DNA of 64,000 nt from Spirochaetota bacterium (GTDB taxonomy: Bacteria; Spirochaetota; Spirochaetia; Treponematales; UBA12059): the NCBI GenBank assembly GCA_018262985.1, contig JADFDI010000004.1:124001-188000 (forward strand), in the 5' to 3' direction. Positions within the stretch are counted from its first letter, which is position 1, and the number at the start of each line of letters is the position of its first letter. Both the position numbers and the translations under genes were made by a program. The notes under the pieces were generated by a model. It did no database searches. It worked only from the letters and a program-made list of their open reading frames with translations, and had not been told where the DNA came from. This document shows, piece after piece, positions 1 through 64,000 of the stretch.

Positions 1-494
1 GCGAGGCTCAACTCGTGGTAAAAATACAGGTCGACGCAGGCCGCGTAGCGCTCGGGCAGTTCCGCCATCGCGGCGCGCAGGGCCGCCGCGGCCTCTGAGC
101 GCAGGACCAGCTCCTCGGCGGAGTACCGCGACGCGTCCTCGGGGTCGGCCTCGAGCGGCTCGTAGCGGGGCTTCCGGCGCTTGGCCTGGGCCGCGGCGTT
201 CCAGGCCACCCGGTAGAGCCAGGTGGAAAAGCGCGAGCGGCCCTTGAAGGACGCCAGGTGCCGGTACGCCTTGATCATGACGTCCTGGACGAAGTCCGCG
301 GCATCGTCCGGATCCTTGAAGAAGCCGAGGCCGAGCCTGAAGACCTTGGCCTGGTGCCGACGGACGATGCCGGCGAAGGCCTCTCGGTCGCCGTCGAGCA
401 CCATGGCCACCAGCTCTTCGTCCGAGGCCTCCGCGCGGGAAGCTCCGGCGGACCCGCCCGTCGCGCCGGAGGCGCCGGCGGATCCCGCGCTCAC
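1..494 (-). CDS. ECF-type RNA polymerase sigma factor (3' end outside window)
   Basis: This is the N-terminal part of a sigma-70 family sigma factor of the extracytoplasmic function type, which directs RNA polymerase to a small regulon. The reading frame runs off the left edge. After a Gly/Ala/Ser-rich leader of about 20 residues comes a region 2 helix: DEELVAMVLDGDREAF, then FVQDVMIKAYRHLASFKG, then RFSTWLYRVAWNAA, the classic 2.1-2.4 layout. The start of region 4 is visible as AMAELPERYAACVDLYFYHE. The GTG start at 494 overlaps the stop of the upstream membrane-protein gene (GTGA), so the two are probably translationally coupled. An anti-sigma gene could lie beyond the edge but cannot be seen. 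Confidence 0.9.
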   Translation of the reverse strand, partial: MSAGSAGASGATGGSAGASRAEASDEELVAMVLDGDREAFAGIVRRHQAKVFRLGLGFFKDPDDAADFVQDVMIKAYRHLASFKGRSRFSTWLYRVAWNAAAQAKRRKPRYEPLEADPEDASRYSAEELVLRSEAAAALRAAMAELPERYAACVDLYFYHELSL

Positions 495-835
495 GCCCGA
501 CCGTTCCCGTCGACGGCCTTCCCGCCGAGGACGTAGAAAACCACGAGGCCGATTCCCACGGCCAGCGGAATGACGCCCCCGAGCAAGCCGTAGCCGAAGC
601 CGTCGAGCAGCGAGAGCATCACCGTCAGCACCGCGCCGACGCAGGAAAGGAGGATCCCGGCGAAGAGCGAAAGGAGCACGAGGTCGAGCGAGGCCGGGCG
701 ATAGAGGCCCTTCTCGATCATCGCGACCTTCTCGCGATGGCTCCAGAGCATCCAGAAGAAGATGACCACGCTTCCCATGACGATGCCGACGATGGGGATT
801 ATGGAAACCAGGACCTGCGAAGCGGCCGAAGGCAT
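491..835 (-). CDS. small two- to three-helix membrane protein coupled to the ECF sigma factor
   Basis: A protein of 114 residues with a first hydrophobic helix at about residues 7-28 and two more at about 52-75 and 80-103. A short charged stretch after the first helix contains HREKVAMIEKG. This layout resembles the DUF6249-type membrane proteins often encoded beside ECF sigma factors, but that assignment is from memory. I place the start at the ATG at 835 because an AGGTAGG ribosome-binding site lies just upstream; a GTG six codons earlier is possible. The stop overlaps the sigma-factor start, so it may help control sigma activity at the membrane (inference). Confidence 0.7.
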   Translation of the reverse strand: MPSAASQVLVSIIPIVGIVMGSVVIFFWMLWSHREKVAMIEKGLYRPASLDLVLLSLFAGILLSCVGAVLTVMLSLLDGFGYGLLGGVIPLAVGIGLVVFYVLGGKAVDGNGRA

Positions 836-942
836 GTCGTACCTACCTGTCACTGTGTTCGGAAGGGCTCCCGGGGGATCCCTTCCACCTGCTTAGACCC
901 GGCCGCCGCGCGAAAGTTGCAGGTCCCGGGCATTCCCGGCCC

Positions 943-1343
943 TCAGGCTTCCGTCGGGGGAAAGGGCAGCGTCCGCGTCGCGATCAGGTCCACCCCCGTG
1001 CCGAGCGCGTCGGCGATGAGCACCTGGCCGCGCCTGACCGGCAGCGCCACGTCCAAGGCGTACACGGCCTCGAGCAGCTCGGCGACGCGCTCCTTCGGAA
1101 AAGGCGCCGCCGTGCGGACGGGCACGCGGGCCACCGCGCCGACCTCCCCGCGCGCGGGGGCGTCGGCGGCGCGGATGCGGGCGGTGGCGCTGACCACGCG
1201 CCGCGGGTCGAGGAATTCCTCGGCGGCGTAGCGGGCTCCGCGCGGACAGCGGTTGCCGCTCGTCAGGACCGTGCCGTTTTCGCCGAGCCGGACCTTGAGC
1301 GCGCACGACATGGGGCAGACGACGCAGACGAGATCCCGTTCCA

Positions 1344-1344
<1 letters not shown>
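943..1344 (-). CDS. DUF1667 protein, third gene of the glycerol-3-phosphate dehydrogenase operon
   Basis: A 133-residue protein with the DUF1667 pattern: an N-terminal cysteine cluster CVVCPMSC followed by a further cysteine in SGNRCPRG, near residues 6-37, suggesting a metal or Fe-S site. DUF1667 genes typically follow a GlpA-like and a FAD/NAD oxidoreductase gene in anaerobes and are thought to carry electrons for anaerobic glycerol-3-phosphate oxidation. That is exactly the context here: its ATG at 1344 overlaps the stop of the oxidoreductase gene by one base. The biochemical role is inferred from context. Confidence 0.85.
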
Positions 1345-2611
<1,267 letters not shown>

Positions 2612-2615
<4 letters not shown>

Positions 2616-4042
2616 AGCTCGCCCTCCACGAGGCGGCTGGCGCCTCCGCGCTTGGTAACCTCGTTCCAGCCCTTGCCCGTCTCGCGCATGATGATCTTGA
2701 TTATGCGGTAGGTGCAGAAGCCGCCCTGGCAGCGGCCCATCTGGGCCCGGGTGAAGTACTTGATCCCGTCGAGGGTGTCGTGCCCCGCGCGGATCGCGGC
2801 CACGATCTCCGCCTCGGACACCCGCTCGCAGCGGCAGACGATGTTGCCGTACGCGGGATCCTCGGCCACCAGGCGGTCGATGCCGAAAGCGTCGGTCTCG
2901 CGCACGCGTCGCTTGGGTTCGAGGAAAGGATCGTAGGACGCCTTTTCCACGAGTCGGAGGCCGCCCTTCTTGAGCAGGTCCTTGACGTACTCGCCGATGG
3001 CCGGGCTCGCGGTCAGGCCGGGCGACTGGATGCCGGCCACCTGCACGAGGTTCGGCGCCTTGGCCGAAAGGTCGATGTAGAAGTCGTCGCCGGCTATCGG
3101 ACGGAGGCCCGCGAAGCTCGCGATGACGTCGGCCTCGGAGACGGCGGGGACGAGGCTGCGCGCCGAGGCGAGAATGCGCTCGAGGCGCTCGCGGGTGGTC
3201 CCGAAATCGCTTTTATCCTCGACGTCGTCCGCGGTCGGACCCACGAGCACCGTCCCTTCGACGGTGGGTATGACGAGCATGCCCTTGGAGTTGGCCGCGG
3301 GGACGGGGAAGACCACCTTGCGGGGCTTCGCCTTGGCCGCGCGGTCGAGCAGGTAGTACTCGCCCTTGCGCGGCTTGATCGAGAACTCCTCGGCGCCGAA
3401 CAGCCGCGAGACCTCGTCGGCGTACAGTCCGGCCGCGTTCACCACCCAACGCGCCTCGATGACGCGGCCATCCTCCGAGTATACGCGCCAGGCCTCGCCC
3501 GAACGCTCCGCGCGGACGGCCTTGAAGCCGGTCCGGAGGCTGACGCCGTTCTTGAGGGCGGACTCCACCACGGCGAACACGAAACGGTACGGCTCCACGA
3601 TACCGCCGCCAGGGGCGTGCAGGCCGCCGACCACCTCGGGCCCGAGGGCGGGCTCCAGCTCGAGGATGCGCTCGCGCGAGCACATTTCGATGCCGACCGC
3701 GCCGTTCTCGAGGCCCTGGCGGTGCAGCTGCTCGATGGCTCGCATCTCCTCGTCGTGCAGGGCCGCCACCACGATGCCGCAGCGCTCGAAGGGGAAGTCC
3801 AGCTCGCGCTTCAGGCGCTCGAACATCAGGTTGCCCTGCATCTCGAGGCGGGCCTTGAGCTTGGTCCCAGGGTGGTGGAAGCCCCCGTGGACGATGCCCG
3901 AGTTGGCCTTCGAAGTGCCGAACGAGACGTCCGGCTCGCGGTCGACGAGTACGACGTCGAGCTCGTAGGCGGACAGGCGGCGGGCGACGCACGCGCCCGA
4001 AACCCCGGCGCCTATCACCAGGACGTCGCGCGCTTCGCTCAT
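2612..4042 (-). CDS. glpA: FAD-dependent glycerol-3-phosphate dehydrogenase with C-terminal BFD-like [2Fe-2S] domain
   Basis: A 476-residue GlpA-like protein that oxidises glycerol-3-phosphate to dihydroxyacetone phosphate. The FAD motif VIGAGVSGACVARRLS is at residues 9-24, followed by a DAO-type substrate domain including SGIVHGGFHHPG. The C-terminal 80 residues hold a BFD-like [2Fe-2S] domain with four cysteines in IVCRCERVSE and GRCQGGFCTYR. The ATG at 4042 overlaps the stop of the receiver-PP2C gene upstream (ATGA). Together with the next two genes it forms the standard anaerobic operon of this type. The unusual feature is its coupling to an upstream regulator. Confidence 0.9.
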
Positions 4043-5532
4043 GCGGGGCGTTCCACGATGAGGGCGCTCATGTCGTCGCGGGAACCGTGCCCGGCCACGC
4101 TGGCGCCGGCCGCCTCGCCGAGCGCGCGCACCGCCTCCGAGGGCTTAACCGATGCCAGCGCTCCGAAGCGCGAGGCCAGGAGGTCGATCGCGTGCCCGGG
4201 GTTGTCCCGGTCGAAGGCCTCGAGCAGGCCGTCGGAGAAGAGCCCGAGCCGCTCGCCGGGCTTGAGCGTGCCCGAAAGCTCCTCGGTCTGGATCTCGCGG
4301 AAGGCGCCGAGCGCCGTTCCGGCCGAGCGGAGTATCTCGACCGAGCCGTCGCGGCGCAGCAGCAGGGCGGGCGGGTGGCCGGCGCGGGCCAGGCGGAAGG
4401 CGCCCGTGGCCGCGTCGTAGTCGCCGTAGGCGATGGTGAAGAAGGGCATGTCGCCGGAGGACGCGTACTTCTCGTTCAGGCGGCGGACGACCGTGGCCGG
4501 CGCGCTGCGCTCAGGACCCGGCGCGCCCGGCATGCCGACCATGCCGCCGCCGGCCGCGTAGCGCACCACGTCGTGCAGGGCGTAGGCGAAGAGCGCGGGC
4601 AGGGTGCCGTGCCCCATGACGTCGAGCGAATAGAAGCCCCAGCGCCCCGGACCGAGCGGGAACACGTCGTAGAGGTCCCCGGAGCCGGCGGGGCAGGCCA
4701 GGTGGAAGCCGGCGGTCGCGAGGTCCGGCATGGCGACGCCGTCCTTGGGCAGCACCGACTGCAGCGCCTGGTTGGCCTGGCGCGCCGAATGCTCGAGGAT
4801 GGAGCGCTCGTTCTGCCCCATCTGCTCGAAGAGGACGATGGAACCGCTCCGGCCGCCCGTCCTTCCGCCGAGCGCCTCGACGCGCGCGGTGGCCGAGGGG
4901 AAACTGCCGTCCATGGCGCGGACGGCGAAGCGCGCGTCCTTGCCGGCGGCGCCGAGCCCCTGGTCGCCCAGGCCGATCAGGAAGCGCTCGATCTTCTCGC
5001 CGCGCAGGCGCTCGACGCCGTGCGTCGCGAGCAGGTCCGCGGCTCCCTGGTTGCCGTGGACGACGCGCTCGTCCATGCCGACCACCAGCACCGGCTCGGG
5101 CAGGGCGGCCAGCACCGGGCCGTAGCGGCCGAGGTCCTCGCCCGCGTTCTTCCGGAGCTTTTCGCGCGCCAGCACCATGCGGACGTTCGCCGCGAGCTCG
5201 CGCTCGTCGAAGGGCTTGAGCAGGTAGCCCGCCGGGTCGGTGGCCGCCGCCCGCTCGAGCGTGGCCCTGTCCGAGTAGGCGGTCAGGTAGATGACCGGCA
5301 CGTCGAACTCGACCTTGGCCTGGAACGCGGCCTCGATGCCGTCGGTGGAGCCGTCGAGCGCGATGTCCATCAGGATCAGGTCGGCCTTGGTGCGCGCCAG
5401 CGCCGGCACGACGTCGTCGCCCGAGGACACGACCTCGGGGACCCGGTATCCGAGGCGCTCGAGGTCCTCGCGGATTTCCTCGCCGACGAGGGGTTCGTCC
5501 TCGACGACCAGGATGGTTTCGGCGTTGCTCAC
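4039..5532 (-). CDS. response regulator with PAS-like and PP2C/SpoIIE phosphatase output domain
   Basis: A 497-residue regulator of the RsbU class. Residues 5-120 form a receiver: acidic pocket VVEDEP, phospho-acceptor Asp56 in LILMDIALDG, Thr84, and Lys106 in LLKPFDE. A PAS-like linker follows at about 135-250. The last 200 residues are a PP2C-type Ser/Thr phosphatase with SGDLYDVF, SLDVMGHG, LFSDGLLEAFD and a terminal DDMSALI carrying the metal-binding aspartates. Such proteins dephosphorylate anti-sigma-factor antagonists. I start it at GTG 5532, behind an excellent GGAGGAA site, rather than at the longer open frame. It follows a histidine kinase, its likely partner, and overlaps glpA. Confidence 0.92.
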   Translation of the reverse strand: MSNAETILVVEDEPLVGEEIREDLERLGYRVPEVVSSGDDVVPALARTKADLILMDIALDGSTDGIEAAFQAKVEFDVPVIYLTAYSDRATLERAAATDPAGYLLKPFDERELAANVRMVLAREKLRKNAGEDLGRYGPVLAALPEPVLVVGMDERVVHGNQGAADLLATHGVERLRGEKIERFLIGLGDQGLGAAGKDARFAVRAMDGSFPSATARVEALGGRTGGRSGSIVLFEQMGQNERSILEHSARQANQALQSVLPKDGVAMPDLATAGFHLACPAGSGDLYDVFPLGPGRWGFYSLDVMGHGTLPALFAYALHDVVRYAAGGGMVGMPGAPGPERSAPATVVRRLNEKYASSGDMPFFTIAYGDYDAATGAFRLARAGHPPALLLRRDGSVEILRSAGTALGAFREIQTEELSGTLKPGERLGLFSDGLLEAFDRDNPGHAIDLLASRFGALASVKPSEAVRALGEAAGASVAGHGSRDDMSALIVERPA

Positions 5533-5659
5533 GGTTCCTCCGGAATGCTGGCCGAGCCCTTCTCGGGGACGGCCTTCGCGCGCGGTCGACCCGGGGTCGC
5601 GGGCGCGTCCTTGAGATTCTAGCGCGGCTCGTCCGGTAATAGAAGGGAAAATGTCGCGA

Positions 5660-7591
5660 TCAGGCGCCGGACGCGCCATCGCGCGGCATGGGGAGCCGCA
5701 GTTCGGCGCGCGCGCCGCCCTCGGTCCTCAAGGCCAGGACGCCGCCGCGCTTCCGCGCCAGGCTCCTGACGATCTTGAACCCGAGCGAATTTCCCGATTC
5801 CGCGGTGAAGCCCTCGGGATACCCGGGCCCGTCGTCGGACACCACCAGCACGAGCTCGTCGCCTTCGCGCCCGAGCTTCACCGAGAGCCGCCCCTTGCCC
5901 CCCTCGAGCCCGTGGCGGAACGCGTTGGCGATCAGCTCGGACGCGACGAGCCCGAGATCCACGCAGAGGTCCATCGGCAACTGCACGTGCTCGAGCTCGA
6001 GCGCGAGCTCCGGCCCCTGCCCGCCCGCCAGCCCCGAAACCAGGCGCCGCGCGAGATCCCCGACGTAGTCGCCCAGGTCGAGCAGGGAACCCGACGCGGT
6101 GCCGTGCAGCTTTTCGTGCACCAGGCTGATGGACCGGATGCGGTCGCGCAGGGCCGCCATCGCGGCGGCGGTCTCCGCGCTGCCGGACTTGTGCGCCTGC
6201 AGCGCCGCGATGCTCGAGACGATCTGGAGGCTGTTCTTGACGCGGTGGTGGATCTCCTTGACGTGCGTTTCCTTCTCGGCGAGCAGGGTCTCGAGGTCGC
6301 GGTTCGTCCGCTCGAGCTCGCGGGAGAGCCGCTCCGAATCGTCGAAGGCGCGCGTGAAGCGCCTCGAGAGCACGAAATCCTGGGCCAGGATGAACAACAC
6401 CAGCGAAAAGGGGATCAGGTCGGCGGTGGGGAACGAGAAGGACGAATAGGCCATGTCGTTCATCGCCGCGAGGCCCAGCTGGATGCCCGCCACCAGCAGC
6501 ACCAGGCCGCCCGGCTTCCTGCGTATGGCGGCGCGGAGCAGCACGAAGACCAGGGTGGCCAGCATGACGACCCAGGCGACCGCGTAGAACCAGAAGATGC
6601 TGCGCGTCAGGACGGGCAAGGGGGCGGCGACCAGCAGGACGAGGAAGGGCGCCACGGGCGCCAGCAGGAGCGCGGGCAGGCGGAAGCCGGGCGCCTCGTC
6701 GCGGAAGAGGAAGATGAAGAAGAGGACCCCGATCGGCAAGGAGAGGAAGGCCGTGGCGTATTCGACGCGGACGACGGCCTCGAAGCCGAGCGAGGGGAAG
6801 ATGTCGACCGCCACGTACTCCCCGGTCACCAGCGCGCGGGCCGCCACGAGCGCGGCGAACAGCGAGAAATAAAGGTAGCTCCGTTCCTTCCGCCGGTGGA
6901 TGAACAGGATCATCGCGTGGACCGACATGGCGGCGAGGCCGCACGCGAGCCCGAGCGAGTAGGCGTCGCGGAAGCGCTTGGCGCCGATCAGGGCCTCCGC
7001 GCGTCCGAGGGCGAACGCGCGCCACATCCCGCCTTCGCGGTACTCGTGGTTGGAGATCCGGACCACCAGCTCGATGCGCCCGTCATCGGCCGCCGGAAGC
7101 TCGACCGCCGCGGGTCGGTAGCCCGCCACGGCCGATGAAGCCGCGAGCGCGGGCCTGCCGCCCGACGCGAGGAGCTCGCCGTCGGCGTAGACCTCGAAGG
7201 CAGTCGCGATGGTGGTGAAGCGCAGGGCGAGAGCGCCCACGCCGGGCCGGACCCGCACGAGCAGCCGGTAGGTGCCGCCGCCCCGGCCCTCGACGCCGCC
7301 GGCGTCGTCGTCCCGCCAGCGGTCGGGAACCTCCCGCGGCAGGAAAGCTCCCGCGGCGGCTCCGTCCCCGAAGGCGCCTTCCGGATCCACGAAGCGACCC
7401 CGGGCGAATTCCCACTCGCCCGCCAGCGCGACCGGACCCTCGTCGAAATTCCATCCGCGCAAGTCGAGCACCCCGCCCGAGGCCCGCGGCGCGTCCGCCC
7501 GCTTGCCCGGCGCGCACTCCGCGGCCAGCAGCGCGAGCGCGGCGACGGCGAGCGCGGGGAGCGTGTTCGAAAAAAGACGCCTGGCGGACAT
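5660..7591 (-). CDS. 7TM-DISM sensor histidine kinase (HisKA_2 type)
   Basis: A 643-residue membrane sensor kinase. The N-terminus has a signal segment ending at Cys26 (LLAAEC, an imperfect lipobox). Residues 40-190 form a jelly-roll-like extracellular domain (7TMR-DISM), and about 200-395 carry seven transmembrane helices. A coiled coil precedes the phospho-acceptor helix EIHHRVKNSLQIVSS near residue 440, typical of HisKA_2 kinases. The C-terminal ATPase domain has ELIANAFRHG, VVSDDGPGYP and SLGFKIVRSL. Likely ligands are carbohydrates or other small molecules, as in related DISM receptors (inference). The likely target is the receiver-PP2C protein downstream. A -10 box lies seven bases before the ATG, with no ribosome-binding site. 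Confidence 0.9.
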   Translation of the reverse strand: MSARRLFSNTLPALAVAALALLAAECAPGKRADAPRASGGVLDLRGWNFDEGPVALAGEWEFARGRFVDPEGAFGDGAAAGAFLPREVPDRWRDDDAGGVEGRGGGTYRLLVRVRPGVGALALRFTTIATAFEVYADGELLASGGRPALAASSAVAGYRPAAVELPAADDGRIELVVRISNHEYREGGMWRAFALGRAEALIGAKRFRDAYSLGLACGLAAMSVHAMILFIHRRKERSYLYFSLFAALVAARALVTGEYVAVDIFPSLGFEAVVRVEYATAFLSLPIGVLFFIFLFRDEAPGFRLPALLLAPVAPFLVLLVAAPLPVLTRSIFWFYAVAWVVMLATLVFVLLRAAIRRKPGGLVLLVAGIQLGLAAMNDMAYSSFSFPTADLIPFSLVLFILAQDFVLSRRFTRAFDDSERLSRELERTNRDLETLLAEKETHVKEIHHRVKNSLQIVSSIAALQAHKSGSAETAAAMAALRDRIRSISLVHEKLHGTASGSLLDLGDYVGDLARRLVSGLAGGQGPELALELEHVQLPMDLCVDLGLVASELIANAFRHGLEGGKGRLSVKLGREGDELVLVVSDDGPGYPEGFTAESGNSLGFKIVRSLARKRGGVLALRTEGGARAELRLPMPRDGASGA

Positions 7592-7642
7592 GGTCAGCAG
7601 TATAGCGCACGCGGGCGAGCGTTGCCGCCCGTGATCACCGCC
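7592..7642 (-). promoter_or_regulatory. leaderless promoter -10 (TATACT, 7599-7604) of the 7TM-DISM kinase
   Basis: On the minus strand TATACT occupies 7604-7599 and is followed by seven bases and the ATG at 7591. Transcription should therefore begin at or next to the start codon. No Shine-Dalgarno sequence is present. The -35 region is weak. The rest of this short gap between hsdR and the kinase holds nothing else I recognise. Confidence 0.5.
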
Positions 7643-10600
7643 TTACGCCACTCCGGAGTAGACGCTCGAATCCCGCTCCGGATAGTTCTCGTACACATGC
7701 TCGAAGACCGCCGCGCACTTGTCCGCGTACAGTTGTCGTTCGTAGACTCCCGGCAACCCTTGGTCGAGCGTGGCTTCAATCTCCATCCTGAGCGATGCCC
7801 GCGCCGCGGATTTCTGCCGCCAGTCCAGCACCAGGAGCTGCTTGAGGCGCGCCAGCAATTCCTTCGCGACCTTCTTCACCTCGGCCCGTTCATCGGAACT
7901 CAGATCCGGGGCCGGCCGCGTCAGGATGTCGAAGATGACCAGCTCTTCCTCGCTCAAGTTTTCGCGAACGTGGCGTTCCTGCTCGTCGTCGAGACTGTTC
8001 GACAGCTTCAGCAGTTCCTCGAACAGCTGCTCGATGTCGCGGCTGCCGTTGTTGTAGCTTTCGATCAGCGCCTCGAACTTTTCCGCGAAGTCGGCCCGCG
8101 TGCGGTTCAGGCTGACCAGCCGCTCCAGCCTGGCCTTGATGGCCGCCTTGAGGGCCTCGAGGTCGGTGTTCTTGTGCCTGGACTCCTTGAAGCGCTTGGC
8201 CAACGCCTCGAAGTCGATCTTCGAAAGGTCGATGGCCGGGGGCCCGCCCTCGCGGACCTTCAGGCCCGTGATGGAGTCGTCGAGCAGTTCGCCGATCCGT
8301 TTCAGGATGGTCGCGATGTCCGGCGGATCGGGGCTGAGCAAGGCCCGGATCGCGCCCGCCAGAGCGGCGAGGCCCGCCACGCGGGCCGAAGACTCGATCG
8401 CCGCCGGGTCGGGCTTCACCGCGCGATACAGCGTGGCGACGAGCTTCTCGTGCGCGAGGAAGTCCCGCCGCACGATATCGGGGCCGATCAGGGCGTCGAT
8501 GGCGTTCTCGAAGGCGGCGAGGCGTTCCATTCCGCCCGGCGGCAGGGCTTCCATCGAGGCCAGATCGACGCCCCGCGCGGCGCATAACGCCGTGGCCGCC
8601 GCGACGGCTTCGCGCAGCTCCGCGACGAGCCGCGCCTTGTCCTTGACCGGGTTCTCGCCTTCCTTGCCCGCGCCGTAGATGGCCAGAGCCTTTTCCAGCG
8701 AGGCGAACACGTTGGCGTAGTCCACGATCACGCCGGAATGCTTGCCGGAGAACACCCGGTTGGCGCGGGCGATGGTCTGCATCAGGGTGTGGTTGCGCAT
8801 CGGCTTGTCGAGGTAGACCGTGGAGCAGCTCGGGGCGTCGAAGCCGGTCAGCCACATGGCGCAGACGAAGACCAGGCGCAGCGGGTCGGATGGGTCCTTG
8901 AACTTCTCGTCCAGAGCGGGCTGCGACTCGTTCATGCGCTTGCGGTGCGGCTCGATGTCGAGGCCGAGCTCCTTCATCCGCTCGATTTCGTTCTGGGCGG
9001 GCGACACGATCAGCGCCATGTCGGTGGTGGCCAGCACGTCGAGGCGCGCCTTCAATTCGGCCCGGCGGGCGGCGCGCCCCGCCCGGTCTGCCGTCCCTTC
9101 CCCGTCGCCCGGCCGGTACGCGAGCTCGGCCAGCTCGGCCCGCACCCGCGCCGTCTCGGCGGCCCAGTGCTTCCTCACTTTGTCGTGCATCCGGAGCGCC
9201 GTGGCCTTGTCGATGGACACCACCATGGCCTTGCCCGCGAAGCCGCGCCCCAGGAAATGCCGCACGAGGTCCTCGGACACCGTCTCCAGCCGGTCGTCGC
9301 GGGTGAGCAGGTGGTACTGCCGACCCAGAACCTTTTCGAGCTTCTCCTCCTGTTCGGAGTCGAGCTCGGCGTCCTCGATCAGTCGGTAGATGTCGTCGTT
9401 CAGGTCGGGATTGACCAGCTGCAGTTCGGGCGTGCGGTTTTCGTAGAACAAGGGCACCGTCGCGCCGTCCTCCACCGACTGCCGGAAGTCGTAGATCGAC
9501 ACGTAGTCGCCGAAGACTGCCTTCGTGCGCTCCTCGCCCGCGATCAAGGGCGTACCGGTGAAGGCCAGGAACAGCGCCTTGGGCAGCGCGGCGCGCATGT
9601 TGAGCGCCAGCGTATCGTACTGGCTGCGGTGGGCCTCGTCGGTCAGCACGATCACGTCGGCCCGGTCGGTCAACGGCTCCGGCGTCTGGAATTTGTGCAC
9701 CAGCGTGAAGACGTAGCGGTGGTTGCCGCGCAGGAGTTCGCGCAGCTGCGCGCCGCTCGAGGCGTGGCATCGGTCGCCCTCGGCCTCGCCCACCGCGCCC
9801 GCGGCCTTGAAGGTCTTGGCGATCTGGTCGTCCAGCTCCACCCGGTCGGTGACGACCACGAAGGTCCAGTTGCCGGCCAGCTTCCGCAGCACCTTCTGCG
9901 CGAAGAACACCATCGAGAAGCTCTTGCCGGAGCCTTGGGTCTGCCAGAACACGCCGCCGCGCCCGTCGCCCGACGCGCGGGCCTTCAGCATCTCGCGGAC
10001 GGCGTTGTTGACGCCGAGGAACTGGTGGTTCTGGCCGAGGATCTTTACCAGCCCGGCCTTGTGCTCGGAAAAGAGCGTGAAATTCTCCACAAGATCGAGG
10101 AGGCGCGCGCGGTCGCAGGTGCCGCGCAGCATCACCTCGAGCGATACGCGGCGCGGTTCGTCCTCGCGCTCGACGCGCTTCCACTCGAAGAAGCGTTCCC
10201 AGTCGGCGGTCAGCGAGCCGACGCGGCTGTCCGTGCCGTTGCTGGCGATCAAGAAGGCGTTGTACCAGAAGAGCTGCGGAATCTGCTTCTTGTAGTGGGT
10301 CAGGTTCTCGTCGAAGGCCGCGCGGGCGCTCACGCCGGGCTTCTTGAGTTCGATCACCACCCAGGGCAAGCCGTTGACGAAGCCCACGAGGTCGGGCCGG
10401 CAGGTGTAGAGGCTGCCGACCACGCTGAACTGGCTCACGAGCAGGAAGTCGTTTTGTTCCGGGTTTTCCCAATCCACCGCGCGGAGGCGCTCGGCCTTCT
10501 GCCCGCCGCGCTCGCGGTCGGGGACGGAGACCGGGATGCCGTCCTTGAGCAGTCGGTAGACCTCGCGGTTGGCTGCTTCGAGGCTCATGGCCGAGCGGTC

Positions 10601-10840
10601 GCGCGCGAGTTCGTCGACGGCGGTCTGGATGGCCTCGGCAGGCAGGCCGGGGTTGAGCCTGCCGAGCGCCGAGCGCAGCCGCTCCGCCAGCACCACCTCG
10701 CCCTTGGCCTCGCGCCCAAGCGTGCCTCCGGCACCGAAGCTCTCTTCCAGCGCCGACTCGGTAGCCCAGCCGAGCGCGGCGAACAGCCCGATGGCGGGCC
10801 GCTCGACGAGCCGGTCTTCGGTGTAGGCGTGGGCGGTCAT
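7643..10840 (-). CDS. hsdR: type I restriction enzyme, R (endonuclease/translocase) subunit
   Basis: A full-length 1065-residue HsdR. The N-terminal nuclease domain has the PD-(D/E)XK pattern in CRPDLVGFVNG and VVIELKKPG (about residues 145-170). The translocase has Walker A WQTQGSGKS (about 300), DEAH-type box VVLTDEAHRSQYD rendered VLTDEAHRS (about 400) and FTGTPL. A long helical C-terminus binds the methylase core. HsdR cuts unmodified DNA only when assembled with HsdM2HsdS. The ATG at 10840 overlaps the stop of the AbiEii-like toxin gene (ATGA), so it is read with a toxin-antitoxin pair. The first 20 codons are present a second time at 12589-12647. No internal disruption seen. Confidence 0.95.
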   Translation of the reverse strand: MTAHAYTEDRLVERPAIGLFAALGWATESALEESFGAGGTLGREAKGEVVLAERLRSALGRLNPGLPAEAIQTAVDELARDRSAMSLEAANREVYRLLKDGIPVSVPDRERGGQKAERLRAVDWENPEQNDFLLVSQFSVVGSLYTCRPDLVGFVNGLPWVVIELKKPGVSARAAFDENLTHYKKQIPQLFWYNAFLIASNGTDSRVGSLTADWERFFEWKRVEREDEPRRVSLEVMLRGTCDRARLLDLVENFTLFSEHKAGLVKILGQNHQFLGVNNAVREMLKARASGDGRGGVFWQTQGSGKSFSMVFFAQKVLRKLAGNWTFVVVTDRVELDDQIAKTFKAAGAVGEAEGDRCHASSGAQLRELLRGNHRYVFTLVHKFQTPEPLTDRADVIVLTDEAHRSQYDTLALNMRAALPKALFLAFTGTPLIAGEERTKAVFGDYVSIYDFRQSVEDGATVPLFYENRTPELQLVNPDLNDDIYRLIEDAELDSEQEEKLEKVLGRQYHLLTRDDRLETVSEDLVRHFLGRGFAGKAMVVSIDKATALRMHDKVRKHWAAETARVRAELAELAYRPGDGEGTADRAGRAARRAELKARLDVLATTDMALIVSPAQNEIERMKELGLDIEPHRKRMNESQPALDEKFKDPSDPLRLVFVCAMWLTGFDAPSCSTVYLDKPMRNHTLMQTIARANRVFSGKHSGVIVDYANVFASLEKALAIYGAGKEGENPVKDKARLVAELREAVAAATALCAARGVDLASMEALPPGGMERLAAFENAIDALIGPDIVRRDFLAHEKLVATLYRAVKPDPAAIESSARVAGLAALAGAIRALLSPDPPDIATILKRIGELLDDSITGLKVREGGPPAIDLSKIDFEALAKRFKESRHKNTDLEALKAAIKARLERLVSLNRTRADFAEKFEALIESYNNGSRDIEQLFEELLKLSNSLDDEQERHVRENLSEEELVIFDILTRPAPDLSSDERAEVKKVAKELLARLKQLLVLDWRQKSAARASLRMEIEATLDQGLPGVYERQLYADKCAAVFEHVYENYPERDSSVYSGVA

Positions 10841-11856
10841 GATGCGTCCTTCGCTCCAGGATGCCGTGTCGCCGTGTTGATACGCGATTCGAGGCGATCC
10901 AATGTTTCCAAAACGACCTCGAACGATGGTTCCGAATGGAAGAACATGGAGCCCATAGCCCGGTAGTCGCGCTCAAGATCCGGAATGCGTGCGGCCGGCG
11001 GAACCAAGCGAAACGAACCAGGTCGAGCGTTGGCAAGATTCGACCACGGCACCTTATAGAAGCGTTCCTTGAACTCAACGACCTTGGGCAAGAGACTGAT
11101 CCGCTTGAGAGCCGCGTCGGCGATCGAGTCCACGGCCAGCTTGGATACATCGTAGTAATGTCGGGAATATCGAGCAGGCATCGGCTTGTCGGCGGGACGA
11201 TGGTATTCTTGGTGCAGTATGGTCGCTTTTTCCCAGAACGTGCGTTCGATGGTGACAACCTTCAAGTGGCAGTCAGGGGTCGTGAACACGCCGGGATACC
11301 GTTCGGCGGCATAGGGGGTGATTACGGCATCCTCGTGCGGCGTCCATGCAGCGAGTGGACCCAGCTCCAGAATGACGTAGGGAATGATGGATGGATTGTC
11401 GAATGCCCTCGGGTATTCGACCTTGACGATATCCTCGTCTGCCCGGATGGTCAGGAGCGTTCCCAGCTCACGAGCGCAGAGCTCCCGGAGGGATGGCACA
11501 AATACCTCGTTCAGGAATTGCCGCGTCATGGGTGCCGTCGCTTTTACGAACCGGTCTTTCTTGCTCTTGCTTTCGGGCAGCCAGGGATCGTCCTTGGAGT
11601 ACCCCAATTCACGCCAGTCCAGAATGAGGTCTATGTCCTCGGAAAAGCGCTCTACCGCCCTAAAGACTTTGGACAGGCTGGTCCCGCCCTTGAAGACCAT
11701 ACTGCCCCCCCAGCGCTCGGACGAGAAGAGCATCCGCAAGACAAGACACACCCAGAAATCCTTCTCGATGATGGCCTCGTGGACGCCCATCGTTCGGGAG
11801 GTCTCGCGGAACAATTCCCGCCTGCGCCGGTCCGGTCCCCGTGCCAGCGCGATCAT
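10837..11856 (-). CDS. AbiEii/AbiGii-type nucleotidyltransferase toxin
   Basis: A 339-residue protein of the AbiEii nucleotidyltransferase family, toxins of type IV-like toxin-antitoxin and abortive infection systems. Residues near 55-85 hold the nucleotidyltransferase motifs MVFKGGTSLSKVF and RFSEDIDLIL (GG-T/S plus D-x-D). The family modifies tRNA or another substrate with nucleotides; its target here is unknown. The start is the ATG at 11856, which overlaps the antitoxin stop as ATGA; a longer open frame upstream is not needed. The gene is clearly richer in A/T than the surrounding chromosome, as is its partner, which points to transfer. Confidence 0.88.
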   Translation of the reverse strand: MIALARGPDRRRRELFRETSRTMGVHEAIIEKDFWVCLVLRMLFSSERWGGSMVFKGGTSLSKVFRAVERFSEDIDLILDWRELGYSKDDPWLPESKSKKDRFVKATAPMTRQFLNEVFVPSLRELCARELGTLLTIRADEDIVKVEYPRAFDNPSIIPYVILELGPLAAWTPHEDAVITPYAAERYPGVFTTPDCHLKVVTIERTFWEKATILHQEYHRPADKPMPARYSRHYYDVSKLAVDSIADAALKRISLLPKVVEFKERFYKVPWSNLANARPGSFRLVPPAARIPDLERDYRAMGSMFFHSEPSFEVVLETLDRLESRINTATRHPGAKDAS

Positions 11857-12473
11857 GCCCGGCCTTCCATGGCGGTGGCGCGGTCGGCGGCTTGCTTGAG
11901 AACCTCGAGCACCCAGCCTGTTACGTAGCGGCACTCCTTGACGATTTTTGCCCAGGAAGAGGCAGGGAGATATTCACCCAGCTTCTTCAAGACGCGGTCG
12001 TCGATGGCATCCTTGCCAAGCGTCTTGATGGCCTGCACCAGGATGGCTGAATCCTTGGAGAGTTCCGAGGTCTCCTTGTTGGCTCGCTTACGGAATACGA
12101 TACGAATGCCATCCAGCTCGTAGCGCCTGTTTTGGCCATCGGTCAGGTAGCTCCATTCGGCTGGAATCTGGGTTGAAAGGCCGATGAGGTTGAGCGCCGT
12201 AGTCCCGTCCGGGACGATGTTCCAGCTATTGCCTCGCGCTATGGTCCGGGCTACCCGATCCGGATCCGGACTGGCATAGCCCTCAAGAAAGGCGTTTTTC
12301 TCGGGATAGTCGTACACACCACGCATGAGCTTGCGGATAACGCTTTTTTTCTCCAGGCGGGACAGGGCCTGCCAGATGGCTGTCCGGGAGCCCAGGTCGA
12401 GAAAGTCTTTTGGGGTAAAGCACCAACCCCTCTTCATGCCGTAAATCCTTGAAAGTAATTTATCAGCAAGCAA
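11853..12473 (-). CDS. DUF6088/AbiEi-like winged-helix antitoxin
   Basis: A 206-residue protein with an N-terminal winged-helix segment (GWCFTPKDFLDLGSRTAIW, then LSRLEKKSVIRKLMRGVYDYP), the pattern of DUF6088 and AbiEi antitoxins. These bind their own promoter and neutralise the adjacent AbiEii-type toxin. The chosen start is TTG at 12473, preceded by TAAGAGG at about seven bases; an ATG at 12437 with a weaker AAGGA site is an alternative. The gene ends in an ATGA overlap with the toxin. Directly upstream is a perfect 14-bp inverted repeat covering its -10 box, consistent with autoregulation. Confidence 0.85.
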   Translation of the reverse strand: MLADKLLSRIYGMKRGWCFTPKDFLDLGSRTAIWQALSRLEKKSVIRKLMRGVYDYPEKNAFLEGYASPDPDRVARTIARGNSWNIVPDGTTALNLIGLSTQIPAEWSYLTDGQNRRYELDGIRIVFRKRANKETSELSKDSAILVQAIKTLGKDAIDDRVLKKLGEYLPASSWAKIVKECRYVTGWVLEVLKQAADRATAMEGRA

Positions 12474-12496
12474 TTAGGTACCTCTTACACCACTCG

Positions 12497-12531
12497 ACCT
12501 GTCAGGATTATAACATGTAATCCTGACAGGT
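12497..12531 (-). promoter_or_regulatory. promoter/operator of the toxin-antitoxin pair: 14-bp palindrome over a TATAAT box
   Basis: A perfect inverted repeat has arms at 12497-12510 and 12518-12531 separated by seven bases. On the minus strand a consensus -10 hexamer TATAAT lies at 12512-12507, inside the palindrome, about 34 bases before the TTG start. A repressor bound here would block RNA polymerase, as expected for a winged-helix antitoxin controlling its own operon. I see no strong -35. Confidence 0.75.
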
Positions 12532-12588
12532 TCATCATGCGGCCCATCAAACCCGGCGGCGCGGTCCGGGGAAAGATGGACTACTTCG

Positions 12589-12647
12589 AACAGCCCGACG
12601 GCGGGTCGCTCGACGAGCCGGTCTTCGGTGTAGGCGTGGGGACTCAT
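12589..12647 (-). pseudogene. remnant of a second hsdR 5' end
   Basis: This 59-base stretch matches hsdR at 10782-10840 with five differences by eye. From the ATG at 12647 it encodes MSPHAYTEDRLVERPAVGLF, versus MTAHAYTEDRLVERPAIGLF in the intact gene. After residue 20 the similarity stops abruptly and the frame continues as unrelated sequence into the antitoxin promoter. A 20-codon open frame (12706-12644) overlaps the remnant ATG as ATGA, the same kind of junction that the intact hsdR has with the toxin gene. The simplest reading is that hsdR once began here, directly behind the 12721-13494 gene, and that the toxin-antitoxin pair plus the present hsdR arrived by recombination in the first 60 bases. 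Confidence 0.8.
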
Positions 12648-12720
12648 GGCAGAGCCTTCACGCCGGGGCGCAGTACGCGATCCAGCGTGCCGAGGTATTT
12701 GTTCATTTTGTTTTGCCGGC

Positions 12721-13494
12721 TTACTGTCCCACTCGATGTATCGTATGGCCGACGAATCGGAACAATGGTTTGGAATCCTGCAGCGCGGAGGCTACTGCCT
12801 CGGCAGTCGCCTCATCCGCCTTCTTCAGCGGCTGAATCGCTTTATAGGCTTCCAGCGGCGCGATTTCAATTTCCACGACGTAAAACGGAAATCCCTCAGG
12901 CTTGCCCAGCAGGGTCCAAAGGGCATCGAGTTTGCCGAGGATGGCCTCCGGCGTGGCCGACTTTGGATCGGGCGAAGGCTTGAAAAGGAAATAGGCCAGA
13001 CGGGGCCGCTCGCTGACGAAGGCCGCCGACGCCGCCCGGTGTATCATCTGATAGACCACTCCGTCGAAGTCGCCAGAGTTCAAGGAGTGACCTGAGCGCT
13101 TTGCCAGGACATCGAGCCATCCCTTCAGGACGGCCTGCTGGTTCGGCGTCTTGATCTCACCCTTCTTGGGCCAGTCCTTGACAACCGGGTACATCGGCTC
13201 GGTCCACTTCGCTTCTATGGCCAGCGAGTCTTTCCCCGCGGCCAGCATCACGTCCGTATGCGAAGCCTTGCCCCGGCCGCCGAACGGGCCGACGGTGTAT
13301 TCGAGGAAAATATCGTAATCACCGGGAAACCCGAGCTGGCTGACTATCTTCCTGAACAAGGCCGGGTCGTCCTTGAGCAAGGCCAGCATCGGGATGGTCG
13401 ATCGGGTCGGTGATTCAAACTCCTTTTCGCCATACAGCGGCAAGGCCTCCGCGACAGAGCGGATGGCATTCGGGGTCCCGAAGTGCAGGTTCAT
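12721..13494 (-). CDS. putative PD-(D/E)XK nuclease-like protein in the type I RM operon (resembles DUF6946)
   Basis: A 257-residue protein that I do not firmly recognise. It resembles DUF6946 proteins. The stretch SHTDVMLAAGKDSLAIEAKW at about residues 79-98 has the spacing of a PD-(D/E)XK nuclease core (Asp, then Glu-x-Lys at the end of a strand), preceded by FLEYTVGPFGGRGKA. This is compatible with a DNA-cutting or DNA-binding fold. The ATG at 13494 overlaps the hsdS stop (ATGA), so it is translated with the specificity subunit and belongs to the restriction operon. It could be an accessory nuclease or a modulator of the type I enzyme. Function is inferred only. Confidence 0.6.
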   Translation of the reverse strand: MNLHFGTPNAIRSVAEALPLYGEKEFESPTRSTIPMLALLKDDPALFRKIVSQLGFPGDYDIFLEYTVGPFGGRGKASHTDVMLAAGKDSLAIEAKWTEPMYPVVKDWPKKGEIKTPNQQAVLKGWLDVLAKRSGHSLNSGDFDGVVYQMIHRAASAAFVSERPRLAYFLFKPSPDPKSATPEAILGKLDALWTLLGKPEGFPFYVVEIEIAPLEAYKAIQPLKKADEATAEAVASALQDSKPLFRFVGHTIHRVGQ

Positions 13495-14708
13495 CTGGTT
13501 ACCTCCATTTGTACTTCATCAGTTTCGATCTCAAAGGATTCCACGTCGATTTGCCCCGACAGCAACCGCGGCAAGAGCAGGTCGCGGGTACGGCGGAGGT
13601 TTTCGATTTGGGATTCTAACTTCATTATCTGCCAGGACAATGGCGCAGCAAAATTGCCGAACAATTTGCATACTTCGGGGGTAGGAACAATCACTGCCTT
13701 TGAGGCAAATTCCGGCCAGTGGCCTTTATAATCATTAAACATCACTAGACCGTTTGTTGCCCAATGAAGCCAGTAGATGTTTCTCGGTATACCGGTACTC
13801 GGAACAAACGGCAGCACATTCTGGATTGCTGAGAACGGGTTGTGAACGAGGCGCTGATAGCAGGTGTGATTCGCAAAGACGATCACTGGTGAAATATCCG
13901 ACGCAAACACCCCAGGTTCGTCGTCGTGGTAGCCGATGATGCCGCTTTTACCTTGATCAAAAACCGGCACTGCACCAGTCTGATTCACAGTCTTCGTATC
14001 ATACTTCTTACCGACCGGAATCCGCTTAACGATTTCTTCGACAACCTTCACCTCCCACCCCTCCGGAATCTCCCCGAGCGGCGACGGGACGAGCTTGACC
14101 TTTTCGTGGCCGGGAAAGCGGAACCGGACGAACCACTCGCGGTAGAGTGAGCGGGCCATGGCCTCCAGGATCTTGATGCGCCGCTGGCTGTTCTCGATCA
14201 GCTCGTCGTAGGCCGACAGAATGCCCGCGATGCGGTCCTGCGTCGTTCGAGGCGGAAGTAGCACTTCAAGTTCCTTGGCTGCGCCAATATTGAAGTGCTG
14301 CTGGGCAACACCTACTAAATTGCCAGCAACCGAAGCAATGCCCCATGCAGAGTTGAAGATAGCAGCCAAATAGTGCGGGTTGAGTTCACAGGATGGTGTT
14401 ATTACGACGAGGTCCGCGCAATTTAGCTCCTTGAATGTTTCCGGTATTACACACGCCGTTCCGGGGTAGCCAGTGCGAACAACAGCGACGTCGCCAGGTC
14501 GCAGAGCAGACTTACGAAGCTTTTCGTGGAACTCGCGAGGCACGTACTTGAGGTCTTCAACATTCAGTCGGAATGGCGTGATGTTCTGCGACCGAAGAAA
14601 CGGGATGCCCTCTGGAGTGTATTTGTCTGCCATCGGTCCTACGTGGCCGACAGTGATCCGGTCGCAGACCTCTTTCAATTTCACTTTACGCATTGCGGAG
14701 GCCGCCAT
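13491..14708 (-). CDS. hsdS: type I restriction enzyme, specificity (S) subunit
   Basis: A 405-residue HsdS that recognises the bipartite DNA target of the type I enzyme. It has two target-recognition domains (about residues 5-165 and 220-375), separated by a conserved helical region including RIAGILSAYDELIENSQRRI and a repeat near the C-terminus (QIENLRRTRDLLLPRLLSG). The ATG at 14708 lies two bases after the hsdM stop with a GGAGG site inside the end of hsdM, so translation is coupled. Both recognition domains are noticeably A/T-richer than hsdM and hsdR, common for exchangeable specificity genes. The open frame extending upstream to 15365 is a shadow. Confidence 0.93.
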   Translation of the reverse strand: MAASAMRKVKLKEVCDRITVGHVGPMADKYTPEGIPFLRSQNITPFRLNVEDLKYVPREFHEKLRKSALRPGDVAVVRTGYPGTACVIPETFKELNCADLVVITPSCELNPHYLAAIFNSAWGIASVAGNLVGVAQQHFNIGAAKELEVLLPPRTTQDRIAGILSAYDELIENSQRRIKILEAMARSLYREWFVRFRFPGHEKVKLVPSPLGEIPEGWEVKVVEEIVKRIPVGKKYDTKTVNQTGAVPVFDQGKSGIIGYHDDEPGVFASDISPVIVFANHTCYQRLVHNPFSAIQNVLPFVPSTGIPRNIYWLHWATNGLVMFNDYKGHWPEFASKAVIVPTPEVCKLFGNFAAPLSWQIMKLESQIENLRRTRDLLLPRLLSGQIDVESFEIETDEVQMEVTR

Positions 14709-14710
14709 TC

Positions 14711-16329
14711 TCACGCCTCCAAGATCCCCGCCACATTCGCGGCGATGGTCGCTTCCAGCTCGCGCGCCTGGGCGTTGAGGGTTTCCAGCTCCTCGTTGAG
14801 CTCCTCGAGCTGTTCCTTGAAATCCTCGTCGCTTACGTCCTCGCCCGGGGTCACGCCGACGTAGCGGCCGGGGTTGAGGCTCCAGCCCTGCGCCTCGATC
14901 TCCGCGAGCGTCGCCGCCTTGCAGAGGCCCGGCACGTCGGCGTACCTGGGCTTCTTGCCGAAGACTTCCTTCAACTTGGCCGCCGTCTCGTCGCCGCCCA
15001 GGGTCGGGTCCGGCGCCTCGCCGCGGTAGAGGCGCACCAGGTTGGCGATGAAGCCGATCTGCGCTTCCGTCCAGTCGCGGTGGGCGCGGTCCACTTGGCG
15101 GTAGATGTGGCGGGCGTCGATGAAGAGCACGGTGCCCGCGCGCTTGGTGCCCGCCTTGCCCCGGTCGAGGAACCAGAGCGTGCAGGGCAGCGTGACGGTG
15201 TAGAACATGTTGGGACCGACGGCGACCATCGCGTCGACCGCGTTCGCCTCGATCAGCTTCCGGCGGATTTCCTGCTCGGAAGAACGGGCGTCGGAAGCCG
15301 AATTGGCCATGACGAAGCCGGCGCGGCCCGTCGCGTTGAGCGCGGAGTAAAAGAGCTGGATCCACAGGTTGTTGGCGTTGTCGGTGCGCGGCAGGCCGAA
15401 GGGGTAGCGGCGGCCCGGGCCGACCGAGTCCTTGAGGCGATCCTTGTCCACCGCGTTGACGTTGAAGGGCGGATTGGCGAGCACGAAGTCGAAGGCTCCG
15501 ACGGCCGCGTGCGGGTCGTCGTAGTAGCTGTTGACGTTGCCGCCGTGGCGGATGTCGCCTTCGAGCCCGTGCACGGCCAGGTTGAGCCGGGCGAGGCGGC
15601 CGGTCTCGTCGGTCTTCTCGACGCCGCAGATGGCAAGCTCGGCGGCGGGGTTCTCGTGGTGCTCGGCCACGAAGCGCGCCGACTGGACGAACATGCCGCC
15701 CGAGCCGCAGGCGGGGTCGAGGATGCGGCCGTGGAAGGGCTCGATCACCTGGGCCAGCAGGCGGACGATGCCGGCAGGCGTGTAGAACTCGCCGCCGCCC
15801 TGGCCCTCGCTCATGGCGAACTCGCCGAGGAAATACTCGTAGATGCGGCCGAAGGCGTCGAAGTCGAGCGTCGCCGGAATCTCGGAGATCTTCTTCAAGA
15901 GCTCCTTGAGCAGGGTGCCGGTGAAGAGGTTGAAGGTCTTGGGCAGCACGCCCGCGAGCTGGGGGTTGCGCTTCTCGACCTCGCGCATGCCGCGTTGACC
16001 TTGGCGCCGACGTCGGCCGCCTCGGGCAGGGTCAAAAGGAATTCGAAGCGCGCCTCGGGGGAGAGGTAGAGGACGTTGTCGGCGTGGTAGGCGTCGGGTT
16101 CGTCGACGCGGCTGCCGCGGCGGGAGCTGCCGCCGGCGGCTTCCAGCCTGGCGCGCTGCTTCGCGAAGCGCACCTCCGCGAAGCGCAGGAAGATGAGGCC
16201 GAGAATCGGACCCGAGTACTCCTGGGCCTTGAGCCCGGAGTTGGCGCGGAACTGGTCGGCGGCGGACCAGAGCTTCTTTTCGAGCGACTGGACGGCGACG
16301 TCCTTGTTCTGGGGGGCTATCCACTGCAA
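14711..16329 (-). pseudogene. hsdM: type I restriction enzyme, M (methylase) subunit, interrupted by a one-base frameshift
   Basis: The two halves of an HsdM lie in different frames. The N-terminal half starts at TTG 16329 (GGGAG site upstream) with [22 protein letters not shown] and [12 protein letters not shown], and reads to VGAKVNAA. The frame then must shift by one base near 15989 to continue as [20 protein letters not shown] and the methylase motifs [10 protein letters not shown] (SAM binding) and NPPF (catalytic), ending at 14711. The sequence fits loss of a single G on the plus strand at GGC next to 15986-15991; there is no homopolymer. HsdM is needed for both modification and restriction, so the whole enzyme is probably silent unless this is a sequencing error or a reversible mutation. 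Confidence 0.88.
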
Positions 16330-16608
16330 ACGATGTCTCCCGGCGCGGATTCTACAGATTGTTCATCCGCCCAAGACTGTACCCCTGGACGCGCCCGCGC
16401 ACAATGCATATTGCACCCCTGCCTGACATCCCTTGTCACGTCCGCGGAACGCCCGGGACTCGGGAAAGGGAACCGCTCTTGAGTGTCGGGTATGGCATGT
16501 CGCCTTCGACGCGCGCATCGAGGTTTCCGGTGGAGTGCTTGTCGAATTGAAAGCGTGGAAGGAGCGCGGTGCGGGAGGAGCGTGTATTTTCAAAGGGAAG
16601 GAAGGGCC
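16330..16608 (-). promoter_or_regulatory. hsdM upstream region with a possible -10 box (TAGAAT, 16349-16354)
   Basis: This stretch lies between hsdM and the glgP terminator-like hairpin and contains no convincing gene. On the minus strand TAGAAT lies about 20 bases before the TTG start of hsdM, giving a short leader with the GGGAG site. No good -35 is seen. Short open frames here have no recognisable features. Confidence 0.35.
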
Positions 16609-16638
16609 CGGGAGGGGAACCGACAGGTTCCTCTCCCG
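16609..16638 (-). terminator. hairpin downstream of glgP
   Basis: Arms of 13 bases (16609-16621 and 16626-16638) pair with a single G-T wobble around a GACA loop. It lies about 117 bases beyond the glgP stop. No run of T follows on the minus strand, so it may act as a weak terminator or an mRNA-end stabiliser. Confidence 0.4.
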
Positions 16639-16754
16639 GACGAATCCCTTGGTTTACTGATCAGTAGCGGATGAGGTCAGGTCGCGAGAAGCGCGACCGC
16701 TACCATCGATTCCTTTCCGAAAGCGACGCGAAGCGGCGCAGAGGTTCTCCGTCC

Positions 16755-19292
16755 TCAAGCCCACCTGACGAGTCCCGGTATGAACGGGTGCGCCAGCTTG
16801 TCGTGCTTCGGGAGGACGCGCGCGGAGTAGCCCTGCTGGCCGGTGCGCGTGCAGACCACCGACGCCGAGTACTCGACGAACTCGCCGGACTTCTTGACCG
16901 CCTTCATGGGGACGCGCTCGGCGTCCACGATGGCGCCCTGGCTCGAGACGGCGCCGTGGTAGAGCTCCACCTCGACCTCGTCGCTCGAGAGCGCGCCGAG
17001 CTTGACCTTCGCGGTGGCGGTCACCTTGTCGCCGCGCTCCATGATGGGCTTCGCGTCGGTGGAAAGCTCGGGGATGGCGACGCCCGGCCACTCGCGGTAG
17101 ACCTTGTCGAGATAGGCGGCCGTGTCCTTCGCGTCGAGGAACTTGCCCTTGGCGAGCTCGCGGTAGTTGTCGAGCGCGGGGTAGTAGAACTTCTCGGCGT
17201 ACTCCATGAGCATGCGGTGGCTCGCGAACTGCTTGCCGACCTCGCGCATGGAATTCTTCATCAGCTTGATCCAGCCGCGGGGCAGGCCGTCGCGGCCGCG
17301 CTCGTAGAAGGTCGGGATGACCTCGCTCTCGAGGATGTCGTAGAGCGCCTTGGACTCGACCTCGTCCTGCAGGTCCTCGTCGGTGTACTGCTCGCCCTTG
17401 CCGATGGCCCAGCCGATCTCGGGCGTGTAGGCCTCGGCCCACCAGCCGTCGAGCACCGAGCAGTTGAGCACGCCGTTCATGCCGGCCTTCATGCCGCTGG
17501 TGCCGGAGGCCTCGAGGGGCCGGCGCGGAGTGTTGAGCCAGACGTCGGAGCCGGACACCAGGTAGCGGGCCATGGTCATGTCGTAGTCGTCCAGGAACAC
17601 GATGCGGCTGCCCACGTCCGAGCGGCGCGAGAAGTGCACGAGCTCCTTGATCAGCTCCTTGCCGGCCAGGTCGTGCGGGTGGGCTTTGCCGGCGAAAATG
17701 AGCTGGATGGGCCGGTCGCGGTCGGAGAGCAGCTTGAGCAGGCGGTCCGGGTCGGAAAGCAGCAGGGCGCCGCGCTTGTAGGTCGCGAAGCGCCGCGCGA
17801 ACGAGAGCGTCAGGGTGTTGGGCGAGAGGGCGTCCTCCGCGCGCACGAGGCCCATGTCGCTCGCGCCCATGCGCTTCAGCTGCTTGCGCAGGCGGTCGCG
17901 GGCGAACACCACGAGGCGCTCGCGGCGGCGCTCGTGGGTGCGCCACAGTTCCTCGTCGGACACGCGGTCGATGCGGTCCCAGATGTCGAGGTTGGTCGGC
18001 TCCTCGAGGAAGCGCGGGCCGAAGTAGCGGTCGAGCAGGTCCAAAAGGCCGTGGTTGATCCAGGTGCGGGGGTGCACGCCGTTGGTGACGTGGCCGATCG
18101 GCACCTCGTCGATGGGCAGTCCGGCCCAGAGTCCCTTCCACATGTCGCGCGAGACGACGCCGTGCAGGTCCGCGACGCCGTTCGAGTAGGCGGAGAGCTT
18201 GAGCGCCAGCACCGTCATGCAGAAGGGCTCGCTCATGTCCTCGGGCCGCTCGCGGCCGAGCGCCAGGAATTCGTGCCACTCGAGGCCGAGCTCCTGGGCC
18301 CAGGTCCGGAAGTACTTCTCCATCAGGTCGATGCCGAAGCGCTCGTTGCCGGCCGGCACGGGAGTGTGCGTGGTGAAGAGGTGGGTCGGCCAGACCGCCT
18401 GCGCGGCCTCGCGGAAGGTGAAGCCGTCGTTCCGCATGTGCTCGCGGATGCGCTCGAGCGCCAGGAAGGCCGAGTGGCCCTCGTTCATGTGCGCCACGCC
18501 GATGTCGATGCCGAGCGCGCGCAGGGCGCGGATGCCGCCCACGCCGAGCAGCAGCTCCTGGCGGATGCGGTTCTCCTTGTCGCCGCCGTAGAGGGTGGCG
18601 GTGATCAGGCGGTTCTCGGGCGTGTTGTCGTCGATGTTGGTGTCGAGCAGGAACAGCGACGAGCGCCCGATCTTCGCCTCCCACACCTGGGCCACGACGA
18701 TCTGCCCCGCCATCTCGACGGAGATCTTGACCGCCTCGCCCTTGGCGTCGAGGCAGCGGCTCACGGGCATGTTGTACCAGTCGTTCTCGGGGTAGGACTC
18801 CTGCTGGAAGCCGTCCGCGTTCAGGTACTGCTGGAAGTAGCCCTGCCGGTAGAGGAGACCGACGCCCACGAGCGGCAGGCCGATGTCGGAGCTGGTCTTC
18901 ATGTGGTCGCCGGACAGGATGCCGAGGCCGCCTGAATAGATGGGCAGCGAGACGTCGAGGCCGTACTCCATCGAGAAGTAGGCGATCGTCTCCTTGCCCT
19001 TGCCCTTGTGCCAGGCCTCGCCCTTCTTGTAGCGCTCGAAGGCGGCCGCCACCTGGTCGAGGGCGGCCAGGAAGGAGTCGTCCTTGGCCAGTTCCTCGTA
19101 ACGGTCCTGGCTGACCATGCCGAGCATGCGCGCGGGGTTCTGGCGACTCTGGAGCCAGACTTCGTAGTCGAGGCGGATGAAGAGCATCACCGCGTCGAAA
19201 TTCCAGGACAGCCAGAGGTTGTGCGCGATCTCCTCGAGCGCCTTGAGGCGCGCGGGAATCTTCGGCTTCACGGTATGCGCGATTATCTTCAT
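16755..19292 (-). CDS. glgP: alpha-glucan (glycogen/maltodextrin) phosphorylase
   Basis: An 845-residue family GT35 phosphorylase that releases glucose-1-phosphate from alpha-1,4-glucans in the cytoplasm. The N-terminus has the DUF3417-type start ending in EIAHNLWLSWNFDAV, and IYSGGLGILSGDHMKTSSD is the usual glycine-rich loop. The pyridoxal-phosphate lysine is in EASGTSGMKAGMNG, about residue 600. This is the shorter bacterial/archaeal subgroup of alpha-glucan phosphorylases, which lacks animal-type regulatory sites. GAGGGG lies before the ATG. It stands alone; the nearest carbohydrate gene in the window is the glucosidase at 42-44 kb. Confidence 0.95.
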   Translation of the reverse strand: MKIIAHTVKPKIPARLKALEEIAHNLWLSWNFDAVMLFIRLDYEVWLQSRQNPARMLGMVSQDRYEELAKDDSFLAALDQVAAAFERYKKGEAWHKGKGKETIAYFSMEYGLDVSLPIYSGGLGILSGDHMKTSSDIGLPLVGVGLLYRQGYFQQYLNADGFQQESYPENDWYNMPVSRCLDAKGEAVKISVEMAGQIVVAQVWEAKIGRSSLFLLDTNIDDNTPENRLITATLYGGDKENRIRQELLLGVGGIRALRALGIDIGVAHMNEGHSAFLALERIREHMRNDGFTFREAAQAVWPTHLFTTHTPVPAGNERFGIDLMEKYFRTWAQELGLEWHEFLALGRERPEDMSEPFCMTVLALKLSAYSNGVADLHGVVSRDMWKGLWAGLPIDEVPIGHVTNGVHPRTWINHGLLDLLDRYFGPRFLEEPTNLDIWDRIDRVSDEELWRTHERRRERLVVFARDRLRKQLKRMGASDMGLVRAEDALSPNTLTLSFARRFATYKRGALLLSDPDRLLKLLSDRDRPIQLIFAGKAHPHDLAGKELIKELVHFSRRSDVGSRIVFLDDYDMTMARYLVSGSDVWLNTPRRPLEASGTSGMKAGMNGVLNCSVLDGWWAEAYTPEIGWAIGKGEQYTDEDLQDEVESKALYDILESEVIPTFYERGRDGLPRGWIKLMKNSMREVGKQFASHRMLMEYAEKFYYPALDNYRELAKGKFLDAKDTAAYLDKVYREWPGVAIPELSTDAKPIMERGDKVTATAKVKLGALSSDEVEVELYHGAVSSQGAIVDAERVPMKAVKKSGEFVEYSASVVCTRTGQQGYSARVLPKHDKLAHPFIPGLVRWA

Positions 19293-19342
19293 TGGATACC
19301 CCTCGCGGAAACGGTCTGCGGCCGCGCAGGCGGCGGGCCAAA

Positions 19343-19371
19343 GCCTAAAGGAAAACCGGTTTAGCTGTCAA
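19343..19371 (-). promoter_or_regulatory. probable glgP promoter
   Basis: On the minus strand a consensus -35 TTGACA (19371-19366) is followed after 17 bases by TTAGGC (19348-19343), a poor -10. The ATG of glgP is about 50 bases further on. The perfect -35 is the main support. Confidence 0.4.
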
Positions 19372-19535
19372 TCGACACACAGAAAACGATTTCGATACGG
19401 GTGGATGATGGGAAAGTATGGAAGAACAGCCCGCGGTTTTCCAGCTCGCCCTACCCGCCCCGAGGCGCGGCGTCCGTCTTCACGGAAGGGGCGGGGGCTT
19501 CGCGTCGGGCGTCGGAAGCGGGCGGGGCGGCGCTC

Positions 19536-19562
19536 CTTCCCGCCGTGGGGGGCGGCGGGAAG
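19536..19562 (-). terminator. hairpin downstream of the helicase-like gene
   Basis: A perfect 10-bp stem (19536-19545 with 19553-19562) around a seven-base loop lies 28 bases after the stop of the 19591-21561 gene. No T-tract follows. The remaining gap to glgP (about 19372-19535) shows nothing else. Confidence 0.4.
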
Positions 19563-19590
19563 GCCGTGGCATGGGGCTCGCGCGGCGCCG

Positions 19591-21561
19591 CTATTCGGAC
19601 GGGTTCCGCTTGCCGCCGAAGAGCCTGCCGAACAGGCCCGGCTTGGACTCGCCGCGGGCGGGTTCGCGCGCGACCTCGCGCGGGCTATCGGCTCCCGTTG
19701 CCTTCTGGGAGGGTTCGCGCTCCGCCGGCCGTCCCTCGCGCGGGGCGCGATCCGGGCCGTGCTTCCGTCCTGCCGGGCGCTTCGTACCGCCCGGTTCTCC
19801 CAGGCGCTTCGGTTGGTCCTGCCGACCGCCGCCGGCTTTGGCGGAGCCGTATTTCTCGCGGTACAGCTTGAGCCGCTCCTCCATCGGCAAGGCGTAGGGA
19901 TCGGCGCCTTCGAGGGCGCCGGAACCCGAGCCTCGACGCTCCCGGTCCCGACGCGCGTTCGGGGTTCCGCCGCGCCGGTTCCCCTTGCCCGGGACGCCGC
20001 CCGTCCCGGGCCCGCCCGAACCGCGGCCATTTGCCGAGCCGCCGTTTCCGGTCCGAGGTTCTCCGGCCCCTCGGGCCGCGCGATCCGGCTTCGCCGGAAC
20101 CGGGCTTCCCTCGTTCTCGCGGGATTTTCCGCGACCGCGCTTCCGGCGCTTCCGGCCGGCGCCCGCCGACGGCTGGCCGTCGCCCGTCCGCCCGGCGGAA
20201 GCCCGCGTCGCGTCGCCCGCCGCGGGCCGGGACGGCGCCTCGGCGGGCATCTGCCCGGTGATGGCGGAAATGCCGGCGCGGATGGCCGCGGCCGCCAGGG
20301 GATCGGGACCTTCCCCGCCCGACCTCCGATCGCCCCGTTGTTCCCGCCGATTCCGCTGGACGGCGCGCGGTTCGGACCGCCCGAGGTCGTCCCGCCGGCC
20401 GGCGTCGCGGCGTTGCGCTTCGGTCCGGTCGCGCTCACGCCCGGCAGCGGCCTCGCGCGCGGGAAGTTCCGCGAAGAGCGAGGGGTCGGCGTCGAGCACC
20501 GGGAGGCTCGCGCCGAGCACCCGTTCGATGGCCGGAAGGCCGAAATCGTAGCGTTCGCAGGCTATCCCGATCACCTCGGCGCCCGGCGCCTCCGCGTCGA
20601 GCAGGCCGGAGCGCGCCAGCCAGGGCTCGCCTTCGAGGGGCAGGTCGTAGTCGAGCACGAGCGGGAAGGCTCCGGGGGGGAAGGCGGCCGCCTCCGCGTC
20701 GGTCATGACGAAGGCCGTCGGCGAGCCCTTCGCGCCGCGCAGCAGGTCGAGCGCGCGTCCGCGGCGGACGCCCTCCTCCACGAGCCTCGCAGGGACGCCG
20801 AAAGCGCGCAGCGCGGCGTGGAGCTCCCGAGCCGTTGCGGAGAGGTTGCAGAGCACCGCGACCGGTCCGCCCCGGGCCGAGCCGAGGAGGCCGGCGGCGA
20901 GCCGGGCCTTGTCGGCCGCGGGCGATCGCAGGATCCGGCAGGGAACCGTCCGCGCCCGTTCGGAGCCGGCTTCCAGCTCGAGGAGGCGGAATCCGGGAGC
21001 GAGGGCCTCGGCGACGGCTCGGGCTTCCGGTCCCTGGCGTTCGCAGAACACGAGGACGCGCCGCGCGGCCGGAGCCGCGTCGGTGTCGGCCAGGAGGGCG
21101 AGCGCCCCGGGCGCCTGCCGTTCGGCTTCCAGCACGACGACGAGTCCGAAACCGTCGACCGGGAAAGCCCCGCCTTCCATCCGGGCGGAAAGCGTCGGGG
21201 CGGAACAGACCACGACGGGGGCGTCGGCGTCCGACGCGTCGGCGATGCGCCCCAGCGCGGTGGCCTCGACGCCGGCCGCGAGCGACAGGGCGCGGACCTT
21301 GTCCAGGACGCCCCCGACCTGCTCGTCCGCGGCGACGACCGCGAGGGTCCTGCGCCCGTCCCCGCCGGCCATCCAGCGGAACGACGGCAGGAGCCAGGCG
21401 GCCTCGCCGCCCGGTCCGAGCCGCGAAGCGACGAGCAGGTTCAGGCCTTCGCCGAAGGCGAGCGCGGCGACCGCCTCGGCGTGCTTCGCCATAGATCCGT
21501 ATCCGGCGGCCTTCGCGGCCGCGCTCGCTGCGGGCGGAAGCCCGAAATCCTCGATATCCAT
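19591..21561 (-). CDS. degenerate DEAD-box helicase-like protein with long Arg/Gly-rich tail
   Basis: A 656-residue protein whose first 375 residues follow the outline of a DEAD-box RNA helicase but lack its catalytic motifs. The Walker A position reads SRLGPGGEAAWL instead of a GKT loop, and the DEAD position reads LVVVLEAERQ. The second domain keeps GPVAVLCNLSATARELHAAL, FVMTDAEAAAFPPG and LVLDYDLPLEGEPWLARSG, echoes of the usual helicase motifs IV-VI. Residues 375-656 are low-complexity, rich in Arg, Gly, Pro and Lys, like RNA-binding RGG tails. It may have kept RNA binding without ATP-driven unwinding. The family call is from motif layout, so only moderately sure. Confidence 0.6.
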   Translation of the reverse strand: MDIEDFGLPPAASAAAKAAGYGSMAKHAEAVAALAFGEGLNLLVASRLGPGGEAAWLLPSFRWMAGGDGRRTLAVVAADEQVGGVLDKVRALSLAAGVEATALGRIADASDADAPVVVCSAPTLSARMEGGAFPVDGFGLVVVLEAERQAPGALALLADTDAAPAARRVLVFCERQGPEARAVAEALAPGFRLLELEAGSERARTVPCRILRSPAADKARLAAGLLGSARGGPVAVLCNLSATARELHAALRAFGVPARLVEEGVRRGRALDLLRGAKGSPTAFVMTDAEAAAFPPGAFPLVLDYDLPLEGEPWLARSGLLDAEAPGAEVIGIACERYDFGLPAIERVLGASLPVLDADPSLFAELPAREAAAGRERDRTEAQRRDAGRRDDLGRSEPRAVQRNRREQRGDRRSGGEGPDPLAAAAIRAGISAITGQMPAEAPSRPAAGDATRASAGRTGDGQPSAGAGRKRRKRGRGKSRENEGSPVPAKPDRAARGAGEPRTGNGGSANGRGSGGPGTGGVPGKGNRRGGTPNARRDRERRGSGSGALEGADPYALPMEERLKLYREKYGSAKAGGGRQDQPKRLGEPGGTKRPAGRKHGPDRAPREGRPAEREPSQKATGADSPREVAREPARGESKPGLFGRLFGGKRNPSE

Positions 21562-21754
21562 GCTGGGTCTCTCGTGGCGTAAGGATGCGCGGAAGCCAGG
21601 GTCCGCGGAGACGGGGCTCGATGGCGCCGGGGACGCGGACTCGCCCGCGGTCCGCGGAGCCGCGGGATTGCCGTCAGGCGGCCGCCCGTGCGTGGAATAT
21701 AGCTTCCCCGGGGGCGGATGTGAAGCGCGTTCGGTTCCCGTTCCCTTCCCGTCC
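21562..21754. other. intergenic, nothing recognised
   Basis: Between the start of the helicase-like gene and the stop of the YgjV-like gene. No gene, clear promoter or hairpin stands out. Confidence 0.4.
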
Positions 21755-22411
21755 TCAGTCGGACGCCCGGGGTTCCAGGCGCATCGAGTACTCGCGGCGT
21801 CCGTCAGCCCCCGTCGCTCCCGGCGCGAAGCCCATGCGCTCGAGGTAGCGGGCGTGCTCGGCCACCGCGGTCCTGGCCACGAAGACCGTGGGCTTGCCGC
21901 CGGAGAGGCGCCGGCCGACGCTCGAGAACCAGTACTCGGCGTTCTTGAAATCGCGCCAGCTCGGGGCCGCGTAGTCCAGCGCGATCTCGACGCGGCCGTC
22001 GGCCGCGCGCTTCCAGACGACGATGCTGACCGGCACCATGTCGCGCAGGATGAATTCCGCGGTGTAGCCGGCGGCGGACTCGCGGCTGAAGCCGGGCTCG
22101 AAGCGCGCGATGTCCTTCGCGTAATGGTCGAGGAAGAGCTTCGCGTAATCCGAGCTCGCCAGGTCCACCTCGAGGGTGTCGAAGGCCGAGCGCGTGGCGC
22201 CCATCCGGTAGAGGTACCAGGCGTCGATCAGCACGATGAACAGGTTCAGGATCCAGACGGGCAGCGCCCCGATCAGGACGCCGTAGACGGTGAAACCGGC
22301 GGCGCCGACCAGGTTGAGGATGCGGAGCCGCTTGATGTTCTTCATGGTGAGCGAGACGGCGACCACGGCCGAGGCCGCGGTTCCGAAAATCTCTATCCAG
22401 TCCCCGCGCAT
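21755..22411 (-). CDS. YgjV-like membrane protein with C-terminal acyltransferase-like domain
   Basis: A 218-residue protein. The N-terminal 75 residues hold three hydrophobic helices with a motif typical of YgjV-type inner-membrane proteins (LTMKNIKRLRILNLVGAAGF). The remaining 140 soluble residues (FILRDMVPVSIVVWKRA, ALDYAAPSWRDFKNAEY, ARYLERMGFAPG) resemble a GNAT-like fold, especially the final YLERMGF element. Similar proteins occur widely, and no function is established to my knowledge. I start it at the ATG at 22411, with GGAGGA five bases upstream, rather than at the longer open frame. It diverges from the NDH-2 gene. Confidence 0.65.
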   Translation of the reverse strand: MRGDWIEIFGTAASAVVAVSLTMKNIKRLRILNLVGAAGFTVYGVLIGALPVWILNLFIVLIDAWYLYRMGATRSAFDTLEVDLASSDYAKLFLDHYAKDIARFEPGFSRESAAGYTAEFILRDMVPVSIVVWKRAADGRVEIALDYAAPSWRDFKNAEYWFSSVGRRLSGGKPTVFVARTAVAEHARYLERMGFAPGATGADGRREYSMRLEPRASD

Positions 22412-22432
22412 TCGTTCCTCCATCGGTCCCAA

Positions 22433-22576
22433 ATGACCGCTATATATGATATTCTCAATACAGAATCATTTTTTATATATAAAATAGGCACTTGACCCTG
22501 TCAGGATCTTCCTTCAATATACGCAATGTCCAAAATCTATACCACGCTTCGGCATCGATACTCGAGAGGAGTCCAT
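22433..22576 (+). promoter_or_regulatory. A/T-rich divergent intergenic region with a probable ndh promoter (22492-22520)
   Basis: The region between the YgjV-like gene and ndh is strikingly A/T-rich for this chromosome. TTGACC at 22492-22497 is followed after 17 bases by CAATAT (22515-22520) on the plus strand. An imperfect palindrome ATTCT-N6-AGAAT lies upstream near 22451-22466 and could be a repressor site. A ribosome-binding site GAGAGGAG precedes the ATG at 22577. Confidence 0.45.
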
Positions 22577-24580
22577 ATGGCAGACCAGAAGCGGATCCTG
22601 ATCCTCGGCGGCGGCTATGCCGGCGTCTGGGCGGGAAAGATCCTGGAGAAGCGCTTCCGCAAGCGCGATGACGTGAAGATCACGCTCATCGACAAGCTTC
22701 CCTTCCACACCCTCATGACCGAGCTCCACGAGGTCGCCGGTTGGCGCACCGAACCCGAGTCGGTCCAGGTTCCCTTCCGGAAGATCTTCGCCACCAAGAA
22801 GATCGACGTCGTCCTCGACACCGTCACCGGCGTCGAGCTCGACAGGAAGCTCGTCAAGACCGAGCGCGGCGAATACGCCTACGACTACCTCGTCGTCGGC
22901 TTCGGCGCCCAGCCCGAGTTCTTCGGCATCCCCGGCGTCAAGGAGAACAGCTTCACGCTCTGGTCCTTCGACGACGCCATGAAGATCCGCAACCACGTCG
23001 AGGACGTCTGGACCCGCGCCGCCGCCGAGCCCGATCCGGACAAGCGCCGCAAGCTCCTGACCTTCGTGGTCGCGGGCGCGGGCTTCACCGGCATCGAGAT
23101 GTTCGGCGAGCTCGTCGAGCACCGCGATGTCATGTGCCGCAAGCACCACATCGACAGGTCGGAAGTCCGCATCGTCAACGTCGAGGCCCTGCCTTCCATC
23201 CTGCCCATCCTCGAGGAGCCGCTGCGCGCGGCCACCGAGAAGTACCTCGCGAAGCACGGCGCCGAGATGATGCTCAACACGCCCATCGTCGGCGCCGAGC
23301 CGGGCAAGGTGCTCCTCAAGGACAAGGGCGCCATCGAGACCGAGACCTTCATCTGGACCTGCGGCGTCTCCGGTTCGTCCTTCGCGGCCGGCCTCGGGCT
23401 GGCCAAGGCCGAACGCGGCCGCGGCCGGCTCCAGGCCGACTCCGGCATGGGCGCCGTCGGGCATCCGGGCGTCTATGTCGCCGGCGACAACTCCTTCCTG
23501 CTCGAGGACGGCAAGCCGGTTCCGCAGATCGTCGAGGCCGCCCACCAGACCGCCGAGGTCGCGGCCGCCAACATCATCGAAGAGATCGAGGGCACGGGCA
23601 AGCGCCACGAGTTCAAGTCCAACTTCCACGGCTTCATGGTGTCGATCGGCGGCCGCTACGCGGTGGCCAACGCCGGCGGCATGAAGTCCAAGGGCTTCAT
23701 CGCCATGGCGATGAAGCACATGATCAACTGCTGGTACCTGCTCAACATCGCGGGCGTCAACCAGGTCTGGGAATACGTCAAGCACGAGTTCCTCGACATG
23801 AAGAACGGCCGCTCCTTCATCGGCTCGTTCGCTTCCTACAAGGTCCGCGGCTACTGGCCGCTGCTCCTGCGCATGTGGCTCGGCCTCATGTGGGTGATGG
23901 AGGGCGTCAACAAGATCGGCGAAGGCTGGCTGGCCTGGGGCTCCGGCTCCAAGTCCGGCTGGATGTTCTCCCAGGGCGTGGTGCAGGCCGGCCAGAAGGT
24001 CGCGGAAGCCACCAGCGCCGCCTCGGCCGAATGGGTCGAAGGCGCCGAGACGGCCGTCGAGGCCACCGCCGCGGCCTCCGGCGAGTGGGTCGAGCCCGCG
24101 GCCGAAGCGGTCGCCGCCGCCAGCGAGTGGGTGGCCGAGGGCGCCGAGGCGGTCGCCGAAGGCGCCACGCAGGCCTTCGGCAAGGTCTGGGACCTGACGC
24201 AGGCCATCATCCCCTACGACTCCGGCTTCGTCACCTGGTTCCGGCAGACCTTCATGGACGGCATCTTCGCCTTCCTGCCCTTCCAGGCCTTCCAGCTCAT
24301 GATCGTCGCCATGGAGATCGGCATCGGCCTCGCTCTCTTCGGCGGCCTCTTCACCTGGGTGGCGGCCGTGGCCAGCATCGGCATGTGCTTCGTCTTCACC
24401 TTCTCCGGCATGTTCGCCTGGGACCAGCTCTGGTTCGTGTTCGCGGGCATCCTGATGATGGGCGGCGCGGGCCGCGCCTTCGGCTTCGACAACTGGATGG
24501 TGCCCTTCCTCAAGCGCTGGTGGAACGGCACGAAGTTCGCCCGCAAGTGGCACTTCTACGGCGACGACCCCTCGAAGTGA
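22577..24580 (+). CDS. ndh: type II NADH dehydrogenase fused to a DoxX-like membrane domain
   Basis: A 667-residue protein. Residues 1-420 are an NDH-2-like flavoprotein: FAD motif ILILGGGYAGVWAG near the start, NAD motif FVVAGAGFTGIEMFGEL near 170, and GVYVAGDNSFLLEDGKPVPQ near 305. NDH-2 passes electrons from NADH to quinone at the inner membrane face without pumping protons. Residues 430-667 hold about four transmembrane segments resembling DoxX. Between the first and second of these lies an Ala/Glu-rich stretch with three copies of an A-x-S-x-EWVE-like unit (about residues 478-528). The start is the ATG at 22577 behind GAGGAG. A strong terminator follows, so it is monocistronic. Confidence 0.85.
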   Translation: MADQKRILILGGGYAGVWAGKILEKRFRKRDDVKITLIDKLPFHTLMTELHEVAGWRTEPESVQVPFRKIFATKKIDVVLDTVTGVELDRKLVKTERGEYAYDYLVVGFGAQPEFFGIPGVKENSFTLWSFDDAMKIRNHVEDVWTRAAAEPDPDKRRKLLTFVVAGAGFTGIEMFGELVEHRDVMCRKHHIDRSEVRIVNVEALPSILPILEEPLRAATEKYLAKHGAEMMLNTPIVGAEPGKVLLKDKGAIETETFIWTCGVSGSSFAAGLGLAKAERGRGRLQADSGMGAVGHPGVYVAGDNSFLLEDGKPVPQIVEAAHQTAEVAAANIIEEIEGTGKRHEFKSNFHGFMVSIGGRYAVANAGGMKSKGFIAMAMKHMINCWYLLNIAGVNQVWEYVKHEFLDMKNGRSFIGSFASYKVRGYWPLLLRMWLGLMWVMEGVNKIGEGWLAWGSGSKSGWMFSQGVVQAGQKVAEATSAASAEWVEGAETAVEATAAASGEWVEPAAEAVAAASEWVAEGAEAVAEGATQAFGKVWDLTQAIIPYDSGFVTWFRQTFMDGIFAFLPFQAFQLMIVAMEIGIGLALFGGLFTWVAAVASIGMCFVFTFSGMFAWDQLWFVFAGILMMGGAGRAFGFDNWMVPFLKRWWNGTKFARKWHFYGDDPSK

Positions 24581-24607
24581 TCCGCTTCCTTCGATAAAAT
24601 CGCGACC

Positions 24608-24642
24608 GGCGGGCCGCCCACGCGGGCGGCCCGCCTTTCATT
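24608..24642 (+). terminator. rho-independent terminator after ndh
   Basis: A perfect 12-bp G+C stem (24608-24619 with 24624-24635) around ACGC is followed by TTTCATT. It lies 28 bases after the ndh stop. Confidence 0.85.
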
Positions 24643-24664
24643 CCGACCATCCAACGAGTACCGC

Positions 24665-25630
24665 ATGACCGACTTCTGGAACGAACATCCCGAGCTCTCG
24701 AGCGATCTGGCCGAGGTGCGCCGCGTCATGGCCGAGATCGCGCGCCGCGACGACTTTCCCGCCTCCGACGCCGTGTCGGACCTGGTCGCGGAAGGCGGCA
24801 AGCTGCTCAGGCCCGCCTTCCTCCTGCTCGCCTCGCGTTTCGGCAAACCGAAGCGTCCCGACATCACGCGCCTGGCCGCCGCCATCGAGCTGCTCCACAC
24901 GGCGACGCTCATCCACGACGACGTCATCGACGGCGCGCCCACTCGCCGCGGCGTTCCGACGGTCCACGCGCGCCACGGCGAGACCGTCGCGGTGCTTTCG
25001 GGCGACCTCCTCCTCGCGCGCTGCTTCCGCCTGGCCTCCGAATCCGCGAGTCCGGCCAACGCCCGGCTGATCGCCCGGCTCGTGGAGGACATCTGCGTCG
25101 CCGAGGTGCGCCAGGATTTCGGCGCCTACGATTTCTCCATCGGCCGCCGGGAGTACCTGCGCCGCGTCGCCGGCAAGACCGCCCTCCTCTTCTCGCTCGC
25201 CTTCCACGCGGGCGCCTCGGAGTCGAAGGTGGCCCCGCGAACCTCGGAGCGCCTCCGCCGCGCCGGCTGGGACATCGGCATGGCCTTCCAGATCATCGAC
25301 GACGTGCTCGACTTCGAGGGCTGCGAGGAGACCGTCCGCAAGCCGCTCGGCCGCGACCTGGCGGAGGGCGTCTGCACCCTGCCCCTCATCGTCGCGCGCT
25401 CGACGCGCGGGGCCGAGCTCGACGCGCTGCTGGCCAGGCCGCCCTTTGCGGAGGAAACCGTGCGCCGCGCGGTGGCCTTGGTTCGCGAGTCCGGCGCCGT
25501 CGAGACCGCCCGCGAGGAAGCCGCGCGGTACACCCGACGGGCGCTCAGGGAAATCGACCGGTTGCCCCCCATTCCCGCCCGCGCCGAGCTCCGCGCCGTC
25601 GCCTCGAAGCTGCTGCTCAGGGCTTGCTGA
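24665..25630 (+). CDS. polyprenyl diphosphate synthase
   Basis: A 321-residue trans-isoprenyl diphosphate synthase that builds prenyl chains, probably for quinones or cell-wall carrier lipids. The first aspartate-rich motif is ATLIHDDVIDGAPTRRG (about residues 80-95) and the second is FQIIDDVLDFEG (about 210-220), the two magnesium-diphosphate sites. VAVLSGDLLLARCF sits between them. Product chain length cannot be told from the sequence. It follows the NDH-2 gene but behind a terminator. If it makes the quinone tail, the link to NDH-2 would be functional (inference). The next gene is convergent, 18 bases away. Confidence 0.92.
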   Translation: MTDFWNEHPELSSDLAEVRRVMAEIARRDDFPASDAVSDLVAEGGKLLRPAFLLLASRFGKPKRPDITRLAAAIELLHTATLIHDDVIDGAPTRRGVPTVHARHGETVAVLSGDLLLARCFRLASESASPANARLIARLVEDICVAEVRQDFGAYDFSIGRREYLRRVAGKTALLFSLAFHAGASESKVAPRTSERLRRAGWDIGMAFQIIDDVLDFEGCEETVRKPLGRDLAEGVCTLPLIVARSTRGAELDALLARPPFAEETVRRAVALVRESGAVETAREEAARYTRRALREIDRLPPIPARAELRAVASKLLLRAC

Positions 25631-25648
25631 AGCCCTCCGCGTCGGCCC

Positions 25649-26554
25649 TCACGGTTCCCGCGCCGAATGGACCGAGAGCCGGCCGCCCCGCATGGAAAGA
25701 TACGGGGCCCGGCTTCCGTACCCCGAGTAGATGATGTGGTGGCGCGCGACGCCGAGCGCGTCGAGCCAGACCCCGCTCCCGTCCCCCGTTCCCCGGAGCG
25801 GATTGTGCCCCACGATGAAATGGGTGCCGGGCGGCAGGCGCAGGCGCGCTAGCGTGGCGGCGAGGTCCTCCGGGCCGTACTCCCCGGGACCGGGCCCCCG
25901 CGGCGAAACGCACAGGCGGTTCCACGCGAGCTGCGACGAAAGCTCGGGATCGCCCGCGGCGTCGATCAAGGCGTCGCGCCCGCATCCGCCGCGCGGCGGG
26001 CCGGCGTGCGTCGCGACGAAACCCTCGCCGATCGCGAACAGGGGCAGGGCGTCGAAGAAGCGCCTGGCGGCCTCGACATAGCCTACGTCCCGCGCCGCGA
26101 GCAAGGCCCGGAGGAAGGCCGTCCCCTGGGCGACGCCGCCCTTCCGGAGGCGGCCGTCGAAACCGTCGTGGTTGCCGCGCAGGTAGCAGACGCGCCCGGG
26201 GTGGCGCGCCAGCAGGTCCGACAGCGCATCCAGCGTCGCGATCGAGCCGGACATGTCGTCCAGACGGCCGGGCCGGTCGTCGTGCAGGGCGTCCCCGAGG
26301 ATGAGCATGCAGGCGCTGCCCTCGGCCAGCCTTCGCCCGTTGCCGCGGTGGCGGAGTATGGCCTCCAGGTTGCCCAGGGCCGCGTGCAGGTCGCCGACGA
26401 CGATGGTCTCGATGCCGGACGCGAGCTCGACCAGGCCGCCGGGCCGGCCGAGGCTATCCAGCGGACGCCCCGGCTGCTCGAGAACGCATCCGAGGGCGCG
26501 GTCGAGCAACGCGCGACTCCGGTCGGCCGATTCGTCCAGCAGGGCGTCCCCCAT
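25649..26554 (-). CDS. metallophosphatase (calcineurin-like phosphoesterase)
   Basis: A 301-residue phosphoesterase with the complete set of metal-binding motifs in order: IVVGDLHAA (about residue 52), LILGDALHDD (about 86), YLRGNHDGFDG (about 125), THAGPP (about 180) and IVGHNPLRG (about 246). This is the PPP-like arrangement of Ser/Thr protein phosphatases and related enzymes, with two divalent metals. The natural substrate is unknown. The chosen ATG at 26554 is preceded by GGGAAGG placed very close. It shares a 93-bp divergent region with mntP. Confidence 0.85.
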   Translation of the reverse strand: MGDALLDESADRSRALLDRALGCVLEQPGRPLDSLGRPGGLVELASGIETIVVGDLHAALGNLEAILRHRGNGRRLAEGSACMLILGDALHDDRPGRLDDMSGSIATLDALSDLLARHPGRVCYLRGNHDGFDGRLRKGGVAQGTAFLRALLAARDVGYVEAARRFFDALPLFAIGEGFVATHAGPPRGGCGRDALIDAAGDPELSSQLAWNRLCVSPRGPGPGEYGPEDLAATLARLRLPPGTHFIVGHNPLRGTGDGSGVWLDALGVARHHIIYSGYGSRAPYLSMRGGRLSVHSAREP

Positions 26555-26610
26555 CCTTCCCGCCGCGAAGCCTCGCGAAGCCGGACGGTGCTGTCAAGAA
26601 GCGCCGCGTG

Positions 26611-26640
26611 TTGCCTCGCCGTCCGAAGCTCCGGTATGCT
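26611..26640 (+). promoter_or_regulatory. mntP promoter, predicted leaderless
   Basis: TTGCCT (26611-26616), an 18-base spacer and TATGCT (26635-26640) are followed by seven bases and then the ATG at 26648. No Shine-Dalgarno sequence precedes that ATG. Note that an ATG also lies inside the -10 box. I see no yybP-ykoY-like manganese riboswitch, and the short gap leaves no room for one. Confidence 0.55.
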
Positions 26641-26647
26641 TCCTGCC

Positions 26648-27232
26648 ATGTCAGCGATTCCCGGCTACTTCCTCGTCGCGCTCGCCCTCGCCGCGGACGC
26701 CTTCGCCGTTTCCGTCTCATCCGGCATCTGCGCGGCCGAGCTCCGCTTCCGCCACGCCGTCCGCGCCGCTTTCGCGTTCGGCCTGTTCCAGGCGTTGATG
26801 CCCCTCGGCGGCTACCTGGCCGCCGGCGCCTTCGCGAGCTACATCGAGGGCTTCGACCACTGGATCGCGTTCGGCTTGCTCGCCTTCATCGGCGCGCGCA
26901 TGATCGCCGAGAGCTTCGGCGTGAAGGACGACCCGAGCTGCGACGAAGAGGAAGTCCGCCGCCACGACATCCGGAGCCTCCGCATGGTGCTGCTCATGGC
27001 CGTGGCGACCAGCGTCGACGCCGCCGCGGTCGGCGCGAGCTACGCGCTCGTCGGCGCGCCGATCGCCGTCCCCGCGGCGGTCATCGGCTGCGTCACCTTC
27101 GTCCTCTCGCTGGCGGGGATCGAATTCGGCAAGCGGCTCGGCGCGCGCTTCGAACGCGGCGCCGAGATCGCGGGCGGGCTGGTGCTCGTCGGGCTCGGCT
27201 TCAGGATACTCCTCGAGCACCTTCTGGCCTGA
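26648..27232 (+). CDS. mntP: MntP family manganese exporter
   Basis: A 194-residue inner-membrane protein with six hydrophobic segments and the conserved acidic signatures of MntP: LALAADAFAVSVSSG in helix 1 and MAVATSVDAAAVGASYAL in helix 4. These aspartates line the manganese export path. A charged loop near residues 95-115 (KDDPSCDEEEVRRHD) joins the two three-helix repeats. The first ATG at 26636 would overlap the -10 box, so the ATG at 26648 is preferred. It ends five bases from the convergent dnaJ stop. Confidence 0.9.
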   Translation: MSAIPGYFLVALALAADAFAVSVSSGICAAELRFRHAVRAAFAFGLFQALMPLGGYLAAGAFASYIEGFDHWIAFGLLAFIGARMIAESFGVKDDPSCDEEEVRRHDIRSLRMVLLMAVATSVDAAAVGASYALVGAPIAVPAAVIGCVTFVLSLAGIEFGKRLGARFERGAEIAGGLVLVGLGFRILLEHLLA

Positions 27233-27237
27233 GCGCG

Positions 27238-28377
27238 TCAGGCGTTCTTCAACTCCTCGAGCGGGATCGGCTCGGGTTCCGGGCTCGAGCCTTCGACCTT
27301 GGCGAGCTCCTCGAGCAGCTCGCGGGCGCGCTTGGAGAGCTTCGCGGCCTGGGGCACGCGGAGCATGAGCTTCACGTACATGTCGCCGCGGCGGCCGCCC
27401 TGCTGGGGCACGCCCTCCTCGCGGATGCGGAGTATCTTGCCGTGCTGGACTCCCGGCGGAACCGACAGCTTGATCTTCTTGCCCTCGATCGTGGGCACCA
27501 CGATCTCGGCGCCGAGTATGGCCTGCACCGGCGTGACGGGCATGGCGCAGTAGAGGTCCGCGCCGTCGCGCTCGAAATGGCGGTGGCTCTTCACGCGGAT
27601 GAAGACGTAGAGGTCGCCGTTCTGGCCTCCGTTCGGGCCGGCGTCGCCTTGGCCGGGAATGACCACGCGCTTGCCGTCGTCGACTCCCGGGGGAATGGTC
27701 ACCTTGATCTTCTGGCGCTTCTTCGTCGTGCCCGTACCCTGGCAGTCGCGGCAGGGGCGCTCGACCACGTAGCCCTCGCCGCCGCAGGTCGGACAGGGCT
27801 GGGCTATGGAGAAGAAGCCCGAACTGCGCCGGACCTGGCCCGAGCCCTGGCAGGTGCCGCACACGCGGCGGCCGCCGCCAGCCTGGGCTCCCGAACCCTG
27901 GCAGGTCTGGCAGGCGTCCTCGCGGGAATACGAGATCTCGAGGGAGGTGCCGAAGATGGCCTGCTCGAAGTCGAGCTCGACGTCATAGCGGAGATTGCGG
28001 CCCTGGTTCGGCCGGCTGCGTCCGCCCTGGCGCCTTCCGCCGCCGAAGATGTCCCCGAAAATGCCGGAGAAATCCCCGAAGCCGAAAATGTCCTCGAAAT
28101 CGCGGAACACCGAGCTGAAGTCGTGCGCGCCGCCCGCGCCGCCGCCCATGCCCTCGACGCCGGCGAAGCCGAACTGGTCGTAGGCCTGGCGCTTCTGGTC
28201 GTCGCCGAGGACCTCGTAGGCTTCGGTGGCTTCCTTGAACCGCTCCTCGGCGGCGTGATCGCCCGGATTCTTGTCCGGGTGGTTCGCCACGGCGAGCTTG
28301 CGGTAGGCCTTCTTGATGTCGTCCTTGCTCGCGCCCTTCTGGACGCCGAGCACCTCGTAATAATCGCGTTTAGCCAC
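27238..28377 (-). CDS. dnaJ: chaperone protein DnaJ
   Basis: A 379-residue type I Hsp40 that delivers unfolded clients to DnaK and stimulates its ATPase. The J domain (residues 1-70) contains NHPDKNPGD with the essential HPD. A Gly/Phe-rich stretch follows (FGFGDFSGIFGDIFGGG). Four CxxCxGxG zinc repeats occur at about 150-215 (CQTCQGSG, CGTCQGSG, CPTCGGEG, CRDCQGTG). Two substrate-binding beta domains complete it. It is the last gene of grpE-dnaK-dnaJ, 173 bases after dnaK. Confidence 0.97.
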   Translation of the reverse strand: MAKRDYYEVLGVQKGASKDDIKKAYRKLAVANHPDKNPGDHAAEERFKEATEAYEVLGDDQKRQAYDQFGFAGVEGMGGGAGGAHDFSSVFRDFEDIFGFGDFSGIFGDIFGGGRRQGGRSRPNQGRNLRYDVELDFEQAIFGTSLEISYSREDACQTCQGSGAQAGGGRRVCGTCQGSGQVRRSSGFFSIAQPCPTCGGEGYVVERPCRDCQGTGTTKKRQKIKVTIPPGVDDGKRVVIPGQGDAGPNGGQNGDLYVFIRVKSHRHFERDGADLYCAMPVTPVQAILGAEIVVPTIEGKKIKLSVPPGVQHGKILRIREEGVPQQGGRRGDMYVKLMLRVPQAAKLSKRARELLEELAKVEGSSPEPEPIPLEELKNA

Positions 28378-28550
28378 GGGAAATCCTTACCGCGAAGAAT
28401 GAAACGCCGAGGCGCCGAGGCGCCGGGAAAGACGAAGGAGGAGAACCCTTTCCGGGCCCCGGTCCGGAAGCCCGGAACCCTGCCGCCCCGGCCTTCCCAT
28501 GCCGTCTACCTTCGGCGTCCCGGCGTCTCGGCGTCCGATTTCTCCGGACC
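28378..28550. other. dnaK-dnaJ intergenic spacer with short G+C repeats
   Basis: Between the dnaK stop and the dnaJ start. It contains the 8-mer CGCCGAGG twice in tandem near 28408 and a related inverted set of GGCGTC repeats near 28510-28530, so the transcript could fold across the spacer. No gene is seen. AAGGATTTCCC precedes the dnaJ ATG. Confidence 0.4.
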
Positions 28551-30485
<1,935 letters not shown>

Positions 30486-30532
30486 TCCGTTCTCCTTGCT
30501 ATGGAACGCGACCGCGGTCGCGCGTGGTGTCG

Positions 30533-31162
30533 TTACTGATCGCCGGCCGGAGCGTCTGCTTCCGGCGAGCCGGGGGACGCCTGGGTGCCGCCGGGCATGG
30601 CCACCTTGACCTTGGCGCAACGCACCACGCGGTCGTGCAGGCGGTAGCCGGCGAGGAACTCCTCCGATACGGTCGGCTCCTCGGAATCGCCTTGCTCGGA
30701 GGCTATCGCCTCGTGGAGGTTCGGGTCGAAGACCTGACCGGCGGAATCGAAGCGCTTGAGACCGTACTTGCTCTCGAGGAGACCGATCAGCCGGGCGTGG
30801 ATCATGCGTACGCCGTCGTGCAAGGCCGCGTAGTCGTGCCCGTGGGCGTCGGCGCTGGCCGCGGCCCGGTCGAAGTCGTCGATGACGCCGATCAGGTCCA
30901 CTATGAGGCTGGAATTCGCGAACTGGACGGCGTCGTCCTTCTCGCGGAACATGCGCTTCCGGAAATTCTCGTAGTCGGCGAGCTTCCTGAGGTACTGGTC
31001 CTTAAGCGAGGAAAGCTCCTCCTGCAAGGCCGCGTTGGCGCCTTCAAGCTCCTTGACCCGGGCCTCGAGGGCGGAAGCGTCGGCCGAGGCCGGGGATTGG
31101 CCCTCCCGATCATTCTCCGACGGCGCGTTGGCGTCGCCGCGGGTCTGCTGATGTTTCGACAT
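30533..31162 (-). CDS. grpE: nucleotide exchange factor GrpE
   Basis: A 209-residue GrpE, the exchange factor that releases ADP from DnaK. After a disordered acidic N-terminus comes a long coiled coil (about residues 35-80) with [18 protein letters not shown], then the beta domain that contacts DnaK, with [11 protein letters not shown] and [15 protein letters not shown]. The ATG at 31162 follows an AAGGTG site; a GTG two codons earlier is possible. It is first in grpE-dnaK-dnaJ, 47 bases before dnaK. Confidence 0.95.
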
Positions 31163-31199
31163 TGGCACACCTTGTCCGCGTAATTGATGGATTGGGGAT

Positions 31200-31229
31200 A
31201 AAGTAACGACGCGGCGCGACCAGGGTCAA
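31200..31229 (-). promoter_or_regulatory. probable grpE-dnaK-dnaJ promoter
   Basis: On the minus strand TTGACC (31229-31224), an 18-base spacer and TACTTT (31205-31200) lie 38 bases before the grpE ATG. It looks like a housekeeping promoter; no hrcA or CIRCE control is visible. Confidence 0.55.
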
Positions 31230-31278
31230 GCGGAAGGCGCGATCGGCCCGGCGGCGACCGATGGAGGGTCCGCTCTGC

Positions 31279-31306
31279 TTGACAAGGCCCCCGAGGGCGC
31301 TACCAT
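31279..31306 (+). promoter_or_regulatory. rpoN promoter
   Basis: A consensus -35 TTGACA (31279-31284), 16-base spacer and TACCAT (31301-31306) lie 45 bases before the rpoN GTG start. The bases after the -10 form a small TACC/GGTA palindrome that could be a regulatory site. Confidence 0.65.
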
Positions 31307-31351
31307 TTAAACGGTACCGCCTGAAAGGCATCGCATCCGAAAGGAGTATCC

Positions 31352-32746
31352 GTGCAGCTCCAGAAGCCGGTCCTCGCGCAGGAACAACGCCAGAAGCTCA
31401 GTCCCCAAATGATACAGAGCATCCGGCTCATGGCCCTGCCCGTGGCGGAACTCAAGGAGCAGATCGTCGCCGAGGTGGAGGCGAACCCCGCCCTCGAGGT
31501 GGTGGAGGACCGCTCCGAGGTCTCCCTGGAAAGCTTTCCCGAGGAGCGCGAGACGGAAGCGGCCGAGCAAATGTTCGACACCGCCTCCGACCCCGGCTTC
31601 GCGGGCTCCTCGCGCCGCGACGACGACGCCAAGCGCATGTTCATGGAAGGCTCCATCGCCGAGGCCGAATCCCTGCAGGACCACCTGCTCTGGCAGCTCA
31701 GGCTGCAGCCCATCTCCGCGAAAGCCCGCGAGATCGGCGAGGCCCTGATCCGCAACCTGGATGACGACGGCTTCAACCGCACCGACCCTTTCGGCCTGGT
31801 TACCGAGCTCTTCGCCCGTGAGGACGCCCTCAGGCTGGCGGAGGATACCAAGGCTGTGATCGGCGTCATCCGCTCGCTCGAGCCCGTCGGCTGCTGCACG
31901 GCCGATTACCGGGAATCGCTGCTGTCGCAGGCCGAGCTCGACCCCGACGCCCCCGAGCCGGTCCTGGCGGTGCTCCGCGACCACGTCGAGCTGCTCGAGA
32001 AGGGCAAGCACGAGGAGATCCGGAAGCGCCTCAAGCTCGACGAGGACGGCCTCGCGGAGCTCCTGGCCTACGTGAAGCGGCTCAATCCCTTCCCCGGCCG
32101 CCTTTTCTCCAAATCCGAGCCGCGCTTCGTCATTCCCGACCTGCTCGTCAAGCTAAAGGACGGCGAGTTCGTCATCGTGCTCAACGACGAGGAGATACCC
32201 GTCCTCGGCATCAACCCCTTCTTCGACCGCCTGACCGAGGAGAAGCACGACAAGTCGACGGACGCCTTCGTCAAGGACAACGTCCGGCGGGCGCGCTTCT
32301 TCATCCAGAGCCTCCACCAGCGGAACAAGACCCTGCTCAAGGTGGCCAAGGCCGTGGTCGAATTCCAGCGCGCCTTCTTCGGCAAGGGGCCGAAGCACCT
32401 GGCGCCGCTGACCCTCAAGGACGTGGCCCGCGAGGTGGGCGTCCACGAGACCACGGTGTCGCGCATCGCCAACCGCAAGTACGTCCAAACCGACTGGGGC
32501 ATCTTCGAGCTGCGCTATTTCTTCACCAACTCCATCTCGGGCGCCGGCTCCGGCGGCTCCCGCTTCTCCAAGGAGGGCGTCAAGCAGGTGATCAAGGAGC
32601 TCATCGGAGAGGAGACCGCCGTCATGTCCGACCAGGACATCGCGGACCTCCTGGCGCGTCGAGGCATCAAGCTGGCCCGGAGGACCGTCGCCAAGTACCG
32701 GCAGGAGCTCAACATGGACTCCTCGTTCGGCAGGCGGCACGTCTAG
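31352..32746 (+). CDS. rpoN: RNA polymerase sigma-54 factor
   Basis: A 464-residue RpoN, which recognises -24/-12 promoters and needs an AAA+ activator. Region I is glutamine- and leucine-rich (LAQEQRQKLSPQMIQSIRLM). An acidic region II follows. The core-binding domain precedes the helix-turn-helix VGVHETTVSRIANRKYVQT near residue 370, and the C-terminal RpoN box is ARRTVAKYRQELNM, nearly canonical. The start is GTG at 31352 behind AAAGGAG. An activator gene (ntrX) lies 3.6 kb downstream. I found no convincing -24/-12 promoter in the window. Confidence 0.97.
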   Translation: MQLQKPVLAQEQRQKLSPQMIQSIRLMALPVAELKEQIVAEVEANPALEVVEDRSEVSLESFPEERETEAAEQMFDTASDPGFAGSSRRDDDAKRMFMEGSIAEAESLQDHLLWQLRLQPISAKAREIGEALIRNLDDDGFNRTDPFGLVTELFAREDALRLAEDTKAVIGVIRSLEPVGCCTADYRESLLSQAELDPDAPEPVLAVLRDHVELLEKGKHEEIRKRLKLDEDGLAELLAYVKRLNPFPGRLFSKSEPRFVIPDLLVKLKDGEFVIVLNDEEIPVLGINPFFDRLTEEKHDKSTDAFVKDNVRRARFFIQSLHQRNKTLLKVAKAVVEFQRAFFGKGPKHLAPLTLKDVAREVGVHETTVSRIANRKYVQTDWGIFELRYFFTNSISGAGSGGSRFSKEGVKQVIKELIGEETAVMSDQDIADLLARRGIKLARRTVAKYRQELNMDSSFGRRHV

Positions 32747-32826
32747 AAGGCGGCGCGCGAATCCGATCCGTTTAACGGCGGCGGACCCGCGGGGGCCGCC
32801 GATCGCATCGATACCGAGGAGGCTGT

Positions 32827-33120
32827 ATGACCGTCGACGTCCGTTCCGTGCATTTCGAGCTTTCGCAAGTCAACCGGGATTTCCTCGACCGGAAGCTCGA
32901 GCGGCTCGCGTACGCGAAGGACCTCGTGGTGGACCTGCTGTTCGCGTTCACCCACGAGAAGGACTTCAAGTGCGAATGCACCGTGAATTTCCGCTGGGGC
33001 GCCCAGGCCCACCTGGTGGAGCACGACTTCGAGCTGACGGCGGGCATCGACAAGCTGATCGACCGGCTCGAGCAGAAGATCGCCAAGGAAAAGGGCAAGG
33101 TGCAGGACCGCAAGGCCTGA
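32827..33120 (+). CDS. hpf: ribosome hibernation promoting factor, short form
   Basis: A 97-residue protein of the HPF/YfiA family, which binds the 30S decoding region in stationary phase. It has the beta-alpha-beta layout with VNRDFLDRKLERLAYAKD and a basic C-terminal helix DRLEQKIAKEKGKVQDRK. The short length indicates it lacks the dimerising domain of long HPF. It follows rpoN, as in many proteobacteria, and ends at a strong terminator. Confidence 0.92.
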   Translation: MTVDVRSVHFELSQVNRDFLDRKLERLAYAKDLVVDLLFAFTHEKDFKCECTVNFRWGAQAHLVEHDFELTAGIDKLIDRLEQKIAKEKGKVQDRKA

Positions 33121-33156
33121 GCCCGGAGCGGGCGCGCCCCGCGCCCTCGAGGAGAA

Positions 33157-33187
33157 GCCGCCCGGCTGGCCGGGCGGCCTTTTTTTA
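33157..33187 (+). terminator. rho-independent terminator after hpf
   Basis: A 10-bp perfect G+C stem (33157-33166 with 33169-33178) is followed by a run of seven T. It closes the rpoN-hpf unit before the separate hprK promoter. Confidence 0.92.
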
Positions 33188-33203
33188 TCCCCGGCGCCGC
33201 GCG

Positions 33204-33232
33204 TTGCGAACGGTGGCGCTTCGTAGTATGCT
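33204..33232 (+). promoter_or_regulatory. hprK promoter with almost no leader
   Basis: TTGCGA (33204-33209), a 17-base spacer and TATGCT (33227-33232) precede the hprK ATG at 33242 by nine bases. The predicted leader is only about two bases, so translation would be leaderless or nearly so. Confidence 0.6.
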
Positions 33233-33241
33233 TCCCGCGGA

Positions 33242-34228
33242 ATGGACGAAAAGCGGCGCTTCACGGTACTCGACCTCCTCGACCTCGAGCTGAGGGAGCA
33301 CAACGCCCTCGACCTGCGCTGCCTCGGCGGCCGGAAAGGGCTCGTGCGCGAGATAACCGTGCCCGACATCAACCGCCCCGGCCTGACCCTGTCGGGCTTC
33401 TACGAGGCTTTCGGCGCCGAGCGCATCCAGATATTCGGGCAGGGCGAGTGCGCGTACCTGGAAAAGCTGGCCGCGGAGGGCCGTTCCGACACGCTCGAGC
33501 GCTTCTTCCAGTTCCCGATCCCTTGCTGCGTCTTCGCCAACTCCCTCCAGCCCGACCGCATCTTCATGCGGCTCGCCGAGGCGGCCGATTGTCCCGTGCT
33601 GCAGACCGAGCTCTCGTCCAGCGAGTTCTCCAGCCGCCTCCTGCGCGTGCTCTCCGACGTGTTCGCGCCGCAGACCACCATCCACGGCGTCCTGGTGGAG
33701 GTCTTCGGCATCGGCATCCTGCTGACCGGCGATTCCGGCGTCGGCAAGAGCGAAACGGCCCTCGAGCTGATCGAGCGCGGCCACCGCCTGGTGGCCGACG
33801 ACGTGGTCGAGATCCGCTGCGTGAACGGCAACGTGCTGATGGGACAGGGCGCCAACAAGGTGATCGGCCACCACATGGAGATCCGGGGGCTCGGCATCAT
33901 CAACGTCACCCACCTGTTCGGCGTCGGCGCCATCCGCGACAAGAAGCAGATACAGCTGGTCTGCGACCTCGAGCTCTGGGATCCGGAGAAGGTCTACGAC
34001 CGCATCGGCACCGACGAGAACCTGACGGAGATCCTGGAAGTCAAGGTTCCGAAGCTCGACATTCCGGTAAAGCCGGGCCGCAACATCCCGGTGATCGTGG
34101 AAACCGCGGCCATGAACGAGCGGCTCAAGAAGATGGGATACCACTCCGCGCGGGAGTTCAACCAGAACATCCTGCGCTGGCTCGAAAGCGAGAGCGCGCG
34201 GGCCGTCTATTTCGGACAGGACGACTGA
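33242..34228 (+). CDS. hprK: HPr kinase/phosphorylase
   Basis: A 328-residue bifunctional kinase/phosphorylase acting on Ser46 of HPr. The N-terminal domain is followed by the catalytic domain with His148 in TTIHGVLVEV, the Walker A loop GDSGVGKS at 163-170, and the signature MEIRGLGIINVTHLFGVGAI, which defines HprK. Its substrate gene lies 61 bases downstream. No EI or EII sugar-PTS gene is in the window, so the system may sense metabolism rather than drive sugar uptake, as in other bacteria with incomplete PTS (inference). Confidence 0.97.
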   Translation: MDEKRRFTVLDLLDLELREHNALDLRCLGGRKGLVREITVPDINRPGLTLSGFYEAFGAERIQIFGQGECAYLEKLAAEGRSDTLERFFQFPIPCCVFANSLQPDRIFMRLAEAADCPVLQTELSSSEFSSRLLRVLSDVFAPQTTIHGVLVEVFGIGILLTGDSGVGKSETALELIERGHRLVADDVVEIRCVNGNVLMGQGANKVIGHHMEIRGLGIINVTHLFGVGAIRDKKQIQLVCDLELWDPEKVYDRIGTDENLTEILEVKVPKLDIPVKPGRNIPVIVETAAMNERLKKMGYHSAREFNQNILRWLESESARAVYFGQDD

Positions 34229-34289
34229 CTCGGGCGGGGCGGCGGTTCCCGGGACCCCGCGCGAAGCGAGCGTTGACGAGGAGCGCGCG

Positions 34290-34556
34290 ATGACGGAACG
34301 CGAAGTGACGATCACCAACAGGGCTGGCATCCACGCGCGACCGGCCGCGCTCATCGTGCAAACGGCCGGGAAATTCGCCTCGCGCGTGCACCTGAAAAAA
34401 GGCACGGACTCCATCAACGCCAAGAGCATCATGGGCATCCTGACGCTCGGCGCTTCCTACGGCACGCCAATCGTCATCGCCGCCGAAGGCGCCGACGAGG
34501 CCGAGGCCGTGGAGGCCTTGGCGCGCCTCTTCGGGAACCGGTTCGAGGAGGAATGA
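34290..34556 (+). CDS. ptsH: HPr phosphocarrier protein
   Basis: An 88-residue HPr. His15 lies in RAGIHARPAA, the site for EI-type phosphorylation, and Ser46 lies in INAKSIMGILTLG, the HprK target. Both sites are kept, so it could respond to both PEP-dependent and ATP-dependent phosphorylation. The stop overlaps the start of the NtrY-like kinase as ATGA, which ties this metabolic sensor to a two-component system. Confidence 0.96.
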   Translation: MTEREVTITNRAGIHARPAALIVQTAGKFASRVHLKKGTDSINAKSIMGILTLGASYGTPIVIAAEGADEAEAVEALARLFGNRFEEE

Positions 34557-36349
34557 AAGGACGGCGTCGGGGCGGCTCGAGGACGGAAGTCCTGTCCGTC
34601 CTGATCCTGTACGTGCTGCTCTTCATCGGCTCGCTCGCGCTGGCCGGCGATTTCATGGCGCGCGACCCGGGACGCCGCGCGCCGGGCGACTACGTCGGCG
34701 TAGCGTTGCTGGCCCTCGTCCCCCTCGCCGTGATCGCCGGCCTGGTCCTGAGAACCCGCGCCCTCGCCATGGACGCGGCCCGACGGGCCTTCGGCTCGAG
34801 GCTCCGGCTCCGGCTGGCCGTCCTTTTCTTCAGCGTGGCCGCCCTGGCCTTCATCCCGACCGCGATCTTCCTCGGCAAGCTGCTGGCCTTCTCCCTGGAA
34901 GCCCCAGCCAGCGAGAATATCGCGACGGCGGTGGAGGGCGCGCGCGTCAGGACCTTCTCCGAGGACCAGGAGCGCCTGTCCAGGCTCGAGCGGCTCATGG
35001 TGCTCGACGCGCCGCGCCTGGCCGCTCGCTGGAACCTCGAAGCGCCCCGCCTCCTCGACGAGCTGGCGGCCCGCGAGCCGGCCGTCATCGGCGTGGGAAT
35101 CTACGCCGCCGACGGCCGCGAGCTCGGATGGGCGGAGCGGCCGGTCGCCCTCTTGCAGGGACCGCGATCAAGCCAGGCGGAACGGGAACGGGTGGCGGCT
35201 TCCATGAACGGGTCCGGCTTCCTGGCGCGGGAGACTGCCGGCGGACGCACGCGGATCCGCTACCGGGTCGTGATCGATCCGGCGCTCGGCATCTCCGCGG
35301 TCGCGCTGGCCGAAACCGACCGAGCCCTGGAGGAGAGCGCCGAGTCGCTCGAACTGGCCGGAACGGAGATCGCCGCCCTAAGGTCGCGCCGGGAAAGCCT
35401 GCCCATCGAACTCGCCTGGTTCATGGCGGCGTTCGCGCTGCCCGGAGCCCTGGTCGCGCTGCTCCTCGGCGTCTCGGCGGCGGATTCGATGACCAGTCCG
35501 CTCGAGGCGCTCGACGAAGCCATGCGCCTCGCCGCCGAAGGCGACCTCACCCCCCGGCTCATGGCCAAGCCCGGCGACGAGATCGCGAGCCTGCTCGCCG
35601 CCTTCAACCGCATGCTGGTCGCCGTGGCGCGATCGCGCGACGAAACCGCCGCGTCCGGCAAGGCGAGCGCCTGGCGCGAGATAGCGCGCAGCCTGGCCCA
35701 CGAGCTCAAGAATCCGCTGACGCCGATCAAGCTGTCGGCGGAGCGGGTGCTCCGCCGCTGGAGGAGCGAGCCGTCCTCGATCGGGGAAATCGTCGAGACC
35801 TCGATGATGGCGATAATAAAGGAAGTCGAGTCGATGAACGCCCTGCTGGCGGAGTTCCGCGACTTCGCGCGCCTGCCGGTGCCGGAGCCCGCCTGGATCG
35901 ACCTGGCCAGCCTGATCGAGGAAGCGGTGGCTCCCTACCGGGCATCCTATCCGGGGGTCGCCTTCGACGCGAGCGCCGTGCCGGGCGACCTCGTGCTGCC
36001 GGTCGACCGCTCGCAGCTCAGGCGGGCGGTCTCCAACCTGGTGCAGAACTCCATCGACGCCATGGACGGCCGCGGCGAAATCTCTTTCCGGGCCGACCTT
36101 GTAAAGGCCGCCGACAACCGGTATTGTAGGCTCCGCGTCCGCGACACGGGCCGCGGCGTGGCGATGGCCATTCGCGACCACATCTTCGAGCCCTACATCA
36201 GCGACAAGCCGGAAGGCACCGGGCTCGGGCTCGCCATAGTGGACCGCATCCTGCGAGACCATGGCGGCAGGATCACGCTGGAGTCGGCCGAGGGCGCCGG
36301 CGCGGTGTTCACCATCGACCTTCCCATGGACCGGAGCCTATCGACGTGA
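34553..36349 (+). CDS. ntrY: NtrY-like sensor histidine kinase
   Basis: A 598-residue membrane kinase. Two N-terminal helices (residues 12-35 and 46-65) and a third near 85-110 precede a periplasmic domain. A further helix near 285-310 leads into a HAMP domain (SPLEALDEAM, AKPGDEIASLLAAFNRML). The dimerisation helix carries His383 in SLAHELKNPLTPIKLSAERV. The ATPase domain has NLVQNSIDAMDGRG, DTGRGVA and GTGLGLAIVDRI. This is the layout of NtrY, which partners with NtrX, encoded immediately downstream with an ATGA overlap. The signal is unknown; the adjacent HPr/HprK genes hint at metabolic input (inference). Confidence 0.9.
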   Translation: MKGRRRGGSRTEVLSVLILYVLLFIGSLALAGDFMARDPGRRAPGDYVGVALLALVPLAVIAGLVLRTRALAMDAARRAFGSRLRLRLAVLFFSVAALAFIPTAIFLGKLLAFSLEAPASENIATAVEGARVRTFSEDQERLSRLERLMVLDAPRLAARWNLEAPRLLDELAAREPAVIGVGIYAADGRELGWAERPVALLQGPRSSQAERERVAASMNGSGFLARETAGGRTRIRYRVVIDPALGISAVALAETDRALEESAESLELAGTEIAALRSRRESLPIELAWFMAAFALPGALVALLLGVSAADSMTSPLEALDEAMRLAAEGDLTPRLMAKPGDEIASLLAAFNRMLVAVARSRDETAASGKASAWREIARSLAHELKNPLTPIKLSAERVLRRWRSEPSSIGEIVETSMMAIIKEVESMNALLAEFRDFARLPVPEPAWIDLASLIEEAVAPYRASYPGVAFDASAVPGDLVLPVDRSQLRRAVSNLVQNSIDAMDGRGEISFRADLVKAADNRYCRLRVRDTGRGVAMAIRDHIFEPYISDKPEGTGLGLAIVDRILRDHGGRITLESAEGAGAVFTIDLPMDRSLST

Positions 36350-37716
36350 GCAAGCCGACCATCCTCGTCGTGGACGACGAGCCGGGCATCAGGACGACCG
36401 TCCGCGAAGTGCTCGAGGACGAGCGCTACCGCGTGCTCGTCGCGGAGGACGGGCAAGCCGCCCTCGACGCCCTCGAACTCGACCCCGTCGACCTCGTCGT
36501 CCTGGACGTGTGGCTGCCGCGGGTCGGCGGCATGGACGTGCTCGCGAAGATCAAGGAATCCAGGCCCGGCCTCGAAACCATAGTGATCTCGGGACACGCC
36601 AGCGTGGACATGGCCGTCCAGGCGCTCAAGCTCGGCGCCTTCGATTTCGTCGAAAAGCCCATCAGCCTCGACCGCCTGCTCGCCGCCGTCCGGAACGCGC
36701 TCGCCATCCGCGAGCTCCGCGCGGAGAACCGCCGCTTGAAGCGCGCGGTCGCGCCGGCGCTCGAGCTGGTCGGCTCGTCGGCCGCCATGGAAACGGTCCG
36801 CTCCCTCGTGGAGCAGAGCGCCCGCTCCGACGCGCGCGTCCTCATCTCGGGCGAGAACGGCACGGGCAAGGAACTCGTCGCGCGGAGCATCCACGAGCGG
36901 TCGGAGCGTTCCGACGGACCCTTCGTGGCGGTCAACTGCGCCGCCATTCCGGACGCGCTGATCGAGAGCGAGCTGTTCGGCCACGAGAAAGGGGCCTTCA
37001 CCGACGCCGCTTCGCGCCGCATCGGCCGCTTCGAGGCGGCCCGTTCCGGCACCCTGTTCCTCGACGAGGTGGCCGACATGTCGCTGTCGGCCCAGGCCAA
37101 GGTGCTCAGGGCCATACAGGAGCTGCGTTTCGAGCGCGTCGGCGGCGAAGAGACCATCGAGGCCGACGTCCGGGTCATCGCGGCCACCAACAAGAACCTG
37201 CGCTCCGAGATCGACGCCGGGCGCTTCCGCGAGGACCTCTATTTCCGCCTGGCCGTGGTGCCGATCGAGATACCTCCGCTCCGGGAACGTCCCGGCGACG
37301 CCGTCGAGCTGGCCGAGCGCTTCCTCTCCGACGCGGCGCGTCCCGGCTCCCCGCTCCGGACCTTCTCGCTCGAGGCCGCCCGGCTGATCGCCGGCCACCC
37401 CTGGCCCGGGAACGTGCGCGAGCTCAGGAACTTCGTCGAGCGCGTGGACGTGCTGTCCGACGAGGGCAGCATCTCGGGAGAGACGGTCGCCCGACTGCTC
37501 GGCTCCGCGAGCCCCCGCTCCGTGAGGGCGCTGGTGCCGGACGAGTACCTGGACCTGCCGCTCGCCGCCGCCAAGGATCTTTTCGAACGGAATTATCTTG
37601 TTCAAAAGCTCCGCGACTGCGGTTATACTGTGGCCAAAGCGGCCGAGGCCATCGGGGTCTACCCTAGCAACCTCCATGCCAAGATCCGTAAATACGGAAT
37701 CGGGACAAACGAATGA
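36346..37716 (+). CDS. ntrX: sigma-54-dependent response regulator (NtrX/NtrC type) with GAFTDA loop
   Basis: A 456-residue regulator: receiver with Asp54 (LVVLDVWLP) and Lys104 (FVEKPI); AAA+ domain with Walker A GENGTGKE at 169-176, Walker B GTLFLDEVAD and arginine finger region further on; and a Fis-type helix-turn-helix at about 410-456 (AKAAEAIGVYPSNLHAKIRKY). Such proteins hydrolyse ATP to open sigma-54 promoters. The sigma-54 contact loop, normally GAFTGA, reads GAFTDA at 216-221. It overlaps ntrY upstream and lexA downstream by ATGA, so a metabolic sensor and the SOS repressor are translated from one message. Confidence 0.93.
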   Translation: MSKPTILVVDDEPGIRTTVREVLEDERYRVLVAEDGQAALDALELDPVDLVVLDVWLPRVGGMDVLAKIKESRPGLETIVISGHASVDMAVQALKLGAFDFVEKPISLDRLLAAVRNALAIRELRAENRRLKRAVAPALELVGSSAAMETVRSLVEQSARSDARVLISGENGTGKELVARSIHERSERSDGPFVAVNCAAIPDALIESELFGHEKGAFTDAASRRIGRFEAARSGTLFLDEVADMSLSAQAKVLRAIQELRFERVGGEETIEADVRVIAATNKNLRSEIDAGRFREDLYFRLAVVPIEIPPLRERPGDAVELAERFLSDAARPGSPLRTFSLEAARLIAGHPWPGNVRELRNFVERVDVLSDEGSISGETVARLLGSASPRSVRALVPDEYLDLPLAAAKDLFERNYLVQKLRDCGYTVAKAAEAIGVYPSNLHAKIRKYGIGTNE

Positions 37717-38312
37717 AGTCGCTGACCGAACGGCAGAACGAGGTCCTCGCCTTCATCACGGACCACGTGGAGCGGCATTCCTACCCGCCCACCATCCGCG
37801 AGATCGCCGAGCACTTCGGCATTTCCGTCAAGGGCGCCTACGACCACGTGAAGGCGCTCGAGAAGAAGGGGGCGCTCCGGCTCGGCGAGAACCGATCGCG
37901 GGCCATGGAGGTCCTCCGGCGCGAGCGGCCGGAAGGGGACGTACGCGACGTGCCCCTGCTCGGGTCGGTAGCCGCGGGCAAGCCCATCTTCGCCGACGAG
38001 AACTTCGAGGGCTCCGTCCACGTCCCGACCGAGATGACCCGCAACCGCCAGTGCTTCGCCCTCAGGGTCCGCGGCGACTCCATGCGCGACGCGGGCATCC
38101 TCGACGGAGACATCGCCGTCATCGAGGAGCGCCCGATGGCCTCCGACGGCGAGATCGTCGTGGCCATGATCGACGACGCCGTGACCCTCAAGCGCTTCTA
38201 CAGGGAGGCCGGCCGCATCAGGCTGGCCGCCGAGAACCCGGCCTACGCCCCCATCTACACCCAGGACGCCCGCGTGCTCGGCAAGCTCCGCGGGGTGATC
38301 CGCGTCTACTGA
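37713..38312 (+). CDS. lexA: SOS repressor LexA
   Basis: A 199-residue LexA. The N-terminal winged helix includes SYPPTIREIAEHFGISVKGAYDH. The self-cleavage site is Ala88-Gly89 in GSVAAGKP, with the catalytic dyad Ser123 (RVRGDSMRD) and Lys160 (AVTLKRF). RecA filaments trigger cleavage and so derepress DNA-repair genes. The ATG overlaps the ntrX stop (ATGA), an odd location, since lexA usually has its own autoregulated promoter. No LexA box was seen in the short upstream space. An internal promoter inside ntrX cannot be excluded. Confidence 0.96.
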   Translation: MKSLTERQNEVLAFITDHVERHSYPPTIREIAEHFGISVKGAYDHVKALEKKGALRLGENRSRAMEVLRRERPEGDVRDVPLLGSVAAGKPIFADENFEGSVHVPTEMTRNRQCFALRVRGDSMRDAGILDGDIAVIEERPMASDGEIVVAMIDDAVTLKRFYREAGRIRLAAENPAYAPIYTQDARVLGKLRGVIRVY

Positions 38313-38313
38313 C

Positions 38314-39333
38314 ATGGTGGTCGAGTCCGTACTCCTCCTGGCCGGCCCCGAAACGGGGCGCCGCGACCGGCGCATCGCCGAACTCAAGGGCCGCCTCGCG
38401 AAGGAGTGGGGAGAGGCCCCCGAGGAACATCGCCGCTACGCCGGCGACACCCCGGTGGAGGAACTCCTCGACCTGCTCCGGAACGGTTCGCTCTTCTCGC
38501 CCGGCAAGCTCGTGCTCGTCTTCGACGCCGAGCTCATCAAAGGCAAAGCGGCGACGGGGCCGCTGGCCGCCTATATCAAGGCTCCGGCCGAGCGCACGAC
38601 CCTCGTCCTGGTGACCGAGGGCTACGGCTTCGACAAGGCCCTCGAGGACGCCGCCGGCAAAGACCGCAAGACGACGTTTTGGGAACTCCGGGAGGACGAA
38701 AAGGAGCGACTGGCCCGCGACTGGTTCCGCGGCGCCGGGCTCCGCATCGAGGACGAGGCGCTCGACGCCCTGCTTACGCTGGTCGGAAGCGATTCCGCGA
38801 CCATCGAGGCCGAGTGCGGGCGGATCGCGGAATTCCTGGGATCCGCGGGCACCGTCGACGCCCAGACCGTCGAGCAGTACGTGGCACGCACGCGGGGCGT
38901 GGACGCCTTCGGCGTCTTCGACCTGATGGCGCGGGGGGATCTGCCGGCCGCCCTGGAAGCCCTCGACGCCGTGCTATCGGGCCGGGAAGGCTCGGGACCG
39001 GGCATCCTGGCGGGCCTCCAGTGGTCGATGCGCAGGGTTTCGAAGCTGCACGCCCTCATGGGCGAAGGCGTCGCGTTCGACGAAGCCTGCAGGCGGCTCA
39101 GGGCCACCAGCCGGAAGCAGCTATCCGGCCTCGAGGCTGCCCGGAAGCGCTGGCCGTCCGCCGTCTGCGCGGAGCTCGCGGCCTTCGGCGCCGACGTCGA
39201 CCTGGCGCTCCGTTCCGGCGGGGCCGCCTTCGAACGGCACTTCCTCTCGCTCTACGTCTACGCCTGCGCGGGCAAGCGGGCCCCCGTCGAGCTCGCCCGG
39301 AAGCCGGACTCCTTTCTCGACCCGTCGGCCTAG
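38314..39333 (+). CDS. holA: DNA polymerase III delta subunit
   Basis: A 339-residue HolA-like protein, the wrench subunit that opens the beta clamp in the clamp loader. It is recognised by the overall layout: N-terminal RRYAGDTPVEELLDLLRNGSLFS, VFDAELIKGK, then LLTLVGSDSATIEAECGRIAEFLG in domain II, and a C-terminal helical collar domain with VDAFGVFDLMARGDLPAAL. The ATG lies one base after the lexA stop. Sequence conservation of HolA is low, but the pattern is consistent along its length. Confidence 0.85.
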   Translation: MVVESVLLLAGPETGRRDRRIAELKGRLAKEWGEAPEEHRRYAGDTPVEELLDLLRNGSLFSPGKLVLVFDAELIKGKAATGPLAAYIKAPAERTTLVLVTEGYGFDKALEDAAGKDRKTTFWELREDEKERLARDWFRGAGLRIEDEALDALLTLVGSDSATIEAECGRIAEFLGSAGTVDAQTVEQYVARTRGVDAFGVFDLMARGDLPAALEALDAVLSGREGSGPGILAGLQWSMRRVSKLHALMGEGVAFDEACRRLRATSRKQLSGLEAARKRWPSAVCAELAAFGADVDLALRSGGAAFERHFLSLYVYACAGKRAPVELARKPDSFLDPSA

Positions 39334-39374
39334 CGGCGGACCGCACCGGAACCCGCGACCGGACAGGGCCGCGC

Positions 39375-40064
39375 CTAGGCCCAGTCCGAAAAGCGCAGGA
39401 AGAAGCGGAAGCGTTTCCTCACGAAGAGCAGGGATGCGTCCGCGCGGTACTCGAGCGAGGCGACGACGAGCTCGCCCGCCGGTCCGCGCGCGTAACGTAT
39501 CACCGCGTCCATGGTCGAAACTCCGAGAGGCAGGGGATCCCAGGTCTGGCGAGCGTAAAGCGGCTCCCCCGACTCGTCGCTGACGAGCAGGCCCTTCGCC
39601 CTGGCTTTCCCCCCGGCCGACAGCTCGTAAGGCCTGAATATCCGGGTCCTTCCCTCGTCCACCGCGAGATAGGGAGCCGACACGATCCGTCCCGCCTGGA
39701 AATCCGGATCGAAGGGCGTGGCGCGGAAGCCGTCGCCCCATGACGGCGGACCGTCCCCCGCGCTTCCCTTTTCGAACCGCTTCCGCCAGGCCTCGGTGAC
39801 GTCCTCGCCGTCCTTGCGCGCGGAGACGACCGTGCCGCGGGTGCCGGCATCCGACCGCTCGAGCAGGGTCTCCACCTCCTCCCAGGAAACGACGGCGCCC
39901 GCGGCGTCGAGCTCCTCGATGCGCCAGGACATCCGTCGGGGCTGCAGCGAAAGCCCCCTGCCGTAGTCTGATACGGAACGATCCCAGGCGGCATCGGCGG
40001 CGTTGGGTTGGGCCGGAGCCGCGACGACGAGGAAGACCAGCGCCAGGAGGGTGGTGGTGCGCAT
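39375..40064 (-). CDS. exported protein of unknown function
   Basis: A 229-residue protein starting with a signal peptide (MRTTTLLALVFLVVAAPAQP, cleavage after about residue 24). The mature part is rich in charged beta-strand-like segments (MSWRIEELDAAGAVVSWEEV, FRPYELSAG, ARQTWDPLP, FVRKRFRFFLRFSDW) and has one DGEDVTEAWRKRFEKG helix. The style recalls outer-membrane-associated lipoprotein-sorting folds, but I cannot identify a family. The ATG at 40064 lies seven bases after a TATACT -10 box. It diverges from the GGDEF-EAL gene 62 bases away. Confidence 0.65.
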   Translation of the reverse strand: MRTTTLLALVFLVVAAPAQPNAADAAWDRSVSDYGRGLSLQPRRMSWRIEELDAAGAVVSWEEVETLLERSDAGTRGTVVSARKDGEDVTEAWRKRFEKGSAGDGPPSWGDGFRATPFDPDFQAGRIVSAPYLAVDEGRTRIFRPYELSAGGKARAKGLLVSDESGEPLYARQTWDPLPLGVSTMDAVIRYARGPAGELVVASLEYRADASLLFVRKRFRFFLRFSDWA

Positions 40065-40071
40065 TCGCTCA

Positions 40072-40099
40072 AGTATAGCGCCGGAGGCGCCGATGCCAA
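40072..40099 (-). promoter_or_regulatory. leaderless promoter of the exported-protein gene
   Basis: On the minus strand TTGGCA (40099-40094), a 16-base spacer and TATACT (40077-40072) are followed by seven bases and the ATG at 40064. The transcript should begin at the start codon. Confidence 0.6.
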
Positions 40100-40126
40100 C
40101 AAGGAACACGTGCGCACGGAGCCCCA

Positions 40127-41863
40127 ATGAGCGGAACCTTTGACGAAGCCGGAGGGCGGCGGGCCGAGCCCGTCCAGGGAGCGGGAATCGGTACGGAACG
40201 GCCCGACGTCGGGACCGAATTCCGCCTGGCCCGACGCCTACTCGACCTGATGCCGGACGGCGCCTTCTTCGCCGACGACAGGTTCACGCTCGCCTGGACG
40301 AACCCCGCGCTCGGCAGGGTGGCGGGACTTCCTTCCTTCGAGCTCGTGGACGCCTGCATCGACGCGCTCTTCCCGGAGGACGACCACGAGGGACGGGCCC
40401 TCGAGGCCCGGAACGCCCTCGCCACGCTCGGCCACTGGAGGGGCGTGATCCGCCGCAGGGACCGCCGCGGCGCCGCGCGGGGTTACGAGCTGGCCGTCTC
40501 GGCGCTCCGCGACGAAGCCGGCCGCCGTTGGTACGCGGGACACCTGCGCGACCTCTCGTCAGTCGATCGTGCCAGGGAACGCCTCGAATACAGCGCGAGC
40601 CACGACGCCCTGACCGGGCTTCCCAACCGCGAGCTATTCTCATCCGGCCTCGAGACCCTCATCTCGGCGCCGGGCAGGCCGTGCTTCGCGGTCGCCCTGA
40701 TCGACCTCGACAACTTCAAGCGCATCAACACCGAACTGTCGCGCGAGGACGGCGACCGCATCCTCAAGGCCGTGGCCGAACGACTCGCGGCGGCGGTCCG
40801 CTCCGGCGATTTCCTGGCCCGTTCCGGCGGCGACGAGTTCAGCCTGATAGTCCGGCTGGAACGGGACCAGGACGGCGCCGAAGCCGCCTCGCGCATCCTC
40901 GGCGCCTTCTCCGCGCCCTTCGAGGTCGCCGGCAAGGCCGTCCACGCCCGCGCCAGCATGGGCCTGGCGCGCTTCCCCGAGCACGGGACGGACGCGCGAA
41001 CCCTCATGGCGAACGCCGACCTGGCCCTCCAAGCCAGCAAGGACCGCGGTCGCTCGGCCCTCAACTTCTACCGCCCCGACATCGACCTCGAGCTCCGCGA
41101 CCGCGCCTTCCTCGAGGACAACCTCCGGGACGCCCTCGAGCGAAGCAAGCTGTCAGTGCATTACCAACCCGTCATCGACGTGGCCTCGGGCGAGCTCGTG
41201 AGCGTCGAGGCGCTCGCGCGCTGGTACCACGCCGGACACGGCTCCATCTCGCCGGAGCGCTTCATACCGGTGGCCGAGAGCTCGGGCATGATAGGGGAGC
41301 TCGGCGAACAGGTGCTGCGGACGGCCTGCAGGCAGGGCGGCGCCTGGTCCTGCGAAGGCGGCCCCGACCTGCGGGTGGCCTTCAACGTCTCGCCGATCCA
41401 GCTCAAGGATCCCGGCTTCGTCGACTCGCTCGCCGCGGCCTTGCTCGAGACGGGCGTCAACCCCTCGCGCCTCTCAATAGAGATCACCGAGAGCACCATC
41501 TGCGACGACCTCGAGGATGCGGCCCGGGTGCTCTCGCGCATCAAGGCGCTCGGCATCTCGATCTCGGTGGACGACTTCGGCACCGGCTACTCGTCGCTGG
41601 CCTACATCAAGAACCTGCCCGTGGACGTGGTCAAGATCGACCGCGAGTTCATTCGCGACATCGAGACCAACGAACGGGCTTTCGCGATCGTCGAGAGCGT
41701 GGTCCGGCTTTCCCACGAGATGGGCATAAAGGTGATAGCCGAGGGCGTCGAGAACCCGACCCAGTTCGAGCTGCTCCGCAACGTCGGCTGCGACTGCGCC
41801 CAAGGCTTCCTGTTCAGCCGCGCGCTCCCGGCGTCGGAGCTCGAGTACCTGTTCTTTGGCTAG
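40127..41863 (+). CDS. PAS-GGDEF-EAL cyclic-di-GMP enzyme
   Basis: A 578-residue cytoplasmic protein. A PAS domain (about residues 30-140) leads to GGDEF with intact SGGDEF at 233-238, and an inhibitory site RSGD lies five residues upstream. An EAL domain follows, with EAL at 361-363 and the conserved ITEST, VDDFGTGYSSL, VVKIDREFI and AEGVEN segments, all catalytic-looking. So both synthesis and breakdown of cyclic-di-GMP are possible, with PAS control. A GGAG site lies six bases before the ATG. The gene ends in a palindromic hairpin and then the 67-bp repeat array. Confidence 0.94.
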   Translation: MSGTFDEAGGRRAEPVQGAGIGTERPDVGTEFRLARRLLDLMPDGAFFADDRFTLAWTNPALGRVAGLPSFELVDACIDALFPEDDHEGRALEARNALATLGHWRGVIRRRDRRGAARGYELAVSALRDEAGRRWYAGHLRDLSSVDRARERLEYSASHDALTGLPNRELFSSGLETLISAPGRPCFAVALIDLDNFKRINTELSREDGDRILKAVAERLAAAVRSGDFLARSGGDEFSLIVRLERDQDGAEAASRILGAFSAPFEVAGKAVHARASMGLARFPEHGTDARTLMANADLALQASKDRGRSALNFYRPDIDLELRDRAFLEDNLRDALERSKLSVHYQPVIDVASGELVSVEALARWYHAGHGSISPERFIPVAESSGMIGELGEQVLRTACRQGGAWSCEGGPDLRVAFNVSPIQLKDPGFVDSLAAALLETGVNPSRLSIEITESTICDDLEDAARVLSRIKALGISISVDDFGTGYSSLAYIKNLPVDVVKIDREFIRDIETNERAFAIVESVVRLSHEMGIKVIAEGVENPTQFELLRNVGCDCAQGFLFSRALPASELEYLFFG

Positions 41864-41864
41864 G

Positions 41865-41891
41865 CGCCAAGGGCGCTACGCGCCCTTGGCG
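41865..41891 (+). terminator. hairpin after the GGDEF-EAL gene, entry to the repeat array
   Basis: Perfect 12-base arms (41865-41876 and 41880-41891) pair around TAC, starting two bases after the stop codon. No T-run follows. The right arm is part of the first 67-bp repeat, and a related arm recurs in each unit. Confidence 0.5.
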
Positions 41892-42225
41892 GCGCCGAAG
41901 CCTTGAGGCTTCGGCGATCTTCCGGATCGGCTTCCGATTGCGCTACGCGCCCTTGGCGGCGCCGAAGCCTTGAGGCTTCGGCGATCTTCCGGATCGGCTT
42001 CCGATTGCGCTCCGCGCCCTTGGCGGCGCCGAAGCCTTGAGGCTTCGGCGATCTTCCGGATCGGCTTCCGATTGCGCTCCGCGCCCTTGGCGGCGCCGAA
42101 GCCTTGAGGCTTCGGCGATCTTCCGGATCGGCTTCCGATTGCGCTCCGCGCCCTTGGCGGCGCCGAAGCCTTGAGGCTTCGGCGATCTTCCGGATCGGCT
42201 TCCGATTGCGCTCCGCGCCCTTGGC
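41873..42225. repeat. 67-bp tandem repeat array (five full units plus an 18-bp partial)
   Basis: Units begin at 41873, 41940, 42007, 42074 and 42141, each 67 bp, with a partial sixth at 42208. They are nearly identical: the first two read GCGCTACG and the others GCGCTCCG at the start. Each contains a 10-bp perfect hairpin (CGCCGAAGCC / GGCTTCGGCG around TTGA). The array fills the gap between two convergent stops. It reads open in all frames because 67 is not a multiple of three and the unit has no stop codons in several frames, producing long false open frames. It contains no spacers, so it is not a CRISPR array. Confidence 0.95.
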
Positions 42226-42226
42226 G

Positions 42227-43855
42227 TCAGTCTCGGCCTTCGAGCAGCAGGACCTCGCAGGGACGTAGCTCCGTCCGTCCCGCCCGGTTCCGCGCGCCCG
42301 CCTCGCGGTGCGTGCCGAGGAGGACCGAAGCGTCCGAGGGCAGCTCGAAGCGGCGGTCTTTCGAGGCGAAATTGAGGACGACGAGGACTCGCCCCTCGCC
42401 CGCCGCCCCTCCATCGCCGCGCCGTTCGTAGGCGAGCACGTCCGGGTCCTCTCCGACGAACGCGAGGTCGCCGAGCGCGAGCTCCGGGCGCGAACGCCTC
42501 AAGGCGAGCAGGGCCTTGTAGAAATTCAGCACGGAGCCGCGGTCGCGTTCCTGGGCCTCGACGTTCCGTCCGCGCCACCCCGGCTCGAGCGGCAGCCAGG
42601 GCCGCCCCTCCGTGAAACCCGCGTTCGGGGACGAATCCCACTGCATCGGCGCGCGCTCCGGGTCGCGCCCGTAGGCGCGCAGGGGCCAGGTCGCGATGCC
42701 GAGCGGATCGCGGAGTTCGCGGCGCCGGGGAAACGAGCCCTCCATGCCGAGCTCCTCGCCGTAGTACAGGAAGGGGCTGCCCCGGAGCGTCAGGAGCATG
42801 GCCGCCGCGACCCGGGCTCGCGCGTCGGTGAAGCCGGCCTTCCGGTACCTCCGGGCGTGCCGGAGCTGATCGTGGTTCGACAGCGTGAAGTTGGGCCAGG
42901 CGCCTTCCGGCAGCGCCGCGTACCAGGCGCGCGCCGAGTCGCGGAAGGCCCGCGCGCTCCAGGGCCGGAACAGGAACTCGAAGTTGAAGGCCATGTGGAG
43001 GCCTTCGCCACGTTCCCCGTGGCAGGCCGCGGCCAGGGCCGGATCGCGGCCGTGCGTTTCGCCGACGAGCACCCGCTCGCCCGCCTCGTCGGCCACCTTC
43101 CTCAAGCCGGCCAGGGCGCCGAAGACCTCGGGCCGGTTGCGGTCGTAGACGTGCCGCTGGAAAAGGTCGAGCGGCTTCCACGAGAAGGGGTTCGAGCGGA
43201 GTTCCGCGTCCTTGAAGTAGGCGGTGGCGACGTCGAGTCGGAATCCGTCGACCCCCAGCGCGAACCAGAAGCGGAGAACGTCCGCGAATTCCTCGGCCAC
43301 CGCGGGGTTCCGCCAGTCGAGCTCCGGCTGGTGCCGGGTGAAGGTGCCGAGATACAGCTCGTCGGTGGCCGCGTTCTCGAACCAGGCCGAGCGCAGTTCG
43401 AAGAGGCTCTTCCAGTTGTTGGGCGGGACGGGACGGCCGAACGCGTCGCGGCGGTCGATCGGGTGCCAGAGGTACCAGCCGTGGCGGGGATGGTCGCGCG
43501 ACGAGCGCGCCTCGACGAACCAGGGATGCTCGTCGCTCGTGTGGTTAGCCACCAGGTCCAGGAGCACGCGGAGGCCGAGCCGGTGCGCGTCGGCGACGAG
43601 GGCGCGGCAATCGTCGAGAGAGCCGAAGAGCGGGTCGACGTCGCGGTAGTCGGCCACGTCATAGCCGAAGTCCTTCATCGGGCTCTTGAAGAAAGGGCTG
43701 ATCCAGAGCGCGTCGACGCCGAGCCGCGCCAGGTAGGGCAGCCGCGAACGGATGCCGCGAAGGTCCCCGACCCCGTCGCCGTCGGAGTCCATGAAGGAGC
43801 GCGGATAGATTTGGTAGAAAACCGCCCGCTTCCACCAGTCCCGGCCCGGGTCCAT
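42227..43855 (-). CDS. GH13 alpha-glucosidase (oligo-1,6-glucosidase type)
   Basis: A 542-residue glycoside hydrolase family 13 protein without a signal peptide, so cytoplasmic. It has WWKRAVFYQIYPRSF, DLVANHTSDEHPWF, the catalytic nucleophile Asp208 in GFRLDVA, the acid/base Glu266 in VGETHG, and LSNHDQ with the third acidic residue. The pattern fits enzymes that cut isomaltose, maltose or short alpha-glucans. It could work with GlgP in glucan use, but the genes are distant. The ATG overlaps the stop of the ferredoxin gene by one base, an unexpected partner. Confidence 0.92.
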   Translation of the reverse strand: MDPGRDWWKRAVFYQIYPRSFMDSDGDGVGDLRGIRSRLPYLARLGVDALWISPFFKSPMKDFGYDVADYRDVDPLFGSLDDCRALVADAHRLGLRVLLDLVANHTSDEHPWFVEARSSRDHPRHGWYLWHPIDRRDAFGRPVPPNNWKSLFELRSAWFENAATDELYLGTFTRHQPELDWRNPAVAEEFADVLRFWFALGVDGFRLDVATAYFKDAELRSNPFSWKPLDLFQRHVYDRNRPEVFGALAGLRKVADEAGERVLVGETHGRDPALAAACHGERGEGLHMAFNFEFLFRPWSARAFRDSARAWYAALPEGAWPNFTLSNHDQLRHARRYRKAGFTDARARVAAAMLLTLRGSPFLYYGEELGMEGSFPRRRELRDPLGIATWPLRAYGRDPERAPMQWDSSPNAGFTEGRPWLPLEPGWRGRNVEAQERDRGSVLNFYKALLALRRSRPELALGDLAFVGEDPDVLAYERRGDGGAAGEGRVLVVLNFASKDRRFELPSDASVLLGTHREAGARNRAGRTELRPCEVLLLEGRD

Positions 43856-44196
43856 CAGTCCGATCCCCGGTGGCCGCCGAGCCCTTCGCGCCCCGGTTCG
43901 CCGGAGTCGAGGATCTCGAATTCGAGGTCGCGCGCAGTGCGCGCCTGGCAGGCAAGACGGTCCCCGGTCGGCGCCTTCAGGGCTTCGAGCCGTTCCCGCT
44001 CCGACGCCCCGATGGCGGAAAGGCCCGCGCCTTCCCCGCCGACGCGGACGCGGCAGGTGCCGCAGCGCGCGATGCCGCCGCAGTCGTGGCGGATGGGCAC
44101 GCCGGCGAGCAGCAGCGAGGTGAGCACGCTGCGCGCGGGCGAGTTCTCGACGACGCGGACGCTTCCGTCGCCCGCCGTCGCGAAGAGGCGGCTCAA
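43855..44196 (-). CDS. plant-type [2Fe-2S] ferredoxin-like protein
   Basis: A 113-residue ferredoxin. The cluster cysteines lie in HDCGGIARCGTCRV (about residues 37-50; first Cys, then Cys-x-x-Cys) and in LACQAR near residue 82, matching the plant-type CxxxxxC-x-x-C spacing. A short disordered tail follows. It overlaps the diguanylate cyclase upstream (ATGA) and the glucosidase downstream. Electron partner unknown. Confidence 0.85.
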   Translation of the reverse strand: MSRLFATAGDGSVRVVENSPARSVLTSLLLAGVPIRHDCGGIARCGTCRVRVGGEGAGLSAIGASERERLEALKAPTGDRLACQARTARDLEFEILDSGEPGREGLGGHRGSD

Positions 44197-45272
44197 GGAC
44201 TTGCCGCGGCGGTGACGCGGTTCCGGCCCGCCTGCTTGGACTGGTAGAGGGCCTTGTCGGCCCGGTCGATGAGGTTGCGGCCGGAAACGTCAAAGCCGGG
44301 ACGGTAATGCGCGACCCCGACCGAGACCGTCACCTGGAGCGAAAGGCCCTCGTACTCGGTGCGGGCGGATTCGATGGCCGACCTGACCCGCTCGGCCACG
44401 GCCAGCGCGCGGCTTTCGTCCGAGTCCGGCAGGAGCACGCAGAATTCCTCGCCGCCGTAGCGCGCGGCCAGATCGCTCGGCCGCACGCTCTCGCGCAGGG
44501 TGCGCGCCACTTGCTTGAGCACCGCGTCCCCGCAGGAATGCCCGTAGGTGTCGTTGAACTGCTTGAAATGGTCGATGTCGAGCATGAGGACCGAAAGATC
44601 CTTGCCGCGCTCGGCCGCCTTTTCCATGCGCTCGAGCAGCACCGTGTAGAAATAGTGCTTCAGCTTGAGCTTGGTCATCATGTCGGTGGTGGTCATCTCG
44701 AACAGGAACGCGTTGTGGACGGCGCCGGCCGCCAGGTCGGCTATGGCGAGCAGTTCGTTCAGCTCGTAGTCCGAGAAACCATCGCTGTCGATGCGATCGC
44801 CGAGCAGGATGACGCCGTTCACCGCGCCCTTGGCCTTGAGCGGCACGACCAGGTCCGGGCCGAGCGCGCGCAGGGCGGGGAGCTCCGCGGCCTCGGGCAC
44901 GCGCGAGATGAGCTCGCCGTAGCGGTAAACCCCCGCGTTGCGGGCGAGGAAGCGCACGAGCTCGTGGTCCTCGGGGAAGCTGTAGTCGACCTTCTGGTCG
45001 ATCTCGAAGCCCTTGAAGTTCCGGTAGAGCGAGAAGGTCGGCGACTCGAGTCCTTTCTTCGAGAAGAGCCCGGCCTTCACGACGCGCAGCTGGCCCATGA
45101 TGGTGAAAAGGATCGAGTCGATCAGGATGGGGTATTCGAGCGTCGAGTTGAGGCTCTTGGAAATTTCCAGCAACTGCTCCAGGTCGTAGATCCGCTTCTC
45201 GCAGGCGGTCCGGATCGCTTCGGGACCGGCCGACCAGTCGATTCCCGCCACGCCGGTTCGCTCGTCTTCCAT
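44193..45272 (-). CDS. GAF-GGDEF diguanylate cyclase
   Basis: A 359-residue protein. After a helical lead (EKRIYDLEQLLEISKSLNSTLE) there is a GAF-type sensor domain (about residues 30-185, VVPLKAKGAVNGVILLGD), then a GGDEF domain with the active GGEEF at 273-277 in RYGGEEFCVLLP and LMLDIDHFKQFNDTYGHSCGD. No transmembrane segments. It should make cyclic-di-GMP under control of a GAF ligand. The ATG at 45272 is six bases after a TATACT box. The stop overlaps the ferredoxin start (ATGA). Confidence 0.93.
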   Translation of the reverse strand: MEDERTGVAGIDWSAGPEAIRTACEKRIYDLEQLLEISKSLNSTLEYPILIDSILFTIMGQLRVVKAGLFSKKGLESPTFSLYRNFKGFEIDQKVDYSFPEDHELVRFLARNAGVYRYGELISRVPEAAELPALRALGPDLVVPLKAKGAVNGVILLGDRIDSDGFSDYELNELLAIADLAAGAVHNAFLFEMTTTDMMTKLKLKHYFYTVLLERMEKAAERGKDLSVLMLDIDHFKQFNDTYGHSCGDAVLKQVARTLRESVRPSDLAARYGGEEFCVLLPDSDESRALAVAERVRSAIESARTEYEGLSLQVTVSVGVAHYRPGFDVSGRNLIDRADKALYQSKQAGRNRVTAAASP

Positions 45273-45278
45273 GCGACC

Positions 45279-45284
45279 AGTATA
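45279..45284 (-). promoter_or_regulatory. leaderless -10 box (TATACT) of the diguanylate cyclase gene
   Basis: TATACT on the minus strand ends six bases before the ATG at 45272. No ribosome-binding site is present. The -35 is weak (TGGCGA at 17 bases). Confidence 0.5.
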
Positions 45285-45317
45285 GGCCGGATCGGGGTGG
45301 CTCGCCACGATGGAAAC

Positions 45318-46064
45318 CTAGAAAGCGGCCGCGGCGGCCTTGACCGCGTTCTCGAAGAAGGGCAGGCCCGTGCCGCCCTCGAAACCGCGGCGCCGGAGCG
45401 GGTGGTTCTCGGGCAGGAGGAAGGCTTCCGGATGCGGCATCAATCCGATCACGCGGCCGCTCGGATCGCGGAGCCCGGCGATGCCGTTGGCGGAGCCGTT
45501 GGGATTGACGCCCTCGTAGCGCAGCGCGACGAGCCCCTCCCGTTCGACCCGCTCGAGGACCGCCGCGTCGCGCGCCGTGAAGCGGCCTTCGCCGTGCCGG
45601 ATCGGCAGCTCGCGGGGTGACAGGCCCTTCGTCCAGGCGCAGGCGCCCGAGGCGTCGAAGGAAACCCGGACCCAGTCGTCGACGAAGCGGCCGGACTCGT
45701 TGTGGACCAGCGTCACCGAGCGCTCGCCGGATTCCGGCCAGGGAAGGAAGCCGGACTTCACGAGGGCCTGGAAACCGTTGCAGATGCCGAGCGTGAGGCC
45801 GCCCCGCTCGTGGTGCGCGCGCAGCGCGTCCGAAAGCCGCGTTCGCAGCAGGTTGGCGACCACCTGGGCCGAGCCGAGGTGGTCGCCGAAGGAGAAACCG
45901 CCGGGCAGCGCGACTATCGCGGCGCCTTCGAGCAGGGCGGGATCGGCGAGCAGGTCCGAAAGGTGCAGGCGTTCGGGCGTCGCGCCGGCCAGGCGGAAAG
46001 CCTCGACCAGCTCGGGGTCGGAATTGAAGCCGTAACCGGCCAGCACGATCGCGCGGACGTTCAT
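45318..46064 (-). CDS. purQ: FGAM synthase glutaminase subunit
   Basis: A 248-residue PurQ, the class I glutamine amidotransferase that supplies ammonia for the fourth step of purine synthesis (FGAR to FGAM). The nucleophile Cys95 is in LGICNGFQAL, with the oxyanion loop LPGGFSFGDH at 53-62 and the His-x-Glu dyad in MPHPEAF near residue 212. It overlaps purL upstream (ATGA), as expected for partners in one complex. Confidence 0.96.
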   Translation of the reverse strand: MNVRAIVLAGYGFNSDPELVEAFRLAGATPERLHLSDLLADPALLEGAAIVALPGGFSFGDHLGSAQVVANLLRTRLSDALRAHHERGGLTLGICNGFQALVKSGFLPWPESGERSVTLVHNESGRFVDDWVRVSFDASGACAWTKGLSPRELPIRHGEGRFTARDAAVLERVEREGLVALRYEGVNPNGSANGIAGLRDPSGRVIGLMPHPEAFLLPENHPLRRRGFEGGTGLPFFENAVKAAAAAF

Positions 46065-49000
46065 GGCCGGCCTCCGGGAACCAAGGGAGTCTTGAAGGCG
46101 GCTTCGAGCGCGTCGAGCGTCGCGCGGACCAGGACCTCGCCGCCGCGGCGGAGCTCGAGGCGCGGCTCCCCGTCCAGGACGCCGAGCAGGCGGAAGGGGT
46201 GGGCCGCGAAGGTGGTCTCGAAGCGCTCGCGGTCGACCCGGCGTATCGAGACGACGAAGCGCGAAGGATCCTCGGCGAAGAGGGCGCGCGCCGCGTAGTC
46301 GGGGGCGCCGGGATCGAGTCCGGGCAGGCCGTCCACGCGCGCCGTGATGCCGAGCCGGCCGCCCAGGCAGCTCTCCGCCAGCGCCGCCGCGAGGCCCCCG
46401 TCGGAAAGGTCGTGGCAGGAACGGATCATGCGGCCGGAGATGCCCTTGTGCACCGTCGCGTAGAGCGCCTTGGCCGCCGCGAAATCCGGAATCGGCGCCC
46501 GGCCGTAGGACGGTCCGTCCTCTCCGCGGGCGCGCTTATCCGCTCCGTCCACGCGCTCGAGCATCGATCCGCCGAGGGCGCCCGGCGTCGAACCGAGCAG
46601 GTAGACGAGATCGCCCTCCTCGAGGAAGTCGGTCGACGAGGCCTTGCGCACGTCGTCGATGGCGCCCGCCAGCGTGACGAGCAAGGTGGGGATCGAGGAG
46701 ATGGTCCGGCCGCCCGCGCGGGCATCGTTCTTCATGCTGTCCTTGCCCGAGACGAGCGGGAGGCCGTAGGCGAGGCAGGCCTCGGACAGGCCCTCGCACG
46801 CGCGCACGAGGGCGGCCAGCTTGGCCGCGCCGTCGGGCGTCGTTTCCGACTCGACCGGATCGGGCCAGCAGAAGTTGTCCAAGGCGGCGGCGCGCTCGGG
46901 GTCGCCGCCGAGCGCGACGTGGGCGCGGTACGCCTCGTCCACCGCGCAGGCCGCCATCCTGTACGCGTCGTCGAGACCGTAGCGGGGACAGACCCCGTGG
47001 GTCACGGTGTAGCCGCGGAAATTTCCCAGATCCGCGCGGATGACCGCCCCGTCGCCCGGCGCGTCGCGGCGAAGGCCGACCATGGGCTTCTCGACCGAGC
47101 GCGCCTGCACCTCGTGGTCGTACTGCCGGATCCAGGCTTCCTTCGAGGCGACGTTCGGCTCGGCGAGGATGTCGAACAGGACCGGCGTCCAGTCCGAGCG
47201 CTCGGGCACGGGGCCTGCCCCCCGCGTCGCGGCGGGAAGCGCGGCGCGCAACTTCATGCGCGGCAGGCCGTCGTGCAGAAATTCGAGCGGCAGCAGGCCG
47301 ACGGTCCTTCCCCCGTTCGCCCGGATTTCCACCGAGCCCGAGTCGAGGAACTCGCCGACCGCGGTGGCCTCGACGCCGCGGCGCCGCGCCAGGTCCATGA
47401 AAGCGTCCAACGATTCGGGCGGCACGGCCAGGCTCATCCGCTCCTGGCTTTCCGAAACGAGGATCTCCCAGGGCGAAAGGCCCGGGTACTTGAGAGGGCA
47501 GGCGTCCAGGTCGACGCGGACGCCGCCGGATTCCCGCGCCATCTCGCCGAGGCTGGAGGAAAGCCCGCCGGCGCCGTTGTCCGTGACGAAGCGGTAGAGC
47601 CCCGCGTCGCGGGCCTCGAGCAGGAAGTCCGTCATCCGCTTCTGGATGATGGGGTCGCCGATCTGCACGGCTCCGACCGGGCTCGATTCGTCGAGGGCCT
47701 GGCTCGAGAAGGTGGCCCCGTGGATCCCGTCCTTGCCGACCCGCCCGCCGAGCATGACGGCCAGGTCGCCCGGACGGATCGACTTTTCCCACGAAGGCTC
47801 GCCGTCCAGGAATTCCGGCATGACGCCGCCGGTGCCGCAGAACACGAGAGGCTTGCCGAGCCAGCTCTCGTCGAAGAGGAAGGCGCCGGCCACCGTGGGA
47901 ATGCCCGACTGGTTGCCGCCGTCGACGATGCCGCGGTGCACGCCCTCGAGCACGTCGCGCGGCGCGATGAGGCCTTCTGGCACCTCGGCGTCGGGAGTTG
48001 AAGGAGGAGCGAAGCAGAGCACGTCCGTGTTGAAGATCGGCTTCGCGCCCATGCCCGTGCCGAGGACGTCGCGGTTCACCCCGACGATGCCCGTGATGGC
48101 TCCGCCGTAGGGGTCGAGGGCCGAGGGGCTGTTGTGGGTCTCCGCCTTCACGCAGAGCGCCTGACCCGGATGGAAGACCACGACGCCGGCGTTGTCGGTG
48201 AAGACCGAGCGGAGGAAGGGCTTGGACGGCGCGAGCGCCTCGGTGGTCGCGCGGATGTAGGTCTTGAAGAGCGAGCGGATGCTCCTGGTCCCTTCCGGGG
48301 TCCGGTACTCGATGTCCGCGTTGAAGATCTTGTGCTTGCAGTGCTCGCTCCAGGTCTGGGCGAGCATCTCGAGCTCCACGTCGCTCGCCTCGGGGGGAAG
48401 GCCGGCGGCCTCCCTGCGGCGCCGCGTCTCCGGGTCCGCGTAGTGGGCCCGGATGGCGGCCAGTTCCTCGCCCGAAAGCGCGAGCACACGCTCCGCGGAA
48501 AGCCGACCGAGCGCGTCGTCGTCCATGGCGGCCAGGTCGAACCAGGCGGGTTCGGCGGGGTCGTGGGCGCCCGGCGCCGGATGCTTCGTCGGAGGCCTCG
48601 CGCCGGCTTTCCATTCCGCCGAGCCGATGACGAGCGCTGACTGGACGAGGGGATTGTGCAGCGAGGCGGCGAGCGCTTCCGCGTCACCCGCCCGGAGCTC
48701 GCCGTAGACCAGGTATTGCCGGGCCGTGGAGAAGCGCGCGTCCCCGAGCGCGTCGCGCCCGAGGGCGAACTCGAGGGCTTCGCACGCGGTGAGGGCCAGG
48801 GCGTCGGTGACGCCGGGCCGCCACGCGACCTCCAGCAAGGCCGACCAACCGGCCAGGGCGGGGCGTGCGGCCGCCCAGGCGTCGACGTCCGCGACCTGGA
48901 CCACCGGGTCGACGAAGGCGTCGACGCAGGGCCCGGGCGGCAAGGGACGGTCGACCAGAACGGCGTCCACCAGGGCGAAGCGGACCGGGTGGCCGAGGCG

Positions 49001-49075
49001 GGCTCCGGCGGCGGCCCCGAGGGACGAGGCGCGGCCGTCGAGCGCCGGATCGAGGTAACTCGTTTCGATGCGCAT
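46061..49075 (-). CDS. purL: FGAM synthase, large subunit (about 1000 residues)
   Basis: A 1004-residue PurL. Conserved ATP/FGAR-binding segments include AQTWSEHCKHKIF, VFTDNAGVVVFHPGQALCVK, ETHNSPSALDPYGGA, VTDNGAGGLSSSLGEMA and SCHDLSDGGLAAALAES. It is longer than small-type PurL (about 750) and shorter than the 1300-residue large type. The extra 240 residues at the N-terminus probably replace the separate PurS protein, as no purS is seen nearby. I chose ATG 49075 because a TATCAT -10 at 49091-49086 covers the other in-frame ATG (49087). Its C-terminus overlaps purQ. Confidence 0.93.
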   Translation of the reverse strand: MRIETSYLDPALDGRASSLGAAAGARLGHPVRFALVDAVLVDRPLPPGPCVDAFVDPVVQVADVDAWAAARPALAGWSALLEVAWRPGVTDALALTACEALEFALGRDALGDARFSTARQYLVYGELRAGDAEALAASLHNPLVQSALVIGSAEWKAGARPPTKHPAPGAHDPAEPAWFDLAAMDDDALGRLSAERVLALSGEELAAIRAHYADPETRRRREAAGLPPEASDVELEMLAQTWSEHCKHKIFNADIEYRTPEGTRSIRSLFKTYIRATTEALAPSKPFLRSVFTDNAGVVVFHPGQALCVKAETHNSPSALDPYGGAITGIVGVNRDVLGTGMGAKPIFNTDVLCFAPPSTPDAEVPEGLIAPRDVLEGVHRGIVDGGNQSGIPTVAGAFLFDESWLGKPLVFCGTGGVMPEFLDGEPSWEKSIRPGDLAVMLGGRVGKDGIHGATFSSQALDESSPVGAVQIGDPIIQKRMTDFLLEARDAGLYRFVTDNGAGGLSSSLGEMARESGGVRVDLDACPLKYPGLSPWEILVSESQERMSLAVPPESLDAFMDLARRRGVEATAVGEFLDSGSVEIRANGGRTVGLLPLEFLHDGLPRMKLRAALPAATRGAGPVPERSDWTPVLFDILAEPNVASKEAWIRQYDHEVQARSVEKPMVGLRRDAPGDGAVIRADLGNFRGYTVTHGVCPRYGLDDAYRMAACAVDEAYRAHVALGGDPERAAALDNFCWPDPVESETTPDGAAKLAALVRACEGLSEACLAYGLPLVSGKDSMKNDARAGGRTISSIPTLLVTLAGAIDDVRKASSTDFLEEGDLVYLLGSTPGALGGSMLERVDGADKRARGEDGPSYGRAPIPDFAAAKALYATVHKGISGRMIRSCHDLSDGGLAAALAESCLGGRLGITARVDGLPGLDPGAPDYAARALFAEDPSRFVVSIRRVDRERFETTFAAHPFRLLGVLDGEPRLELRRGGEVLVRATLDALEAAFKTPLVPGGRP

Positions 49076-49190
49076 GGCGTGCCGCATGATAGCGCGGGAG
49101 GCGCGGCCAGCGGAAGCGGCTCTCGCTTGAAAAGCACGCGGCGACGAACGCGCGGATCGCGATTTCCCGCTCGCGCCCGGGGCCGGTCGC
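49076..49190 (-). promoter_or_regulatory. purL upstream region, -10 box TATCAT (49086-49091)
   Basis: On the minus strand TATCAT ends ten bases before ATG 49075, predicting a leader of a few bases. No ribosome-binding site is seen. The remaining bases up to the previous gene show no terminator. Confidence 0.4.
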
Positions 49191-51017
49191 TCAGTAGACG
49201 AAGACGACGGTCTCGGTCGGCTGCCGGTGACGGAGCTTGAGGTAGAGCGAGTTCGAGGCGCGCTTGTAGTTGAAGCCCGAGACCTCGTAGCGTTCGAAGG
49301 CCGGATCCATGCGGTAGTCGATGCCGTGGATGCGGATGGTCTGATAGGGAGCCACGCCGTAGACGGCGGCGAAATGGGCGTAGCCGACGGGGTTTTCGAA
49401 CGAGTACACGGCCCTTCCCGTCTCCTTGACCACCGAAACCCGGGACGCCACGGTCCAGGCCCAGGCTCCCGGCCCGAGCTCGCGGTAGAACGACACCTGC
49501 CGGGGATAGCGGGGATTCGTCGCGACGAGGTCGTAGACCGCCTCGGGGGCCAGCGAGGACGAGCCGACGACGAGCGAGCCATCCTTGAGGGAAGCGGCCG
49601 ACGGCAGGAAGCCGTCGCCGTCCGCCAGGGCAAGCACCCCGGCCACGAGGCTCTGGCCGACGCCGACCATGGTCGACTTGGCGGACCTCTCGCCGTAACG
49701 GATGAGCGCGTAGCCCGCCCTGAGCCCGAGCCTCGGATCCATCTCTCCTGAGCCACCGGCGCGGTAGAAGTACCCCTGCGCGGTTTTCCGCACGGCGGGA
49801 AGCATGACGCGCTCGGCGACGGCTTCGAAACGGGCGAAAGGATTCGCGTCGGCGCCCAGCAACTCGAAGCCGTCGAGCCATGCCTCGAGGGCTCCGACGG
49901 CCCGCCGCGGGTCGAGCGAGGCCGGATCGACGCCCTGGGCCCAGGCGAAGACCGAGCGCGCGAGCGAATACGGGGTGCGGTCGAGCAGGAAGGGCACGAG
50001 GCGCTCGCCGTCGAATATGGAGGCGGAATTCTCGGCGATGGCGCGTTCGATTCGGCGCACCTCCGCGAGGTCGGCCTCCTCCAGCCTGCCCATCGCGTTG
50101 ACGATGTCGCCGAAGTACGGCGCGGAGAGCCAGGAGAATTCCGCGGGCCGCGCCGCGCGCACGGCGGCCACGCGCTCGAAGGCCGCAGGTCCGGCCCCGC
50201 GCGACCAAGCCTCGGCGAGGTAGGCCACGGCGGCCGCCTCCACGGGCGCCCTTCCCCCCGCGGAATCCGCCCACGCTCCTTCGGTGGCGATCCAGCGCCG
50301 GGCCGAGAGCCCCGCCCAGGTCTTGTCGAGGTAGGAGGAGCGCACCGCGGCCCAAGCCGAGCCCTCCATGGGCGCCTGTTCGACGAAGGTCGCGACGGCA
50401 GGGGCGGACGACGCGGCCGGCGCCGCGACCGGCGCCATCGTCAGGGCTGCGGGCACGAGCGCGGTACCGGACAGCCTCATGATCCGAGCGGCGCGGTCGA
50501 GCGCCGCGCCGGGAATACCGAGCGACCAGGTCGAGCCGCCGCGCGCGAGCACGAGCGTTCCACCGGAGCCTTCATCCAGGCGCGCCCCGCGCGAAAGCCT
50601 CCATGAAACCGAAACTTCCCGCGCCGAGTCGATGGAGACGGAGGCGCCGCCGTCCGGCGACGACAGCGCGCGCAGGACCGGTCCGCCCTCGAATTCCACG
50701 AGGAAGCCGGCCGCGAGCGCGGTGAAGGAAGCCGGCGCCGAAGTCCTCCGGGTGCCCTTGGCGTCGGTCCAGGACAGCGGTCGCTCGGCGGAGAAATCAA
50801 GCGTGAGTCCCTGGAACGAAAGCGACGCCGCGGAAATCGGGCCGCCTTCGCGCGACCCCGGTTCTCCGCCCTCGGCCCGCTCCGCGCGCAGGGCGAATTC
50901 GCCCGACTCGACGAGGAAACCGCCTTCCCTCGGGAACTGGATGAGCACGAGGGCGACGATGATGCCGATATAGAGAGCGGCGAGGCCCAAGCCCCGCCAG
51001 AGGGATCCGTATTTCAT
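49191..51017 (-). CDS. membrane-anchored protein of unknown function
   Basis: A 608-residue protein with one N-terminal membrane anchor (about residues 7-26, GLGLAALYIGIIVALVLIQF) and a large outside domain. The first half is beta-rich (residues 35-200, LTLDFSAERPLSW, VSVSWRLSRGA). An Ala/Pro linker leads to an alpha-rich second half with repeated helical pairs (LARSVFAWAQGVDP, RLGLRAGYALIRYGE) and a final beta segment ending TETVVFVY. I do not recognise a family. The start is the ATG at 51017, because the open frame upstream runs antisense through the TPR gene. It diverges from that gene. Confidence 0.7.
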   Translation of the reverse strand: MKYGSLWRGLGLAALYIGIIVALVLIQFPREGGFLVESGEFALRAERAEGGEPGSREGGPISAASLSFQGLTLDFSAERPLSWTDAKGTRRTSAPASFTALAAGFLVEFEGGPVLRALSSPDGGASVSIDSAREVSVSWRLSRGARLDEGSGGTLVLARGGSTWSLGIPGAALDRAARIMRLSGTALVPAALTMAPVAAPAASSAPAVATFVEQAPMEGSAWAAVRSSYLDKTWAGLSARRWIATEGAWADSAGGRAPVEAAAVAYLAEAWSRGAGPAAFERVAAVRAARPAEFSWLSAPYFGDIVNAMGRLEEADLAEVRRIERAIAENSASIFDGERLVPFLLDRTPYSLARSVFAWAQGVDPASLDPRRAVGALEAWLDGFELLGADANPFARFEAVAERVMLPAVRKTAQGYFYRAGGSGEMDPRLGLRAGYALIRYGERSAKSTMVGVGQSLVAGVLALADGDGFLPSAASLKDGSLVVGSSSLAPEAVYDLVATNPRYPRQVSFYRELGPGAWAWTVASRVSVVKETGRAVYSFENPVGYAHFAAVYGVAPYQTIRIHGIDYRMDPAFERYEVSGFNYKRASNSLYLKLRHRQPTETVVFVY

Positions 51018-51059
51018 GGCGGTTTCGGACTGTAGCGCAGGAAGGGCCGAAGTGCAAGC

Positions 51060-51089
51060 TTGCCCCGGGTGAGCGCCCGAGGCTATCAT
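51060..51089 (+). promoter_or_regulatory. promoter of the TPR-DHH-TraB operon
   Basis: TTGCCC (51060-51065), an 18-base spacer and TATCAT (51084-51089) lie about 39 bases before the ATG at 51129. The gene has a normal GGAG ribosome-binding site. Confidence 0.5.
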
Positions 51090-51128
51090 GACGGCCTCGC
51101 CACCCCACGCATCGACCTGGAGCCGACG

Positions 51129-52556
51129 ATGAGCGCACGCGCAGTCCGAACGATCACCCGCGGCGTCGCGGGATACGTGATCGCCATCTCCCTTTCGATC
51201 CTGACCCTGCTGGCTGCCGCCTGCGGCAGCGCGGGTCCCGTCCCCGAGCTCAAGGATCCGGTCGTCCGCGAGCTCGTCACGCTCGACCAGATCCACGCCC
51301 TGCTCGCGAAGGGCGAGCTCGGAGCCGCGCTCGCCAAGACCGAGTCCTACGCCGCCGCCGAACCCGCGAACGTCGACCGCCGCCTCGTGCTGGCCTCGGT
51401 CCGCGCCTCGGCCGGCGACCTGGCCGGCGCCCGCGCCGCCACGGAGGAAGCCAAGGTCCTCGCCCCCTCGAGCGCCGAGCCCTGGTTCTTCGCCGCCGAA
51501 CTCGCCTCGTGGTCCGGCGACGCGGCCGGCCGCAAGGCCGCCCTCGACAAGGCCCTGTCCCTCGAGCCCGCGCACGCCGACGCCCTGGCCGCGTACGGCG
51601 ACCTCCACTGGGAGGCCGGCGCCTACGCCAAGGCCGAGGACTACTACCGCCGCGCCTTCGCCGCGGACCCCGCCAACCTGGGCGCCCTGCTCGGCATGGG
51701 CCGCGCCGCCTACCGCAAGGACGACTACAAGGCCTCGGCCTCCTTCCTCGACCGCGCCGTGGCCGCCCACCCCGGATCCTCGCTGGCCTATTCCGACCGG
51801 GCCCGCGCCCGCTACAAGCTCGGCCGCTACCTCGAGGCCCTCGACGACCTGGACGCCTCCGTGGAGCTCGATCCGGACTCCGCCTGGCACCGCATCGAGC
51901 GCGGCCAGCTGCTGCTCGACTTCGGACGCCCGGAAGAGGCGCTCGCCGACTTCTCGCGCGCCATCGAGCTCGATCCCTCCGACTTCCTGCCCTACGTCTA
52001 CCGCGCCGGCATCCACGAGGAAGCCGGCCGCGACGCCGAAGCCCTGGCAGACTACAAGAAGCTGCTCGCGCTCGAGCCCGACTACTGGTACGCCAACGAA
52101 TCCATCGGCACGGTCGCGTTCCGCTCCGGCGACTGGAAGACCGCGCGCGAAGGCTTCGAAGCCGCCTTCCGCATGAGTCCCGTCCAGTACGAGTACGCCG
52201 TCATGGCGGCCGTGTCGCTCGCCCGGGGCGGCGACGCCGAGGGCGCGCGCGCCTTCGCCGGAAAGGTGCTTCCCTCCATCGACCGCGAGAAATTCCCCTC
52301 GGAATGGCTGGCCCTCCGCCTCTTCTACGACCGCGCAGGGTCGAGCTCGGAGATCGAGCTGCGCATCGGCGCGGAAAAGCGCCTCGACATGAAAGCCGCC
52401 CTGCTCGTCTGGCTCGGCGAGTACTGGATAGCCAAGGGCCGGCCCGAGCTCGGCGCCACCTATATCGGACTCGCGCTCGAGCTCGACCGGCAAGGCACCA
52501 TCTGGCACCGCCTCGCGGAAGCCGAGGCGAAGCGGCTGGGACCGGCCAAGCCGTGA
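51129..52556 (+). CDS. TPR-repeat lipoprotein
   Basis: A 475-residue lipoprotein: the signal peptide ends in LTLLAAACGS with the lipobox cysteine at about residue 32. Then come eight or more tetratricopeptide repeats, for instance DALAAYGDLHWEAGAYAKAE and ALLGMGRAAYRKDDYKASA, and RIERGQLLLDFGRPEEALAD. TPR lipoproteins act as assembly scaffolds at the outer or inner membrane. The ATG at 51129 follows GGAGCCG. The stop overlaps the DHH gene (GTGA). Confidence 0.9.
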   Translation: MSARAVRTITRGVAGYVIAISLSILTLLAAACGSAGPVPELKDPVVRELVTLDQIHALLAKGELGAALAKTESYAAAEPANVDRRLVLASVRASAGDLAGARAATEEAKVLAPSSAEPWFFAAELASWSGDAAGRKAALDKALSLEPAHADALAAYGDLHWEAGAYAKAEDYYRRAFAADPANLGALLGMGRAAYRKDDYKASASFLDRAVAAHPGSSLAYSDRARARYKLGRYLEALDDLDASVELDPDSAWHRIERGQLLLDFGRPEEALADFSRAIELDPSDFLPYVYRAGIHEEAGRDAEALADYKKLLALEPDYWYANESIGTVAFRSGDWKTAREGFEAAFRMSPVQYEYAVMAAVSLARGGDAEGARAFAGKVLPSIDREKFPSEWLALRLFYDRAGSSSEIELRIGAEKRLDMKAALLVWLGEYWIAKGRPELGATYIGLALELDRQGTIWHRLAEAEAKRLGPAKP

Positions 52557-53530
52557 AGCCGGCGGGCGCCCTCGCGTCCCTCGAGGCGGCGCTCGACCGC
52601 CGCCTGCCCGTCATCGCGCAAGCGCACGACTTCCCGGACGTCGACGCGTTCGGCGCCGCCTGGGCCCTGGCCAGCCTGCTCGCCGCGCGCGGTTACGACG
52701 CCGCGCCCGCCTTCCGCGGGGGCTTGCGCTCGCGAAGCCTCGCGAACATGGCCCGCGAGCTCGGAGCCCCGGTCGCCACCCCGCCAGACGAAGCGTTCGG
52801 CGGGCGTTCGATCGTCGCCGTCGACTGCATACCCGAGAACGGCAACGTCGAGCTCTTTCCCGGCCGACTGGCCGCGGCCATCGACCACCACGTCCCCGCG
52901 GCCGCGCCCGCGGCCCCCTTCGCCGACCTCCGCATCGACTCGGGCTCCTGCTGCTCGATCATCGTCGACTACTGGAGGGAAGCCGCCCTCGAGCCCGAGC
53001 GCCGCGTCGCCACCGCCCTGCTCGCGGGCCTGCAGGCGGACACCGACTTCCTCTCGCGCGGGGCCGGCCCCCTCGACGTGGAAGCCTTCCACTGGCTATC
53101 ATCGCGCGCGGACCGCGACCAGGCGGCCCGGCTCGTCAAGACCGCGCTGGCCCCCGGCGAGCTCAGGCTCATCGCGACCGCGCTCCAGTCCGCGACCCTG
53201 GCCGACTCGGCCCTGTACGCAGTGGTCGGCCGGGCCCGCGACATCGAGGCGCCCGCCCTGCTCGCCGACTTCGCGCTCCGCGCCGAGGACGTCTCGGTCG
53301 CCCTGGTCGCCTCGGTCGACGACGAGGGCGTGCGCATCTCGATCCGCTCGCGCGACCCGCTCGTGCCGGCCTTCGACGCCGCGCGCGCGCTCGTCGCGGG
53401 CATAGGCTCCGGCGGCGGCCACGGCCGTTCCGCCGGCGGCCGCATCGCCCTTTCCGATTTTCCCGGCGAGGAGGCGCTCGGCGCCCGCTTCTTCGACGCC
53501 GTCCGCTCGCTGCGCGCACATCGATCCTGA
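52553..53530 (+). CDS. DHH-family phosphoesterase
   Basis: A 325-residue DHH/DHHA1 protein. Metal ligands are in AHDFPDVDAFGA (residues 25-34) and VDCIPENG (90-97), the DHH motif at 111-113 (AIDHHV), and QADTDFLSRG. The C-terminal GSGGGHGRSAGG motif (287-290 GGGH) marks the DHHA1 substrate-binding half. NrnA-like members degrade nanoRNAs or cyclic-dinucleotide products, attractive here given three cyclic-di-GMP enzymes or regulators in the window, but not proven. The start is GTG 52553, overlapping the TPR stop. Confidence 0.9.
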   Translation: MKPAGALASLEAALDRRLPVIAQAHDFPDVDAFGAAWALASLLAARGYDAAPAFRGGLRSRSLANMARELGAPVATPPDEAFGGRSIVAVDCIPENGNVELFPGRLAAAIDHHVPAAAPAAPFADLRIDSGSCCSIIVDYWREAALEPERRVATALLAGLQADTDFLSRGAGPLDVEAFHWLSSRADRDQAARLVKTALAPGELRLIATALQSATLADSALYAVVGRARDIEAPALLADFALRAEDVSVALVASVDDEGVRISIRSRDPLVPAFDAARALVAGIGSGGGHGRSAGGRIALSDFPGEEALGARFFDAVRSLRAHRS

Positions 53531-53540
53531 CGGAGTCCCC

Positions 53541-54710
53541 ATGCCCGCCGTCCGCCGCATCGTCCACGGAAAACGCGAATTCATCCTCGTCGGCACCGCC
53601 CACGTCTCGGCCGAGAGCGTGCGCGAGGTCGTCGACACCATCGAAACCGAAAAACCGGACCGCGTCTGCGTCGAGCTCGACCCGGGCCGCCACGGCTCGC
53701 TGACCAAGGGCTCCGACTGGCGCGCCCTCGACATCGCCAAGGTGCTCAAACAGGGCAAGGGCTTCCTCCTCCTGGCCAACCTCGCGCTCTCGTCCTTCCA
53801 ACGCCGCATGGGTTCCGGCTCCGGCACCAAGCCCGGCGCCGAGATGCTCGCGGCCGTGGAAGCCGCCGAGAAGGCCGGCATCCCCTGGAGCCTCTGCGAC
53901 CGCGAGGTGCAGGTGACGCTCCGCCGCGCCTGGACCATGAGCGGTCTCTGGGGAAAGGCCAAGCTCGTCGCCAGCCTCCTCTCCGGCGTCGCGGGCGGCG
54001 ACGAGGTCAGCCCCGAGGAGATCGAGAAGCTCAAGGAGCAGAACGAGCTCGACGCCATGATGGCCGAGCTCGCCGACTACCTGCCCTCGGTCAAGAAGGT
54101 GCTCATCGACGAGCGCGACCGCTACCTGGCCGCGAAGATCTGGACCTCCGAAGGCGCGCGCATCCTGGCCGTCGTCGGAGCGGGGCACGCCGCCGGCATC
54201 GAGGACTGGCTCGGCCGCTTCGCGCGCGGCGAGGAAGCCACCGACGTCGCGGAGATCGACACGGTGCCCGGCCCCGGCCTCTTCTCGAAAATCCTCCCCT
54301 ACGCCCTGCCGGCCGCCCTCGTGGCCCTCTTCGGACTCAGCTTCCTCCGCTCCGGCGCCCTGGCCAGCCTCCGCATGCTCGGCTTCTGGGTGCTCCTGAA
54401 CGGCGGCCTCGCGGCGCTCGGCTCGGCCCTCTGCCTGGCGCATCCCCTCACCATCCTCGTCAGCTTCGTCTCCGCGCCCGTCGCCACGCTCAACCCCCTC
54501 GTGGGCGTCGGCCTCTTCGCGGGCCTCACCGAGGCGTACGTCCGCAAACCCTCCGTCGCCGACTTCGAGTCGCTGCAGGACGACATCGCGAGCTTCCGCG
54601 GCTTCTACCGCAACCGCGTCACGCACATCCTCCTCGTGTTCTTCGTGTCGACCCTGCTGGCCGCGATCGGGAACTTCTTCGCGATACCGTTGCTCGCAGG
54701 CACGCTCTAG
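53541..54710 (+). CDS. TraB/PrgY family membrane protein
   Basis: A 389-residue protein. The N-terminal 240 residues contain the TraB signature elements FILVGTAHVSAESV, VCVELDPGRHGS and LAVVGAGHAAGI with conserved His and Glu residues, a putative metalloprotease-like core. The C-terminal 140 residues hold about four transmembrane helices (PYALPAALVALFGLSFL onward). The family includes PrgY, which reduces peptide pheromone activity in enterococci; its role in bacteria like this is unknown. The ATG is 11 bases after the DHH stop, giving a three-gene operon. Confidence 0.85.
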   Translation: MPAVRRIVHGKREFILVGTAHVSAESVREVVDTIETEKPDRVCVELDPGRHGSLTKGSDWRALDIAKVLKQGKGFLLLANLALSSFQRRMGSGSGTKPGAEMLAAVEAAEKAGIPWSLCDREVQVTLRRAWTMSGLWGKAKLVASLLSGVAGGDEVSPEEIEKLKEQNELDAMMAELADYLPSVKKVLIDERDRYLAAKIWTSEGARILAVVGAGHAAGIEDWLGRFARGEEATDVAEIDTVPGPGLFSKILPYALPAALVALFGLSFLRSGALASLRMLGFWVLLNGGLAALGSALCLAHPLTILVSFVSAPVATLNPLVGVGLFAGLTEAYVRKPSVADFESLQDDIASFRGFYRNRVTHILLVFFVSTLLAAIGNFFAIPLLAGTL

Positions 54711-55154
54711 GCGAATGGGGGAGCACACCTCTCCAGGACTACGGGAAGCGCGCAACTCGACCGCAGGCGCGGCGTGGAATTTTATCAAAGCCCATCAGCG
54801 CGGGGCCTGGTGAGCGGAAACGCACCCCTCTCGCTCCGCTGCGCTGCGCTCGGGGGCGCGTTTCCGCTCACCACCCGCCGTGCTACCTGGCCCTGTAAAA
54901 GCGGACGCCGGGTTTGCGCTTGCACGCCGCTTGCCGTCGGGCGGGCGGGCGCGCTTCCCGCTTCAGGGCGGGTGCTTCGCTCTCCCGACGCTGCTCCCCC
55001 ACGCTTCAGCGTCCTCGGGCGCGTGGCGCCCTGCGGTCGCTTACGCTACCCCCACTCTTTACGGGCGGCTTCCACGGCGGCGGCGACGCGGAGGTTCGGG
55101 TGATGCGGGGTTGAGCGGCGGACGCAAGCGTGGCGGGGCGGGCGGGCGGTGGGT
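54711..55154. other. intergenic stretch with a 15-bp inverted repeat, no gene
   Basis: About 440 bases with no convincing gene; the short open frames have low-complexity Arg/Ala/Pro products. A perfect inverted repeat has arms at 54809-54823 and 54858-54872, separated by 34 bases that include a GCGCTGCGCT-like stretch, so the transcript could fold into a long hairpin on either strand. It looks like an intergenic repeat element. This marks the start of the accessory region. Confidence 0.5.
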
Positions 55155-55160
55155 TATCAT
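55155..55160 (+). promoter_or_regulatory. leaderless -10 box (TATCAT) of Uma2 copy 1
   Basis: TATCAT is followed by GGAGGA and directly by the ATG at 55167. The GGAGGA touches the ATG, too close to act as a normal Shine-Dalgarno site, so a leaderless start is more likely. The same block recurs before copy 2. Confidence 0.45.
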
Positions 55161-55166
55161 GGAGGA

Positions 55167-55775
55167 ATGAAACCGGTGGCCGATCCCGCAATCGACGTTT
55201 CCGCGCACTACGCGTACCGCGACTACCGCGCCTGGCCCGACGACGAGCGTTGGGAGCTGATCCGCGGCGAAGCCTGGATGATGGGCGCGCCGACGACGGC
55301 GCACCAACGTCTCTTGGCATCGCTGTACCGCGACGTCTTCGCCGCGCTGCCGGAAGGCGGCCCCTGCGAAGCCTTCTTCGCCCCGGTGGACGTCCTCCTG
55401 CCGCGGCGTCCGGCCGATGCGGACGACGAGGTGGACACGGTCGTCCAGCCCGACCTCATCGTGGTCTGCGATCCCGCCAAGGTGCGCGACTCGTTCGCGC
55501 GCGGCGCCCCGGACCTCGTCGTCGAGATCCTCTCGCCCTCCACCTCGGGCAAGGACCAGCGCGAAATATTCCGCGTCTACGAGGAGTCGGGCGTGCGCGA
55601 GTACTGGATCGTCGACCCGGCGGGCACATGGTTCGGACGCCACGAGCTCGGTCCCGACGGCCGCAACGGCAAGCCGGTCCTCCGCGAGCCCCGGGGCGCG
55701 GACCGGTCGCCGGTGCCCTCCGCGGTCGTGGAAGGCTTCGCGCTCGACCGCGCGGCGCTGCTGGAGCGGGCGTAG
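55167..55775 (+). CDS. Uma2 family putative endonuclease, copy 1
   Basis: A 202-residue Uma2 (DUF820) protein with a PD-(D/E)XK-like core: ERWELIRGEAW, PVDVLLPR, VVQPDLIVVCDPAKV, APDLVVEILSPSTSGKD and VREYWIVDP. Members are abundant in genomes with many repeated genes; their biological role is unclear, and some are linked to mobile elements. It is about four-fifths identical by eye to the copy at 57407-58012, including the bases upstream. Both are high-G+C, whereas the DNA between them is not. Confidence 0.9.
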   Translation: MKPVADPAIDVSAHYAYRDYRAWPDDERWELIRGEAWMMGAPTTAHQRLLASLYRDVFAALPEGGPCEAFFAPVDVLLPRRPADADDEVDTVVQPDLIVVCDPAKVRDSFARGAPDLVVEILSPSTSGKDQREIFRVYEESGVREYWIVDPAGTWFGRHELGPDGRNGKPVLREPRGADRSPVPSAVVEGFALDRAALLERA

Positions 55776-55934
55776 AATGACAACATACTACTCAGGATCC
55801 GACTTGGTCACGCCATTTTTTAGATTCCTTTATACGCGTCTTGGTTCGACAGGACAATAGAAAAAGGACAAGTGCATCCCGCTCATCCGGAACGGGTGGA
55901 ATGGCAAGATTTCAATGTTTCGAAGGAGATCGGC
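55776..55934. other. intergenic, start of an A/T-richer island
   Basis: From the Uma2 copy 1 stop to the lipoprotein gene. Base composition shifts at once to A/T-rich. No transposase or integrase remnant was recognised. Short inverted or direct repeats at the borders were looked for and none clearly found. Confidence 0.4.
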
Positions 55935-56519
55935 ATGAATAAAATCGGCATACTCCTCGGTTCGGTACTTTCATTGGCGGCCTGCGCGATTGTTGATCCC
56001 GCAAAAATCGGAATGAATGATGTCCAGGCTATGATAACAGATGGCAGATCGGGAGATACACTTGAGCTCTCCAGGGCTGATCTGAATGTTCAAATGTCCC
56101 AAAGGCTTAATGAAATTTCCCTGGATATTCTAGGCAAACCTTTTGGTTTGGATGTCCTTGAAGTGTTGATCGAAAACGACGACTCATGGATTCCTTCGAT
56201 CAATGAGAGCAGTCGGCATGCGCGGAACTACGGGCACACGACTGTTGCGACTGGCCCCTCTTCGGGCAGGCATTGTCCACATACAGACGGAATTTGTCAT
56301 GGCGACTTTCAATATTCCGGGGCATGTTCCATGATCGGAATCGGCTGGATCCTGTTAAGCGTGGACATCATCGAAAGAGGTACGGAGAGCGATGGAGGCT
56401 TCACCTACGAGTATGCGGTGGAGGAAAAAACCTTTGTGTGCTCAAATTACCTGAACTGGAATAATTGCTGCAACCGTGTGATTACAAAGATTTCGACTTG
56501 GCACGGATCGGCGTACTAG
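55935..56519 (+). CDS. orphan lipoprotein in the A/T-rich island
   Basis: A 194-residue predicted lipoprotein: signal peptide MNKIGILLGSVLSLAAC with the lipobox cysteine at 17. The mature part has several more cysteines (HCPHTDGICHGDF, GACSMIG, FVCSNYLNWNNCCNR), likely disulfides outside the cell, and a hydrophobic segment IGIGWILLSVDII. No family recognised. The ATG at 55935 follows a good GAAGGAGAT site. Clearly different base composition from the chromosome suggests transfer. Confidence 0.75.
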   Translation: MNKIGILLGSVLSLAACAIVDPAKIGMNDVQAMITDGRSGDTLELSRADLNVQMSQRLNEISLDILGKPFGLDVLEVLIENDDSWIPSINESSRHARNYGHTTVATGPSSGRHCPHTDGICHGDFQYSGACSMIGIGWILLSVDIIERGTESDGGFTYEYAVEEKTFVCSNYLNWNNCCNRVITKISTWHGSAY

Positions 56520-56528
56520 GAGTCAACG

Positions 56529-57257
56529 ATGCGTTTAGGCAATTCGTCCATGGAATTCCCGGAAAGATCAATCGCTCCCCATGCTGCACAGATTCATCCC
56601 TTCAAGAAGCTGAATATCCTGCTGATTATTGGAATATGCGCAGCCAGACTTTTCGGCCAGGATTTCCTTATTTCGTCGGAAGCGCCTGAGGTTGGCATCA
56701 TCCAACCGGATCAATCAAGCACGATGTGGTTGATCGGGAATGAGAACCAGAGGATAAGCATCGACTCGACGGGAAATCTGGTTTTCCGGCGTGCACTTGA
56801 AAATGAAGCCGGATCCGTCGTACTGGAGCGTTCGGTGATCGCGGTGTCGGGAATTCAATTTCTCCAGACAGCGACGGACCTTTTTTTAGAGATCGGTTTT
56901 TCGGATGAACCCGGAGTGTACATCCACAACCTATATCGGTATTCCCCGTCGGCCGGCACGTGGGAAACGCTATCCTCGCTTCCGACGACGGAAGTGCTGC
57001 CGTTTTTTTACAATGGCGAGATCCTGATCTTGCCAAGCAGCCTGGGTGTTTTCGCTTTTGACGCATCAAGCGATAGAGAGCTTTGGATGTTTCATTTCAA
57101 CCCTGGAGAAACACTCTACTACGCGAAGAAGGCGACCTCTCTCGACATGGAGAAACTGCGAGTGTCGTTCGAGCATACGATTGGGAATACGATCCATGGA
57201 AGCGAGATCGTATTGCGAATGAGAACCGGGGAGCTGCTTGAGATTATCGGGTTTTGA
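56529..57257 (+). CDS. orphan exported protein in the A/T-rich island
   Basis: A 242-residue protein. A hydrophobic segment at about residues 29-42 (LNILLIIGICAARLFG) could be an uncleaved anchor or a late signal. The rest is beta-rich with repeated aromatic strands (STMWLIGNENQRISID, GVYIHNLYRYSPSAGTW, GVFAFDASSDRELWMFHF), reminiscent of a beta-propeller or YncE-like sensor, but no family is recognised. The ATG at 56529 follows TAGGAG. It lies nine bases after the lipoprotein stop, so the two likely form one unit. Confidence 0.7.
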   Translation: MRLGNSSMEFPERSIAPHAAQIHPFKKLNILLIIGICAARLFGQDFLISSEAPEVGIIQPDQSSTMWLIGNENQRISIDSTGNLVFRRALENEAGSVVLERSVIAVSGIQFLQTATDLFLEIGFSDEPGVYIHNLYRYSPSAGTWETLSSLPTTEVLPFFYNGEILILPSSLGVFAFDASSDRELWMFHFNPGETLYYAKKATSLDMEKLRVSFEHTIGNTIHGSEIVLRMRTGELLEIIGF

Positions 57258-57394
57258 CAATGCGTGCCTTTCGGGTCACAGCGAGGCGACTGACCAAGTC
57301 TTCTTTATGAATATGGCCCCGTGATCATCGGAGGCATGGATCCCTGAACATCGCCTGCGATGCGCAAGCGTGGCGGGAACAGCGGGCGGTGGTG
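57258..57394. other. intergenic, return to high G+C before Uma2 copy 2
   Basis: The last part (about 57362-57394) matches the bases upstream of Uma2 copy 1, including a GCAAGCGTGGCGGG block. The first part is unlike anything else in the window. Confidence 0.4.
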
Positions 57395-57400
57395 TATCAT
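57395..57400 (+). promoter_or_regulatory. leaderless -10 box (TATCAT) of Uma2 copy 2
   Basis: TATCAT is followed by GGAGGG and then the ATG at 57407, the same arrangement as copy 1. Confidence 0.45.
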
Positions 57401-57406
57401 GGAGGG

Positions 57407-58012
57407 ATGAAACCGGTGGCAGATCCCGCTGTCGATCTTTCCGCGCGCTACGCGTATCGCGACTACCGCGCCTGGCCCGACGACGAGCGTCGGGAGCTGA
57501 TCCGCGGCGAGGCCTGGACGACGGGCGTGCCGACGACTGCTCACCAGCGGCTCGTCGGCGACCTGTACTTCTCGCTACGCACCCTGCTCGCGGGCAAATC
57601 CTGCGAGGCGATGCTCTCGCCCGTGGACGTACTCCTGCCGCGGCGTCCGACGGACGCGGACGCCGAGGTGGACACGGTCGTCCAGCCCGACCTCATCGTC
57701 GTGTGCGATCCGGCCAAGGTGCGCGACGCGTTCGTGCGCGGCGCCCCGGACCTGGTCCTCGAGATCCTCTCGCCCTCCACGTCCGGCAAGGACCAGCGCG
57801 AGAAATACCGCGTCTACGAGGAAGCGGGCGTGCGCGAGTACTGGATAATCGACCCGGCCGGCAAGTGGTTCGAGCGCCATGAACTCGGCCCCGACGGCCG
57901 TTACGGAAAGCCGGACCTCCGCGAGCCCTGGGGTGCGGATCAGAGCCCGGTTCCCTCGGCGGTCGTGGACGGTTTCGCGCTCGACCGCGCGGCGCTGCTG
58001 GAACGGGCGTAG
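57407..58012 (+). CDS. Uma2 family putative endonuclease, copy 2
   Basis: A 201-residue paralogue of copy 1. Conserved core elements are ERRELIRGEAW, PVDVLLPR, VVQPDLIVVCDPAKVR, APDLVLEILSPSTSGKD and VREYWIIDP. Differences cluster at residues 37-72 (the region after the first helix), as if that part faced different selection. The 3' ends are almost identical. A third, broken 3' end occurs at 58535-58614. Confidence 0.9.
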   Translation: MKPVADPAVDLSARYAYRDYRAWPDDERRELIRGEAWTTGVPTTAHQRLVGDLYFSLRTLLAGKSCEAMLSPVDVLLPRRPTDADAEVDTVVQPDLIVVCDPAKVRDAFVRGAPDLVLEILSPSTSGKDQREKYRVYEEAGVREYWIIDPAGKWFERHELGPDGRYGKPDLREPWGADQSPVPSAVVDGFALDRAALLERA

Positions 58013-58087
58013 GCGACGGCACCGTCGCGCGCCATGTGACCGTACCGGCGCGGACTTCCATCCATAAATCGATCGGGGGGTGGTTTC

Positions 58088-58525
58088 ATGGCCGGCAAGC
58101 TCGACGTCAAGAAGGAAATCCTCAATGTGCTCGTCGTAGCCGGCACGAGCCTCATGTTCTTCGCGCTGGCGTTCGCGCTCTATTTCGGGCTTTTCGCCAC
58201 GTTCGAGACCTTCGCGAACCGCGAGGGCTCGTACAGGTTCGTCGGCCCGCTCCGGGTCGGATACGGACTGGTCCTGTGCGGTCTCTGCGCCATACTCTAC
58301 CGGACCCGGGCGCCCGAGCCGTTCAAGGCAGCGGCGCTGGCCGCCGCGCTCGGAACGTCCTGGATAGGGTTCGGCGTCCAGCTCCACGAGCGCTCCGGGA
58401 TATTCCTCATCATCGCGTTCGCGAGCGGTCTCGGCGTCGTCGCGGTCCTCGCGCGGTCGAGACGGCGCTGGTATCACTTCCTCGCGCCCGCACTCGCGGC
58501 CGCGGCGGCCGTCGCCTACCTCTGA
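58088..58525 (+). CDS. small four-helix membrane protein, unknown function
   Basis: A 145-residue protein with about four transmembrane segments (near residues 13-38, 55-72, 78-95 and 100-145), ending in a hydrophobic helix, with positive charges between (LYRTRAPEP, SRRRWYH) consistent with inner-membrane topology. No family recognised. A purine-rich stretch precedes the ATG. It sits between Uma2 copy 2 and the Uma2 remnant, in the cargo position. Confidence 0.7.
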   Translation: MAGKLDVKKEILNVLVVAGTSLMFFALAFALYFGLFATFETFANREGSYRFVGPLRVGYGLVLCGLCAILYRTRAPEPFKAAALAAALGTSWIGFGVQLHERSGIFLIIAFASGLGVVAVLARSRRRWYHFLAPALAAAAAVAYL

Positions 58526-58534
58526 GGGACGCCG

Positions 58535-58614
58535 GCATGGAGCGGTCGCCGGTGCCCTCCGCCGTCATGGAAGTCATTTCACCCGGCCGCGAGGCCAAGC
58601 CGGAGCGGGCGTAG
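58535..58614 (+). pseudogene. degenerate 3' end of a third Uma2 gene
   Basis: About 75 bases resemble the last 26 codons of the Uma2 copies: the frame reads MERSPVPSAVMEVIS, and later EAKPERA before a TAG, against RSPVPSAVVEGFA and LLERA. One 20-base block is identical to copy 1. No 5' part of the gene is present. The membrane-protein gene at 58088-58525 therefore occupies the site where the rest of a third Uma2 would be. Confidence 0.7.
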
Positions 58615-58687
58615 GGAAACAGGATCGACTCTGTCCCGGTCTTGTTGCCGCATACTTTCGGCTGTATATTGTATGCAGGAGGACGCC

Positions 58688-58933
58688 ATGCCTTTGCTGC
58701 AGGTGCGCGAATGTCCCGAGGACCTCTACCGGAAGATCACCGTCCGGGCCCGCCTCGAGAACCGGACCATCGCACAGCAAGTCGTGGTCCTGCTCGAAAA
58801 AAGCTTCGGCCAGGAGCGGTCGAACCGCGAACGCAGACGGGCTGTCCTCGATCGCATCGAGACCCGGGAGGCTCCCGCGGGCGCTGACGCGATCGACGAC
58901 GTCGCCCTCATCCGGGAAGGACGCGAGCGGTGA
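58688..58933 (+). CDS. FitA/Arc-like ribbon-helix-helix antitoxin
   Basis: An 81-residue protein with an N-terminal beta strand (PLLQVRECPE) and two helices (DLYRKITVRARLENRTIAQQ), the ribbon-helix-helix DNA-binding pattern of Arc, VapB and FitA. The C-terminal tail probably wraps the PIN toxin. An AGGAGG site precedes the ATG at 58688. The stop overlaps the toxin start (GTGA). Likely represses its own promoter. Confidence 0.85.
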   Translation: MPLLQVRECPEDLYRKITVRARLENRTIAQQVVVLLEKSFGQERSNRERRRAVLDRIETREAPAGADAIDDVALIREGRER

Positions 58934-59328
58934 CCCTCGTGCTCGACGCGAGCGCCGCGGTCCAGATCATCCTCCGGAAGGAGAAATACGGGCTTTACGC
59001 CGAGCGCTTCGAGGCCGCTTCCTGGGTGATCGCCCCGGACCTCTTCGTCGCCGAACTCGCCAACGTGCTCTGGAAATACCACCGGGCGGGATTCCTCGAC
59101 CACGCGGAATGCCAGGAGCGAGTCACGGACGGCGTCGAGCTTGTGGACGACTTCTTCGGAAGCATGGAGCTCTGGAAGGAAGCGCCGGCCGAGAGCATCC
59201 GCCACGACCATTCCGCGTACGACATGTTCTACGCGGTACTGGCCCGGCGCAACGACGCGACCTTGCTCAGCAACGACGCCCGGCTCCGCGAGACCTGCGC
59301 CGCGATGCGGGTCGAGAGCTTCGGATAG
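58930..59328 (+). CDS. vapC: VapC-type PIN domain toxin
   Basis: A 132-residue PIN ribonuclease, normally cutting tRNA or rRNA when free of antitoxin. All four acidic active-site residues are present: Asp6 (VLDASA), Glu42 (VAELANV), Asp98 (HSAYDMFY) and Asp116 (LLSNDARL). The GTG start at 58930 overlaps the antitoxin stop. It appears intact. Confidence 0.92.
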   Translation: MTLVLDASAAVQIILRKEKYGLYAERFEAASWVIAPDLFVAELANVLWKYHRAGFLDHAECQERVTDGVELVDDFFGSMELWKEAPAESIRHDHSAYDMFYAVLARRNDATLLSNDARLRETCAAMRVESFG

Positions 59329-59446
59329 TCCGGACGGCATACCCCTCGGCCCGAAGATCCTCCGGGCGAGCTTCGAGACGATAGTCGTTACATTTTTCCA
59401 AAACTTATCGCCTTTTTGAACAAAGCCCTCTTGACCCTTGCGCGGC
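59329..59446. other. intergenic with promoter-like elements for the next operon
   Basis: Contains TTGACC at 59431-59436, a plausible -35 for a -10 TACAAT at 59452-59457 (15-base spacer) or AATACT (18-base spacer). A GTTACA motif also occurs near 59388. No gene seen. Confidence 0.45.
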
Positions 59447-59490
59447 ATTGTTACAATACTCCTTCACATGCAGTGTTGATGTAACAACAC
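59447..59490 (+). promoter_or_regulatory. two palindromes in the PaaX-operon promoter, candidate operators
   Basis: ATTGT-T-ACAAT is a perfect palindrome at 59447-59457 that includes the probable -10. A second, GTGTTG-N6-CAACAC, lies at 59473-59490. The two share the core ACAA/TTGT or its complement. They sit just before a GCAAGGAGG site and the small membrane-protein gene, and could be bound by the PaaX-like regulator encoded in the same operon. Confidence 0.55.
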
Positions 59491-59505
59491 GGCAAGGAGG
59501 CTCAC

Positions 59506-59748
59506 ATGAACCCGTCTACGTTCAATCCCGTCAATTTCCTGGTCAGCATGGCGGCCGGCTGGTTCGTCCTCGCTTTCCTGCACTCGGGCGCCGTATCGCT
59601 CTCCACGGGCGCCTGGTCCGCGCTGATCCCCCGCTTCAAGGACATCGCCTTCTTCCGTGACGGACGCGGCGCGACCATCGACGTGATCATAGTCCTCGTG
59701 TTCTTCGTGGGCGGCAACATCGCCTGGCACCTCGCCCGTGCCCGCTAG
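59506..59748 (+). CDS. two-helix small membrane protein
   Basis: An 80-residue protein with hydrophobic segments at about residues 10-30 and 58-74, ending in HLARAR. It has no recognised family. AAGGAGG lies eight bases before the ATG at 59506. Its end overlaps the start of the PaaX-family gene by 11 bases, so the two are coupled. Confidence 0.7.
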   Translation: MNPSTFNPVNFLVSMAAGWFVLAFLHSGAVSLSTGAWSALIPRFKDIAFFRDGRGATIDVIIVLVFFVGGNIAWHLARAR

Positions 59749-60592
59749 GCGAAACCCGGGATCGAGCTCGCGGGCGCCCGACTTCCGCGAGGCCTACCCG
59801 ATCTCGGCGAAAGCCGCGGTCCACACGCCGGCCGCGTTCCGCTCCAACCTGGCGAGCCTGTCCGGGCTGCCCTGGCCCCGGATCGAGGGCATCCGCGACT
59901 TCGCGCGCTTCGCGGGAATCTCGGACGGCGCGACGCGGACCGCGCTCTCCCGGGCGAAGGCCGAGGGCAGCCTCGTGGTCGAGGCGGACGCCGCGGGGGT
60001 CAAGCGCTACCGCCTTTCGCCGGCCCAGCTCGCGCGGGGCAACGCCGTCATCCATTCCGGCTCCCGGCCCGAGGGCTTCGTCGTCGCGGTGTTCTCGTTC
60101 AAGAGCGAGGACACGGACGAGCGCGCCGCGCTCCGCGAGACCCTCAAGGATTTCGGCTTCCGGAAGCTCGCGCAGAACGCCTACATCAACGGCCGCATCG
60201 AAACCGCGCCGCTCCGGGCCGCGGTCCGCGACCTGGGCCTGGAGAGCCACCTGCACCTGTTCACCTGCCCCGAGCTCGACGACGAGGACCAGGCGCGGCG
60301 CATCCTCGAACTTTTCGACCTCGAGGCCCGCCGGCGCGAGCTCGCGGAATACCTGGCCGTCCTCCGCGGATTCTTCCCGGACGGCCTCGCGGACGACGAG
60401 CTCGCGCGGCGGCTGCTCTACGTGGGTCCCGTGCACTTCGAGCGCGTCGAGCTCGGCGAGCCGCCGATCCCGGCCAGGTACCGCCCCAAGGATTACCCGC
60501 TCGACGAAATCAACCGCTTCTACGGCGAAAAACTCGAGCGCGGCGGCGCGTTGATGCTCTCGTACTACGTCGAAATGAACGGAAAGGAGTGA
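59738..60592 (+). CDS. PaaX-family transcriptional regulator
   Basis: A 284-residue regulator (GTG start at 59738 or a later one). An N-terminal winged helix (FARFAGISDGATRTALSRAKAEG at about 50-70), a central Cas2-like ferredoxin fold (FVVAVFSF, ALRETLKDFGFRKLAQNAYI) and a helical C-terminal domain (RVELGEPPIPARYRPKDYPL) match PaaX, the phenylacetyl-CoA-responsive repressor. The ligand here is unknown; no phenylacetate genes are present. It overlaps the small membrane-protein gene and is followed at once by a DUF4386-like gene. Confidence 0.85.
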   Translation: MPARRNPGSSSRAPDFREAYPISAKAAVHTPAAFRSNLASLSGLPWPRIEGIRDFARFAGISDGATRTALSRAKAEGSLVVEADAAGVKRYRLSPAQLARGNAVIHSGSRPEGFVVAVFSFKSEDTDERAALRETLKDFGFRKLAQNAYINGRIETAPLRAAVRDLGLESHLHLFTCPELDDEDQARRILELFDLEARRRELAEYLAVLRGFFPDGLADDELARRLLYVGPVHFERVELGEPPIPARYRPKDYPLDEINRFYGEKLERGGALMLSYYVEMNGKE

Positions 60593-60597
60593 ATATC

Positions 60598-61380
60598 ATG
60601 GCTGGAATCAACGCCCGCGCGGGCACGGGCATGGCGAACGGCACGGCGAAGGGCGCGACCGCGGAACGCGGGAAACGCGACGGCGCGTTCCTCTTCGGGG
60701 GAATCGCGGCCCTGCTCGTCGCCGCGCTCTCGCTTGCCGACGTCGCCGTCGGCACCATGACGGGCGGCAACCTCGAGGCCCTGCCCCGGACGGCGGCGGA
60801 GCGCTTCGCGCAGCTCGAGGCCTCGCCGCTCCTCGGGCTCTACAACCTGGACCTCCTCAACCTCGTCACCACGCTGCTCTTCCTGCCGGCGCTCTACGCG
60901 GTATACGTCGCGCTCCGCGACAAGGGTTCGAAGCTGGCGGGCCTGGCTTGGGGTCTGTCCCTCGTCGGGGCGGCCGTGTTCGCGGCGGGCAATCCCGCGC
61001 TGCCGATGCTCGGCCTTTCGCGGGACTACCTCGCCGCGGGCGAAATCGCGCAGCGGGCGGCCCTGGCTGCCGCGGGCGAGGCCATCCTGGCCAGGGGCGC
61101 GCACGGAGGCGCAGGCGTATTCCCGAGCTTCCTCCTGCCGCTCGTCGCGAACCTGCTCCTCTCGCTCTCCATGCCGAAGGGCCGCCGCTTCCCGCCCGCC
61201 CTCGCCTGGCTCGGCTTCGGGGGCAACGCGCTCCTCGCCGCCTACCTGGTCCTAGTCACCTTCGTGCCCGGCGTCGACACCGTCGCCACGGCGGTCGCCG
61301 CGCCCGGCGGGCTCATGTCGATAGCGTGGATGATGATGGTGGGATTCGGGCTTCTGGCCGGTCGCTTTGTAAATCGGTGA
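60598..61380 (+). CDS. DUF4386-like multi-helix membrane protein
   Basis: A 260-residue membrane protein with about seven hydrophobic segments, starting at the ATG at 60598 behind an AAAGGAG site; a GTG nine bases earlier overlaps the regulator stop. The stretch LLGLYNLDLLNLVTTLLFLPALY resembles the second helix of DUF4386 proteins, quoted here only as LYNLDLLNLVTTLLF. Function unknown. Third gene of the PaaX operon. Confidence 0.7.
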   Translation: MAGINARAGTGMANGTAKGATAERGKRDGAFLFGGIAALLVAALSLADVAVGTMTGGNLEALPRTAAERFAQLEASPLLGLYNLDLLNLVTTLLFLPALYAVYVALRDKGSKLAGLAWGLSLVGAAVFAAGNPALPMLGLSRDYLAAGEIAQRAALAAAGEAILARGAHGGAGVFPSFLLPLVANLLLSLSMPKGRRFPPALAWLGFGGNALLAAYLVLVTFVPGVDTVATAVAAPGGLMSIAWMMMVGFGLLAGRFVNR

Positions 61381-61447
61381 TTCCCGCCAAATGAAAACCG
61401 GGGTTACCAGACGGTTCCCCGGCTTATCCCTCATGAAATCATCGTTC

Positions 61448-61816
61448 TCAGCTCTTCGGCTCGACGGCCACGGCTGCAACAACCTTGGGTCTGCCGGGTA
61501 TCGCTAGCGTCGCGAGCGCGGCGACGACAAGACCGAGCAGGATTTGCATCGTCACCGGGAAATTGGGCGCGTTGAGCATCAAGCCGGAGGACGCAAGCAG
61601 TCCCGCGAAAAGCAACCACTTCAAGAGCTCGGGGATGGGCTTGAAGAACGCCACGATGAAAACGACCACCGCCGCGATCGCGATCAACAGGAAGACGATA
61701 TAGAAACCGGTGTCCTCGCCACCGAACTCGGCGACGAGCCCGCCGAACCGATTGAGCCCCTCGGCCGCGAGAGCCGCCATGACGGCTCCGATTACGTACA
61801 GGATTTTCTTGAACAT
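61448..61816 (-). CDS. small multi-helix membrane protein
   Basis: A 122-residue protein with about four transmembrane segments (residues 5-22, 37-58, 65-82 and 87-108) and a short polar tail. No recognised family. AGGAGTATGCC precedes the ATG at 61816. Convergent with the DUF4386-like gene. Confidence 0.65.
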   Translation of the reverse strand: MFKKILYVIGAVMAALAAEGLNRFGGLVAEFGGEDTGFYIVFLLIAIAAVVVFIVAFFKPIPELLKWLLFAGLLASSGLMLNAPNFPVTMQILLGLVVAALATLAIPGRPKVVAAVAVEPKS

Positions 61817-61907
61817 GGCATACTCCTATGGAATTTTATTCAGATCTGCACCCAGGGAGAGTTCACCGGCACGAGTCGTCCGACTCGCACCGGCAAGCCC
61901 ACCGACC
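61817..61907. other. intergenic, nothing recognised
   Basis: Gap between the small membrane protein and the zinc-ribbon gene. Some GTCCGACTCGCACCGG-like sequence but no clear hairpin. Confidence 0.3.
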
Positions 61908-62624
61908 TTACTCGCCCGTAAATATGGAACCCAGCACCAAGCCCCACCCCAAACCGTCTGTCTCTTCTCCATTGACTTCTATCGCGCGCACCTGGAATGA
62001 TTGATCCTCATCGTCGATCACGAACTGCAGCAGGACCTCCTGCGGTAGACCCAAGAGTTCAATGGCTCCTTCCACATTCACGAATTTGATCCCGCTTTCG
62101 GATTCGCCAGATTCCCATTTCGGATTTTTGAAAGACCTGTCCACCACCTCGCCGACGGTCATGTCGGGATATTGCGACAGATGACCATTCTTTACGAGGT
62201 CCACATAGCCGTAGGGATCGGCCCCGCCACTTGCCAATAGCAGAATCCAAAAAACCGCACAAACGATTCCGGAGATCAAGAAGCTTTTTGCCTGAGTACG
62301 GCGCACTTTCGACGGGTCCTTCCGAAAGGCCAAGTAGAAAATCGGCCCCGTTATAGCTCCCGTACATGCCAGGCTCAGAAGCCTGTATGTGCCGATCTTG
62401 AAGCCACCGTATTTTTCAGGGTTTTTTACCTTATGGATATTCCATATCGAAAGTGGTTTTTTTAATCCATAGTTTTCATCGGCACCATCCGAGCTCCGGT
62501 CGGCGGACGGAGAGCCTACACTCGACGCATTCGGGGCAAGAACGGATCCGCAATGCTTGCACTTGACCGCCACGGCGAGGATCTCCTCTCCACACATGGG
62601 ACACCGCTTGGTTTCTTCTGCCAT
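61908..62624 (-). CDS. zinc-ribbon membrane protein
   Basis: A 238-residue protein. The N-terminus has a four-cysteine zinc ribbon (CPMCGEE then CKHCGS, residues 8-26). After a disordered linker come two transmembrane segments (about 80-100 and 115-133). The C-terminal 100 residues (ending GSIFTGE) form a compact domain with FVNVEGAIELLGLPQEVLLQ and VIDDEDQSFQVRAIEVNGEE, a pattern seen in small regulatory membrane proteins with zinc ribbons. A/T-richer than neighbours. The ATG at 62624 has a fine GGAGGAATC site. Confidence 0.65.
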   Translation of the reverse strand: MAEETKRCPMCGEEILAVAVKCKHCGSVLAPNASSVGSPSADRSSDGADENYGLKKPLSIWNIHKVKNPEKYGGFKIGTYRLLSLACTGAITGPIFYLAFRKDPSKVRRTQAKSFLISGIVCAVFWILLLASGGADPYGYVDLVKNGHLSQYPDMTVGEVVDRSFKNPKWESGESESGIKFVNVEGAIELLGLPQEVLLQFVIDDEDQSFQVRAIEVNGEETDGLGWGLVLGSIFTGE

Positions 62625-62892
62625 GATTCCTCCATGATTTCGATTTCCCGCGTTTATGCGCAGAAGGAACAACGTGAGGTTAATCGGCTTCGAGGAGCCG
62701 ATTCGCCGCACGGGCGGATTATAATTCCCCCCTCCTCGTTGTCAACTTTTAGTTACTGGACTGATTCCGCTCTCAGGCGAAACCCGACTCCAGCACGAAC
62801 CGCCAAGTTCCTTCCCGAAATGATCACCGCCCAAAACCGAAAGAGCGCCGATTCCGGTTGACACATGAGAGCCCCGTAATTACCGTAATCAC
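62625..62892. other. A/T-rich intergenic region before mazEF
   Basis: Holds the divergent promoters of the zinc-ribbon gene and mazEF. Near the mazE ATG the bases CCGTAAT are repeated as CCGTAATTACCGTAAT (62875-62890), containing the palindrome GTAATTAC, a plausible MazE binding site. A short open frame at 62553-62861 overlaps the zinc-ribbon gene and is not considered real. Confidence 0.5.
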
Positions 62893-63150
62893 ATGAAGGC
62901 ATCGGTCGTGCGCATCGGTAACTCGCGGGGGCTCAGACTCCCGGCGCGGCTGCTCGAACTCTACGGGCTCTCGGAAGGCGACGAGCTCGTGCTCGAGGAG
63001 CGCGCCGAGGGCATCCTGGTCCGGCCCGCACCCCGCGCGGGCGGCAAGCTGGACCGGGCGGATGCGTACCGGCGGATGGCGGAAGAGGTCGCCGAAAAAG
63101 CGGAGTGGTCGGACTGGGACGGGACGGCGGGCGATGGTCTCGAGCGTTGA
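62893..63150 (+). CDS. mazE: MazE/AbrB-type antitoxin
   Basis: An 85-residue SpoVT/AbrB-fold antitoxin. VVRIGNSRGLRLPARLLELY is the swapped-hairpin DNA-binding domain, followed by SEGDELVLEER. The C-terminal acidic tail binds the toxin. The gene overlaps mazF by 17 bases. A palindrome GTAATTAC lies just upstream of the ATG. Confidence 0.9.
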   Translation: MKASVVRIGNSRGLRLPARLLELYGLSEGDELVLEERAEGILVRPAPRAGGKLDRADAYRRMAEEVAEKAEWSDWDGTAGDGLER

Positions 63151-63481
63151 GCGCTACGGCGTCTACCGGGTCGAGCTCGATCCGACGCGCGGTTCCGAGA
63201 TCGCCAAGACCCGTCCCGCGCTCGTGGTCAGCGACGAGGACATGAACCGCTTCCTCGCCACGGTGGTGGTGTGCCCGATCACCTCGCGGCTCCACCCGGC
63301 CTGGCCGAGCCGCGTCCAGACGGAAGTGGCCGGCCGGGAGGCCGAGATCGCCGTCGACCAGATCAGGACCATCGACAAGGCGCGGCTCCGCGGCTTCGTC
63401 GGGAACATTCCGCCGGAAGCGGCGGCAGAAGTGCGCCACGTAATCACCGAGCTGTACGGGGTCCTGTCGGTAAAGGCCTGA
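63134..63481 (+). CDS. mazF: MazF/PemK-type endoribonuclease toxin
   Basis: A 115-residue MazF-like ribonuclease that cuts mRNA at short motifs. Conserved blocks are YRVELDPTRGSEIAKTRPAL, CPITSRL (catalytic Thr region) and VDQIRTIDKARLRGFVG. The ATG at 63134 is the likely start, because the frame upstream lies inside mazE. Complete. Confidence 0.9.
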   Translation: MVSSVERYGVYRVELDPTRGSEIAKTRPALVVSDEDMNRFLATVVVCPITSRLHPAWPSRVQTEVAGREAEIAVDQIRTIDKARLRGFVGNIPPEAAAEVRHVITELYGVLSVKA

Positions 63482-63505
63482 AAGGGCCGCTCGAGGCGTC
63501 CGACA

Positions 63506-63597
63506 TTCCCGTACGGTATTTTGCTGCTGGCGCGCATAGCCGCATTCCCGTTCGGTAATGTATTCGACAACTCCATCTTGTTTTTCCCGATCGGGAA
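63506..63597 (+). promoter_or_regulatory. three evenly spaced palindromic operators upstream of hipBA
   Basis: Sites TTCCCGTACGGTAT (63506-63519), TTCCCGTTCGGTAA (63545-63558) and TTCCCGATCGGGAA (63584-63597) share one pattern; the last is a perfect palindrome. Centre-to-centre spacing is exactly 39 bases in both intervals. HipB-type antitoxins bind several spaced palindromes before their own genes, so autoregulation is likely. Confidence 0.8.
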
Positions 63598-63612
63598 TAC
63601 CAAACTGATCGC

Positions 63613-63837
63613 ATGACCCGCATCCTTGAGCCCGCCACCCTCGCGCTCGCAATCAGGGAGCGCCGAAAGGCTCTGGGCTATACGCAGGCGCGCCTCGCCT
63701 CGCTCTGCGGCACGGGGGTTCGCTTCATCTCGGATCTGGAGAACGCGAAGTCCACGGTCGAACTGGGGAAGGTCCTCGCAGTCGTCGCCACGCTCGGCCT
63801 CGACCTCTACCTCGCCGAGCGAGGGGCCGAGGCGTGA
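63613..63837 (+). CDS. hipB: HipB-type XRE antitoxin
   Basis: A 74-residue helix-turn-helix protein: LAIRERRKALGYTQARLASL then GVRFISDLENAKSTV is the HTH_3 pattern, ending DLYLAERG. The ATG at 63613 lies 15 bases after the third operator. The stop overlaps the hipA start (GTGA). It represses the pair and blocks HipA kinase. Confidence 0.92.
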   Translation: MTRILEPATLALAIRERRKALGYTQARLASLCGTGVRFISDLENAKSTVELGKVLAVVATLGLDLYLAERGAEA

Positions 63838-64000
63838 GGCTTCGGGTCCTGCTCGACGGACACACTGTCGGGACGCTGGAATCGACACGGGAAGATGGGG
63901 TCGTGTTCTCCTACGACAGGACCTGGCTCTCGGATCCGGCGGCGTACGCGCTCTCGATTTCGCTGCCGCTCCGGGAGAAGGCCTATCCCCAAGGCAGGTC
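63834..64000 (+). CDS. hipA: HipA-type toxin kinase, N-terminus (3' end outside window)
   Basis: From the GTG at 63834 the frame runs to the window edge. The first 55 residues, including VLLDGHTVGTLES, VFSYDRTWLSDPAAYALSIS and LPLREKAYPQG, match the N-terminal subdomain 1 of HipA, a Ser/Thr kinase whose best-known target is glutamyl-tRNA synthetase. The kinase domain is not visible, so integrity cannot be judged. Confidence 0.88.
   Translation, partial: MRLRVLLDGHTVGTLESTREDGVVFSYDRTWLSDPAAYALSISLPLREKAYPQGR

Follow-up and report, generated by a model that had tools for sequence, protein, structure and literature searches.

A helicase-like gene and its surroundings

The gene under study lies on the minus strand of the window (the whole stretch of spirochaete DNA that was analysed, 64,000 nucleotides long, from a genome of 3.44 Mb in 22 contigs). 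Its frame of 656 codons opens with an ATG at position 21561 and closes with a stop at 19591-19593, exactly where the earlier note had placed an open reading frame. Below, homologues that share its loss of catalytic residues are called dead copies, and the EER motif is a 19-residue element of the tail (DPYALPMEERLKLYREKYG in the window) that is common to dead and catalytic paralogues. The features of the gene, each with its basis in brackets, are as follows:

19591..21561 (-), whole gene of a 656-residue DEAD-box pseudohelicase (open frame, orthologues, dN/dS)
20962..21561 (-), RecA-like domain 1, residues 1-200, ATPase motifs lost (AlphaFold2, motif table)
21403..21426 (-), former Walker A loop SRLGPGGE, residues 46-53 (aligned to SQTGTGKT)
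21121..21138 (-), former motif II VVLEAE, residues 142-147 (aligned to VVDEAD)
20476..20961 (-), RecA-like domain 2, residues 201-362, the better conserved scaffold (AlphaFold2)
20593..20616 (-), former motif VI ARSGLLDA, residues 316-323 (arginine finger lost, R317 kept)
20524..20565 (-), domain 2 element IACERYDFGLPAIE, residues 333-346 (retained by dead and catalytic paralogues alike)
19594..20475 (-), basic, mostly disordered tail, residues 363-656 (low pLDDT, composition)
20251..20301 (-), post-core helix PLAAAAIRAGISAITGQ, residues 421-437 (AlphaFold2 helix 421-435)
19846..19902 (-), EER tail motif, residues 554-572 (AlphaFold2 helix 560-571)
19606..19638 (-), C-terminal hydrophobic-basic peptide GLFGRLFGGKR, residues 642-652 (short predicted helix)

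Local GC content around the gene is 75%, and a plus-strand ORF of 801 residues (window 19177-21582) runs antisense to the entire gene; since long antisense ORFs are expected at such GC content, we read it as spurious. The minus-strand reading is backed by core homologues (21-86% identity), by conservation of the frame and by dN/dS, which was 0.36 and 0.37 for the window gene against two near relatives, L053 (compared over the core) and L054 (compared over its full length), respectively. Domain 2 had the lowest value among the long segments (0.28), and the EER motif had the lowest of all (0.16 between the window and L054, over only 19 codons). The dead core matches in homologues contained no internal stops, and two short tail pieces (in G011 and G022) read past the dead gene's own stop codon. 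The gene is under selection for its protein product, though its core evolves several times faster than that of the catalytic paralogue (dN/dS of ∼0.36 versus 0.087).

Neighboring genes were compared across 23 loci, some of which are cut short, and all of which are included in the counts that follow. Directly downstream lies a DUF3417/carbohydrate phosphorylase gene (window 16755-19292, minus strand), which is downstream in 12 of the 23 loci. Outside the closest relative, the phosphorylase keeps ∼65-76% identity, including at loci whose dead helicases share no more than ∼28-39%, and a shared transcription unit with the dead helicase is possible. Upstream, on the opposite strand, is an NDH-2 gene (window 22526-24580, plus strand; type II NADH dehydrogenase-like with a DoxX-like C-terminal segment in one 684-residue frame), an arrangement found in 13 loci. 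A 225-residue protein (window 21755-22432, minus strand) with a weak Imp-YgjV match below cut-off adjoins the dead helicase in six. Gene order fits vertical descent of the dead gene.

An AlphaFold2 model built with 26 aligned sequences gave pLDDT values of ∼74-97 per ten-residue block across residues 1-390, followed by a disordered tail with three short predicted helices (421-435, 560-571, and 643-648). The predicted fold of residues 1-360 is the tandem RecA fold of DEAD-box type, which bears out the helicase origin proposed in the earlier note, a structure other than a RecA-like tandem being what would have spoken against it. The top Foldseek match was RNA-bound DbpA (7pmm_B, E = 2.3e-16), the top seven VIA-align matches were structures of DDX6, eIF4A, Dbp5, and Sub2 (Z of 25.1-26.6, rmsd of 5.0-6.3; DDX6 4ct4_B with Z of 26.6, rmsd of 5.7, and 351 aligned), and the solved-structure matches listed for the model are DEAD-box proteins. 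A half-open arrangement of the lobes was considered, as partner-held DDX6, eIF4A, and Dbp5 are among the top VIA-align matches, but a single predicted arrangement with a pTM of 0.43 was rejected as evidence of a bound state. At the level of sequence, phmmer with the window protein alone reached DbpA (7pli_A, 2.9e-6, residues 8-320), and a profile of the family reached DEAD-box proteins at 2.8e-38. A Pfam search of the window protein gave no domain at E ≤ 1; among 26 family members, Helicase_C was found in 20 and DEAD in 7.

Domain 1 is the most diverged folded part among dead copies (27% mean pairwise identity, against 38% in domain 2). Domain 2, whose motifs the earlier note had called recognizable, is indeed recognizable, though from its fold and from isolated residues (CNL, TD, YDLPLE, and CERY..GLPAIE) and not from intact motifs; D306, P308, L309, R317, R337, Y338, and G341 are invariant in all 21 rows of alignment A1. 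Beyond the core, the helix PLAAAAIRAGISAITGQ is conserved among dead copies only (43% identity between dead copies, 17% between dead and catalytic ones).

Catalytic residues and tail

Residues were compared between 36 aligned dead copies and 23 catalytic relatives, and the DEAD-box motifs carry their generally known names and roles. The dead rows L004, L013, L019, L078/L099 (truncated), and L119 (too divergent) were left out of this set, as were duplicate loci of the same genes and the catalytic rows L115, L123, and L126, which were motif-less by text pattern; dropping the latter may slightly inflate the motif identities given below, and the genome of L115 does have an EER motif in the genome-wide motif search despite the text-pattern miss.

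All scored catalytic residues were present in 23 of 23 catalytic relatives. Among dead copies, the Walker A lysine, whose loss had been noted earlier, is absent from all 36 (Arg takes its place in 30), and the Walker threonine, the Q-motif glutamine, the motif Ib arginine, and the arginine finger were likewise found in none. The motif Ia arginine is kept in 4 of 36, the Walker loop glycines in 15-16, and in motif II the first aspartate in 16, the catalytic glutamate in 1, and the last aspartate in 23; the first arginine of motif VI is present throughout (36/36). In the window copy, both Lys and Thr are gone from Walker A (SRLGPGGE versus SQTGTGKT), and motifs Q, Ia, Ib, III, and VI have likewise disappeared. 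The earlier statement that the acidic pair of the DEAD motif is lost proved slightly too strong for this copy: both aspartates have gone, but it is the one dead copy with Glu at the catalytic-Glu column (VVLEAE). Alignment thus shows the loss of ATPase motifs to be conserved among homologues, and the case of a lone decayed gene beside intact relatives, which the earlier note had considered, does not hold.

The window protein therefore lacks the residues by which catalytic DEAD-box RNA helicases are recognized (Walker A Lys/Thr, Q, DEAD, and finger); its predicted helicase fold, together with catalytic residues that are missing from its orthologues too, is what is expected of a pseudohelicase. 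ATPase activity is probably absent from the dead copies, and some nucleotide binding may persist, given that Arg replaces Lys in 30 of the 36 and that 15-16 keep the loop glycines. That the window gene is a maintained DEAD-box pseudohelicase we regard as close to certain.

The same genome encodes a catalytic EER-tail helicase (L002, on contig C11) with the same order of domains, namely a tandem RecA core, a basic tail, and the EER motif, and with a C-terminal hydrophobic-basic peptide like that of the window protein; it differs in that all its ATPase motifs are intact. Compared with L117, from a species of the same genus, the core of L002 is 98% identical and its tail 71%.

After residue 362, the window protein continues for 294 residues, of which 36% are Arg or Gly, with a single RGG. 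The earlier note had described an Arg/Gly/Lys-rich tail as kept; a basic tail is indeed present, but its RG character is mostly a matter of base composition. Tail Arg+Gly tracks GC content among dead copies (Spearman 0.84, n = 36) and catalytic copies (0.86, n = 23) and falls to 14% in GC-poor homologues, so the RG tail is weak evidence for RNA granules, and we rejected it as a granule signature. In at least one dead copy (L031), the tail is without net positive charge. For the C-terminal peptide, an amphipathic membrane-anchor helix was rejected as well: the hydrophobic moment exceeded that of >95% of shuffles in just 3 of 25 sequences (L015, L031, and L020).

The EER motif, in which a Glu-Arg is invariant, stands out from the rest of the tail. 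Dead and catalytic copies are 52% identical across it, compared with 20 and 29% across the RecA domains and 15-16% across the low-complexity tail, and no other part is as well conserved among dead copies (60%). Order-wide, 142 EER matches were found in 124 of 142 genomes (once in 106, twice in 18, never more), and 131 of these matches follow a DEAD-type core in the same orientation, no more than 1.2 kb behind it. None of the remaining 11 has an adjacent core match at E of 1e-60 or better; three of them are explained by other evidence (G009, by L119; G002; and G040). In 17 of the 18 genomes with two motifs, both copies lie behind separate cores, one dead-scoring and one catalytic-scoring; the 18th (G020) is split over contigs. 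A wider module was considered and rejected, the motif being confined in its own genome to two DEAD-type proteins (next match at E = 0.72). An exact DNA pattern for the motif matched the window copy alone and was too strict, missing the paralogue. Against solved structures the motif gave one match, at E = 1.8, which was taken as chance.

Distribution and origin

In the window's family, profile scores set full dead cores (410-508 bits) apart from catalytic copies (231-265). Among 23 genomes of family f1, 16 have a full dead core, one has a fragment at a contig end (G021), four have a catalytic copy only (G004, G007, G013, and G014), and one (G005, 72% complete) has neither. In the remaining f1 genome, G009 (99% complete), the catalytic query matched nothing at E ≤ 1e-25 except an extremely diverged dead copy with an EER motif (L119, contig C39). 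Genomes of family f4 were classed by sequence and not by score, as scores do not separate their diverged dead copies (252-264 bits) from catalytic ones. Of the 30 listed, 23 have a dead copy: it accompanies a catalytic copy in 7, and the other 16 yielded no EER-tailed catalytic orthologue. Of the remainder, three carry a catalytic copy alone and four have neither copy above threshold. Families f2, f3, and f5 gave scores in the catalytic range only; there, loci or matches were inspected in one f2, five f3, and three f5 genomes and the rest were judged by score alone, and the seven loci read as sequence are all catalytic (L022 in f2; L025, L028, L030, L121, and L130 in f3; L029 in f5).

A wider search of genome contigs gave 40 loci, of which 25 are dead copies, two are partial (L069 and L083), and 13 are catalytic helicases of other phyla. 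The named records with dead copies are all metagenome-assembled genomes, labeled Spirochaetes, Spirochaetae, Spirochaetota, Spirochaetales, Spirochaetaceae, Treponema, or "bacterium". A phylum-wide search at a threshold of 1e-80 gave at least 3 of 296, the most diverged dead copies (G030, G049, G082, and G107) falling below that threshold.

Against the catalytic core of the window's own genome, catalytic helicases of the EER clade score 458-837 bits (26 sequences) and the next best protein 299. In the 16 f4 genomes that yielded a dead copy and no EER-tailed catalytic one, the best match to this query reached at most 249 bits, and the EER motif occurs once in each except G047 (none; a contig end truncates its copy). 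Completeness is at least 90% in ten of these dead-only genomes (G030, G033, G036, G044, G049, G052, G061, G076, G082, and G101). They hold other catalytic DEAD-box proteins that have no EER motif and, where placed in the tree, belong to other clades; these cells are therefore not devoid of DEAD-box activity but, as far as the draft genomes can show, have no tail-bearing catalytic helicase.

In a FastTree phylogeny of the 106-row set, 39 dead cores were grouped (0.925), adjoining the EER-tail catalytic helicases (0.963), and the dead group was sister to all EER helicases. In an IQ-TREE PMSF tree of 51 rows, one branch (96/97) separated all 20 dead rows, and rooting on 18 other DEAD-box rows placed it inside the EER clade, beside the f1 and f4 catalytic copies. 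This nested placement agrees with the occurrence of dead copies in families f1 and f4 only. Where exactly the dead group attaches to the catalytic clade is unsure owing to long branches; L119 is itself a very long branch. By shared ancestor and EER motif, the window protein belongs to an EER-tail spirochaete DEAD-box clade. The phylogenies support a single origin of the dead family by duplication of a catalytic helicase. Trees and distribution together would best place one duplication in the common ancestor of f1 and f4, probably followed by losses of either copy.

Possible roles and known pseudohelicases

Our preferred reading, to which we give an even chance, is that the pseudohelicase works as an ATP-independent docking protein. 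A catalytic RNA helicase with a basic EER tail was duplicated, in all probability before two spirochaete families diverged, and one duplicate would have shed ATP binding and hydrolysis while retaining the tail motif and the shell of two lobes, above all domain 2. Because the EER motif is shared by both paralogues, it may bind the same putative partner as the tail of the catalytic helicase. Domain 2 could present a protein-binding face: MIF4G domains and Gle1 grip other DEAD-box proteins partly via domain 2, and such complexes occur among the VIA-align matches, the top of which include partner-held DDX6, eIF4A, and Dbp5. The basic disordered tail might loosely hold RNA, and the partner would thereby be brought to RNA without unwinding. 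RNA binding via the tail is plausible from its charge, and RNA binding would come mainly from there since the core has lost its RNA-contact motifs Ia and Ib, a loss that appears to argue against canonical RNA binding by the dead core. The docking reading is suggested by the retention of shell and tail motif, the shedding of catalysis, and the persistence of the gene where the catalytic twin was not found. Counting against it are the faster evolution of the core compared with the catalytic paralogue, which would also fit a weakly constrained gene, the failure of the EER motif to match solved structures beyond chance, the nucleotide binding that may persist, and the tail of L031, which has no net positive charge.

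Several other explanations share part of this evidence. The dead copy could be a dedicated regulator of its catalytic paralogue, by forming a heterodimer or by competing for the same partner via the EER motif, and the motif in both paralogues and the pairing of one dead-scoring with one catalytic-scoring core in 17 of the 18 two-motif genomes are what this would lead one to expect. However, 16 of the 30 listed f4 genomes (10 of them ≥90% complete) keep the dead copy with no tail-bearing catalytic orthologue found, so regulation of the paralogue cannot be the sole role in those genomes, and we consider this explanation unlikely. The core might instead be an inert remnant, with the tail alone acting as an RNA-condensing, granule-forming region. 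The tail is disordered and rich in basic residues, and among dead copies conservation of the EER motif exceeds that of either RecA domain, but domain 2 keeps its invariant residues and the lowest dN/dS of the long segments, and RG content follows GC, which together make an inert core quite unlikely.

Retention of ATP binding or of an altered ATPase, through an Arg-substituted glycine loop serving an ATP-gated clamp, would draw on the G.GR-type loop seen in many copies, the arginine at the Walker Lys column, and the predicted two-lobed fold. Set against this, the Q-motif Gln, the catalytic Glu, the arginine finger, and the Walker Thr are lost nearly throughout and the window's own loop (GPGGE) has neither Lys nor Arg, so that such a clamp seems improbable. 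Decay of the gene is scarcely credible, and we rejected it: dN/dS is above that of the catalytic paralogue and the gene is missing from some family members, but frames are open in the homologues read, the origin is single and old, gene order is conserved across genera, and the EER motif is under strong constraint.

Going beyond the docking reading, we put forward tentatively, and with rather more doubt than belief, that the EER motif is the recruitment tag of an undescribed spirochaete RNA-processing assembly, and that, within one lineage group, the catalytic helicase has given way to the dead copy, which is left as the sole bearer of the motif in the assembly. If this were true, a helicase would have turned into a purely structural subunit of an RNA-processing assembly. 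Pseudoenzymes are well known among kinases and rarely described among RNA helicases, and a bacterial family of DEAD-box pseudohelicases that goes back to one traceable duplication, and whose living relatives have both copies, the catalytic copy only, or the dead copy only, lets one ask what helicases do apart from burning ATP. The shared tail motif offers a concrete handle for a partner search.

The closest named models of the catalytic paralogue are degradosome helicases of the RhlB/CshA type. The best NCBIfam model for L002 is RhlB (NF003390; 419 bits against a cut-off of 732), whereas the dead copy falls far below every cut-off and the window protein is not RhlB (37.4 bits against the same cut-off). 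Helicases of this type are recruited by short segments of a partner; the EER helicases are unlike them in that the conserved short motif lies in their own tail. Text searches of an open-access library listed no bacterial DEAD-box pseudohelicase within the terms used. In the yeast small-subunit processome, Utp25/Def is a DEAD-box pseudohelicase with a DEAD-box fold by AlphaFold, vestigial motifs whose ablation is reported to be tolerated, and a disordered extension (PMC9539457). A DEAD-box fold, degenerate motifs, and a disordered extension are also predicted or seen in the window protein; Utp25 differs in being eukaryotic, in having its extension at the N terminus, and in being essential in ribosome assembly (PMC9539457). 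The PriA pseudohelicase of Deinococcus radiodurans is a DNA helicase of another family, and the abstract on it mentions no catalytic paralogue; like the window's family, it is bacterial and lost its ATPase motifs in one lineage, and it keeps nucleic-acid binding and partner contacts (PMC4504706).

Follow-up and report, generated by a model that had tools for sequence, protein, structure and literature searches.

Two Uma2 gene copies, a foreign A/T-rich insert and probable recombination between Uma2 alleles in a spirochaete genome

What has placed a pair of A/T-rich orphan genes between two full-length Uma2 genes in a spirochaete genome, with the 3' end of a third Uma2 gene a short distance downstream? 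Uma2 genes belong to one of the larger families of bacterial genes whose function is unknown, and many copies may be present in a single genome. The first-pass annotation of this locus proposed a repeated unit that acquires different passenger genes between Uma2 copies, either by recombination or through a role of Uma2 in mobility. In the literature, Uma2 has been regarded as a probable solo toxin whose paralogues mostly stand together in cassettes (PMC2701414), its expansion in Thermus and cyanobacteria has been reported (PMC1274311), and the family has been assigned to the PD-(D/E)XK nucleases (PMC1913061).

The window, that is, the whole 64-kb stretch of DNA that was analysed (G000:C17:124001-188000), derives from a genome of 3.44 Mb in 22 contigs (99.8% complete), and its closest relatives at this locus are spirochaete metagenome-assembled genomes (MAGs). 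The genus is represented by three genomes, namely G000, which contains the window, and the congeners G005 and G006; two of the three are fragmented MAGs. The class-wide searches covered 297 genomes. The features of the locus are as follows.

55123..55166, plus strand: upstream stretch of Uma2 copy 1, consisting of CGCAAGCG, 24 nt, TATCAT (-10-like) and GGAGG; start of the homology to copy 2
55149..55775, plus strand: Uma2 copy 1 (PF05685); ATG at 55167 is the likelier start; the 5' part is the G006 allele and the 3' part is diverged
55776..57362, no strand: A/T-rich insert (49.5% G+C), not present at this locus in two congeners
55935..56519, plus strand: orphan gene for a putative lipoprotein; the ORF opens at 55872; lipobox-like LSLAAC by eye
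56529..57257, plus strand: orphan gene for a putative exported protein with weak kelch-like similarity
57363..57406, plus strand: second copy of the upstream stretch from CGCAAGCG to GGAGG, a sequence repeat
57389..58012, plus strand: Uma2 copy 2 (PF05685); ATG at 57407 is the likelier start; the 5' part is the G005 allele
58088..58525, plus strand: small membrane-protein gene, kept at this place in both congeners
58534..58614, plus strand: Uma2 3'-end remnant (last 26 codons and stop), shared with G005 and G006

The anatomy described by the first-pass annotation, with two full Uma2 genes and matching upstream bases around the A/T-rich orphan pair and a third Uma2 3' end behind the membrane-protein gene, was confirmed. 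The two Uma2 ORFs match the PF05685 profile at 1e-29 and 4e-30 (103.5 and 105 bits, against a cut-off of 27). Both are also matched by the PDC-S03 models of PADLOC, which lists the Uma2 family under this name as a phage-defence candidate, and structures have been solved for Uma2 relatives (9y1l and 6okh). The repeat that contains the two copies (55123-55775 versus 57363-58012) shows 85% DNA identity over 654 columns. It opens with CGCAAGCG, preceding the first GTG by 26 nt and the ATG at 55167 by 44 nt, and ends with the TAG; its left end coincides with the start of the homology to paralogue loci in G000:C11 and G006:C412. The remnant is in frame, has kept its stop codon and matches the end of copy 1 at 64 of 81 positions (BLAST E about 1e-13). 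Over these last 81 nt, copy 1 matches the remnant at 64-67 positions, compared with 54-60 for copy 2 and the genes of G005 and G006. Because copy 1 thus resembles the remnant at its 3' end more closely than the other genes do, further exchange among the Uma2 copies is likely. No known RNA family was found in 50000-64000.

The insert (1,587 bp) has a G+C content of 49.5%, compared with the window mean of 67.7%, and is the lowest-G+C stretch of such length within the 64 kb; its composition is foreign. Its two ORFs lacked Pfam matches over the cut-off as well as PADLOC matches, and searches of the 297 class genomes, of viral contigs and of plasmids yielded no relative of either. The insert DNA itself had no match in phages, and no donor was found in any of these four sources. 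The sole NCBIfam match of the 55935..56519 gene was to NGK_0946, far under its cut-off, and the Pfam kelch matches of the 56529..57257 gene were also under the cut-off (E 0.012-0.093). Structure models made without relatives were of low confidence for the latter product (pLDDT 42, mostly strands) and unusable for the former (pLDDT 34). The earlier description of the pair as orphan exported genes therefore holds as regards orphan status, whereas export is a putative property read by eye from the lipobox-like LSLAAC and a hydrophobic N-terminus. Neither insert ORF encodes a recombinase or transposase. A 10-nt inverted match, GACTTGGTCA, lies inside the insert ends at 55801 and 57291; a match of this quality was equalled in 3 of 2000 shuffles, with a range chosen after the match had been noticed. 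A transposon or insertion sequence was rejected as the source of the arrangement, with no transposase, no shared right end and only this weak inverted match. Integron cassettes were rejected as well: the locus resembles a gene-cassette array in its small same-strand genes, its orphans and a nearby toxin-antitoxin pair, but a repeat search showed no attC-like repeats between the genes and the surrounding gene order is syntenic in two congeners.

Comparison with the same locus in the congeners (G005:C67 and G006:C72) separated the pattern into two ages. Both congeners carry, in this order, one full Uma2 gene, the membrane gene, the same 81-nt remnant and an RHH/PIN toxin-antitoxin pair, and neither has the A/T-rich pair or a second full Uma2 copy. 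The membrane-protein gene was found nowhere else in the 297 class genomes besides this locus of the two congeners. Because the congeners share the membrane gene and the remnant and are free of the insert, only the insert and one Uma2 copy (approximately 2.24 kb) are new in G000, and the unit of membrane gene and remnant is ancestral to the genus. The second passenger and the remnant, which had been regarded as products of the same process as the A/T-rich pair, are conserved in both congeners and do not belong to that event. The same pattern would also result if the ancestor had two copies and each relative then lost one.

The two copies differ in their affinities along the gene. In the 5' part (alignment columns 50-330), copy 1 and the G006 gene share 96.4% identity and copy 2 and the G005 gene share 85.9%, compared with 79.1% between copies 1 and 2. 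This pairing of each copy with a congener is supported by 29 informative sites, and each of the other two groupings by one. In approximately unbiased (AU) tests under maximum likelihood, all three alternative trees were rejected for this half (p 0.0005-0.0007). In the 3' part, the three groupings are supported by 3, 8 and 9 sites, copy 1 being most often the odd one, and no tree is preferred. Thus, a check for hybrid copies yielded clearly different alleles in the 5' halves and no preferred tree in the 3' halves. In addition, the locus is 100% identical to G006 in windows 54986 to 55225, a segment of approximately 260 bp that covers part of copy 1 and its upstream flank, amid surroundings mostly of approximately 82-90% identity, which suggests a recent exchange between the two lineages at this place. 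These patterns suggest sequence exchange at this site, both among the local copies and with those of other species.

The 3' half of copy 1 has accumulated unique codon changes, of which 5 are synonymous and 6 non-synonymous (1-2 non-synonymous in the other genes); this 3' excess could be decay after a duplication. At the loci compared, the positions corresponding to E30, D95 and E119 in copy 2 are invariant across 153-157 distinct relatives, and the position of K133 is a lysine in 153 of 156. Copy 2 has kept all four residues. In copy 1, the lysine of the conserved KDQREK site is lost, being replaced by isoleucine. From its conservation and the assignment of the family to PD-(D/E)XK (PMC1913061), K133 may be a catalytic residue, and copy 1 is probably an inactive or nearly inactive nuclease that is now decaying. 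Intact Uma2 proteins carry literature and database labels that make them candidate solo PD-(D/E)XK nucleases that may act as toxins or in phage defence.

The other Uma2 loci of the genus are mostly single-copy sites with conserved flanks, and one is a precise presence/absence site. One locus is common to all three genomes, with flanks of approximately 87-92% identity (L039, L045 and L051 with L054). Another is common to G005 (G005:C77) and G006. At the latter, G000 carries a membrane gene, named by eye as isoprenylcysteine-methyltransferase-like, together with a Uma2 3' remnant, and G005 and G006 keep only the last dozen codons of this membrane gene; because reciprocal remnants remain, one of two neighbouring genes appears to have been lost in each lineage. 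For the Uma2 locus at G006:C83, no syntenic counterpart was found in G000, G005 or G002. The presence/absence site is formed by G005:C36 and G000:C19, which differ by a precise 653-bp Uma2 segment; its left border lies directly 3' of CAAGCG, this hexamer is also present at the empty G000:C19 site, and no outgroup was found for the site. The motif (C)CAAGCG-N24..35-TATACT/TATCAT-GGAGG is kept at every Uma2 locus of the genus that was aligned, as well as at G002:C7, and is absent before the Uma2 genes of G011, G012 and G017, which are more distant. The window shows no enrichment of CGCAAGCG (5 occurrences versus 9 expected), and the aligned loci have no shared sequence after the Uma2 stop codons. 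The simplest reading of these loci is a conserved promoter region with its gene, inherited vertically with deletions and recombination.

For the locus in question, the best explanation, which we hold to be reasonably probable, is that Campbell-like homologous recombination between Uma2 copies brought in the insert. The old site would have consisted of a Uma2 gene, the membrane gene and the remnant of a further Uma2, to which approximately 2.24 kb would have been added by RecA-type homologous recombination. Most likely, DNA carrying another Uma2 allele and the A/T-rich pair would have recombined with the resident gene. A single crossover, as read from its product, would leave a left copy with the resident 5' part and the donor 3' part, then the insert, and then a right copy with the donor 5' part and the resident 3' part. 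Uma2 would be the source of the repeated homology, its enzyme activity would not be required, and copy 1 would have decayed after the event. As in Campbell-type integration, direct gene repeats flank a foreign segment, the relatives are single-copy and insert-free, and hybrid copies would stand at both ends; the switch points are blurred in the 3' halves and no circular donor is known. The part of the first-pass proposal that invoked recombination at Uma2 copies is thus upheld by the insert-free single-copy congeners, the allele mosaics and similar arrangements elsewhere.

An older origin of both copies is the most probable of the alternatives, although we consider it unlikely. Here, A/T-rich DNA would have been inserted within an ancient tandem Uma2 pair, and G005 and G006 would each have lost a copy together with the insert through different crossover points. 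Such a history accounts for the copy-2 allele of G005 behind the flank of copy 1 and for the gene of G006, which has the 5' end of copy 1 and a 3' half nearer to copy 2, and reciprocal losses do occur at the G005:C77 locus; however, it requires two independent losses and an older insert, and the complete identity of copy 1 and its flank to G006 points to a recent exchange. A recent tandem duplication of the resident gene in this lineage, with foreign DNA inserted later, is the simplest route to two copies and is favoured by the 9 sites that join copies 1 and 2 in the 3' half. The repeats do not follow such a simple duplication in the 5' half, where the pairing of the two copies is rejected (AU p 0.0005) and they differ at 21% of positions, compared with under 4% between copy 1 and G006, and we regard this route as improbable. 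A tandem duplication could fit the 5' half only if a later inter-species gene conversion had replaced it.

A more far-reaching alternative is that Uma2 is, or was moved as, a gene-sized mobile (homing-like) unit that inserts beside CAAGCG and thereby creates Uma2-flanked passengers. PD-(D/E)XK enzymes include homing nucleases. The 653-bp site bordering CAAGCG speaks for it, as does the presence of this hexamer upstream of Uma2 at G002:C7 and at every aligned locus of the genus. However, there is a single such site, its direction is not polarised and a GCG microhomology permits deletion, while CAAGCG, TATACT and GGAGG may simply constitute a promoter region; moreover, no shared right end exists past the stop codons and the other loci are orthologous and stable. 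We therefore judge this alternative highly improbable, and one site is too little for a claim of mobility. Equally hard to credit is its general form, in which Uma2 would spread as a precise unit bounded by CAAGCG on the left and the stop codon on the right, perhaps with its own nuclease as the homing enzyme, and would generate repeated passenger arrays and 3' remnants in unrelated bacteria. The earlier suggestion that Uma2 acts in mobility thus found no backing in common sequence past the stops or in a recombinase or transposase of the insert, and that of a unit actively acquiring passengers does not agree with the mostly orthologous single copies at the other loci of the genus and the old age of the membrane-gene unit.

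The rearrangement itself is true and well delimited, and it looks like the outcome of recombination among copies of a known expanded family, with no new mobile system. The locus resembles the described cassettes of Uma2 (COG4636/DUF820, PF05685) in that both full copies match the family and paralogues are adjacent; it differs from them in that the paralogues are split by foreign passengers, form allele mosaics and include one gene that lacks the conserved lysine. Recombination among Uma2 copies, mutually and across species, that traps foreign genes, as this locus would illustrate, may help to account for the paralogue cassettes described in the literature. Should the CAAGCG border prove general, it would provide a testable handle on how Uma2 genes spread.

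Uma2 was detected in 88 of the 297 class genomes, and pairs within approximately 6 kb occur on about seven contigs among the matches listed, a number that includes the window and one apparent duplication at a contig end. In G141:C178 (approximately 35% G+C), an ORF for a GNAT-like acetyltransferase (assigned by eye) lies between two Uma2 genes with 79% identity over 731 nt; upstream of them is the 3' remnant of another Uma2 gene. Because a Uma2 pair, a passenger and a remnant are found together in this contig, the Uma2-passenger-Uma2 arrangement with remnants is not unique to the window. Together with the 653-bp site, its presence in an unrelated genome leaves a little room for the mobility reading. 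In the contig-end case, G144:C9, the two Uma2 genes are identical because an exact duplication of 1,185 bp, which extends to the end of the contig, spans Uma2 and a neighbouring gene; it is probably an assembly effect.

Comparison of the congener G005 with G000, the genome that holds the window, revealed that a whole Uma2 gene in G005:C36 (L200:6704-7356) is absent from G000:C19 (L217), a precise 653-bp difference. The empty site reads ...CGCTTGGGCAAGCG up to the border and AGGGCGGCTCAGCC beyond it, and this border adjoins the inverted repeat CGCTTG-GG-CAAGCG. A second Uma2 locus has undergone reciprocal losses: G000 retains a Uma2 3' remnant beside a methyltransferase-like small membrane gene (G000:C17:212602-213327, L208), whereas G005 and another congener, G006, contain a full Uma2 beside the last codons of the methyltransferase-like membrane gene (G005:C77 and G006:C63). 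In an A/T-rich genome of the class Spirochaetia, a Uma2 3' remnant, a repeated RadC-like fragment, Uma2, a GNAT-like gene and Uma2 are arranged in this order (L193:378-4194).

A short way 5' of Uma2 copy 1 in the window lies a dispersed intergenic repeat (54712-55085), which contains a 32-nt inverted repeat (54797-54884) and has no match in Rfam. Approximately 20 partial copies, with identities of roughly 67-91%, are present in G000, and copy numbers are similar in G005 and G006. The putative lipoprotein encoded in the A/T-rich insert is an orphan apart from a sub-threshold match of its N-terminus (55935-56130) to NCBIfam NGK_0946 (E 5.9e-5; 23.5 bits against a cut-off of 45 bits). Two toxin-antitoxin pairs, both on the same strand, are located near the Uma2 locus of the window:

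58673-59328, same strand as the other pair, RHH/PIN toxin-antitoxin pair
62893-63481, same strand as the other pair, MazE/MazF-like toxin-antitoxin pair
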